Shown: in pieces, positions 1-20,615 of the stretch | How positions within the stretch are numbered: position 1 is the first letter of the stretch | How the letters are laid out: the number at the start of each line of letters is the position of its first letter | IMG/VR virus record: IMGVR_UViG_3300042402_003094 | Location: 1 to 20,615 of that record | Direction: 5' to 3' (one strand) | DNA from: a virus | Length of the DNA: 20,615 nucleotides | Translations under genes and position numbers: made by a program | Notes under the pieces: model-generated | The model's input: only the letters and a program-made list of their open reading frames with translations | The model's database searches: none | Told to the model about the DNA's origin: nothing

Positions 1-193
1 CTCCAGGAGCACGTATAATAGTCCAACCAGGTCTCTTTCCATCAGCATCTAATTGAACATAATGAAGTTCATCATATCCACTTCTTATCACATACGAAGA
101 TAAGACTTCATCATCAGATATGTGACATCTACGAGTTTCACTATCTTTTGTGCCGTCTCTTACTGTTTGATAATTCTTTTTTCTTTTCTTCAT
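1..193 (-). CDS. Partial unrecognised small protein (N-terminal 64 codons)
   Basis: This ORF starts with ATG at 193 and runs off the left edge without a stop. The visible product begins MKKRKKNYQTVRDGTKDSET, so it is strongly basic at the N-terminus and then mixed polar, with a later GRPxW-type segment (GKRPGWTII). I do not recognise the family. It lies 25 bases downstream of the gp5-like stop codon, on the same strand, and a late-promoter match (AATAAATA) sits 23 bases upstream of its ATG, so it is probably a late gene that can be transcribed independently of gp5. Start choice is supported by this promoter spacing; no strong ribosome binding site is visible. Confidence 0.6.
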   Translation of the reverse strand, partial: MKKRKKNYQTVRDGTKDSETRRCHISDDEVLSSYVIRSGYDELHYVQLDADGKRPGWTIIRAPG

Positions 194-215
194 TAATCAA
201 ATGTTCAATTTAAGG

Positions 216-223
216 TATTTATT
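216..223 (-). promoter_or_regulatory. T4-type late promoter (AATAAATA)
   Basis: The minus strand reads AATAAATA, which fits the NATAAATA late-promoter core of T4-like phages recognised by gp55 with gp33 and the sliding clamp. It overlaps the TAA stop codon of the gp5-like gene (TAA at 221-219). The partial ORF starting at 193 follows about 23 bases downstream. The match is exact, but an 8-mer this AT-rich can occur by chance. Confidence 0.55.
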
Positions 224-2687
224 TGGATTTTACAGTTATCTTTCCAACGCAATCAACAACAGAAATAATCTTTGTTCCCGGTGGTGGATCTAGAGTCGGA
301 TCAACTTCTATAACTTTAAATACTGGAATTAATTCAGCATTGAAACCAGTATCACTTTCGACAAATATTGTCGGTCTTGAATCAAAACCAGATGCAGTTT
401 TTTCAACTCTTACTCCAACCACTGCTCCATTTTTTACAATCGGTTTAAGAACAGCACCCCTATCAGGTTCAACTACTATCGTATCATTTTCAGTATAGTT
501 AAATCCAGGATCCTTAACGTAAACTTCATCCAACTGTAAAATAACAGGATATATTGGTAAGTTTAATAATGTTTCTCTCTCGCTTGGCGTAAGTTGTGGT
601 ATACGACTTACTGCATTTTCTCTTTCTATCGGATTAAGATTTGGTAAATTTTCTAATCCTGGAATTTCTAATAAGGTTTCAACATCCCTTGGTGCTGGGG
701 GTGCTGTAATTGTAATTGGTCGATTTACTGGGAATTCTACTCCAGCAGGAATAGTTAAATCATCAATTATTACTGGAGATGGAACTTTAACAAAATCTCC
801 AGGATTTAATTCGATAGTGGTTCCTGGATTTACTGGAGGGAAATAAGTTCCATCTGCACCTTTTTTATAAGATTGATCTCTTTTTTTCCATACTCTACCA
901 GATCCACCTTCAGATCCATCTGGAGATATTAAGTAATTGGCACCAGATTCAACAATAACGATATTTTCAATACTCTTAATTGGTTCTCCCGCACTATTTG
1001 TAGAACTAGTCTTACTCATAATAGGAACAGCTGCCGCACCACCACCAGTTCCACAAGAATCGTTAATAGAAACAATTGGATCTGCCGTAAATCCACCTCC
1101 CCCATTAAGGAGATCGACAGCAAGAACTTCACCAGTTGCTCCAACCACAACATTTCCTGAAGCACCACTACCACCAGAACCAAAAATACTCAATGTAGGA
1201 GCACCACACCCAATAGGACCAATGCCACAACCACTTGCAAGAGATGTGAGTGCATCTCCTGCGCCACCAACTAAACCACCAATATCAAGATTATTTGCAT
1301 TAAATGCTCCAGCAGCATCAGATGCTGCTTGTGCTGCGGATTGTCCAATTGCTTGTGCTTGATTAAAAACAGACTCAATACTAACTGGACCGCCACGATT
1401 ATCTCCAGGACCACTCCAAGTGCTCCACTGATCTAATGTTGGGCAAGATAATTCCTCTTCACAACTAAAAAGACCAAAAATCTTTTTAATAATCGAAAGA
1501 ATTTGTCCAGCTAAATTTGCAGCTGCCCCAACTGTTTGTAATATTGCATTGATTGGTTGCAGAATAGAATTTATTAATCCAGAAATAAATCCGGCAACTC
1601 TCCCTACAATTTCACCAGCAACACCTTCAGCCAAACATACTGGAGCATTGATTGCTTTATTAACTAAGTTTTTTAATTGATTTCCAACTAATGCTAATAA
1701 TCCTTGAATGATTTTATTAATAGCACAAGAAAGAAGGTCTAGGGTTTTATTTTGTGCTTCTTTTACTGCGGGTCTTAAATTTGGAAAGAAAAGGAAATAT
1801 GTATCTTTTACGATATTGTTAACTTTTTCTATAACCGATTTTCTAACTGCTTCTACAATATTTTTAATTTTTGAAGTTACAAATGTAATCGCATCAGTAA
1901 CGGCATTTTCAATTCTTTTTTGTAGTTTATCAATACGACCAGTTAGTTGTGTACTAAAATCTGCACCGAGTTTTGTTAAGTTTTCGACAGTCTTAATCAA
2001 TTTTTCAATATCAGTGGAGATTCCCTTTATGTCATTTCTACCACATCTGGTAGTTTTTGACATCGGATACTGCATATCGCCATCCATTTTGGCCTGAGTA
2101 TCTGCTATTGATCCCAGACCTGATGTTAAACCTTGAGGATTTTCACTAACACCAGTGAATTGATTTCTTGTTTGCCCTGGTTGTTTTACTTGAACTGCTG
2201 AGGTTTTCTCATTAGTATTTTTAATGGTTGTTACTGATACTTTCTGGTTTTTAGTATATCCACTAAAAGGAAGAAATCCAACTTCTGGAATTTTCTTTTC
2301 AAGAGCAGTTTGTTGATTATATCCCAATACGCCCATAATAACTGGTTGCTGAGCATCTTCACCATCAATAAAGAATCCGAACACAAAACTTCCTTGACGA
2401 AGTTGTGCTGATGTTGATGCTCCAGCAGATCCAGCTCCTGCAGTCACTGGATACATTACAGTTGCCCAAGGTAATTCATCATCGCTCAAATCTTTAAGAT
2501 TGGCGGTGTGATACCCCATTATTCTGACTTTATATCTTTCACCGAATCCTGGAATTTCTCCAGTATTATCAACTCTATATCCAAGAATATTATCTTGCCA
2601 CTTAGTTTGGTCTACTACTTGACCAATCCACCAAACAAAACCATCTCTTCCTACAAAGTGTTTTTGGAATAACTGTTCTTCAATCAT
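219..2687 (-). CDS. 5: gp5-like baseplate hub / tail spike protein without a lysozyme domain
   Basis: The first ~120 residues look like the T4 gp5 N-terminal OB-fold that joins the gp27 hub: FVGRDGFVWWIGQVVD, then IPGFGERYKVRIMGYH, then a segment ending in a GxFVFGFFIDGEDAQQPVIMGVLG strand pattern. The rest differs from T4 gp5. There is no recognisable T4-lysozyme domain and no octad triple-beta-helix repeat. Instead residues ~220-410 are long amphipathic or hydrophobic helices. After a Gly/Ser-rich linker, the C-terminal ~300 residues are beta-rich, with GxxYTxxPxVxI-type repeats and a Pro-rich stretch. At 822 residues it exceeds T4 gp5 (575). It overlaps the preceding CP12-like gene by 8 bases, suggesting translational coupling. 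The name rests on the OB-fold and on neighbouring gp27; a cell-wall-cutting role is not supported by what I see. Confidence 0.8.
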   Translation of the reverse strand: MIEEQLFQKHFVGRDGFVWWIGQVVDQTKWQDNILGYRVDNTGEIPGFGERYKVRIMGYHTANLKDLSDDELPWATVMYPVTAGAGSAGASTSAQLRQGSFVFGFFIDGEDAQQPVIMGVLGYNQQTALEKKIPEVGFLPFSGYTKNQKVSVTTIKNTNEKTSAVQVKQPGQTRNQFTGVSENPQGLTSGLGSIADTQAKMDGDMQYPMSKTTRCGRNDIKGISTDIEKLIKTVENLTKLGADFSTQLTGRIDKLQKRIENAVTDAITFVTSKIKNIVEAVRKSVIEKVNNIVKDTYFLFFPNLRPAVKEAQNKTLDLLSCAINKIIQGLLALVGNQLKNLVNKAINAPVCLAEGVAGEIVGRVAGFISGLINSILQPINAILQTVGAAANLAGQILSIIKKIFGLFSCEEELSCPTLDQWSTWSGPGDNRGGPVSIESVFNQAQAIGQSAAQAASDAAGAFNANNLDIGGLVGGAGDALTSLASGCGIGPIGCGAPTLSIFGSGGSGASGNVVVGATGEVLAVDLLNGGGGFTADPIVSINDSCGTGGGAAAVPIMSKTSSTNSAGEPIKSIENIVIVESGANYLISPDGSEGGSGRVWKKRDQSYKKGADGTYFPPVNPGTTIELNPGDFVKVPSPVIIDDLTIPAGVEFPVNRPITITAPPAPRDVETLLEIPGLENLPNLNPIERENAVSRIPQLTPSERETLLNLPIYPVILQLDEVYVKDPGFNYTENDTIVVEPDRGAVLKPIVKNGAVVGVRVEKTASGFDSRPTIFVESDTGFNAELIPVFKVIEVDPTLDPPPGTKIISVVDCVGKITVKSK

Positions 2688-2892
2688 CGTAGATTCTACA
2701 CTCTAATGCGTTCGGGTTGTCATTACAATAAAGTTCAAGGGGGGATGGATCATGATTATCATCTGGATGAGATGCTTGATATCTCTCCAATGATTCTAGT
2801 TCTTCTTCAGCATGTCTTCTTGATTGCGAAGATGCCATTGGATCTTCAATTATTCTCTTATCATGATCAATGTGCTTTTGGATGTTTTCCAT
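2680..2892 (-). CDS. cp12: CP12-like protein (Calvin cycle inhibitor family)
   Basis: This 70-residue acidic protein ends in SPLELYCNDNPNALECRIYDD. That is very close to the C-terminal glyceraldehyde-3-phosphate dehydrogenase-binding tail of CP12 (two cysteines with eight residues between them, then an ECRxYD(D/N) end). CP12 clamps GAPDH and phosphoribulokinase and turns off the Calvin cycle in cyanobacteria; cyanophages carry cp12 as an auxiliary metabolic gene. The N-terminal cysteine pair is absent, and the core AWDxVEELQ motif is replaced by a helical EEELESLERYQASH segment. If functional it may bind GAPDH through the C-terminal loop without full redox control. The gene is wedged in a virion operon: its ATG abuts the stop of the gp27-like gene, and its end overlaps the gp5 start. 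An unrelated small structural protein with a convergent tail is possible but less likely. Confidence 0.75.
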   Translation of the reverse strand: MENIQKHIDHDKRIIEDPMASSQSRRHAEEELESLERYQASHPDDNHDPSPLELYCNDNPNALECRIYDD

Positions 2893-4182
2893 TTAACTTA
2901 CCTTACCTGAAAATGAATCTCTTACGAGAGTAAGACTTGTAAAAGTGTCTTTTGGAGTAATTCTATGACATAAACTAGCAATCATATACTTTCCTTTAGT
3001 TTGCATATTTGGTTTTTTATTTTCAATTTTTGCAAGATCTGGGAAATCACACTCAATCATATCCCCCGCATGAAGACTGAAATCTCCTGGAATCATAATA
3101 TGAGTCTTAATGCTATATAGCTGATTATATCTCATAATTGATTGAACCATCGTTGTTGGTGCATCAAAATTAGGATCTGTTGGTTTTGCTTTCCAATTTT
3201 TTAACTGCTCTTTTGCATCTTTTCCGGATGGTAGTGTTCCTAAATCTAATACATGATTCATAAATCGTGTTGGAATTTGCCTAAATTCCTTATCGACGAA
3301 CAGAATATTATCAGCAGCAAGTTCAATTTTTGATTTTTGATCTTTTTCTAGTGAATAATTTCTCACTTGATAATCCATTGCATAAAAATCAAAGAAAATA
3401 CTACGATTATTATACATTCCCAATGACATATTTTGTTGTAAATCTATATTTCTATCAATTTTAACATTGATAATTTTTCCATCATATCCTTCTGGTGTTT
3501 TTGTGGAATTTGTATAGATATATTTTTTCTTTGGTTCTTGTTTTAAAAGAACATCAATTGATTTAAACTTAAATGCTTCACTTGTTTCATACATGAAGTA
3601 ACCAGCTGCTCCGCCGATTCCTTTTTCCGGAACTGCCTTTGATGCTAACCAAGTGCAGACATATAATGGTTTTCTATCATTTCCTATAAAATTATAATTA
3701 ACACCCGTCTTATCAATATCTAATTTCTTTTTAACTTGCAATCCTTTTGGATCGGTAAGTATTTTCCTAACTGATGCTGAAATATCTCTTTCAAATCTAG
3801 TAACAACTCTCGATTGTTCATTAGCAATAAATTCTTTAGTGCAAAAGTCTAACATATAAACATCATTTGAAGTTCCTGGTGATGAACTATTAACGCGATT
3901 GACATATAATTCTAAACTAAGTGTATTTGGTTTAGATTGATTATCCTCGATAACCAATTCTACAAACTCACCACCACGAATTGGAAGACCATCCAACAAT
4001 CCTATCATTTCCTTCTGGTTTGGTTCTAAACCACCAGATTCAGCAATAATAGCAGTCGCTGAAATTGTATTTGAAAGCACATTTTCATAATATTTAATCT
4101 CAGGTGAAACCTGACTAATATCTTTTGACTTAACTTCAAACTTTTTTATATTGCCCGATAAGGCGGCTTCATTACTTGCCAT
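2893..4182 (-). CDS. 27: gp27-like baseplate hub protein
   Basis: This 429-residue protein has the pattern of a tail hub subunit (T4 gp27 / late control D fold). The N-terminal beta-domain contains GLLDGLPIRGGEFVELVIED, followed by a YVNRVNSSSP...YMLDFCTKEF segment. There is a central domain, and a C-terminal beta-domain with IPGDFSLHAGDMIECDFPDL, a GD-type turn typical of hub proteins. T4 gp27 has 391 residues, so the size fits. Its position next to the gp5-like gene matches the gp27-gp5 hub complex, where gp27 forms the torus gripping the gp5 OB-fold. The start ATG overlaps the stop of the 1252-residue gene (TAATG). The CP12-like ATG directly follows its stop. Assignment rests on fold-like patterns and context, not on strong residue identity. 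Confidence 0.7.
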   Translation of the reverse strand: MASNEAALSGNIKKFEVKSKDISQVSPEIKYYENVLSNTISATAIIAESGGLEPNQKEMIGLLDGLPIRGGEFVELVIEDNQSKPNTLSLELYVNRVNSSSPGTSNDVYMLDFCTKEFIANEQSRVVTRFERDISASVRKILTDPKGLQVKKKLDIDKTGVNYNFIGNDRKPLYVCTWLASKAVPEKGIGGAAGYFMYETSEAFKFKSIDVLLKQEPKKKYIYTNSTKTPEGYDGKIINVKIDRNIDLQQNMSLGMYNNRSIFFDFYAMDYQVRNYSLEKDQKSKIELAADNILFVDKEFRQIPTRFMNHVLDLGTLPSGKDAKEQLKNWKAKPTDPNFDAPTTMVQSIMRYNQLYSIKTHIMIPGDFSLHAGDMIECDFPDLAKIENKKPNMQTKGKYMIASLCHRITPKDTFTSLTLVRDSFSGKVS

Positions 4183-7100
4183 TAGATTTTGTACATTGAA
4201 GATGAGATTAATTGTCTGGAGACCATTCCATAACTATTTACCATACCATCAACAAAAGATGGTGTATATCCACTACCATTCTTTCTTATTGGTTGCATGG
4301 ATTGTCCACCAGGACTTTGGATAAGCATAATCATTCCATTTGATTTATCGTAAGATGCTGTTTGACTTAAGTTGGGTATTGACGATTTAATTGCAGGATC
4401 CCCAAGAACTTTGTAATTCAATGCAAAATCAGATATTTGTGCTGCTGGTGGAGCACTTGGTGCTCCAGGAGCACCTGGAGCAGATCCAGAACCTGGCGCT
4501 GATAAATCTGTTCCAGATGGTGCTAAACCAGCACCTTTAAATTCAAAGTGTCCTCCGTGGCTTCCTGGATAATCATTAGCAACCCAACCATAATTTCTAC
4601 CATTCTTTCTAATCCAAGAATTAGAACCACCATGAATATCCATTGCAATTCCAGACATATGGAGTGATCCACTCGCTCCCCCAACTGCTCTATTTTTTTC
4701 TGGACTTCTCTTACTGCTTGAAACATCTGATGCTTTAACTTTTCCACCAGAATCTTTCATCATTTTATAGAAAGCTTCAGCAGCACCCTTACTAAAGACT
4801 ACAGGTCTTCCTTGCTCATCTTTGGCACCTTGAATGGTATATCCAGGTCCAGTATCCCAAATACCTTTTGTGGAAATAATTCCACTTCCACCACCTCTAC
4901 CACCTTTAGCTGCTGCAGGATCCCCAAGAACTTTATAGTTTGCTGCGAAATCTGATATTTGAACTCCTTCAGATGGTGCAGATGGGGCCCCTGGAGATCC
5001 CGAAGATCCTGGACCTGCAATTGATGGATCTGGTTGTATAGATCCACCGAAAGGAGATTCCTTATTATATTTTGATAAAGGATTGAATCTAGAAAGAACT
5101 GCTGATTTTGGCATTCCATTATCTCTTGGATTCGTTGCTGCTTCCCAATGCAGGTGAGGTCCACTAGAAAGTCCAGTGCTCCCCAGTGGACCCAAAATAG
5201 TTCCTTTCTTAATTTTTTGACCACGCTTAACATACGCGGGTTTATCCATGTGCGCATAAAAATGCCCAATTCCCGTATTATCAATCCAATTGACCCAATT
5301 ACCATAATTACCTTGATTTCCAGTTGCTTCAACAACACCATCGGTAAATGCTTGTAGTGGTTCTCCTCTTGTTCCCGAAATATCAACACCCATATGCATT
5401 CCAGGAGACAATGCAAAATTTCGCATTCCCATATCTGATGTGACTTGATGATTTCCACCCATTGCTAAGAATGGAACTTTGTGGCGTTTTATTCCATTTC
5501 CACCACCTTTACCACCATTTTTACTAGGATTTGATGCAATATCTGGAGGAACATTTCCACCGGATTTAACTTTAGCAAGGGCTGTTTTAATTTTTTCTGG
5601 GGTCATAGAACTTCTTTGACCTGGATAATAAAACTTCCCTTGAGCGTTTGGTAATGATGCAAATTCCTGCGACAACCCCTGCATAAACCGATCATCACTC
5701 ATTTCACCTTTCAACCATCTTCTACCACCTCTGTTACCTTCTATATTAACCTTAGTAATAATTAGATCTTGGTTTTTTGGACTAAAAAGATCTTTATCAG
5801 GATTTAACCCAGCCGCTTTTGCTCTACTAATCAGATATTGTGGTAATTGTTGATATTTTCCAACAGCACCAGTTGCTCTTCTGGCAACTTCGGCAATCGT
5901 CATTTTAGTAGCACCTTTTAATGTAGTGCTAGGATACATTGCTTCATAATTTCCACCAGATTCTTTGCCGGCGATCAAATCAAGAAGTGGCCCCCATTGA
6001 CCTTCAGATATACCACTGCTAGGTGCAGAAGTGCCATCATCAGCACCACCTGGAGGTCCACCGCCAGGTTGCGCTTCTTCTTTCTTTTCCTGTAATAATT
6101 TAAATTGATTTTCTTGAGATTTTACATCAACAAATATTTTTTTCTTTGCCCAATCTGTTAAATTCTTACTAAATTGTCCGATTATTCTTTTATTAAATCC
6201 TGGAACGCTAAATTCATCATTTTTCAAAGCAATACCAATTGAGGAACCAATAGATTCTGCAATTGCATCTGTTCTTGGTTTAGATACTTTTTCGCCTAAA
6301 CTAATATCCAAACCAAGTTTCATTGCCTCACCGATGAATGGTATAGCACCATAAGTTGAAGAAAGATTTGCAAATCTCTTTGCACTCTCTTCATCTTTTA
6401 AAATGGTTCCTTTTGCTTTTTTCAGTGTTTGTGGAGATATTGCAGATGAACCAGTTGTTTTTCTTTGAATACTTGTAGATCTTGATAAAGTTCTTTTTGA
6501 TCCTCCACCTCTTATATTAATTTGACCACCATATGCTCTTCTCTCAATAGGATTTTCCTTATCGGCTTCAGCGACTCTTCCTGTTAAATTTTCATATATT
6601 TTTTTACCAGCCCATTCTCCAATTCCAGCACCAACAAATCCACCAACAGCAGCACCTACAACTGGAATTGGAATCAATCCCTGTCCTATAGCGCCACCAA
6701 TACCAGCACCTAGAGTTGCTCCTATTGCTCCAACTATGGCACGATCTAGTTTCTCACCTAAAGCAAGATCAATACCAATTCCAATCAGAGCACCAACAAC
6801 AGGAACTCTCTTAAAGATTTTAGAAAATGATTTAAATCTTTTAACTATTCTAGCAGTAGAATTTAATGCACTACCTGCTGCACCTGCTGCTTTACCTGCT
6901 AGTCTAGCAGCACCCTTAGCAGCACCTTTTACCCCTTGCTCTAATGCTTCACCACCTACTCTTTGGACTAAAGATTTTAGGGGACCTTTAACCAGATTAA
7001 AGATTACTCCACCCGCTTTTTTGAATAGATTTCCTGCGATTCTTCCTGCTTTTAATAATAACTTACCAATCAGTTTGGCAGGAGGACCAATAATTTTTGA

Positions 7101-7940
7101 AGTTAATTTTGCAATAAACTTAACTTGTTTCGGAAATACCGTCGTTAATGTAATAATTCCAAGTTTTAATGCATTCCAAGTGTTAGTAAGTCCTTTTCCA
7201 ATGTCTTTAAACATCTGAAGAATCATTGGACCATTCTTCAGAAGAATATTAAGCAGACTTCCTATTAGAACATTTAATAGGAATCTTTTGATCATATCAA
7301 AAAGACCAACCTTCGGAGCAGTTATTCCTAACTTTTTCTTCTTCTTAGTATCTTTCTTTTCTTCTAGATTTTTTTCTTGTTCTTCTGCTTTCTTCTTTCT
7401 ACCTTCTATAAAGTTAAGGCGACTTTCCTCTTTTTGGTTGAGGAGTTTTTGTGTTGATATCTGTTTAACTTTTATAAAATCAACTTTTATTTGCTCAAGT
7501 TCTTGTAAAATTTCTCCGAGAACACCATCAGATTTAACTAATGCTCCACTTGGTTTCTTATCTTCAGTCTTAACCAAAGCACCCGATGAACTTTTAACTA
7601 TTGCTGAAGATCTTCTTAAAACTAATGCTCCCCCCTTTCCACCACCTTTTTTATTTTGTGGTATAAATTTTTTTGTTGTTATTTTTTTATCCTTATTTTT
7701 ATTTCCAATTAACCCAAATGCAGCAGACCTTACTACAGATGTTGCAAGACCTCTAACAGCTGCACCACCAACACCTCTTAATGCTCCACCAATACCACCT
7801 CTAACAGCCGCACCACCAACACCTCTAGCAACAGTTCCTCTTACTAATGCACCTCCTCCACCCCTAACAGCAGCACCAGCTGCGCCTCTAGCAGCTACTC
7901 CCGCAGCTGCTCTTAAAACTAAAGGAGCTAGAAATAACAT
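4182..7940 (-). CDS. Large virion protein with three cell-wall hydrolase domains; tape-measure candidate
   Basis: Order along 1252 residues: a Gly/Arg-rich repeat tract (~15-75); a charged Lys/Glu coiled region (~140-205); a hydrophobic FLLNVLIGSLLNILLKN segment shared with the 833-residue neighbour; several glycine-zipper hydrophobic stretches (~235-460), as in tape measure proteins; a lambda R / GH104-like lysozyme-fold domain (~645-780, with GKESGG, GKYQQLP, SPKNQDL and FASLPNAQGKF); an M23 LytM-type zinc endopeptidase (~828-935, HMGVD, GHFYAH, HLHWE); then an M15-like D,D-peptidase domain (~1020-1135, SLHMSGIAMDI and HGGHFEF). Key residues of all three look intact. The motif ISDFA(A/L)NYKVLGDP flanks the M15-like domain at both ends. 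The gene lies between the 833-residue gene and gp27, where T4 has genes 28-29. It probably acts in the tail lumen or hub, cutting peptidoglycan at DNA injection (inference). Confidence 0.8.
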   Translation of the reverse strand: MLFLAPLVLRAAAGVAARGAAGAAVRGGGGALVRGTVARGVGGAAVRGGIGGALRGVGGAAVRGLATSVVRSAAFGLIGNKNKDKKITTKKFIPQNKKGGGKGGALVLRRSSAIVKSSSGALVKTEDKKPSGALVKSDGVLGEILQELEQIKVDFIKVKQISTQKLLNQKEESRLNFIEGRKKKAEEQEKNLEEKKDTKKKKKLGITAPKVGLFDMIKRFLLNVLIGSLLNILLKNGPMILQMFKDIGKGLTNTWNALKLGIITLTTVFPKQVKFIAKLTSKIIGPPAKLIGKLLLKAGRIAGNLFKKAGGVIFNLVKGPLKSLVQRVGGEALEQGVKGAAKGAARLAGKAAGAAGSALNSTARIVKRFKSFSKIFKRVPVVGALIGIGIDLALGEKLDRAIVGAIGATLGAGIGGAIGQGLIPIPVVGAAVGGFVGAGIGEWAGKKIYENLTGRVAEADKENPIERRAYGGQINIRGGGSKRTLSRSTSIQRKTTGSSAISPQTLKKAKGTILKDEESAKRFANLSSTYGAIPFIGEAMKLGLDISLGEKVSKPRTDAIAESIGSSIGIALKNDEFSVPGFNKRIIGQFSKNLTDWAKKKIFVDVKSQENQFKLLQEKKEEAQPGGGPPGGADDGTSAPSSGISEGQWGPLLDLIAGKESGGNYEAMYPSTTLKGATKMTIAEVARRATGAVGKYQQLPQYLISRAKAAGLNPDKDLFSPKNQDLIITKVNIEGNRGGRRWLKGEMSDDRFMQGLSQEFASLPNAQGKFYYPGQRSSMTPEKIKTALAKVKSGGNVPPDIASNPSKNGGKGGGNGIKRHKVPFLAMGGNHQVTSDMGMRNFALSPGMHMGVDISGTRGEPLQAFTDGVVEATGNQGNYGNWVNWIDNTGIGHFYAHMDKPAYVKRGQKIKKGTILGPLGSTGLSSGPHLHWEAATNPRDNGMPKSAVLSRFNPLSKYNKESPFGGSIQPDPSIAGPGSSGSPGAPSAPSEGVQISDFAANYKVLGDPAAAKGGRGGGSGIISTKGIWDTGPGYTIQGAKDEQGRPVVFSKGAAEAFYKMMKDSGGKVKASDVSSSKRSPEKNRAVGGASGSLHMSGIAMDIHGGSNSWIRKNGRNYGWVANDYPGSHGGHFEFKGAGLAPSGTDLSAPGSGSAPGAPGAPSAPPAAQISDFALNYKVLGDPAIKSSIPNLSQTASYDKSNGMIMLIQSPGGQSMQPIRKNGSGYTPSFVDGMVNSYGMVSRQLISSSMYKI
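4395..4436 (-). repeat. ISDFAxNYKVLGDP motif, copy 3 (C-terminal)
   Basis: Codons here encode ISDFALNYKVLGDP near residue 1170 of the 1252-residue protein. It is one of three near-identical copies in the two large adjacent virion genes. It follows a Gly/Ala/Pro/Ser-rich linker and precedes the C-terminal ~70 residues. Nucleotide sequence differs from the other copies mainly at silent positions. Confidence 0.9.
4917..4958 (-). repeat. ISDFAxNYKVLGDP motif, copy 2
   Basis: Codons encode ISDFAANYKVLGDP near residue 1000 of the 1252-residue protein, between the M23 and M15-like domains. It is preceded by a flexible Pro/Ser/Gly linker. The 14 residues are identical to the copy in the 833-residue protein. 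Confidence 0.9.
7750..7826 (-). repeat. Two 29-bp direct repeats, 48 bp apart
   Basis: The stretches at 7750-7778 and 7798-7826 differ at one base (t/c). They encode the doubled RGVGGAAVRG unit in the Gly/Arg/Ala-rich N-terminus of the 1252-residue protein. Further diverged copies extend on both sides. This looks like internal tandem duplication in a low-complexity coding tract. Confidence 0.8.
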
Positions 7941-7943
7941 TTC

Positions 7944-10445
7944 TTATAAACCTCCCCACATATTATAGATTGAAGCAACAACTGCCAAGGTTGCTTCATC
8001 TTCTCGGAATGAACTAAACACTGTCTGGTTATTACTTCCACCATTTGAAGAACCTGTCATCATAGGTGTTTGATTTTTTGCCGGCAATGGTAACGCTGCT
8101 ATTGTTGGTTTGTTTGATGGTGGTTGTGGTATGTTTTGCTTTGGTTTATCTGGGGGCATAACCATTGCGGGAGATGTGCCAACTGCCATCACTTTTTCAG
8201 CAACAAATTTATCTTTTGCTGCTCCAGATAATCCTAATTTATCTGCTTCCAATCTTGCTGCATTAGCAGATTTAAATTGCTCGGAATTTAAAGATTTATC
8301 TGGTCTCTGTCCAGGTGCTAATGCTCCAGGAGGATTCCCTGTCCCCGACTTATTATCAAGAATAGATTTTGCTAAATTTCCAGATTCTTTTTTTGATTCA
8401 TCTTTTTTAGATCCTGGAGGAACATATCCTGCTCTGGCAGGATCTCCAAGAACTTTATAATTTGCTGCAAAGTCTGATATTCCTACTGATGATGATGGTG
8501 CTGCTGATGAAGAACTTGAGTAAGATGAAGATCCTCCCGGAACATCAACCTGTTTTAGAGCAACATCTAATCCTTCTTTAGATCCTGGTAACTGAGAAGC
8601 ACCTTTTCTTGCAATAGCAAAATCTGCTGCTGCTCTTCTTGCATATTCTCTCGCTTTTTCAGGAGGAGCACCTTGTTTCATCCACTTCTCGTAAGTGGTA
8701 TTATATGCTTGCTTATATGCCCAATAGATATCTGCTTGAGGATCTACATTTACTTTTATAGGACCTACAAGTTTTCCAATGTTTCCACCAGACTCACTCT
8801 TAAAATGTTGAGATAGTGCAACAGAATTAATAACCATTTTGCCTTCTTGGCTACTTGGTTTAACCCCTGTTAATTGATCTCTAGCACCAAGTAGCATAGA
8901 TAATCCACCCAATCCAGCACCTTGAACTACTTTATTAATTTGTTTAACTGTGAAGTTTCCTGATCCTTCTTTCTTGTATGCGACAGTATATCTTTTTGCA
9001 GCAGCACCAGAACCAACATTTATTGATGTTTGATTTGATCCTTTAATGTATAGGTCGGGGTCAAATCCTATAGTTCCACCTTCATTTGCGGCTTGAATCT
9101 TTACATCTCCAAGAGAAGCAACATTTCTTTTGGATGATCCTCCAAACATTTTATTGATGCTATCTAAGTATGCAGGACCGCCCAACCAGTCTGCAGCACC
9201 ACCTTTTAATACATATTCACCATCTGATAATGCAGTTAGACGCTTATCTTGGCCAAGACCCTCAACATCATAAGCGGCTGTTTGCGAATTTACAATACCA
9301 CCTTCAGATGAAACTTTATCATTAAATGACAACTTCTTAGATTCGGAAGATTTTATAGGAGTGATTGGTCCTCCACCAAATTTTAATTGAATTGGTGGTC
9401 CTGATGGTGCTTGTTGTTGCTTTTTCTCACCAGTAATATCAGGACTTTGTATTTGTGGAGGTTCTGGTATATTTGGTGCTTGTGGTGCTGCCAGTTGAGG
9501 AGATCCTGGGAGCATTTTTAATGCACCATTTAGAATATCAATAAACCCTTTCAGTGCAGAGTTAATCATATCAATAAAACTTCTGACTGGTTGAACAACC
9601 ATAAAATCAATAAATTTTATGACATTATTAAAGAATCCTACAATACCATCAACCAATCCTTGAATTGGTTTTAATAGCATCATTGGGTTTTTTATAACCT
9701 TCAACAACCACATAACAATAGATCCTAACAGCACATTCAATAAGAAATTTCTAATCGTATCAAAAATGCTAGTGAAAGGTTTTGTTATTTTCTCAAGTAT
9801 TCCAGATCCTTTATCTTTGTCTTGTTTTTCTAGATCTTTTTCTTCCTGTTTCGCCTTTGTTTTTTCACCTTCTTTTCTCCTATTTTCGGTATTCTTTTTA
9901 TCAAGTCCAAGTTGCTTATTCAGAATACCAACCAAATCTTTAACAACAGATCCAATACCCTTAAGTGAATCAAGTAAATTTTTAAAGAAATCTGACAGAT
10001 CTTCCTTATCCTTTTGCTCCTCAGGTTCTGGAATTTCTGTTTTTACCTTTTTAAATGGTTGTATCGCACCACCAGATCCTGGCAAAAGTCTAGATGGATC
10101 TTTAATAGGTTTTGCTTTTGAGGTCTTTGATTTATTAATTACCTTCTCTGCTTTTACTGCTTTTGATTTTAACTTGAACTTTCCTTTATTTCTTTTTACT
10201 CTCTTGAATTCATCTATTAATACTGCTTGATTTTGAGATGTCTTTTTATCAGCAGGTTTCTGAGCTGCTTTCATATCAAGCTCAGTTAATTTTTCTTTGA
10301 TTAGAGTTTTATATTCTCCATATTCAAAGTCAAAGACATCCTCCAGACCCAAGAGTTTTAAAATTCTTGGGTCAATATCCTCCTCGACTAACTCCTCATC
10401 ATTAGCAGTTTGTTCGTATTGAGATTTGGAGGTGTCTGTTTCCAT
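7944..10445 (-). CDS. Large virion structural protein, paralogous in part to the 1252-residue protein; tape-measure or hub candidate
   Basis: The 833-residue product starts with an acidic helical region, followed by a Lys-rich tract (~70-120) and a charged coiled region (~140-215). Next comes IFDTIRNFLLNVLLGSIVMW with adjoining hydrophobic helices (~225-300), resembling the matching part of the 1252-residue protein. A Pro/Gln-rich linker follows, then a domain with LTALSDGEYVLKGGAADWLG (~405-440), a pattern common in phage tail proteins. Beyond a Ser-rich linker lies ISDFAANYKVLGDP (~656-669). No hydrolase motif was seen. The gene directly follows the gp26/53-residue frameshift pair, the position a tape measure gene takes in many tailed phages, and T4 has 27-28-29 here. 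The start ATG lies one base after the upstream stop. Function is inferred from position and composition only. Confidence 0.65.
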   Translation of the reverse strand: METDTSKSQYEQTANDEELVEEDIDPRILKLLGLEDVFDFEYGEYKTLIKEKLTELDMKAAQKPADKKTSQNQAVLIDEFKRVKRNKGKFKLKSKAVKAEKVINKSKTSKAKPIKDPSRLLPGSGGAIQPFKKVKTEIPEPEEQKDKEDLSDFFKNLLDSLKGIGSVVKDLVGILNKQLGLDKKNTENRRKEGEKTKAKQEEKDLEKQDKDKGSGILEKITKPFTSIFDTIRNFLLNVLLGSIVMWLLKVIKNPMMLLKPIQGLVDGIVGFFNNVIKFIDFMVVQPVRSFIDMINSALKGFIDILNGALKMLPGSPQLAAPQAPNIPEPPQIQSPDITGEKKQQQAPSGPPIQLKFGGGPITPIKSSESKKLSFNDKVSSEGGIVNSQTAAYDVEGLGQDKRLTALSDGEYVLKGGAADWLGGPAYLDSINKMFGGSSKRNVASLGDVKIQAANEGGTIGFDPDLYIKGSNQTSINVGSGAAAKRYTVAYKKEGSGNFTVKQINKVVQGAGLGGLSMLLGARDQLTGVKPSSQEGKMVINSVALSQHFKSESGGNIGKLVGPIKVNVDPQADIYWAYKQAYNTTYEKWMKQGAPPEKAREYARRAAADFAIARKGASQLPGSKEGLDVALKQVDVPGGSSSYSSSSSAAPSSSVGISDFAANYKVLGDPARAGYVPPGSKKDESKKESGNLAKSILDNKSGTGNPPGALAPGQRPDKSLNSEQFKSANAARLEADKLGLSGAAKDKFVAEKVMAVGTSPAMVMPPDKPKQNIPQPPSNKPTIAALPLPAKNQTPMMTGSSNGGSNNQTVFSSFREDEATLAVVASIYNMWGGL
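8439..8480 (-). repeat. ISDFAxNYKVLGDP motif, copy 1
   Basis: Codons encode ISDFAANYKVLGDP near residue 660 of the 833-residue protein, directly after a Ser-rich linker. The 14 residues are identical to those at 4917-4958 in the neighbouring gene. Confidence 0.9.
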
Positions 10446-10446
10446 T

Positions 10447-10608
10447 CTACTGCTGTGCTTGTTTTGCCCTTTCTTCTTCTAGATGCTGTTGAAGTAGAGT
10501 CACATAAATGTCCCTTTCCCAAGGAAGCATATTTTCAATCTCTGTTAATGAATATTTATGATACTGCATCAAGGCAAAATTAAGCTTATAGTAGTTCTCA
10601 AGGTCCAT
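10447..10608 (-). CDS. Small tail-assembly ORF after gp26 (gp51 / lambda T-like position), likely made as a -1 frameshift fusion
   Basis: The ORF runs from ATG at 10608 to TAG at 10447-10449 and encodes 53 residues, helical and charged, with YHKYSLTEIENMLPWERDIY. That pattern resembles the second part of tail assembly chaperones, in which a small Leu/Trp-rich peptide follows the main chaperone ORF. Its frame is open upstream of the ATG through CGG ATA GGA CTG GTC CAT back to a T TTT TTC heptamer at the end of gp26. A -1 slip there would give a ~297-residue gp26 fusion adding RIGLVH plus these 53 residues. Independent initiation at the ATG is possible, but no good ribosome binding site is visible and the ATG lies within a perfect palindrome. 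In T4 gene 51 follows gene 26, but T4 gp51 has 249 residues, so homology is not claimed. Confidence 0.75.
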   Translation of the reverse strand: MDLENYYKLNFALMQYHKYSLTEIENMLPWERDIYVTLLQQHLEEERAKQAQQ

Positions 10609-10615
10609 ATGGACC
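10602..10615 (-). other. Perfect 14-bp palindrome over the small ORF start; possible frameshift-stimulating stem
   Basis: GGTCCATATGGACC is its own reverse complement. In RNA it can form a 5-bp GC-rich stem with an AUAU loop, starting 10 bases after the slippery heptamer on the minus strand. The ATG of the 53-residue ORF is in the palindrome. It may stimulate slippage or hide the start codon; the stem is short, so its effect is uncertain. Confidence 0.5.
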
Positions 10616-10619
10616 AGTC

Positions 10620-11339
10620 CTATCCGAAAAAACTGGATAATCCTTCAAGAACTACGGTGCTTTCAACTTCAGTCTTTGGATTTGTCAGTTTAACTTCGTG
10701 AGAAAGTTTTGGCATTGTTTCAAAGAACTTTTCAATTTGTTTGAACTGCTGAGAATTCATCTGATCCAAGAACTCACTAAGTTCTTTCTTTGTCACATCA
10801 GCAGTATCCCAAACTTCTTCTTCATTATAAATTTTATCAATACAAGATGCAATCAAATCAAAAGATTGATCCATACTATTGTTTGAACTAAAGTCAAAGT
10901 TTGATTTAATAAACTGATCCAATGAAGGATACTTCATTTCCATCATTAAATTGTTATCAATTTTAATCTTTGTTGTGTGCTCTTCATTCTTCTTGACTTT
11001 AATATCATCAATTAAAATCTTAACTTCAACGGGAGTTTCTCCATCATCAGGTGCAATCAAATTAACTTCAATTTCTTCCCCAACAGATTTTCCGCGAATG
11101 TTAAGGAACAAATATTCAATATCAAAGGTTGGTAAATTTTCAACCTTGATACTTTTAGATTGAATGCAATTCTTAATTACAGTCTTAATAGCAGTTGTAA
11201 TTTGCTTCATATCCTCACTTTCCAAAGCAAGAACAAGAAGTTTTTCTTCTCTAACTAAAAACGGTCTATATTTGATCGTTTCTCCAGTTGATGGCAATTC
11301 CAACTCATATGTTGGTGTAGAAATCTTTGGTAAAGGCAT
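10620..11339 (-). CDS. 26: gp26-like baseplate hub / tail assembly protein
   Basis: The 239-residue product matches the pattern of the T4 baseplate hub gp26 family: a start like KISTPTYELELPSTGETIKY, then YRPFLVREEKLLVLALES, LPTFDIEYLFLNIRGKSVGE and a helical C-terminal half. T4 gp26 has 208 residues and is needed for hub assembly. The last codons are AGT TTT TTC GGA TAG, carrying a T TTT TTC slippery heptamer immediately before the stop. The protein may therefore be made in two forms, gp26 and a frameshifted extension, like the lambda G/GT chaperones. A CATAAATA late promoter lies 27 bases upstream of its ATG, just after the gp54 stop. The tape-measure-like genes follow. Confidence 0.8.
   Translation of the reverse strand: MPLPKISTPTYELELPSTGETIKYRPFLVREEKLLVLALESEDMKQITTAIKTVIKNCIQSKSIKVENLPTFDIEYLFLNIRGKSVGEEIEVNLIAPDDGETPVEVKILIDDIKVKKNEEHTTKIKIDNNLMMEMKYPSLDQFIKSNFDFSSNNSMDQSFDLIASCIDKIYNEEEVWDTADVTKKELSEFLDQMNSQQFKQIEKFFETMPKLSHEVKLTNPKTEVESTVVLEGLSSFFG
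10626..10632 (-). promoter_or_regulatory. Candidate -1 ribosomal frameshift slippery heptamer (T TTT TTC)
   Basis: On the minus strand gp26 is read AGT TTT TTC GGA TAG, so the heptamer is correctly phased as X XXY YYZ. A one-base backward slip avoids TAG and enters the frame of the 53-residue ORF with no stop in between. It is followed 10 bases later by a GGTCC/GGACC stem. Frameshifting at this place in tail genes is well known (lambda G/GT and many other tailed phages). Confidence 0.7.
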
Positions 11340-11366
11340 AATGTCCTATAGAAATTTCAGTATGAT

Positions 11367-11374
11367 TATTTATG
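11367..11374 (-). promoter_or_regulatory. T4-type late promoter (CATAAATA) for gp26
   Basis: The minus strand reads CATAAATA in the 37-base gap between the gp54 stop and the gp26 ATG. The start codon is 27 bases downstream of the box, as expected for a late leader. It would drive gp26 and the large tail genes. Confidence 0.6.
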
Positions 11375-11376
11375 GG

Positions 11377-12198
11377 TTAAAATGCAGGTCCAGATCTTCC
11401 TAAGAGATTGCCAACAGATCCACCAGCATTGCCGAATGGATTTACTGTTAAATTCTGTCCAGTCTGCCCAAGTTCTCCGTCACTATCAATTGCAACATTA
11501 TTAAATAGTGCATTAGAAGCAGCTTGGGATCTTGGATCTCCTGGAACATCTGGTGCTGGTCCAAATTCTGTCGTTCTTACATATCTTAAATATGTGAATG
11601 AGACAGTCGCTTTGAGAAGATCACTCCCCTCATATGAGACTGGAATGGAAACCAAATTTGTTGGAAATGCTCCAATGAATTGATATTTTAATGTTTTATT
11701 TGAACCACCTCTTGTTCCATAGTCCTTTTCAAATTTAGTGAGGAAAATATTGCATCTATAATCCTTTGGCCAATTCATTCTATAAAATGCAGTAAGATCT
11801 TTATACTGATCATTGGATAAAAAGCTTCCTTCACCAACAACATAATTCATCCAAGAATTTAAATAATCAATAACTTTATAATTATGATCTACGTAGAATG
11901 TTAAATCAATACTATCATCATAAATTCTGCGATATGCCATCTTTTCAGTCACACCATGATAATCATTAGTCACTTCGTGAGTTGCTAAACTTGATCCTGG
12001 TAAAGATGCTTCACAGCAAGAGATATTAATAATTTCACCATCAACTGCTTGATTTATTCCACGCTGAGCAATAAATGATTTTAAATTGGCATTAGTGCCA
12101 GTAAAAATGTCCACCATATAAACAGAAGTTTGTGCTGGTCTAAGCAACTTCTGTTTCAACTCAGACATTCTAAATTGCTTTGGGCCTGGTGTTGCCAT
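11377..12198 (-). CDS. 54: gp54 baseplate tail tube initiator
   Basis: The 273-residue product has the tail-tube-like fold pattern shared by T4 gp19 and gp54: ISCCEASLPGSSLATHEVT, MAYRRIYDDSIDLTFYVDHN, a WMNYVVGEGS segment and a KYQFIGAFPTNLVSIPVSYE strand leading to TVSFTYLRYVRT. gp54 sits on the baseplate and starts polymerisation of the gp19 tube. T4 gp54 has 320 residues. Its start lies back to back with the rightward gp4 operon; the rightward late promoter starts two bases beyond its ATG. A second tail tube paralogue is the main alternative, but the neighbourhood of gp26, gp48 and gp53 favours gp54. No clear ribosome binding site precedes the ATG. Confidence 0.8.
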   Translation of the reverse strand: MATPGPKQFRMSELKQKLLRPAQTSVYMVDIFTGTNANLKSFIAQRGINQAVDGEIINISCCEASLPGSSLATHEVTNDYHGVTEKMAYRRIYDDSIDLTFYVDHNYKVIDYLNSWMNYVVGEGSFLSNDQYKDLTAFYRMNWPKDYRCNIFLTKFEKDYGTRGGSNKTLKYQFIGAFPTNLVSIPVSYEGSDLLKATVSFTYLRYVRTTEFGPAPDVPGDPRSQAASNALFNNVAIDSDGELGQTGQNLTVNPFGNAGGSVGNLLGRSGPAF

Positions 12199-12199
12199 T

Positions 12200-12207
12200 T
12201 ATAAATA
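12200..12207 (+). promoter_or_regulatory. T4 late promoter (TATAAATA) for the gp4-gp48-gp53 operon
   Basis: An exact TATAAATA lies 33 bases upstream of the gp4 ATG at 12240, in the only divergent gene gap of the window. It starts two bases outside the gp54 start codon. No exact NATAAATA box was found upstream of gp54 on the other strand; the nearest is an imperfect ATATATAAA. Confidence 0.75.
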
Positions 12208-12239
12208 TTCTTGACTTTATATATTATGTAGCAGGGATA

Positions 12240-12683
12240 ATGGCGGAAAGTATTAAAAGCAAATATAAACCATCATACCCCCAAAAATACAAAGGTGATC
12301 CCAACAATATAATATGCAGAAGTAGTTGGGAAAGAAAGTTTTGTCATTGGTGTGATCTAAATGAAAATATTTTAGAATGGGGATCTGAAGAGTTTTGGAT
12401 TCCTTATCGTTCCCCTGTGGATAATAGAGTTCATCGTTATTTTCCAGATTTTATTATTAAGGTTAGAGAAAAATCTGGAGAAATAAAAAAGTATGTGATT
12501 GAAGTGAAACCAAAAAGACAAACTGTGGCACCAAAACAAAAATCAAGAGTGACTAAATCATATCTTCACGAATGTAAAACATATGCTGTTAATCAAGCAA
12601 AGTGGAAAGCAGCAGAAGAATGGTGTGCTGATAGATTATTAGAATTTAAGGTAATCACAGAAAACGAACTAGGTATCAAGTAA
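12240..12683 (+). CDS. 4: gp4 head completion nuclease
   Basis: The ATG at 12240 gives a 147-residue protein starting MAESIKSKYKPSYPQKYKGD, close in style to T4 gp4 (gp50), which is about 150 residues. An upstream in-frame ATG at 12180 would lie inside gp54 and upstream of the late promoter, so it is rejected. The sequence shows a PD-(D/E)XK-like nuclease core: SWERKFCHW (~29-37), YFPDFIIK (P69-D70) and VIEVK (E88, K90). gp4 acts in finishing the DNA-filled head before tail joining. An AGGG lies just upstream of the ATG as a possible ribosome binding site. It ends in a TAATG overlap with the next gene. Confidence 0.85.
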   Translation: MAESIKSKYKPSYPQKYKGDPNNIICRSSWERKFCHWCDLNENILEWGSEEFWIPYRSPVDNRVHRYFPDFIIKVREKSGEIKKYVIEVKPKRQTVAPKQKSRVTKSYLHECKTYAVNQAKWKAAEEWCADRLLEFKVITENELGIK

Positions 12684-13300
12684 TGAAAACTCTATTTGAA
12701 GAGGTTAAAGAGGAACTAAAATTTGAATCTGGACAAAGTGGATTTTTCTATCGGAGAGCACTAAGAAGTATAGCAGCAAGATATTCTTCAGATCCTAAAA
12801 GAATTATCTTTGATGAATCAAAAGATATGATCGATAAAGAGCATCAAGATAGGAATGTAATAAGAACTTTCCCAAAACCTGGTCATTTGTTGTTTTTTGA
12901 TTATCAACCAAAGTCAAGATACTCAAAGTTTGCTGATAAATTTCCTTGTGCCTATGTAATGTCCTTAGAAAAAGGAATTTTCACTGCAGCAAATTTACAT
13001 TTTATAGAACCAAATAAAAGAAAAGTAGTTATAGAACAACTTCAAAAGAATAGAATATTATTTCCCCAAGAATCCATTGCTAAATATAGTATAAAACAAG
13101 TTCAAGGTCTATACTTAGACATTGCTACTGAAGAGTGGAATACTGCAGCATTTCTCCCCGTTGAAAATTTTGTATCAATAAAAGGGGGAAAAGAATCGCC
13201 TGTTAATGTTGTTGATGTTTGGAAAGAAACCGACAGGAAATCTAAAAAGATGTTTGGAGCAACTAGAACAACAAAACAATATTCCACGGGAGAGTTCTGA
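12683..13300 (+). CDS. Unrecognised conserved-looking virion operon protein (205 aa)
   Basis: The gene is translationally packed between gp4 (TAATG overlap) and gp48 (TGATG overlap), so it is probably a late protein for head-tail joining or baseplate assembly. The central part has PGHLLFFDYQPKSRYSKFAD followed by FPCAYVMSLEKGIFTAANLHF, a beta-rich pattern that resembles a widespread family of unnamed phage proteins with PGxMYFFxYxPK...YYDxFPL. The N-terminus is helical and Arg/Lys-rich (FFYRRALRSIAARYSSDPKR). There are no membrane segments and no enzymatic motif that I can name. In T4 gene 53 follows gene 4 directly, so this gene and gp48 are insertions relative to T4. Confidence 0.75.
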   Translation: MKTLFEEVKEELKFESGQSGFFYRRALRSIAARYSSDPKRIIFDESKDMIDKEHQDRNVIRTFPKPGHLLFFDYQPKSRYSKFADKFPCAYVMSLEKGIFTAANLHFIEPNKRKVVIEQLQKNRILFPQESIAKYSIKQVQGLYLDIATEEWNTAAFLPVENFVSIKGGKESPVNVVDVWKETDRKSKKMFGATRTTKQYSTGEF

Positions 13301-14706
13301 TGGCAAGGAAACAAGTTCCTGGATGGAATAACATAAACCTTAACAAACCAGATGAATACTCTTCTGAGTTCCTTGTGGATGGAAATAGGTATGCAAACGT
13401 CACAAATGTTGCAACTGGACAAAGACAATTATTTTTAGTTTCAGGTTTTGGAGGAACTCCACTTACACAAAGAACATTAATAACCTCAACAACAGCGAGT
13501 GGGGCAATTACTCAAGGCGAAGGTTATGATGACTTTATAAGAGTTTATGGTCAAGATAAACTCATAAACGCAGAAATCAATAATAAAAAACAATCTCAAT
13601 TTGTTATATCACAAGCGTCAACCGCATCTGAAAAAGTAGATTTAGCAAAAACTTCACAATATCAAAGTTCTTCTGGAAATACTGCACCTCAACAAGATTC
13701 TCCAGGAACAAATCCAGCAGCTGCACCAACACCAGGAGCATCAACAACCGTATCACAAGAAACAATTGCTGCTGGGCAAGAGGCTCAACAATCTGTTACT
13801 AGAGATATTTCTAGCGAAAAAAGCGATGAAGATCTAAGATATCCAATAAACAATGTATATCAAGGAGATTTTATTGAAATAGAAATGAGGACATATCAAA
13901 AGTCCGGATTTCAAACTGGAACAGATACCTTAACTGTGACAAGAATGGAAGATAGAGAGTATACAAGATTAAGAAGAATTTATCTTCCAATTCAATCTGG
14001 CATTGTTGATTCAATCTCTGTTGATTGGGGAAATGGTGAATTAAATCCCATTACCGCACAATTCGCAAATGTTGCATATGGAACAATAACACAAGCTGGA
14101 ACGGGAGATGGATTTGCTGCTGCTAAAACCTTTGGATTTGGAATTCAAGAAGTTGCTGATAAACTTTTGAAAGGTAATGGAAATGCCGACATGCAAAAAT
14201 TATTAGTGAATTATTTTACAGAACAAGCAGTTGGAACACCAGGTCTATTATCTCGTTCAATTGGTGGCGCAATTAATAATAACTTAGAACTTCTTTTCAA
14301 TGGCCCAACGCTCAGAAGTTTTACATTTAATTTTAAATTGACACCAAGAGAACCACTAGAAGCTCAAGCAATAAAAAAAATTATTAGAGTTTTTAAACAA
14401 GGAATGTCTCCACAATTATCCAAATCTGGATTATTCTTAAGTGCTCCAAACGTATTCAAATTAAAATATATTTACACTGGAAAGGGTAGTCTTACTCAAG
14501 GTCATCCTTACTTAAATAAGATTAAGGTTGCTGCTCTTCGTGATTTTTCCGTGAATTATACTCCCGATGGAAACTATATGACCTATAACGGAGAAGGTTC
14601 TATGACTCAATACGATTTAAGTATGACATTTGGTGAGATTGATCCAGTATACGCTGATGATTATACTGATCAAGATGCACAAGGTAAAGAAGGTATGGGA
14701 TGGTAA
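13300..14706 (+). CDS. 48: gp48 baseplate tail tube cap
   Basis: The 468-residue product carries the T4 gp48 signature in its C-terminal half: NNLELLFNGPTLRSFTFNFK, LTPREPLEAQAIKKIIRVFK, then LSAPNVFKLKYIYTGKG and a DFSVNYTPDGNYMTY strand. gp48 sits between hub and tube and, with gp54, starts the tail tube. T4 gp48 has 364 residues; the excess is partly a polar linker at ~120-170 rich in Ser, Gln, Pro and Ala. The start overlaps the previous stop (TGATG). The product ends in QGKEGMGW, and gp53 starts three bases later. Confidence 0.85.
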   Translation: MARKQVPGWNNINLNKPDEYSSEFLVDGNRYANVTNVATGQRQLFLVSGFGGTPLTQRTLITSTTASGAITQGEGYDDFIRVYGQDKLINAEINNKKQSQFVISQASTASEKVDLAKTSQYQSSSGNTAPQQDSPGTNPAAAPTPGASTTVSQETIAAGQEAQQSVTRDISSEKSDEDLRYPINNVYQGDFIEIEMRTYQKSGFQTGTDTLTVTRMEDREYTRLRRIYLPIQSGIVDSISVDWGNGELNPITAQFANVAYGTITQAGTGDGFAAAKTFGFGIQEVADKLLKGNGNADMQKLLVNYFTEQAVGTPGLLSRSIGGAINNNLELLFNGPTLRSFTFNFKLTPREPLEAQAIKKIIRVFKQGMSPQLSKSGLFLSAPNVFKLKYIYTGKGSLTQGHPYLNKIKVAALRDFSVNYTPDGNYMTYNGEGSMTQYDLSMTFGEIDPVYADDYTDQDAQGKEGMGW

Positions 14707-14709
14707 GTT

Positions 14710-15450
14710 ATGTCCTCTTATTTTAGACTAGTTCCAAATATAGATTATATCAATAGAACTCGTGAATCGGCATCATCGATTAATCAATTTATAACAACAA
14801 AAAATCTCTTTAAGAGAGTTAAACTAAGAGATGACATCTTTGGAAATGTAAACTTTTTTGAAAAATATAAAATTATTGGAGATGAAAGACCTGATAATGT
14901 GGCATTCAAAGTTTATGGAGATGAAGTTCTTGATTGGATAATATTATTATCAAATAATATACTCAGTATTCAGACCGAATGGCCATTAACACAAACTTCT
15001 TTCGATAAGTATATCACTGAAAAATATGGGTCTGGTATTGATAATCTAGATGATATTTACAATATAGTATACAATGGTGTTCATCACTACGAAACGATTG
15101 AAGTAAAAGATTCTAGAGATGTAGTTCAATTAAAAGAAGGTATCGTTTTTACACCAAGTTATGCAGATGACCCAACAACAGAACGATTTCCAACATTTAA
15201 ATTAGAATACTTTGATCCATTAGAAGGGGCAAGAACTAGAAAAGAGAAAGGGCAAATATTCAGAACAGTTACTAATTATGAGTATGAATCAAAAATTGAA
15301 GATGATAAAAGAAATATCTTTGTATTAAAACCTCAATATTTAAATATCATATTCAACGATCTTGAAAAAGTTCTTCCTTATCCTGAAGGAAGTTCTCAAT
15401 ATGTTGGACCATTCTTGAAGAGAGTTGATGATATTAGGTTGTTCCAATAA
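14710..15450 (+). CDS. 53: gp53 baseplate wedge subunit
   Basis: The 246-residue protein has the gp53 pattern: FRLVPNIDYINRTR at the start, FFEKYKIIGDERPDNVAFKV (~50-70) and then YGDEVLDWIILLSNNILS (~73-90), which corresponds to the YGNPQLYWVLLMCN region of T4 gp53. A LxxTxxSFDKYITEKYG helix follows. gp53 joins neighbouring wedges at the hub. T4 gp53 has 196 residues. It is the last gene of the rightward operon and faces gp32, with a hairpin in between. Confidence 0.85.
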   Translation: MSSYFRLVPNIDYINRTRESASSINQFITTKNLFKRVKLRDDIFGNVNFFEKYKIIGDERPDNVAFKVYGDEVLDWIILLSNNILSIQTEWPLTQTSFDKYITEKYGSGIDNLDDIYNIVYNGVHHYETIEVKDSRDVVQLKEGIVFTPSYADDPTTERFPTFKLEYFDPLEGARTRKEKGQIFRTVTNYEYESKIEDDKRNIFVLKPQYLNIIFNDLEKVLPYPEGSSQYVGPFLKRVDDIRLFQ

Positions 15451-15472
15451 AAAAGGAGGGTTTCCCCTCCTT
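15449..15472 (-). terminator. Intrinsic terminator downstream of gp32
   Basis: AAGGAGGG-TTTC-CCCTCCTT (15453-15472) forms an 8-bp GC-rich stem with a 4-base loop. On the minus strand it is followed by a run of six T (15454-15449), partly in the stem, so it terminates the leftward gp32 transcript. On the plus strand there is no T run after the stem, so it is a weaker stop for gp53 transcripts, though it may protect their 3' end. Confidence 0.85.
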
Positions 15473-15477
15473 AAGAA

Positions 15478-16446
15478 TCAAAAGTCTGCTAGTTTCTGAA
15501 AGTAAGAAAGAGCATCATCTTCATCGTCATCATCAGAACTAGAAGAAAGATTGTTTAGTTCTTTCTTCAGATTTTCTGGAACTGGATTTGATGCTTTGCT
15601 TCGAGCATATGATTCATCTAGTTCATTTTGAATACGAGTCTCTGCAGTATCTCGTTGAGTATACTGCTCATACTCATCATCCTCTTCTACTTGCTTTTTA
15701 GCAGCAGTTTTTTGTCCTAGAACATACTTCAGGCGCTTTTCAAGATCTTCGTAAGATTTGAATTGGTCTGGAGCAGTTACAGCAGTCAGAGAATATTCTT
15801 TTTTCCATAGTGCTTCTAGAGCATCGTCATCATCCAGTAGTGGTGCAACACGATCAAACTCAGACTTATCATAGTTCCAGTAACCATCCTTCTTGACCAA
15901 CTTCAGTTTGAAGTTAGCACCTTGCCAGAAGTCAAAAGGATTGATTGGAGTCTCATCTTCAAACTCAGGTTGCATTGCTTCCATGATCTTATCAAAGATC
16001 TTCTTACCATATTTGAATAGGAAGACTTTACCTTCGTTATGAGGATTAGTGGGATCCTTTACAACATAGATGTTACTGAAATAAGACAGTTTACGCTTCT
16101 GCTTACGAACTGTTTCCTTATCTTTCTCGTTTCCACTGTTCCAGAGTTCGCGGTTGTGCTCGGAAACAGGATCTTTTTGACCGATGGTAGTTAGTGAGTT
16201 CTCAATATACCAACCACCAGGACCTTGGAATGCATGAGTATACAGTTTTGCCCAGGGAAGTTCTTCACCTTCTGGTGCAGGAAGGAAACGAATAACTGCA
16301 TATCCATTACCAGTTTTATCCATTTCTGGTTTCCATAGACGCTCATCAGCGCCACCAGAAGTAGTGCTCATCTTCTCTACTTCCTTTACCAGTTTGGAAG
16401 TAAGGGAACCGAGTTTGGACTGCTTCTTTAGATTTTCAAAAGACAT
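15478..16446 (-). CDS. 32: gp32 single-stranded DNA-binding protein
   Basis: The 322-residue product follows T4 gp32 closely. A basic N-terminus (MSFENLKKQSKLGSLTSKLV) matches the B-domain used for cooperativity. The OB-fold core includes YAVIRFLPAPEGEELPWAKL, then HAFQGPGGWYIENSLTTIG, KRKLSYFSNIYVVKDP and NEGKVFLFKYGKKIFDKI. An acidic C-terminus (SSSSDDDDEDDALSYFQKL) matches the A-domain that binds replication proteins. It coats ssDNA in replication and recombination. There is no cysteine anywhere in the protein: the T4 His-Cys3 zinc site is replaced by polar residues around QKDPVSEHNRELW. A GAGG lies 8 bases before the ATG. It has its own sigma70-type promoter and terminator, consistent with high expression. 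Confidence 0.95.
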   Translation of the reverse strand: MSFENLKKQSKLGSLTSKLVKEVEKMSTTSGGADERLWKPEMDKTGNGYAVIRFLPAPEGEELPWAKLYTHAFQGPGGWYIENSLTTIGQKDPVSEHNRELWNSGNEKDKETVRKQKRKLSYFSNIYVVKDPTNPHNEGKVFLFKYGKKIFDKIMEAMQPEFEDETPINPFDFWQGANFKLKLVKKDGYWNYDKSEFDRVAPLLDDDDALEALWKKEYSLTAVTAPDQFKSYEDLEKRLKYVLGQKTAAKKQVEEDDEYEQYTQRDTAETRIQNELDESYARSKASNPVPENLKKELNNLSSSSDDDDEDDALSYFQKLADF

Positions 16447-16492
16447 TGGATTACCTCAGATTTTTACGGATTTGGCTTTTGTGTGCTTCGTT

Positions 16493-16521
16493 ATTCTACA
16501 GGTCAGACCCTGTTTTGTCAA
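16493..16521 (-). promoter_or_regulatory. Sigma70-type promoter for gp32
   Basis: On the minus strand TTGACA (16521-16516) is followed after exactly 17 bases by TAGAAT (16498-16493). That is 6/6 and 5/6 to the consensus at optimal spacing. The first three bases of the -10 box are the TAG stop of the upstream DUF1825-like gene. The predicted start lies near 16486, about 40 bases before the gp32 ATG. Confidence 0.75.
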
Positions 16522-16840
16522 TCTGAACTCTCATGGTGTCCAGCAGTTTGGACATACTATTGAAGATGGTGTTCATATCCGTATTTGGAGATAAACCCAT
16601 CATAGTAGCAGAAGTCATGATTCTTTCTTTCATAATTTTTGCTTCAGGATCATCGGATAAACTTAATCTAGTGTATAACACCATTTGCTTATCCAAAAGT
16701 TTTTGAAGGGTATCAACATGATAAATTTTTTCCTCCTTATTCATGGAAGGAAACTTAAAAACATTTTTATAAATTTCCTCTTGAAGTTCAGAAATCTCTG
16801 CCATTTCCGAACGAACCAAGTCTGAATCAAAGAAACTCAT
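16496..16840 (-). CDS. DUF1825-like small helical protein
   Basis: The 114-residue product starts MSFFDSDLVRSEMAEISELQ and is almost wholly helical, with an LDKQMVLYTRLSLSDDPEAK middle and a Met-rich ERIMTSATMMGLSPNTDMNT segment. The FFDSxxVxxE start and overall layout resemble the cyanobacterial DUF1825 family as I remember it; function is unknown. It lies between gp59 (ATGA overlap) and gp32, so it is probably co-transcribed with replication genes. No zinc or nucleotide-binding motif is visible. The DUF label is from memory and should be treated as tentative. Confidence 0.7.
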   Translation of the reverse strand: MSFFDSDLVRSEMAEISELQEEIYKNVFKFPSMNKEEKIYHVDTLQKLLDKQMVLYTRLSLSDDPEAKIMKERIMTSATMMGLSPNTDMNTIFNSMSKLLDTMRVQIDKTGSDL

Positions 16841-17436
16841 TTTTCCCCTACAACTACTTCCTTTAGAATTTTTTTGTACCGAAATACATCAGTATTTAGA
16901 AACGGAGAATACTTTTTCATTCGCATTGAAGTAAACTCCCAGACAGGGTCTTTCAAATTCTTATCGAATTTATTTTTATATGAAAGAACCCTGTCCAATA
17001 TTAGCATTGTTTCCAAAGAAACTTTGCCTTCAAGATGATACTTTAAAATTTTTGGATGCTTATTTCCTTCAATTTTAAACATATCATCAAAATTTTTGGC
17101 AGAAAAAATAGATCCAATCTCTTCTTTAAAGACGTAAGAAAGGGATTGGATTTTACGTTGCCATTCTAGGTATTTTGATTCACCCTCTTTTATAATTTCA
17201 CCAATCCATAGTGTTTGGGGATCATTACACAAAACAAAGTTTGCGACAAAAAAGTCTAAAATTTCTTTATCAGTTTTATTTCTTGAAATCTTTTCAAACC
17301 AAAAGCGATCTTTTCTATCATAAAAAGATTTTAAACTTGCCCTACTCTTTCCACAATACTTATGGTAATCATAATTACTTTTTGTGAAATGATTTTTGAT
17401 GGCAAGATATAGTTTATAGGATTCAAAGGGCATCAT
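16837..17436 (-). CDS. 59: gp59 helicase loader
   Basis: The 199-residue basic protein matches the T4 gp59 layout: ESYKLYLAIKNHFTKSNYDY at the N-terminus (T4: VYKLYLMIKQH), then a DRKDRFWFEKISR segment, ANFVLCNDPQTLWIGEI (T4: SNLVANQDAWIGDI), and a C-terminal helical domain with VSLETMLILDRVLSYKNKFD (T4: ISFETFILLDSFL). gp59 loads the gp41 helicase on gp32-coated forks. T4 gp59 has 217 residues. In T4 the order 33-59-32 is the same, with one extra small gene here before gp32. Start is MMPFES; the second ATG is equally possible. No clear ribosome binding site precedes it. Confidence 0.9.
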   Translation of the reverse strand: MMPFESYKLYLAIKNHFTKSNYDYHKYCGKSRASLKSFYDRKDRFWFEKISRNKTDKEILDFFVANFVLCNDPQTLWIGEIIKEGESKYLEWQRKIQSLSYVFKEEIGSIFSAKNFDDMFKIEGNKHPKILKYHLEGKVSLETMLILDRVLSYKNKFDKNLKDPVWEFTSMRMKKYSPFLNTDVFRYKKILKEVVVGEK

Positions 17437-17489
17437 TGAAAAGTAATATAAGGATTTTTTGCCGGAATTTTTTTTACCCCAAAAATGGA

Positions 17490-17747
17490 TTAAAAAAGCA
17501 ATTTTGCTCTGGAACTCTTCTTTAGGAAGTTTAGTTCCATTGCTTCACATTTTATTTTTTCTTTGAGTGGTTTTGAGATAAGTTTTGGAACAGACTCAAC
17601 ATCAATATTATTCTTCTCGCAGAAATGAATGATAGCATCAATGTAACCCATTTCAGGATTTGCTTGAACTATCTGTTCTATTTCTTGCGCGAATCTAGAA
17701 GGACAAAAAAACTTTGATTTGAGAACTTCTTCTAACTCATTCTTCAT
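17490..17747 (-). CDS. 33: gp33 late transcription coactivator
   Basis: The 85-residue product matches T4 gp33 in its conserved part: EIEQIVQANPEMGYIDAIIH, NNIDVESVPKLISKPLKEKI and KCEAMELNFLKKSSRAKLLF (T4: FGMSYLEATTAF, IIEKIQSEAIDENLL and a C-terminal LDFLL). gp33 bridges the RNA polymerase flap and the sliding clamp to activate late promoters; the hydrophobic LLF end would be the clamp-binding tail. The ATG at 17747 overlaps the exonuclease stop by 11 bases. A longer form from TTG at 17771 adds MSPIVQLE but overlaps more; the ATG is preferred. Confidence 0.85.
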   Translation of the reverse strand: MKNELEEVLKSKFFCPSRFAQEIEQIVQANPEMGYIDAIIHFCEKNNIDVESVPKLISKPLKEKIKCEAMELNFLKKSSRAKLLF

Positions 17748-18417
17748 TTCTAATTGTACTATTGGTGACAAATTCTTTTATATAACGAACTAGTAATTTA
17801 ATATAGTCGTTTTTGTTCCTTTTGTCAAATACTTTAATCTCACCACCTGGGGTTACCATAATGGTGATAAGTTTTGTAATAGGAATCTCCGTCATTTCAT
17901 AGTAAGCAGAAGCATAAAACATCTCTTGAACGAAATAATTTTCAATCCATTCTTCGGGTTTAATCTTATCCGATGTTTTAAAGTCTATTACTGCTAACTC
18001 TCCGTCATATTCTGCAATACAGTCAACTCTACCAGCAAGTCCAAAGTACTCGGAGTAGAGCGTTCTTTCAATTGCGTGAATATTATTTATCTTATCAAGT
18101 TCAGGTTTTGCATGATGAAACATAAACTTTGTTAAGGGTTGGTAATCATTCCAATCCAACTCTTTATTTTCAAGATAATCTTGGCAAACTTGGTGGAAAT
18201 CAGTTCCTCTTGTCGTTGCTCTTTTTGTAATGCGATTTGCTTCTTCAATGCCTACACGCTTTCTCCACTTTACAAAGATTTCACGATTGTAAAATGAGGT
18301 GACTGAAGTAATAGAAGGCACCCACTCACCATTCGGAAGATGGTAGAGTCGGATGCCATTCGCTTCTTTTTTATTTAATTCAATTTCACCTAAGAAATTA
18401 TGATGAATAAACGACAT
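17737..18417 (-). CDS. PD-(D/E)XK exonuclease (RecB/Cas4-like)
   Basis: The chosen ATG at 18417 lies one base after the PhoH stop and gives 226 residues; the longer open frame upstream overlaps phoH. RecB-family nuclease motifs appear in order: RGTDFHQVCQDYL (His75), FGLAGRVDCIAEY (Asp132), ELAVIDFKTSD (Asp145, Lys147) and a YFVQEMFYASAYY helix with the QxxxY arrangement. These fit a metal-dependent DNA exonuclease acting in phage recombination or host DNA breakdown. The family is common in cyanomyoviruses. No four-cysteine Fe-S cluster of Cas4 type is visible. It is probably co-transcribed with phoH and gp33. Confidence 0.85.
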   Translation of the reverse strand: MSFIHHNFLGEIELNKKEANGIRLYHLPNGEWVPSITSVTSFYNREIFVKWRKRVGIEEANRITKRATTRGTDFHQVCQDYLENKELDWNDYQPLTKFMFHHAKPELDKINNIHAIERTLYSEYFGLAGRVDCIAEYDGELAVIDFKTSDKIKPEEWIENYFVQEMFYASAYYEMTEIPITKLITIMVTPGGEIKVFDKRNKNDYIKLLVRYIKEFVTNSTIRNEE

Positions 18418-18418
18418 A

Positions 18419-19177
18419 TTATGGGTTAAGTTGTGTTTTTGCGATGATATATTCCTTGACAAGTCCAGAACGAACAATATCTTCAATACCAAATTCAATG
18501 ATATCAAAAGAAGGCATCACTCTGAGAATTCTCATAAAATCAATGATACCATTTTTCTCATTGGTTTTGAGTAAGTCGGATTGTGTTGCATCTCCACAGA
18601 ACATAATCTTAGAGTTCTCACCAACACGAGTAATAATAGAATCTAGTTCATGGAAGTTTAGATTCTGAAATTCATCTACGATAATGATAGCATTATCCAA
18701 AGTAGTTCCCCGAATAAAAGAAGTGCTCCAAAAACTAATCGTGCCTTGAGTTTTAAGATTTCCATATAGCATTTCAAATGATGCATCATCTGGCATTTGG
18801 AACATATACTTCACCATATTCTTATATGGAATTTGGTAAAGGGAAGATTTATCTTCATGATCTCCAGGAAGAAAACCAATTTCACGAGTAGCAACTAGAG
18901 ACCTTACGATGTAAATTTTATCGTAAGGACTTCTTTCATCTAATACATCTTTTAGAGCATTATAAAGTGTGATAAAGGTTTTACCTGTACCAGCAGCTCC
19001 ATATGCTACTAAATGTTTTCCATCATCATAAGACTTAAACAACGTTTCTTGATTATCAGTCAATGGATCAATATCTAAAAGAAGATCCGCACTAATTGGT
19101 TTCTTCCTTTTCATCTGCTTAGCAGTCATACCAACGCCAATTGGCTGTAACTCGTTCGACTTTCTTCTTCTTGCCAT
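18419..19177 (-). CDS. phoH: PhoH-like ATPase
   Basis: The 252-residue product has a Walker A GAAGTGKT (residues 60-67), a Walker B IIIVDEFQN (~164-172) and a CGDATQSD motif (194-201), typical of the PhoH P-loop family. The N-terminus (MARRRKSNELQPIGVGMTAK) is basic, and LTDNQETLFKSY precedes the P-loop as in other phage PhoH proteins. PhoH is one of the most frequent auxiliary genes in marine phages; its role (phosphate stress or RNA metabolism) is not settled. It sits between the 82-residue gene and the exonuclease within the early block. No strong ribosome binding site is visible before the ATG. Confidence 0.92.
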   Translation of the reverse strand: MARRRKSNELQPIGVGMTAKQMKRKKPISADLLLDIDPLTDNQETLFKSYDDGKHLVAYGAAGTGKTFITLYNALKDVLDERSPYDKIYIVRSLVATREIGFLPGDHEDKSSLYQIPYKNMVKYMFQMPDDASFEMLYGNLKTQGTISFWSTSFIRGTTLDNAIIIVDEFQNLNFHELDSIITRVGENSKIMFCGDATQSDLLKTNEKNGIIDFMRILRVMPSFDIIEFGIEDIVRSGLVKEYIIAKTQLNP

Positions 19178-19183
19178 ATAAAC

Positions 19184-19432
19184 TCAGATTGAATTAACTT
19201 TTGAACCTGGTACTTTTGATACTTTATTTAACACATCATTCCACCCTGGATGAGATTTTTTGAGACGATCATAGACCTCCCCAACTTCACCCGATGAAGG
19301 GCAAGTTGAAGGATCTGACCAATCCCTATCCCATTCTGGGTTATCTTTTTTCCATTGATCCCACTGATGAACACTAAGAACAACTTCTTTTTGCTCACCA
19401 GTGGATTTATTCACTACTGGATATGTTGCCAA
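19184..19432 (-). CDS. Small hypothetical cyanophage protein starting with TTG
   Basis: The 82-residue product begins MATYPVVNKSTGEQKEVVLS and continues with VHQWDQWKKDNPEWDRDWSD and a KSHPGWNDVLNKVSK end. The start (TY.V.NK.TGE...) and the helix ending in KDNPE recall the short FmdB-like proteins found in T4-like cyanophages, but the zinc-ribbon cysteine pairs are lacking (only one Cys). The initiation codon is TTG, supported by a strong GGAGG 8 bases upstream; no in-frame ATG gives a sensible start. phoH begins six bases after its end. Function is unknown. Confidence 0.75.
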   Translation of the reverse strand: MATYPVVNKSTGEQKEVVLSVHQWDQWKKDNPEWDRDWSDPSTCPSSGEVGEVYDRLKKSHPGWNDVLNKVSKVPGSKVNSI

Positions 19433-19458
19433 AGGATTTCCTCCATTTTATATGAGAA

Positions 19459-19466
19459 TATTTATT
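19459..19466 (-). promoter_or_regulatory. T4-type late promoter (AATAAATA) over the thyX stop
   Basis: The minus strand reads AATAAATA with the thyX TAA stop (19464-19462) inside it, 26 bases upstream of the TTG start at 19432. The arrangement is the same as at 216-223 after gp5. It would add late transcription of the 82-residue gene and phoH. Confidence 0.5.
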
Positions 19467-20151
19467 CAATAGTGATGGAAGGAGCATCAACACATTCTGG
19501 ACATTCTTCACGAGTCCATCCAAGTGCAGTAGAAACAGCAGGGAATTGGCAAGTAAAGATGCAACGAATTGCTTCTGCGATTTCCATATGTTCTTTTTGA
19601 GTTCCGTGTGCAGAACGAAGATCAATATAGTGAATCCAAGAACGCACAGAACCAGTCATATAGAGTCTGGTGGGCGTTGCTAGGGGCAATACAAACCTAG
19701 CGCACTCTTTTGCTACTCCTTTATCCAGAAGGCGGTTGTAGAGGTTCTGAGCGTGCTCAAAATGAACTCTAATGTCCTCCAACAGAGTCAACTTCAAATA
19801 ATCTGGAAGATCATCAATACTGTTCTGACGATTCTTTGTGTCTTGTCTACGAAGTTCTGGAAGAGGAATGATTTGATTCAGAAGATTTGTATCAGCATAT
19901 CGTTGTGAAAATTCTTGATATGTGAAGCTTCTGTGTCTTAGTATTTGTGCTGCAATACCACGAGTTGTATTAATCTCTACAGTCATCGTTGCCTGCTCAA
20001 AGATGCTCCAGTGTTGATGCTGAATACAATACTTGAGTAATCCGGAAAACTTTTCATTTTCTTGGTTAGTGGGATTGCTCACTCTAGCACAGTATGCCAT
20101 ATGCTTTTCCGCATCTGGCGTAACACTAAGCAATTTTACTTCTGGTTTCAT
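19462..20151 (-). CDS. thyX: Flavin-dependent thymidylate synthase ThyX
   Basis: The product carries the ThyX signature RHRxxxxxxxS (RHRSFTYQEFS) followed by QRYA, plus the conserved start KLLSVTPDAEKHMAYCARVS and the C-terminal FVLPLATPTRLYMTGSVRSW. ThyX makes dTMP from dUMP with FAD, NADPH and methylene-tetrahydrofolate, supplying thymidine for phage DNA replication. I chose the ATG at 20151, giving 229 residues starting MKPEVKLL, because the frame upstream overlaps the 56-residue ORF and has no family-like sequence. Starts at 20226 and near 20180 are possible. No strong ribosome binding site is visible; translation may be coupled to the small ORF ending 10 bases earlier. Confidence 0.92.
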   Translation of the reverse strand: MKPEVKLLSVTPDAEKHMAYCARVSNPTNQENEKFSGLLKYCIQHQHWSIFEQATMTVEINTTRGIAAQILRHRSFTYQEFSQRYADTNLLNQIIPLPELRRQDTKNRQNSIDDLPDYLKLTLLEDIRVHFEHAQNLYNRLLDKGVAKECARFVLPLATPTRLYMTGSVRSWIHYIDLRSAHGTQKEHMEIAEAIRCIFTCQFPAVSTALGWTREECPECVDAPSITIE

Positions 20152-20161
20152 GAATTCAAAT

Positions 20162-20332
20162 TCAGTCGGCATCATCGTCATAAAATACTTCGTCGTAATC
20201 GGATAGATAGGGTGCAATTTCTTCATATTGGGGTTGAGTATTTCTATTACTAGTCGAATAAACTTCAGACTTTAAACACTCAACCAAGGATTCGAGATTC
20301 TTTACAATAAGTTTTAGTTTTTCTTCGTCCAT
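20162..20332 (-). CDS. Small acidic hypothetical ORF upstream of thyX
   Basis: The ATG at 20332 opens a 56-residue frame (MDEEKLKLIVKNLESLVECL... ending DYDEVFYDDDAD) followed by TGA. The N-terminal half is an amphipathic helix and the C-terminus is very acidic. It is the first ORF after a strong sigma70-type promoter, has AGGA 9 bases before its ATG, and lies on the thyX strand. Many cyanophage early genes are this small. I do not recognise the family. It is too short to be certain, but promoter, ribosome binding site and the stop just before thyX all support it. Confidence 0.65.
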   Translation of the reverse strand: MDEEKLKLIVKNLESLVECLKSEVYSTSNRNTQPQYEEIAPYLSDYDEVFYDDDAD

Positions 20333-20354
20333 TTACACAAATCCTAACATAAGA

Positions 20355-20383
20355 ATTATAGACAAAAAAAAGAGGGGAGTCAA
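20355..20383 (-). promoter_or_regulatory. Sigma70-type promoter nested in a terminator
   Basis: On the minus strand TTGACT (20383-20378) is followed after exactly 17 bases by TATAAT (20360-20355), 5/6 and 6/6 to consensus at optimal spacing. The -35 box lies in the loop and inner stem of the terminator at 20371-20392, and the T run of the terminator forms the spacer. The predicted start near 20348 leaves a ~16-base leader before the small acidic ORF. Confidence 0.8.
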
Positions 20384-20392
20384 GTCCCCTCT
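20364..20392 (-). terminator. Intrinsic terminator upstream of the thyX operon
   Basis: AGAGGGGA-GTCAAG-TCCCCTCT (20371-20392) gives an 8-bp stem with a 6-base loop. On the minus strand it runs into eight T (20371-20364), a strong intrinsic terminator for the small ORFs to the right. Confidence 0.9.
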
Positions 20393-20400
20393 AAAAATAT

Positions 20401-20487
20401 TCACTTACTCAACAACAATATTTCAAAATAGATTAAGTAAATAAATGCTACTGATGCGCCTGTAATAGAAGCAATTGTAGCAATCAT
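20401..20487 (-). CDS. Tiny single-pass membrane peptide
   Basis: The ATG at 20487 opens 28 codons ending in TGA at 20403-20401. The product, MIATIASITGASVAFIYLIY followed by FEILLLSK, is nearly all hydrophobic and would form one membrane helix. It overlaps the end of the 32-residue ORF by four bases (ATGA) and is followed by a strong terminator 8 bases later, so it looks like the last cistron of a transcript. Small hydrophobic peptides are frequent in cyanophage early regions, but I cannot name this one. Confidence 0.55.
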   Translation of the reverse strand: MIATIASITGASVAFIYLIYFEILLLSK

Positions 20488-20582
20488 TTCCCTGCTCCAA
20501 CATTAGCGAGTTGTGCTTGGTGACGACGTTGCTCTTTTTGCTTCTGCTCTTTAATGAGTTGAAGAACATTGAGTTTCTGCAT
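20484..20582 (-). CDS. Tiny basic hypothetical protein
   Basis: The ATG at 20582 opens 32 codons, MQKLNVLQLIKEQKQKEQRR followed by HQAQLANVGAGK, a Lys/Gln/Arg-rich helix. A strong ribosome binding site, AGGAGGG, lies 10 bases upstream of the ATG (a GTG immediately before it is an alternative start). Its stop overlaps the start of the membrane peptide. The perfect ribosome binding site is the main evidence that this short ORF is real. Function is unknown. Confidence 0.65.
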   Translation of the reverse strand: MQKLNVLQLIKEQKQKEQRRHQAQLANVGAGK

Positions 20583-20615
20583 CACTTATGACCCTCCTTA
20601 GTATACTTAACGCCA

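Follow-up and report, generated by a model that had tools for sequence, protein, structure and literature searches.

Why should a gene for a carbon metabolism regulator lie between two genes for the tail of a phage? CP12 is a small cyanobacterial protein which switches carbon fixation off. We found a gene of this type in a stretch of 20,615 nucleotides (the window), which is a 20.6-kb IMG/VR fragment of a T4-like cyanophage. At the DNA level the window is best matched, within the phage collection, by cyanophages and marine viruses, none of which covers more than 10% of it. The original prediction left two possibilities: either a metabolic regulator is made late, together with the virion parts, or a CP12-derived tail serves as a structural or packaged peptide.

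Identity of the reading frame and its neighbours

The reading frame encodes 70 amino acids, MENIQKHIDHDKRIIEDPMASSQSRRHAEEELESLERYQASHPDDNHDPSPLELYCNDNPNALECRIYDD. The protein matches the Pfam family CP12 (PF02672) over residues 2-69, corresponding to positions 3-70 of the 70 profile positions, with E = 5.4e-16. The score of 59.6 bits, as compared to a gathering cut-off of 22.7, answers the question whether the profile would place the protein outside the family: it lies inside. Apart from CP12 the Pfam search returned a sub-threshold match to Con-6 and no baseplate or virion family. Within PHROGs the protein matches phrog_627 and phrog_2603, both of unknown function. When the PDB was searched by sequence, CP12 chains ranked best, led by the GAPDH-bound 6gfo, and the alignment reaches the last residue. 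The AlphaFold model has a mean pLDDT of 90. A structure search with this model gave Z scores of at most 4.7, mostly to generic helical hairpins, and the full-length CP12 6gfo_E (Z = 4.4) is the sole CP12 among the matches listed.

The protein has only two cysteines, Cys56 (2727-2725) and Cys65 (2700-2698). Both are within the C-terminal tail, eight residues apart, and the acidic C-terminus ends with YDD. The near-perfect CP12 tail of the original prediction is thus borne out by the Pfam match, the C-x8-C spacing and the PDB alignment. The likeness is, however, not limited to the tail, since host CP12 can be aligned along the whole protein, with about 50-56% identity. That the C-terminal pattern is ancestral to a baseplate protein family is ruled out, because neither Pfam nor PHROGs gave a baseplate match and host CP12 aligns over the full length. 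Judged from its sequence the reading frame is a CP12, and a chance match is excluded.

The genes around cp12 form a baseplate operon on the minus strand (Table 1). The TAA of the gp27-like gene directly abuts the ATG of cp12, the end of which in turn overlaps the start of gp5. The predicted position between these two genes with their tight ends is therefore correct, and both gene labels hold. The profile of the gp27-like protein found zero matches among the PDB sequences, and its identity as gp27 rests on the AlphaFold model, which matches T4 gp27 (1k28_D; Foldseek E = 5e-16, TM = 0.69 on the target). Further upstream, a tail-operon protein of 1252 amino acids carries M23 and M15 peptidase domains on one chain.

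Table 1. Features of the window around cp12, from the first gene of the operon downwards (all on the minus strand)
Feature	Positions	Strand	Remarks
ATAAATA, T4-type late promoter core	11367..11373	-	27 nt ahead of the gp26-like gene; candidate operon promoter, by position only
gp26-like baseplate hub protein	10620..11339	-	first gene of the operon; T4_baseplate, E = 9e-75
gp51-like baseplate hub assembly catalyst	10447..10608	-	phrog_634, E = 1e-26
Protein of unknown function, 833 aa	7944..10445	-	same operon
Large protein with M23 and M15 peptidase domains	4182..7940	-	upstream, same operon
gp27-like baseplate hub protein, 429 aa	2893..4182	-	phrog_350 'tail protein', E = 2e-92
cp12, 70 aa	2680..2892	-	CP12-domain protein, picocyanobacterial/cyanophage type
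GAPDH-binding-type C-terminal tail LELYCNDNPNALECRIYDD	2683..2739	-	residues 52-70 of CP12
Overlap of cp12 end with gp5 start, ATGATTGA	2680..2687	-	8 nt
gp5-like baseplate hub/spike protein, 822 aa	219..2687	-	Gp5_OB, E = 3e-6; phrog_1922 'baseplate hub subunit and tail lysozyme', E = 9e-122
ATAAATA	216..222	-	overlaps the gp5 stop; the next transcript may start here

Host and phage forms of CP12

Classical CP12 (CP12-N/C; Thermosynechococcus and plants, structures 6gfo and 3qv1) resembles the window protein in its GAPDH-binding C-terminal tail, but it also has an N-terminal cysteine pair and an AWD_VEE core which are used for PRK. Both are absent from the window protein, where the aligned segment reads HAEEELESLE. 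This absence had been noted before and is correct; as an argument against a CP12 it fails, as none of the 62 distinct picocyanobacterial host CP12s examined from Cyanobium/Synechococcus genomes and bins has the N-terminal cysteines or AWD_VEE, and every one of the 62 has the C-terminal C-x8-C pair. The marine picoplanktonic group has been described as an exception without classical CP12, and cyanophage CP12s are also known to depart from the classical form (PMC3906501). Since the hosts share the absences, they do not argue for repurposing of the window protein, and we have discarded repurposing as their cause: they are a host trait. The host proteins align with the window protein over its residues 1-70 at 50-56% identity and share a tail ending with YDD or YED. 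The phage forms differ in being two residues shorter and in having a DPxxSxQxRRH segment. A picocyanobacterial CP12 also turned up in a contig labelled as a Bifidobacterium breve MAG (L202), which is probably a mislabelled bin.

Among 136 distinct phage CP12s, 134 have the C-x8-C tail at the protein end. The two exceptions are a fusion contig (L056), in which the tail continues into gp5, and L188, in which the second cysteine is lost. In the latter (L188:6001-6213) the tail reads ALESRIYDS; this natural variant could not form the C-terminal disulphide. We then consider the 92 sequences from genes which are locked between the gp27-like gene and gp5. Here Cys56, Glu64 and Cys65 show practically no variation, and the mean column conservation is 0.76 for residues 46-70 as compared to 0.64 for residues 1-45. 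Against its relatives the cp12 gene of the window has a dN/dS of 0.06-0.18 and is thus under purifying selection. A divergent group of about 89 amino acids sits at the same junction. Its N-terminal half is quite different, but the tail remains CDNHPDSLECRVYDD or very close to it, and the group still scores as CP12 (E = 8e-9). In ten of these longer variants the N-terminal half is rich in histidine and aspartate. The conserved tail and the 89-residue group would fit better with selection for GAPDH binding than with selection for PRK binding.

It could be argued that the gene is a degenerate passenger which has lost its function and is kept only by its end overlaps with the gp27-like gene and gp5. 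The packing itself is all that speaks for this. The gp5 overlap limits only the last few codons of cp12, while the low dN/dS extends across the whole gene, nearly all distinct phage proteins retain both tail cysteines, and copies at other genome sites keep a dedicated promoter-like element (see below). We consider such a loss of function highly improbable. From the conservation of the tail we infer that the phage protein binds GAPDH. The oxidised C-terminal hairpin Cys56-x8-Cys65 together with the acidic YDD end would insert into the active-site region of the host GAPDH, as in the solved CP12-GAPDH complexes. The Calvin cycle could be slowed in this way, and carbon and reducing power would be diverted to the pentose phosphate pathway and to nucleotide synthesis.

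Occupation of the gp27-gp5 junction

We compared the gene with other cyanophage CP12s and their positions, as had been proposed. Relatives of the window protein are present in 372 public phage records, with 80% or more of the query covered in 362 of them, and several are annotated as CP12 or carbon metabolic regulator. The isolates DSL-LC03, DSL-LC02, S-T4 and Sf-CH8 share the tight gp27-like/cp12/gp5 layout. The proteins of DSL-LC03, S-T4 and DSL-LC02 are of the same family and length and have the same tail, their genes abut or overlap with the neighbours as in the window, and they are 57-70% identical to the window protein, with DSL-LC03 at 70%. In phage Bellamy an unnamed gene of 75 codons fills the same tight slot. 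S-CREM1, Syn9 and S-SZBM1 also have cp12 at the junction but differ from the window by genes inserted on the gp5 side, so that CpeT, 2OG oxygenase or tRNA genes stand beside cp12. In S-TIM5, S-SRM01 and P-HM2 the gene is found at other genome sites.

In the IMG/VR survey cp12 is locked between the gp27-like gene and gp5 in 133 of the 184 loci with a CP12 match. Searches that start from CP12 favour the relatives of the query, and a set anchored on gp27 gives a fairer estimate: with junctions cut by a contig end left out, 42 of 52 readable junctions hold a cp12 reading frame and 10 are empty. At nine of the ten empty junctions the flanking genes overlap by 4 nt, as ATGA. The isolates P-SSM2 and S-B05 have the same empty junction, and P-TIM68 has a short gap without a gene. 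The location had been regarded as unusual, which these counts contradict. Variable positions for talC and cp12, near gp5 among them, have also been reported (Sullivan et al. 2010, PMC3037559). Both the gene and its position near gp5 are thus already known, and the position is common. A tree of these 70-residue proteins has few resolved forks, and we only use two of its features: a branch with support 100/99 sets the host genes apart on one side, and the locked labels cluster (12 changes as compared to 37.8 after shuffling), a clustering which near-copies inflate.

Could the protein be part of the virion? As a CP12-derived structural or packaged peptide it would be a component of the hub, or it would be carried in the virion and block GAPDH at once on infection. 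The tight co-translation with the hub genes and the report of non-structural regulatory proteins in cyanophage virions (PMC10665884) could be taken as support, as could a contig in which CP12 is in frame with a shortened gp5. The latter reading frame (L056:606-3392; IMGVR_UViG_3300008113_004374) encodes 921 amino acids, and its gp5 part is without the first ~43 residues. When we searched for the fusion junction, only this contig had the pattern; a recurrent fusion is thus ruled out and the single instance is likely an assembly error. Against a virion role, cp12 stands apart from all baseplate genes in many phages, and the empty junctions demonstrate that the hub does not need cp12 there. In addition, the residues which are kept are those of host CP12. 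The virion proteome of S-SZBM1 contains the gp27-like protein (_65) and not CP12 (_64), which is a weak point against packaging, since gp5 (_61) is also missing and the list is therefore too shallow to exclude CP12. Of the 14 virion proteins of S-CREM1, four are described as structural, nine have no known function and one lacks matches, which leaves no place for the annotated CP12. In the virion table of S-CREM2, which was looked up by protein name, CP12 is not named. In our view the suggested structural or packaged peptide is very unlikely. Also very improbable is a variant in which phages of the locked layout produce CP12 late, along with the hub proteins, and pack part of it into the virion, so that the host GAPDH would be blocked at the next infection before phage genes are read.

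We suggest instead that cp12 in the window is very probably a host-derived auxiliary metabolic gene. It would encode a CP12 of the picocyanobacterial class, which has the C-terminal cysteine pair only, act as a Calvin cycle inhibitor by means of its GAPDH-binding tail, and travel as a passenger of the hub operon. The gene would have been inserted cleanly between the co-translated gp27-like gene and gp5, breaking neither of them. Because of this clean insertion cp12 would be transcribed as a passenger with the baseplate-hub operon, probably late.

Promoter motifs and the time of expression

In cyanomyoviruses NATAAATA is the core of late promoters (PMC2984593). The two sites of Table 1 frame the operon, and a further minus-strand ATAAATA is found inside gp51 (10559-10553). 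As ATAAATA is no more frequent in the whole window than in shuffled sequences (six instances, against 8.6), position is the sole argument for these sites. On the minus strand of the window there is no ATAAATA near cp12, and just upstream of the gene promoter matches occur at chance level only.

The relocated genes are different. ATAAATA is found at most 45 nt before the ATG of 28 of 33 relocated cp12 genes, as compared to 2 of 92 locked cp12 genes and 15 of 424 other reading frames of the same loci, where some of the 33 loci are too short for certain placement and related loci cannot be counted as independent. The spacing is nearly always 20-24 nt from the ATG. In these relocated copies the motif is often followed by TTATCAxCACGATACAAAA; in examples such as the L188 copy the element lies about 28 nt before the ATG. 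The motif and this shared downstream sequence hint at a mobile unit of promoter and gene. Our reading is that a locked cp12 may borrow the transcription of the hub operon and a relocated cp12 may bring its own late-type promoter.

An ATAAATA-type motif alone is, however, no proof of late timing. In P-HM2, CATAAATA stands 24 nt ahead of the cp12 ATG, yet all auxiliary metabolic genes of this phage, cp12 included, are in the middle expression cluster (PMC5082946). Middle timing may arise from overlapping early and late promoters, and the middle promoters of cyanophages are poorly defined (PMC2984593). It is therefore possible that cp12 in the window is expressed in the middle phase with other auxiliary metabolic genes, from a promoter within the gp27-like gene that has escaped recognition. 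This would concern the timing only, as the CP12 function is the same. We think it rather unlikely: nothing like a promoter is conspicuous directly before cp12, locked genes hardly ever have the motif, and the P-HM2 copy lies beside talC in the psbA/talC region, outside the hub operon. As to timing alone, we lean towards late expression of cp12 in the layout of the window, as a prediction from the gene order. That cp12 is made together with virion genes, as originally proposed, is the best reading of the layout, from which the lateness itself is inferred.

The CP12 of cyanophages is a textbook example of how viruses control carbon fixation, and according to the model it acts in the middle phase, together with nucleotide synthesis. 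What our finding leaves of use is the question at which time during infection a locked cp12 is expressed. To judge from the locked layout and the late-type core on the relocated copies, cp12 may in many phages follow the late programme of the virion genes.

Follow-up and report, generated by a model that had tools for sequence, protein, structure and literature searches.

It is still an open question how phage tail proteins fit several wall hydrolases into a single narrow hub. In the viral DNA record analysed here, a stretch of 20,615 bases from a marine T4-like phage that we call the window, two adjacent tail proteins, A and B, together carry three copies of one short peptide (the tag). Matched peptides of this kind were also found in related phages, and they suggest that the tag is an address peptide that gathers wall-cutting enzymes in the virus tail.

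Proteins A and B belong to a tail hub gene cluster

The window encodes a T4-type tail hub cluster on its minus strand, in the order gp54-like, gp26-like, gp51-like, protein A, protein B, gp27-like and gp5-like. The order gp26-gp51-A-B-gp27-gp5 is likewise annotated in Kyanoviridae. Six of these genes are as follows.

219-2687, minus strand: gp5-like hub/spike protein, 822 aa
2893-4182, minus strand: gp27-like baseplate hub protein, 429 aa (PHROG 350; AlphaFold2 and Foldseek)
4182-7940, minus strand: protein B, 1252 aa, tail protein with peptidoglycan hydrolase domains and tag copies 2 and 3
7944-10445, minus strand: protein A, 833 aa, tail protein with weak tape-measure-like profile matches
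10447-10608, minus strand: gp51-like small hub assembly protein, 53 aa (conservation; position as in annotated cyanophages)
10620-11339, minus strand: gp26-like hub assembly protein, 239 aa (synteny with annotated cyanophages; conservation)

The AlphaFold2 model of the 429-aa neighbour at 2893-4182 (pLDDT 83) matched T4 gp27 in Foldseek (1k28_D and 2z6b_D, E ~1e-17), and the predicted fold of this protein is that of the T4 gp27 hub family. The best tape-measure PHROG matches of protein A were weak (E 0.0026-0.047), and those of protein B (best E 7.4e-10) fell on its M23 domain. In the phage S-CREM2, ORF208 and ORF209 directly precede the gp27-like gene and are syntenic with A and B, respectively. 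Both were detected in the S-CREM2 virion, with 73 unique peptides for ORF208 and 71 for ORF209, and were described by the authors as endolysins that may sit inside the capsid (PMC10665884). In S-CREM1, a related isolate, 14 virion proteins were reported (PMC9964418). For tape measure proteins, length in proportion to the tail would be expected; in a comparison with one phage, S-CREM2, which has a 418-nm tail, the A and B proteins of that phage are larger (1565 and 1456 aa).

Related phages are referred to below by record numbers (L-numbers), where L219 is S-CREM2 and L011 is the near-twin of the window phage. Several features of the DNA were observed in passing. At 7938-7946 of the window, the stop codon of A and the ATG of B are in frame with each other and separated by one codon. 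Seven repeats with a spacing of 15-24 nt, close to the 5' end of the B gene (7749-7913), encode a Gly/Ala/Arg-rich octad, approximately VGGAAVRG, and protein B of S-CREM2 (L219, 6185-10555) contains a long array of FQQSMGSVAPAGG-like repeats.

One tag occurs three times in A and B

The tag pattern ISDFA(A/L)NYKVLGDP has three copies in the window, and none elsewhere in the 20.6-kb record.

8439-8480, minus strand: tag copy 1, ISDFAANYKVLGDP, protein A residues 656-669
4917-4958, minus strand: tag copy 2, ISDFAANYKVLGDP (the same 14 residues as copy 1), protein B residues 995-1008
4395-4436, minus strand: tag copy 3, ISDFALNYKVLGDP, protein B residues 1169-1182

When up to 3 mismatches were allowed, a degenerate DNA pattern matched three times in the record and not at all in the reversed control, and the three positions named in an earlier note on this DNA were confirmed to the base on the minus strand. 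The flexible linkers that it had placed before each copy were also found, being rich in Ser, Gly, Pro and Ala, and the two B copies do bracket an M15-like domain (Pfam Peptidase_M15_3, B residues 1073-1104). Its statement that the surroundings are not otherwise repeated holds only in part: A and B share a second, hydrophobic segment in their N-terminal third (PFTSIFDTIRNFLLNVLLGSIVMWLLK and PKVGLFDMIKRFLLNVLIGSLLNILLK, read in L011), and they therefore look like distant paralogues, but the tag lies far outside this segment. All window tags are internal, starting 84-258 residues ahead of the C-terminus, and protein A runs from a domain without a Pfam name through a Ser-rich linker to copy 1. 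In IMG/VR, a single additional contig had the exact pattern DFAxNYKVLGDP; this is the near-twin of the window phage, which again has three copies.

Related phages carry their own matched tags at the same sites

The letters of the tag are thus private to the window phage and one near-twin, but the tag sites are not. At the corresponding sites, relatives carry a different peptide that is again alike within each phage, for example, KFAKSFIEVLGDP, SALTSGTIYGDP, ENQITEADYNFVIRGD and DFSKFAEILGDK, and the matched peptide of the isolate S-CREM1 is FDKLNVALGL. The tags of these phages are listed below.

L013, L014: KFAKSFIEV(L/I)GDP; third copy partly different
L016-L018, L102: (S)xALTSGTIYGDP
L015: ENQITEADYNxVxRGD
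L114, L121: DFSKFxEILGDK
L020: EGSGVQQRYLDALESGRY
L140: EGGKxKQFYLDALADGSY
S-CREM1 (second group; further members L075, L077, L078, L079 and L145): LSDLAGVFDKLNVALGL and ITGLAETFDKLNVALGL, amphipathic and helix-like
L151 (third lineage): LNEALAKFSEAMKSGK and LEEALKKFSEAMKQGK

Matched tags were found at the corresponding sites in 16 listed phages, a set that was chosen by the match itself and thus illustrates the pattern, the test being the 71-phage comparison described below. No matched tag was detected in A and B of S-CREM2. In half of the 16 phages (the window phage, L015, L114, L020, L140, L077, L079 and L151), the phage's own A-B similarity exceeded every A-A or B-B similarity to other phages. 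As expected, a close relative with the same tag type scored higher in the other eight (L013/L014, L016/L102, L069/L075 and L078/L145). The helical moment was high in tags of the S-CREM1 group (L069, L077, L078 and L145), and an amphipathic-helix signal was seen only in this group and a few others, with none in the window tag or the SALTSGTIYGDP tag. A single helix model for all tags was rejected, and one fold for all of them finds no support, since the helix signal is confined to part of the lineages. Separately, in the A gene of L111 (10814-11392), which closes with GNNSSSVSN repeats, an overlapping open frame is suggestive of a frameshift within the repeat.

This diversity bears on whether the tag could be a cleavage site that frees the enzyme cassettes at maturation or infection, either through a phage protease or through a labile Asp-Pro bond. 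The location of the tag between folded domains and linkers would suit such a role, and GDP(A/S) occurs in most clade I copies. However, L114 has GDK and the second B copy of L015 has GDA, so that both lack Asp-Pro, which is also missing throughout the S-CREM1 group, and a conserved viral protease would need no phage-private site. The prohead protease of T4 cuts at Glu-specific sites. Neither a site of this kind nor Asp-Pro self-cleavage could be retained as a candidate, because no residues are common to all lineages, and we consider cleavage highly improbable.

A and B match within a phage beyond the level between phages

For the test, 98 A/B pairs were reduced to 71 that share less than 30% of their 5-mers, dropping 27 near-duplicates. 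The score was the best short ungapped match of A against B in the last 55% of the proteins, with long BLAST matches masked pair by pair and short ones left in place. A score of at least 55 was obtained for 10 of the 71 same-phage pairs and for 42 of the 4970 cross-phage pairs. None of 50,000 permutations equalled the same-phage excess (p = 2e-5), and the top three same-phage scores exceeded all 4970 cross-phage scores. The best match in the window scored 68, a value reached by 0.26% of the 4970 cross-phage protein pairs. Among the matches listed, the highest cross-phage scores came mostly from hydrolase or membrane-domain fragments, together with L016/L102, which share a tag type. Two other measures were set aside because hydrolase domains common to A and B of different phages blurred them: comparison of the whole C-terminal parts, and comparison of the last 200 residues (4/71 beyond the 99th percentile, p 0.005; p 0.04 in a sum test).

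The threshold was not reached by 61 of the 71 phages, including L077 (45) and L145 (38), both of which are still counted as tagged; the matched-tag device is therefore scattered and not universal. Furthermore, many untagged phages also have hydrolases in A or B. These results indicate that the tag is not required for such tails.

Residues are held while silent sites differ

Between the window copies, we counted 4-5 synonymous changes in ~9.6 synonymous sites and 0-2 nonsynonymous changes in ~32 sites. Copies 1 and 2 share all 14 residues and differ at 4 silent sites, and copy 3 has one changed residue (two nonsynonymous changes) and 5 silent differences. Across the tagged phages, pS between the copies of one phage was mostly 0.2-0.7 (0.11-0.15 in L020 and L140, up to ~1 in L014 and L151), and pN was mostly 0-0.17 (0.21-0.26 in L075, L078 and L151, ~0.35 for the third copy of L013 and L077), values that are rough because the stretches are short and that refer to stretches picked for matching. 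Since silent sites differ while residues hold, the match appears to be selected and not merely the product of a fresh duplication.

The copies might nevertheless be alike through recent duplication or gene conversion during cassette shuffling, being functionless in themselves. The low synonymous difference in L020 and L140 would fit this explanation, as would the clear shuffling of cargo domains between A and B of different phages. It is hard to square with the window, L016, L017, L102, L114, L069 and L079, where pS is ~0.3-0.7 at pN 0-0.17, or with the linkers flanking the tags, which have diverged between near-twins while the tags have not. We therefore regard it as improbable. Judged by these substitution patterns, the tag is in all likelihood kept by selection after copying, with the copies in L020 and L140 looking recent.

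The tag follows exchangeable domains, which are hydrolases where Pfam names them

The domains of protein B that bear on the tags are as follows.

5529-5999, minus strand: hydrolase-like domain, B residues 648-804, 73% identity to part of S-CREM1 A
5130-5399, minus strand: Peptidase_M23 (PF01551, E 7.5e-23), B residues 848-937, the cassette ahead of tag copy 2
4527-4856, minus strand: M15-type peptidase, B residues 1029-1138, between tag copies 2 and 3 (PF08291 core at residues 1073-1104, E 1.4e-6)

Wherever Pfam names the domain ahead of a tag, it is a peptidoglycan hydrolase (M23, M15, VanY, Amidase_2 or Hydrolase_2). M23 precedes the tag in B of L016, L017, L102, L020 and L140, and B of L014 and L015 has two M23 domains. 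L114 combines Hydrolase_2 in B with M23 in A, and L078 combines Amidase_2 in A with M23 in B; S-CREM1 and L077 have VanY in A, L079 has M15 in B, and the A protein of L151 has M23. Pfam gave nothing useful for A of the window, L015, L020, L140, L079 and L016 (in L016, a collagen-like repeat only), and it named no pre-tag domain in B of S-CREM1, L077 and L151. The B protein of S-CREM1 is annotated as NlpC/P60 in its record.

Two B tags are present in the window, L013, L014, L015, L016 and L102, and the other 10 listed phages have one. Each two-tag B has an extra hydrolase-like C-terminal cassette between its tags, which is M15, M23 or, in L016/L102, an unnamed domain with the pattern HxxGxAxDI, which we take to be M15-like. 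This cassette is swapped among close relatives (M15 in the window, a second M23 in L014 and L015) while both tags persist, and flexible linkers are present at all tag copies. As a further observation on cargo, the 73% identity of B residues 648-804 to the non-orthologous A of S-CREM1 points to hydrolase exchange between A and B across phages.

The earlier note had read the motif as a docking tag or a processing site and not as a leftover of domain duplication, and this reading survives in part. Protein-level identity over drifting silent sites speaks for a docking tag and against a duplication leftover, as do the recurrence of tags with other sequences at the same sites and their persistence while adjoining domains are exchanged. 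A processing site finds no support, as the lineages have no residue pattern in common. Absence from close relatives had been named as evidence against the motif; its letters are indeed absent from relatives with 85-86% identical gp27-like proteins, yet at the corresponding positions each of these phages has a matched peptide of its own.

Tag-tag pairing or a common docking partner

We looked for a third tagged protein in S-CREM1 (177,957 bp) and in four contigs of 159, 107, 70 and 62 kb and found none; in these records the tag is confined to A and B. In L077 (47.7 kb), whose tag differs, the S-CREM1 tag pattern was unmatched.

A partner could be a third virion protein (the hub, the tube or a chaperone such as gp26 or gp51) with copies of one docking groove that the tags fill, the partner changing with the tag. 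Copies 1 and 2 are identical at every residue and not just at hydrophobic ones, which would fit a groove, and encapsulation peptides reported to bind a shell groove (PMC11157265) offer a precedent. However, the tag of L013/L014 has a different front half from that of the window at each of the three sites, although gp27 (86/85% identity), gp26 (92/93%) and gp51 (92/96%) are conserved, which favours self-matching bundles. The near-twin L011 gives the reverse case: its tag is unchanged, while gp5 and gp54 have 77% and 83% identity to those of the window and contain hypervariable stretches. These parts of the two proteins were thus rejected as partners, since they change while the tag stays constant.

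Identity to the near-twin is only 38% over residues 201-250, at the C-terminal end of the gp54-like protein (window 11377-12198); in the gp5-like protein (219-2687), it falls to 50% and 40% in two stretches. An AlphaFold2 model of B residues 820-1252 (alignment of 10 sequences) had a pLDDT of 35, and was unusable and uninformative on the tag.

Taken together, the comparisons are easier to understand by tag-tag matching than by a conserved partner that follows the tag, although a small number of residue changes in gp27, or towards the N-termini of A and B, might have followed it. Tag-tag pairing accounts for the data with fewer assumptions than one binding partner, and we consider the docking groove rather unlikely.

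A model of matched tags

We propose that each copy serves as a co-assembly tag, private to the phage, at the end of a cargo cassette and gathers tethered domains at one place in the tail, a reading to which we assign a probability of about 0.5. It builds on the matching, the position, the selection on residues and the logic of the cassettes, from which we infer that the tags would bind, where they would lie in the virion and how they would act in assembly. Each cassette would take the form of a carried domain, usually a peptidoglycan hydrolase, followed by a flexible linker and the tag. The tags of A and B would have to match within one phage and be free to change between phages. Given this within-phage match and between-phage change, the most probable role of the tags is to bring the tethered domains together at one place in the lumen or hub of the tail, which could occur by tag-tag bundling, as in the encapsulation peptides of bacterial microcompartments (BMCs), or by copies of one docking site. 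In a bolder version, which we put forward tentatively and think doubtful as a whole, private self-recognising tags, which would have changed together at their two or three sites over evolution, would act as a filter: exchangeable wall-hydrolase cassettes would be sorted and co-assembled into the tail hub, and those lacking the phage's own tag would be left out.

For cassettes to be exchanged between phages, some compatibility rule is needed, and a matched, swappable tag would be one that can be read from sequence alone. The tag would also supply a short peptide pair for positioning enzymes in phage tails or tail-like particles, and the isolate S-CREM1, with Synechococcus CB0101 as its host, offers a system in which the rule can be tested.

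Comparison with known systems

No account of such matched tail tags was found in the parts of the published literature that were searched. Tape measure proteins such as that of TM4 are large tail proteins with wall hydrolases (PMC1796659). A and B resemble them in size and in their peptidoglycan hydrolase domains but, going by the description of the TM4-type proteins, differ in carrying matched tags in two adjacent proteins. In extracellular contractile injection systems, short signal peptides load effectors into a tail-like tube (PMC11495950); as described there, these signals are N-terminal on free effectors, whereas the tags are internal parts of structural proteins.

The capsid targeting sequence of T4 is one short sequence on diverse internal head proteins that directs them into the particle (PMC3012670). 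The tags are similar in that one short sequence is found on several virion cargo proteins of one phage. From what is described of it, the T4 sequence acts in the head and is conserved in T-even phages, whereas the tags belong to the tail, are internal near the C-terminus and change between phages. The T4 capsid targeting sequence is N-terminal. Its destination is the head scaffold core; by gene position, the tags lie in A and B between gp51 and gp27.

Encapsulation peptides were reported to form trimeric bundles with specific co-assembly (PMC12339742) and to bind a shell groove (PMC11157265). As far as these reports describe them, they are like the tags in being short, joined by linkers to enzymes and common to several cargo proteins, which they co-assemble, and the tags share the flexible linker to a cargo enzyme. 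In contrast, the tags are internal, lie in a phage tail operon without a shell and are private to a phage lineage; they are neither at a cargo terminus nor an address for a BMC shell. In addition, a BMC encapsulation peptide is an amphipathic helix of 15-20 residues, and helix character is seen in only part of the tag lineages. Encapsulation peptides are the nearest working model and, among phage precedents, the T4 capsid targeting sequence comes closest; the tag belongs to neither family.

Follow-up and report, generated by a model that had tools for sequence, protein, structure and literature searches.

Gene cluster and layout of gene B

The window analysed here is a whole virus record of 20.6 kb, which is probably a genome fragment. 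As judged by Pfam and PHROG profile matches, it contains the baseplate cluster of a T4-like cyanomyovirus. The gene set and order are those of the T4-like cyanophages (Kyanoviridae), and much the same cluster is found in the relatives. The order runs from a gp59-type loader through gp32, gp53, the tail tube cap, the DNA end protector, gp4, the tube and gp26 to gp51, two long genes referred to here as A and B, the hub, CP12 and gp5. Genes for phoH and thymidylate synthase also lie on the far side, together with the gp4-, gp53-, gp32- and helicase-loader-type genes. The genes surrounding A and B are as follows.

219-2687, minus strand: gp5-like hub/spike protein with a Gp5_OB domain (Pfam, PHROG)
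2680-2892, minus strand: P0005, CP12-like carbon-metabolism regulator, between hub and gp5
2893-4182, minus strand: P0002, hub-like tail protein (PHROG, phrog_350 "tail protein")
4182-7940, minus strand: gene B, P0001, 1252 residues, GH104 + M23 + M15
7944-10445, minus strand: gene A, P0004, 833 residues
8436-8480, minus strand: linker motif, the single copy in gene A
10447-10608, minus strand: gp51-type baseplate hub assembly catalyst, 53 residues (phrog_634)
10620-11339, minus strand: gp26-type baseplate protein (Pfam, PF12322)
11377-12198, minus strand: tail tube protein (Pfam, PHROG)

The term "gp27-like" for P0002 is a label derived from position, and a PDB search with this protein found nothing. 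Pfam gives no lysozyme domain on the gp5-like protein. P0005 shows 61% identity to CP12 from Synechococcus phage S-CREM1; a CP12 gene inside the baseplate cluster is seen in other cyanophages as well. Given the CP12 gene and the relatives, a cyanobacterial host is very likely for the phage. In a PADLOC scan of the window, the matches fell on coiled or membrane stretches.

Two long genes separate gp26/gp51 from the hub-like gene in the cyanophages examined. There are two exceptions: S-RIM2 has four open reading frames between gp51 and the hub-like gene, and S-CRM01 (L213, 6407-9001) has a single gene of 864 residues in place of the pair. Phage records from Rhizobium, Agrobacterium and Vibrio display other gene orders with no A/B pair upstream of the hub-like gene, and a 742-residue gene near gp51 in a Methylophilales phage has no Pfam match and one weak PHROG match.

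The two members of the pair look like paralogues at the level of sequence. An alignment of P0001 with P0004 extends over 216 residues, a partly charged stretch, with an E-value of 5e-11, and gene A is thus related to gene B in its N-terminal part. In S-PM2, both A and B match phrog_5453 over most of its length. The A protein of the same phage (L218, 2060-5563) also bears a tail lysozyme, and its residues 66-218 match an ADP-ribosyltransferase family (PF01129, 25.1 bits versus a cut-off of 22.3), possibly an injected enzyme that acts on the host. On gene A of the window, no hydrolase was recognised by Pfam, PHROG or ten hydrolase profiles, a set that types outside these ten could escape.

The features of gene B are listed next. 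The region considered in the preliminary description, positions 4520-6010 on the minus strand, corresponds to residues ~644-1140 of the 1252-residue open reading frame.

6051-7940, minus strand: non-catalytic scaffold, residues 1-630, partly common to gene A and the relatives L020-L024
7239-7295, minus strand: hydrophobic helix-like segment, residues 216-234, with a similar stretch in gene A (FLLNVL.GS)
6618-6740, minus strand: glycine-zipper-like hydrophobic segment, residues 401-441; phrog_12490 matches residues 345-457
5529-6023, minus strand: GH104/lambda-lysozyme-type domain, residues 640-804 (profile and model)
5961-5963, minus strand: candidate catalytic residue E660 (alignment to lambda lysozyme)
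5130-5399, minus strand: M23 metallopeptidase domain, residues 848-937 (Pfam, PF01551)
4914-4958, minus strand: linker motif, copy 1, residues 995-1009 (ISDFAANYKVLGDPA)
4518-4862, minus strand: M15/VanY-type metallopeptidase domain, residues 1027-1141 (PF08291, profile and model)
4392-4436, minus strand: linker motif, copy 2, residues 1169-1183 (ISDFALNYKVLGDPA)
4185-4241, minus strand: C-terminal tail, residues 1234-1252, with similar counterparts in most hub-recruited relatives, independent of the hydrolases they carry

The scaffold contains charged, hydrophobic and glycine-zipper stretches. Two glycine-rich "GxDxxLGEK" stretches in it look alike by eye, one at 6618-6740 and the other at approximately residues 530-575; the first is strongly hydrophobic and is the one matched by phrog_12490. 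B contains two copies of a 15-residue linker motif, ISDFA.NYKVLGDPA, which flank the M15 domain, and A contains one. Variants of it are kept at the same places in close relatives, and the short linker V.GDPA is found on both sides of the third domain position in B. Among 50,697 phage records, the best listed match covers 13% of P0001, and no place covers 80% of it.

Three hydrolase domains on one protein

Of the three domains, the M23 peptidase is beyond doubt as judged from sequence. The PF01551 match has an E-value of 7.5e-23 and a score of 81 bits, well above the cut-off of 28.7. Both zinc motifs, HxxxD and HxH, are present (H849, D853, H929 and H931), along with H897, and all five residues are invariant in the five sequences aligned, namely the window and four relatives.

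The M15/VanY-type domain scores 28.9 bits against PF08291 (E-value of 1.4e-6; cut-off of 23.2). A profile of 43 sequences, for which 42 loci were used out of 80 kept from 122, leads to 1LBU with an E-value of 8.4e-5. As can be seen from the alignment, R1078, H1094, D1101 and H1131 are invariant in all 43 sequences; H1094, D1101 and H1131 we take to be the zinc ligands of the M15 His-Asp-His site. The AlphaFold2 model has a pLDDT of 89.8. In a VIA comparison it matches VanXYg (4F78) with a Z-score of 10.0 and 1LBU with a Z-score of 9.0, and VanY falls within Z-scores of 9-10. The best Foldseek match is VanY-like with an E-value of 3.9e-3, and none reaches 0.001. Taken together, the model and the sequence conservation confirm a predicted M15/VanY-type fold with a His-Asp-His site.

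The GH104 domain was the weak point, because Pfam gives no GH104 match in B and a single-sequence PDB search with the segment returned no related protein, the only match being an unrelated helicase with an E-value of 0.75. The question was settled by an alignment of 49 sequences, the profile of which leads to lambda lysozyme (1AM7) with an E-value of 2.1e-9. In this profile, E660 aligns with the glutamate of the "WSEGT" stretch of lambda lysozyme, presumably the catalytic residue of that enzyme, and its column is at least 90% conserved among the 49 sequences.

The AlphaFold2 model of the domain has a pLDDT of 91.2. With Foldseek, only the baseplate chain of Anabaena myophage A-1(L), 8kea_A, is found at an E-value of 0.001 or better (3.1e-4), and lambda lysozyme is absent from the best 50 of 69 rows. 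In a VIA comparison, residues 88-259 of 8kea_A match the model with a Z-score of 13.9, and these residues fall inside the region named lysozyme in the published account of that baseplate (PMC10966104). Lambda lysozyme itself follows with Z-scores of 11.1 (3D3D) and 10.3 for 131 aligned residues at 3.4 Å, and the next rows, which are lytic transglycosylases, do not exceed 6.4. Model and alignment thus confirm a predicted lambda-lysozyme fold with a candidate catalytic glutamate for residues 640-804.

The preliminary description had proposed, from motifs, that three wall-hydrolase domains with key residues intact reside on this one protein, and the profiles, the two models and the conserved sites bear this out. 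The M23 and M15 domains score above the Pfam cut-offs, the GH104 domain is recognised by its 49-sequence profile, and the two domains that were modelled, GH104 and M15, match the expected folds. No segment was found to lack its fold or its metal or catalytic site, as judged for GH104 and M15 by the models and for M23 by the profile and the sites. Chance motif matches are ruled out; profiles, models and conservation agree far beyond chance.

Not all relatives of M23 are enzymes; NlpD, for example, acts as an activator. One domain of B, or more than one, might likewise be a wall-binding or regulatory relic. For gp15 of A-1(L), the passages of the paper that concern its domains report activity for two, and the lysozyme is not one of them (PMC10966104). 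With the NlpD and ActS models, the scores stay far under the cut-offs. Against such a relic stands the conservation, across the relatives, of the metal-site residues of M23 and M15 and of the glutamate of GH104, and we regard a relic as unlikely.

Distribution and exchange of domains among relatives

How common such B proteins are was addressed with a sample recruited by the hub-like gene P0002 rather than by hydrolases. From 55 loci, L045 was removed for want of a B gene and the window was added, which again gave 55; merging at 95% identity left 42, and omission of L056, which is cut at its 5' end, left 41 distinct complete B proteins. Ten hydrolase profiles, built by iteration on the same loci, were counted on each. 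No domain was recognised on 13 of these proteins, one on 13, two on nine, three on five and four on one. (A larger count of 184 proteins should not be read as a frequency, since its loci were fetched in part through the hydrolase domains themselves.) The six proteins with three or four domains are those of the window, its close relatives L016, L018 and L019, and L020 and L022. Since they are close kin or, in the case of L020 and L022, share the scaffold of P0001 at 52-54%, the six are a single lineage.

The B protein of L020 (3307-7989) is 1561 residues long and gives four matches: Hydrolase_2, Amidase_2, M23 and M23. Outside the sample, L106 encodes a 1516-residue protein with GH104, VanY and M23; its pair lies at 3790-8337 and 8344-12087, and the 1248-residue neighbour has a phage lysozyme. 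Note that the Hydrolase_2 matches of L020 and L022, the Amidase_2 of L022 and the M23 of L106 are below the Pfam cut-offs. The view that three domains in one hub-type protein are something new is not supported, given the 6 of 41 B proteins with three or four, all of one lineage, and the three domains of A-1(L) gp15; "three unprecedented" is ruled out by gp15, L020, L022 and L106.

With A and B considered together, a glycan-cutter and a peptidase occur together in each of the 23 complete pairs on which two or more domains were recognised, a count in which we take Hydrolase_2 to be a glycan-cutter. In all 13 pairs with a complete A whose B bears at least two domains, A is without any. S-CREM2, with one recognised domain on A and two on B (GH104 and lysozyme), breaks this rule; S-B68 has two on A and one on B. 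An NlpC/P60 domain on the B protein of S-CREM1 is a record annotation only, for which Pfam finds nothing. The thick peptidoglycan of cyanobacteria had been suggested as the cause of the triple arrangement. Within the cyanophages compared, this is not supported: 11 complete pairs out of 38 carry no recognised domain at all, and in Prochlorococcus phage P-SSM2 none was recognised on either A or B. It follows from the same 11 pairs that wall-cutting by the pair either is not universal or is not always recognised.

The presence of three domains in one contig might in principle have arisen by faulty assembly, the window being a whole record and probably a genome fragment. The three domains recur in the same order in separate contigs, namely L012 and the near-identical pair L009 and L010, and L011 carries GH104, M23 and M23. 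Because the fusion recurs in these separate contigs, an assembly artefact is refuted and its probability is negligible.

Comparison of these loci reveals how single domains come and go. In 60-base steps, the DNA of P0001 agrees with that of L012 at 97-100% over residues 481-620 and at 93-100% over residues 821-1140, versus 35-70% over residues 621-820, the GH104 slot. The converse is observed with L009 and L011: within the slot (residues 641-780) the steps are at 83-98% and 93-98%, respectively, and over the 100 residues before and the 180 after it they are at 67-88%. In L011, the third slot holds another M23 instead, with 32-53% over residues 1041-1140. GH104 domains 80-87% identical to that of the window are present in other phages, for example L076-L083, in proteins that match P0001 only over that segment (E-value cut-off of 1e-5; best 45 of 162 rows). 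Single domains are swapped between near-identical genes, and the scaffold and the C-terminal tail stay.

The tails are conserved with or without hydrolases. Variants of NSYY..QL.GFLYK form the C-terminus of most hub-recruited B proteins, and variants of SIYN.VG that of most A proteins; exceptions include L066, L068 and L069, and among the isolates examined such tails are clear only in S-B05. These observations are consistent with an A/B pair that functions as a slot system, in which domains would be exchanged singly by recombination on a conserved tail-tip scaffold and a glycan-cutter would be paired with a peptidase whenever there are at least two. We consider the odds of this proposal to be even. 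The window would then have three slots filled and L020 four, and the phage could change the bonds it attacks without changing its tail. Among the full-text literature matches listed, none was seen to present the A/B pair as a slot system for hydrolases, which is no proof of absence. The modularity is less expected than the number of domains, and the main interest of the locus lies in a recombining set of entry enzymes.

Probable virion location, proposed role and comparison with known systems

Synechococcus phage S-SCSM1 has the gene order of the window, that is tail tube, gp26, gp51, A, B, hub, CP12 and gp5/spike. An M15 domain is present on its B protein, which resembles P0001 in the N-terminal scaffold, at residues 86-248 (E-value of 2e-6), and again in the M15 part, at residues 1053-1155 (E-value of 1.6e-5). 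According to its published proteome, the A and B counterparts, ORF213 and ORF214, were detected in virions by mass spectrometry; the authors there doubted a structural role for the two enzymes and considered carry-over after CsCl purification possible. In S-CREM2, mass spectrometry yielded 73 and 71 unique virion peptides for the counterparts ORF208 and ORF209, respectively (PMC10665884). Similarity of the latter B to P0001 is weak, the best E-value being 0.001, inside the GH104 part. With both neighbours detected in the virions of two phages, carry-over becomes less likely. The virion proteome of S-CREM1 comprises 14 proteins, and neither A nor B is named in the passages on it. Virion location for the B protein of the window is thus drawn from homologues in two phages.

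GH104, M23 and M15 domains also occur in true endolysins. Homologues of B are named "endolysin" in several records, and among the window proteins scanned with Pfam and PHROG, in what is a fragment, no other endolysin gene was recognised. These points would suit a late lysis enzyme that frees the progeny from inside. Such an enzyme would not be expected inside the baseplate hub cluster, at a length of 1252 residues with a long non-catalytic scaffold, with a C-terminal tail kept whether or not enzymes are present, or with homologues of A and B in virions, as reported in the two proteomes. Indeed, on account of those virion homologues, and of a gp5 with no recognisable lysozyme, an entry enzyme is the likelier assignment, and the late endolysin was rejected as the main reading; we hold it to be very improbable.

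The preliminary description had called B a hub- or tape-measure-like virion protein. The virion part has gained from its place in the baseplate cluster and from the positional homologues in two virion proteomes; the tape-measure part, to which an arm of the hub would be the alternative, is plausible, and we place it somewhat short of even odds. According to it, B, A or both would be the tape measure, with hydrolases at the distal end as in TM4 or T5. The hydrophobic and glycine-zipper stretches of B would fit such a protein, and residues 218-308 of gene A weakly match a PHROG tape-measure family (E-value of 0.0026); on P0001, no PHROG tape-measure match falls on the scaffold, only on the M23 part. 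The longest tail, that of S-CREM2 (418 nm), goes with the longest pair (1565 and 1456 residues), and the pairs measure 936/735 residues in S-H34 (129 nm), 933/722 in S-N03 (138 nm) and 1016/991 in S-CREM1 (165 nm). Just five tail lengths are involved, however; S-CRM01, with a tail of 140-170 nm, has its single 864-residue gene, and B is also larger where it carries more hydrolase domains. The tape measure of A-1(L) is docked on the spike through a short helix at its C-terminus (PMC10966104). By analogy, the conserved tails of A and B could be a parallel to this helix.

From what was established directly in the sequences, namely the domains and their sites, the two predicted folds, the gene order and the domain swapping, and from the presence of A and B in virions, taken from the published proteomes of relatives, our main reading is that B is a structural component at the tip of the contractile tail and that its wall-cutting domains are delivered on contraction. 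We assign this a probability of about 0.82. B would be made as the second of the related A/B pair encoded between the gp26/gp51 and hub/gp5 genes. Its scaffold and C-terminal tail would fix it at the tail tip, with the row of wall-cutting domains between them joined by flexible linkers. We infer from this arrangement the docking by the C-terminal tail, the delivery to the periplasm and the bonds cut: upon tail contraction, the linked domains would reach the periplasm, where GH104 would break glycan strands and M23 and M15 would break cross-links or stem peptides. The combined cuts would open a local hole for the tube. In a host wall of the A1-gamma type, the "cross-bridge" named in the preliminary description would presumably be a direct D-Ala-mDAP cross-link. 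In such a scheme, the job of the tail lysozyme of T4 gp5 would be done here by A and B.

Cyanomyoviruses are among the commonly isolated marine phages. To our knowledge, the manner in which they breach the wall of picocyanobacteria has been little studied. Recognition of the A/B pair would correct an annotation that, in many records seen, reads "endolysin" or "hypothetical protein", and domain swaps in near-identical genes offer a way to ask whether entry enzymes follow the wall chemistry of the host.

T4 gp5 is a tail-tip lysozyme used at entry. It bears the lysozyme itself, whereas the gp5 of the window has an OB domain without a lysozyme match and the enzymes are located on B. Nearer to hand are the A/B pairs of the Kyanoviridae, such as ORF213/214 of S-SCSM1, ORF208/209 of S-CREM2 and those of S-SM1 and S-PM2, which share the position and the kinds of hydrolases. 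The isolates examined have from zero to two recognised domains per protein, whereas in the window B has three and A has none. The combination of GH104, M23 and M15 on this protein in T4-like phages was not encountered among the full-text literature matches listed.

Hydrolase domains are likewise a feature of tape-measure or tail proteins of TM4 and T5, as described in PMC6116005, and enterococcal tail lysins bearing two or more lysin domains are reported in PMC10194240; B shares such domains with them and has three. The former source states that endopeptidases in virions are nearly confined to phages of Gram-positive hosts, a statement with which the cyanophages described here are at odds.

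The closest likeness is to the hub protein gp15 of A-1(L), a baseplate hub protein that bears lysozyme, endoglucanase and peptidase domains, the latter two shown to act on host cells (PMC10966104; PDB 8kea). In both cases three domains are carried by one cyanophage protein, and thus three in one hub-type protein were already known in kind. The lysozyme region of gp15 is, moreover, the best structural match of the GH104 model. The two proteins differ in their domain sets, the window having M23 and M15, and probably in their architecture. In A-1(L), as described there, the domains are borne by the hub subunit with its barrel, whereas in the window Pfam and PHROG give no hub match on P0001, and the hub-like protein is encoded by the separate gene that follows, P0002.

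Follow-up and report, generated by a model that had tools for sequence, protein, structure and literature searches.

Does the gp26 gene of this T4-like virus end at its stop codon, or do some ribosomes carry on through the short open reading frame behind it? The window analysed is the whole stretch of 20,615 nt (IMG/VR record IMGVR_UViG_3300042402_003094, positions 1 to 20,615), and a reading of its letters, here called the sequence-only reading, had proposed that gp26 and a 53-residue ORF are joined by a −1 ribosomal frameshift. The features concerned are, in window coordinates:

11339..10620, minus strand: gp26 coding sequence, 239 aa; the zero-frame product and proposed short tail assembly chaperone (TAC-N).
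10632..10626, minus strand: slippery heptamer T TTT TTC, recognized from sequence, in the zero-frame phase X XXY YYZ.
10622..10620, minus strand: gp26 zero-frame stop TAG, one sense codon (GGA) after the heptamer.
10626..10447, minus strand: −1 frame extension of 59 codons plus stop, the proposed TAC-C domain; annotations usually give it a gene of its own, gp51 or baseplate hub assembly catalyst.
10608..10447, minus strand: 53-aa ATG ORF within the extension; in the rival reading, an independent gp51 start.

The 3′ end of gp26 reads AGT TTT TTC GGA TAG, and past the heptamer the −1 frame continues as CGG ATA GGA CTG GTC CAT ATG and stays open until the TAG at 10449..10447. The extension has 59 residues, the last 53 of which are the ATG ORF, and a fusion would comprise 238 + 59 = 297 aa; the heptamer phase, open −1 frame, 53-residue ORF and fusion of about 297 residues described in the sequence-only reading are thus confirmed. 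The nearest −1-frame stop upstream lies 15 nt 5′ of the heptamer, so that any shift into this frame is confined to a 25-nt interval. Among the 5975 codons of the main ORFs of the window, the in-phase T TTT TTC is unique to the gp26 end.

From these features and the comparisons below, gp26 and the gp26-51 fusion are very probably a tail assembly chaperone pair (TAC-N/TAC-NC) produced by −1 programmed frameshifting and acting on the tape measure protein. Most ribosomes would end at the TAG, giving the 239-aa short form, while a minority would slip by −1 on T TTT TTC, with a Shine-Dalgarno-like sequence upstream and a hairpin downstream as aids, to give the 297-aa long form, whose C-terminal domain would be the part called gp51. 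If lambda gpG/gpGT is a guide, the short form may cover the tape measure protein, and tail tube subunits may be recruited by the long form. Slippage in vivo, its efficiency, the part played by the two stimulators and the chaperone activity are what we infer from sequence comparison.

Profile matches place the zero-frame product in PF12322, T4_baseplate (E=8.8e-75, 251.6 bits vs the curated cut-off of 24.5) and in phrog_150, baseplate hub (E=1.2e-79). For the extension, the matches are to phrog_634, baseplate hub assembly catalyst (gp51; E=6.7e-29), and to the C-terminus of phrog_150 (positions 238-281 of 282, E=1.1e-6). Since phrog_150 is the gp26 family, both parts form one chain in some family members. 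Two neighboring genes bear on the proposed function:

11377..12198, minus strand: upstream tail tube or tube-initiator-like gene (phrog_45 tail tube, E=7.9e-36).
10445..7944, minus strand: downstream 833-aa ORF, candidate client of the chaperone, with weak tape-measure matches (phrog_5448, E=0.0026; phrog_4372, E=0.012).

The assignment of the 833-aa ORF as tape measure is accordingly weak. Elsewhere in this tail gene cluster, a 1252-aa ORF (7940..4182, minus strand) has endolysin and metallo-endopeptidase family matches near residues 830-950.

The gp26 ends were compared across relatives. Of the 80 closest viral contigs, all 80 place a single codon between T TTT TTC and the stop and keep the −1 frame open, and in a wider set that included pelagiphage-type and Aeromonas phages T TTT TTC or T TTT TTT was nearly always kept. 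Altogether one or the other occurs in phase in 120 of 121 non-redundant relatives, and the −1 frame is open for 56-69 codons in all 119 relatives with a complete extension; conservation of this extent shows that the arrangement is no coincidence. Named phages with the heptamer include S-PM2, P-SSM2, S-SM2, Bellamy, S-RIM2, MED4-213, Cr30, a KVP40-like phage, PhiW-14, Mendera, Mosig and AS-szw. Several pelagiphage-type sequences have the zero-frame stop 8 codons past the heptamer while retaining both heptamer and −1 frame; it is these, and not the stop, that are held. A variant heptamer, T TTT TTA, is present with an open −1 frame in Pseudoalteromonas phage XG4 (L204, ~3240).

Conservation of two Phe residues combined with AT-rich codon use might leave such a heptamer as a by-product, without frameshifting; both Phe are invariant in gp26, and TTT accounts for 74% of Phe codons. 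The first Phe codon, however, is TTT in 120 of 120 heptamer-bearing sequences, and the codon before it has T as its third base in every case (120/120; AGT, GAT, TCT, AAT or GCT), in genes where T-ending codons are 59% of Ser and 76% of Asn codons, although the 121 non-redundant sequences share ancestry and products of such codon frequencies are not true probabilities. GC-rich phages are no exception: the heptamer survives in Mendera and PhiW-14, with 52-56% GC in the gp26 gene, which points to selection at the nucleotide level. An intact extension without the TTT and preceding T was found only in Vibrio phages of the K476/D509 type. A by-product would also leave unexplained the open, selected −1 frame that lacks a start codon, and the existence of a fused homologue, T4 gp51, and we regard the probability of this explanation as negligible.

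If gp51 is instead an independent gene, as publicly annotated, it would be translated from the ATG at 10608, either from a dedicated ribosome binding site or by reinitiation of ribosomes that terminate at the gp26 stop. This in-frame ATG lies 11 nt past the gp26 stop with a weak AGGA upstream (10621..10618), and in several distant phages the two frames share a 1-nt overlap, TGATG or TAATG. Databases do annotate a separate gene: in all annotated heptamer-bearing records checked, the extension either has an entry of its own, as "hub assembly catalyst" or as hypothetical, or was missed entirely. The start codon is not conserved, however: in 43 of 119 relatives ATG, GTG and TTG are all absent ahead of the conserved core. 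Purifying selection acts on the stretch separating the gp26 stop from the would-be ATG, and does so in the −1 frame alone (pN/pS 0.415, vs 1.99 and 1.45 for the two others; 0.254 in the −1 frame farther downstream). Further points against it are the invariant synonymous positions of the heptamer and the location of the ATG, in the window and close relatives, within a covarying hairpin. Independent translation as the whole explanation is therefore very unlikely, while some translation from the ATG at 10608 with its weak AGGA is possible in addition. The proposal that gp26 and the 53-residue ORF are joined by a −1 frameshift thus gains comparative support from the heptamer, the selection on the −1 frame and the start codons.

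The annotations show some irregularities of their own. No annotation covers the −1 extension present in Aeromonas phage AS-szw (RITLVNHTIYDHF...; L088:3202-3373), and in S-RIM2 (L202:2762-2899) and C48C1 (L197:2783-2887) the annotated gp51 start is 51-75 nt past the gp26 stop, with loss of the first part of the extension.

Two elements flanking the heptamer are candidate stimulators:

10645..10641, minus strand: Shine-Dalgarno-like AAGGA, 8 nt 5′ of the heptamer.
10615..10602, minus strand: hairpin GGTCC-ATAT-GGACC, starting 10 nt past the heptamer and containing the would-be ATG.

SD-like matches of at least 5 nt are found upstream in 58 of 120 sequences vs ~31 expected under synonymous recoding, the relatedness of the sequences limiting this and the other stimulator statistics. 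GGAGG and AAGGA are enriched at spacings of 8 or 10 nt, the commonest arrangement being GGAGG 10 nt before the heptamer; the AAGGA of the window is not the strongest version. For the hairpin, 65 relatives show 38 double-sided changes in the five pairs vs 13 in shuffles, a signal that drops strongly when the partners are slid; the hairpin also covaries in a set of 30 sequences. The 40 nt past the heptamer have a mean folding z of −1.53, vs −0.02 to −0.53 in five control windows, and those of the window itself reach −2.08, a modest hairpin. A single hairpin conserved throughout the family was considered and rejected, the downstream stem differing among subclades (P-SSM2, for example, has an 11-bp stem). 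The SD-like motif and covarying hairpin fit known −1 frameshift stimulators, and are candidates for that role here.

The same fusion protein could come from an altered mRNA, by RNA polymerase slippage (transcriptional realignment) on the T-run. There are six to eight consecutive T, and either mechanism could give the same protein. Most of the runs are, however, only six T followed by C, and polymerase slippage usually takes place on longer runs than this. The codon phase, the spacing of the SD-like sequence and the downstream hairpin are hallmarks of ribosomal frameshifting, and transcriptional slippage appears extremely unlikely.

T4 itself offers a second line of evidence. Its gp26 (208 aa) and gp51 (249 aa) both belong to PF12322, but along phrog_150 gp51 extends to position 280 while gp26 ends at 235. 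A profile built from frameshift extensions only, leaving out PhiW-14 and Mendera, recovers T4 gp51 residues 207-245 (E=1.7e-7) but not T4 gp26. The C-terminus of T4 gp51 is therefore homologous to the cyanophage −1 extension, although T4 has two divergently transcribed paralogous genes where the window has one frameshifted gene. Each T4-type record searched has two PF12322 genes, one of them truncated by the ends of the record in G005 and gp51 lying in two fragments in G009, and every other phage checked has a single one; no slippery heptamer was found at the ends of the T4-type genes in those records. T4 thus has one gene for the short form and a paralogue for the long, whereas cyanophages would make both from a single gene. 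The apparently split T4-type gp51 (G009:C1:125062-125666, locus L181) may be either a sequencing error or a real disruption.

A further arrangement occurs in Vibrio phages K476 (L087:2402-3405) and D509 (L196:1839-2760), whose gp26 homologues lack the slippery heptamer and end in CTT TTT GCG TAATG and CTT TTC AAG TAATG, respectively. Both have a single PF12322 copy with a C-domain-like ORF next in the −1 frame, possibly a third way to make the C-domain.

A locus that yields a short and a long form and sits next to tail tube and tape-measure-like genes is characteristic of tail assembly chaperones. In lambda, −1 frameshifting near the gene end yields the short and long forms gpG and gpGT, upstream of the tape-measure gene. 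The heptamer differs, GGGAAAG in lambda vs T TTT TTC here, and the likeness drawn is one of gene organization. Another similar case is the TAC locus of Vandenendeviridae and Andersonviridae, for which PMC12846349 describes a conserved poly-T slippery motif and an uninterrupted −1 frame downstream of TAC-N; these phages are of another clade, the motif is GTTTTT, and the likeness lies in the motif and the open frame. Both gp26 and gp51 have been described as hub assembly chaperones, with gp51 absent from the final particle (review PMC3004832). Together with the T4 gp51 homology, the comparative evidence supports the suggestion of the sequence-only reading that gp26 and gp51 may be the chaperone equivalents.

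Structure prediction adds a lead. The predicted gp26 structure has a pLDDT of 86.7, and its highest-probability PDB matches in Foldseek are to the HK97 chaperone 2ob9 (0.57-0.60), which is only a lead because of the weak E-values of 0.86-2.0. A sequence search gave no meaningful solved homologue of gp26, and a fold search with predicted T4 gp51, folded as the natural long form of the T4 type, gave no match.

Frameshifting is reportedly conserved in several groups of T4-like phages, with T4 said to use genes 26 and 51. The sequence-only reading knew of no described case at gene 26 of T4-like cyanophages; the general conclusion had in fact been published (Vladimirov, Gautam & Davidson, Virology 2022, 566:9-15). 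As cited in PMC10885494, that work describes T4-like phages that, in place of a frameshift, have a short gene plus a longer, fused one, and as cited in PMC12846349, poly-T signals for frameshifting in the TAC-N genes of T4-like phages. The short and long forms and poly-T signals so attributed to T4-like TAC-N/TAC-NC resemble those proposed here, and with that pair already in print the mechanism is known in kind and the window is a further example. A literature search that took in Vladimirov et al. (2022) through such citing papers found no cyanophage-specific report of gp26 frameshifting. Added here, relative to what the citing papers convey, are the survey of cyanophages and pelagiphages, the evidence on stimulators and the Vibrio group without the heptamer. 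Tentatively, and as somewhat short of an even bet, we suggest that the SD-like element 8-10 nt upstream and the fast-evolving, persistent hairpin downstream are undescribed stimulators of the cyanophage gp26 frameshift, and that the T4-like family has at least three C-domain strategies: frameshifting, the T4 duplication, and the heptamer-less −1 ORF of Vibrio K476/D509.

The survey makes a strong comparative case for programmed frameshifting in T4-like cyanophages and pelagiphages, which are abundant. It also supports a reading of T4 gp26 and gp51, long called hub parts, as short and long tape-measure chaperones.
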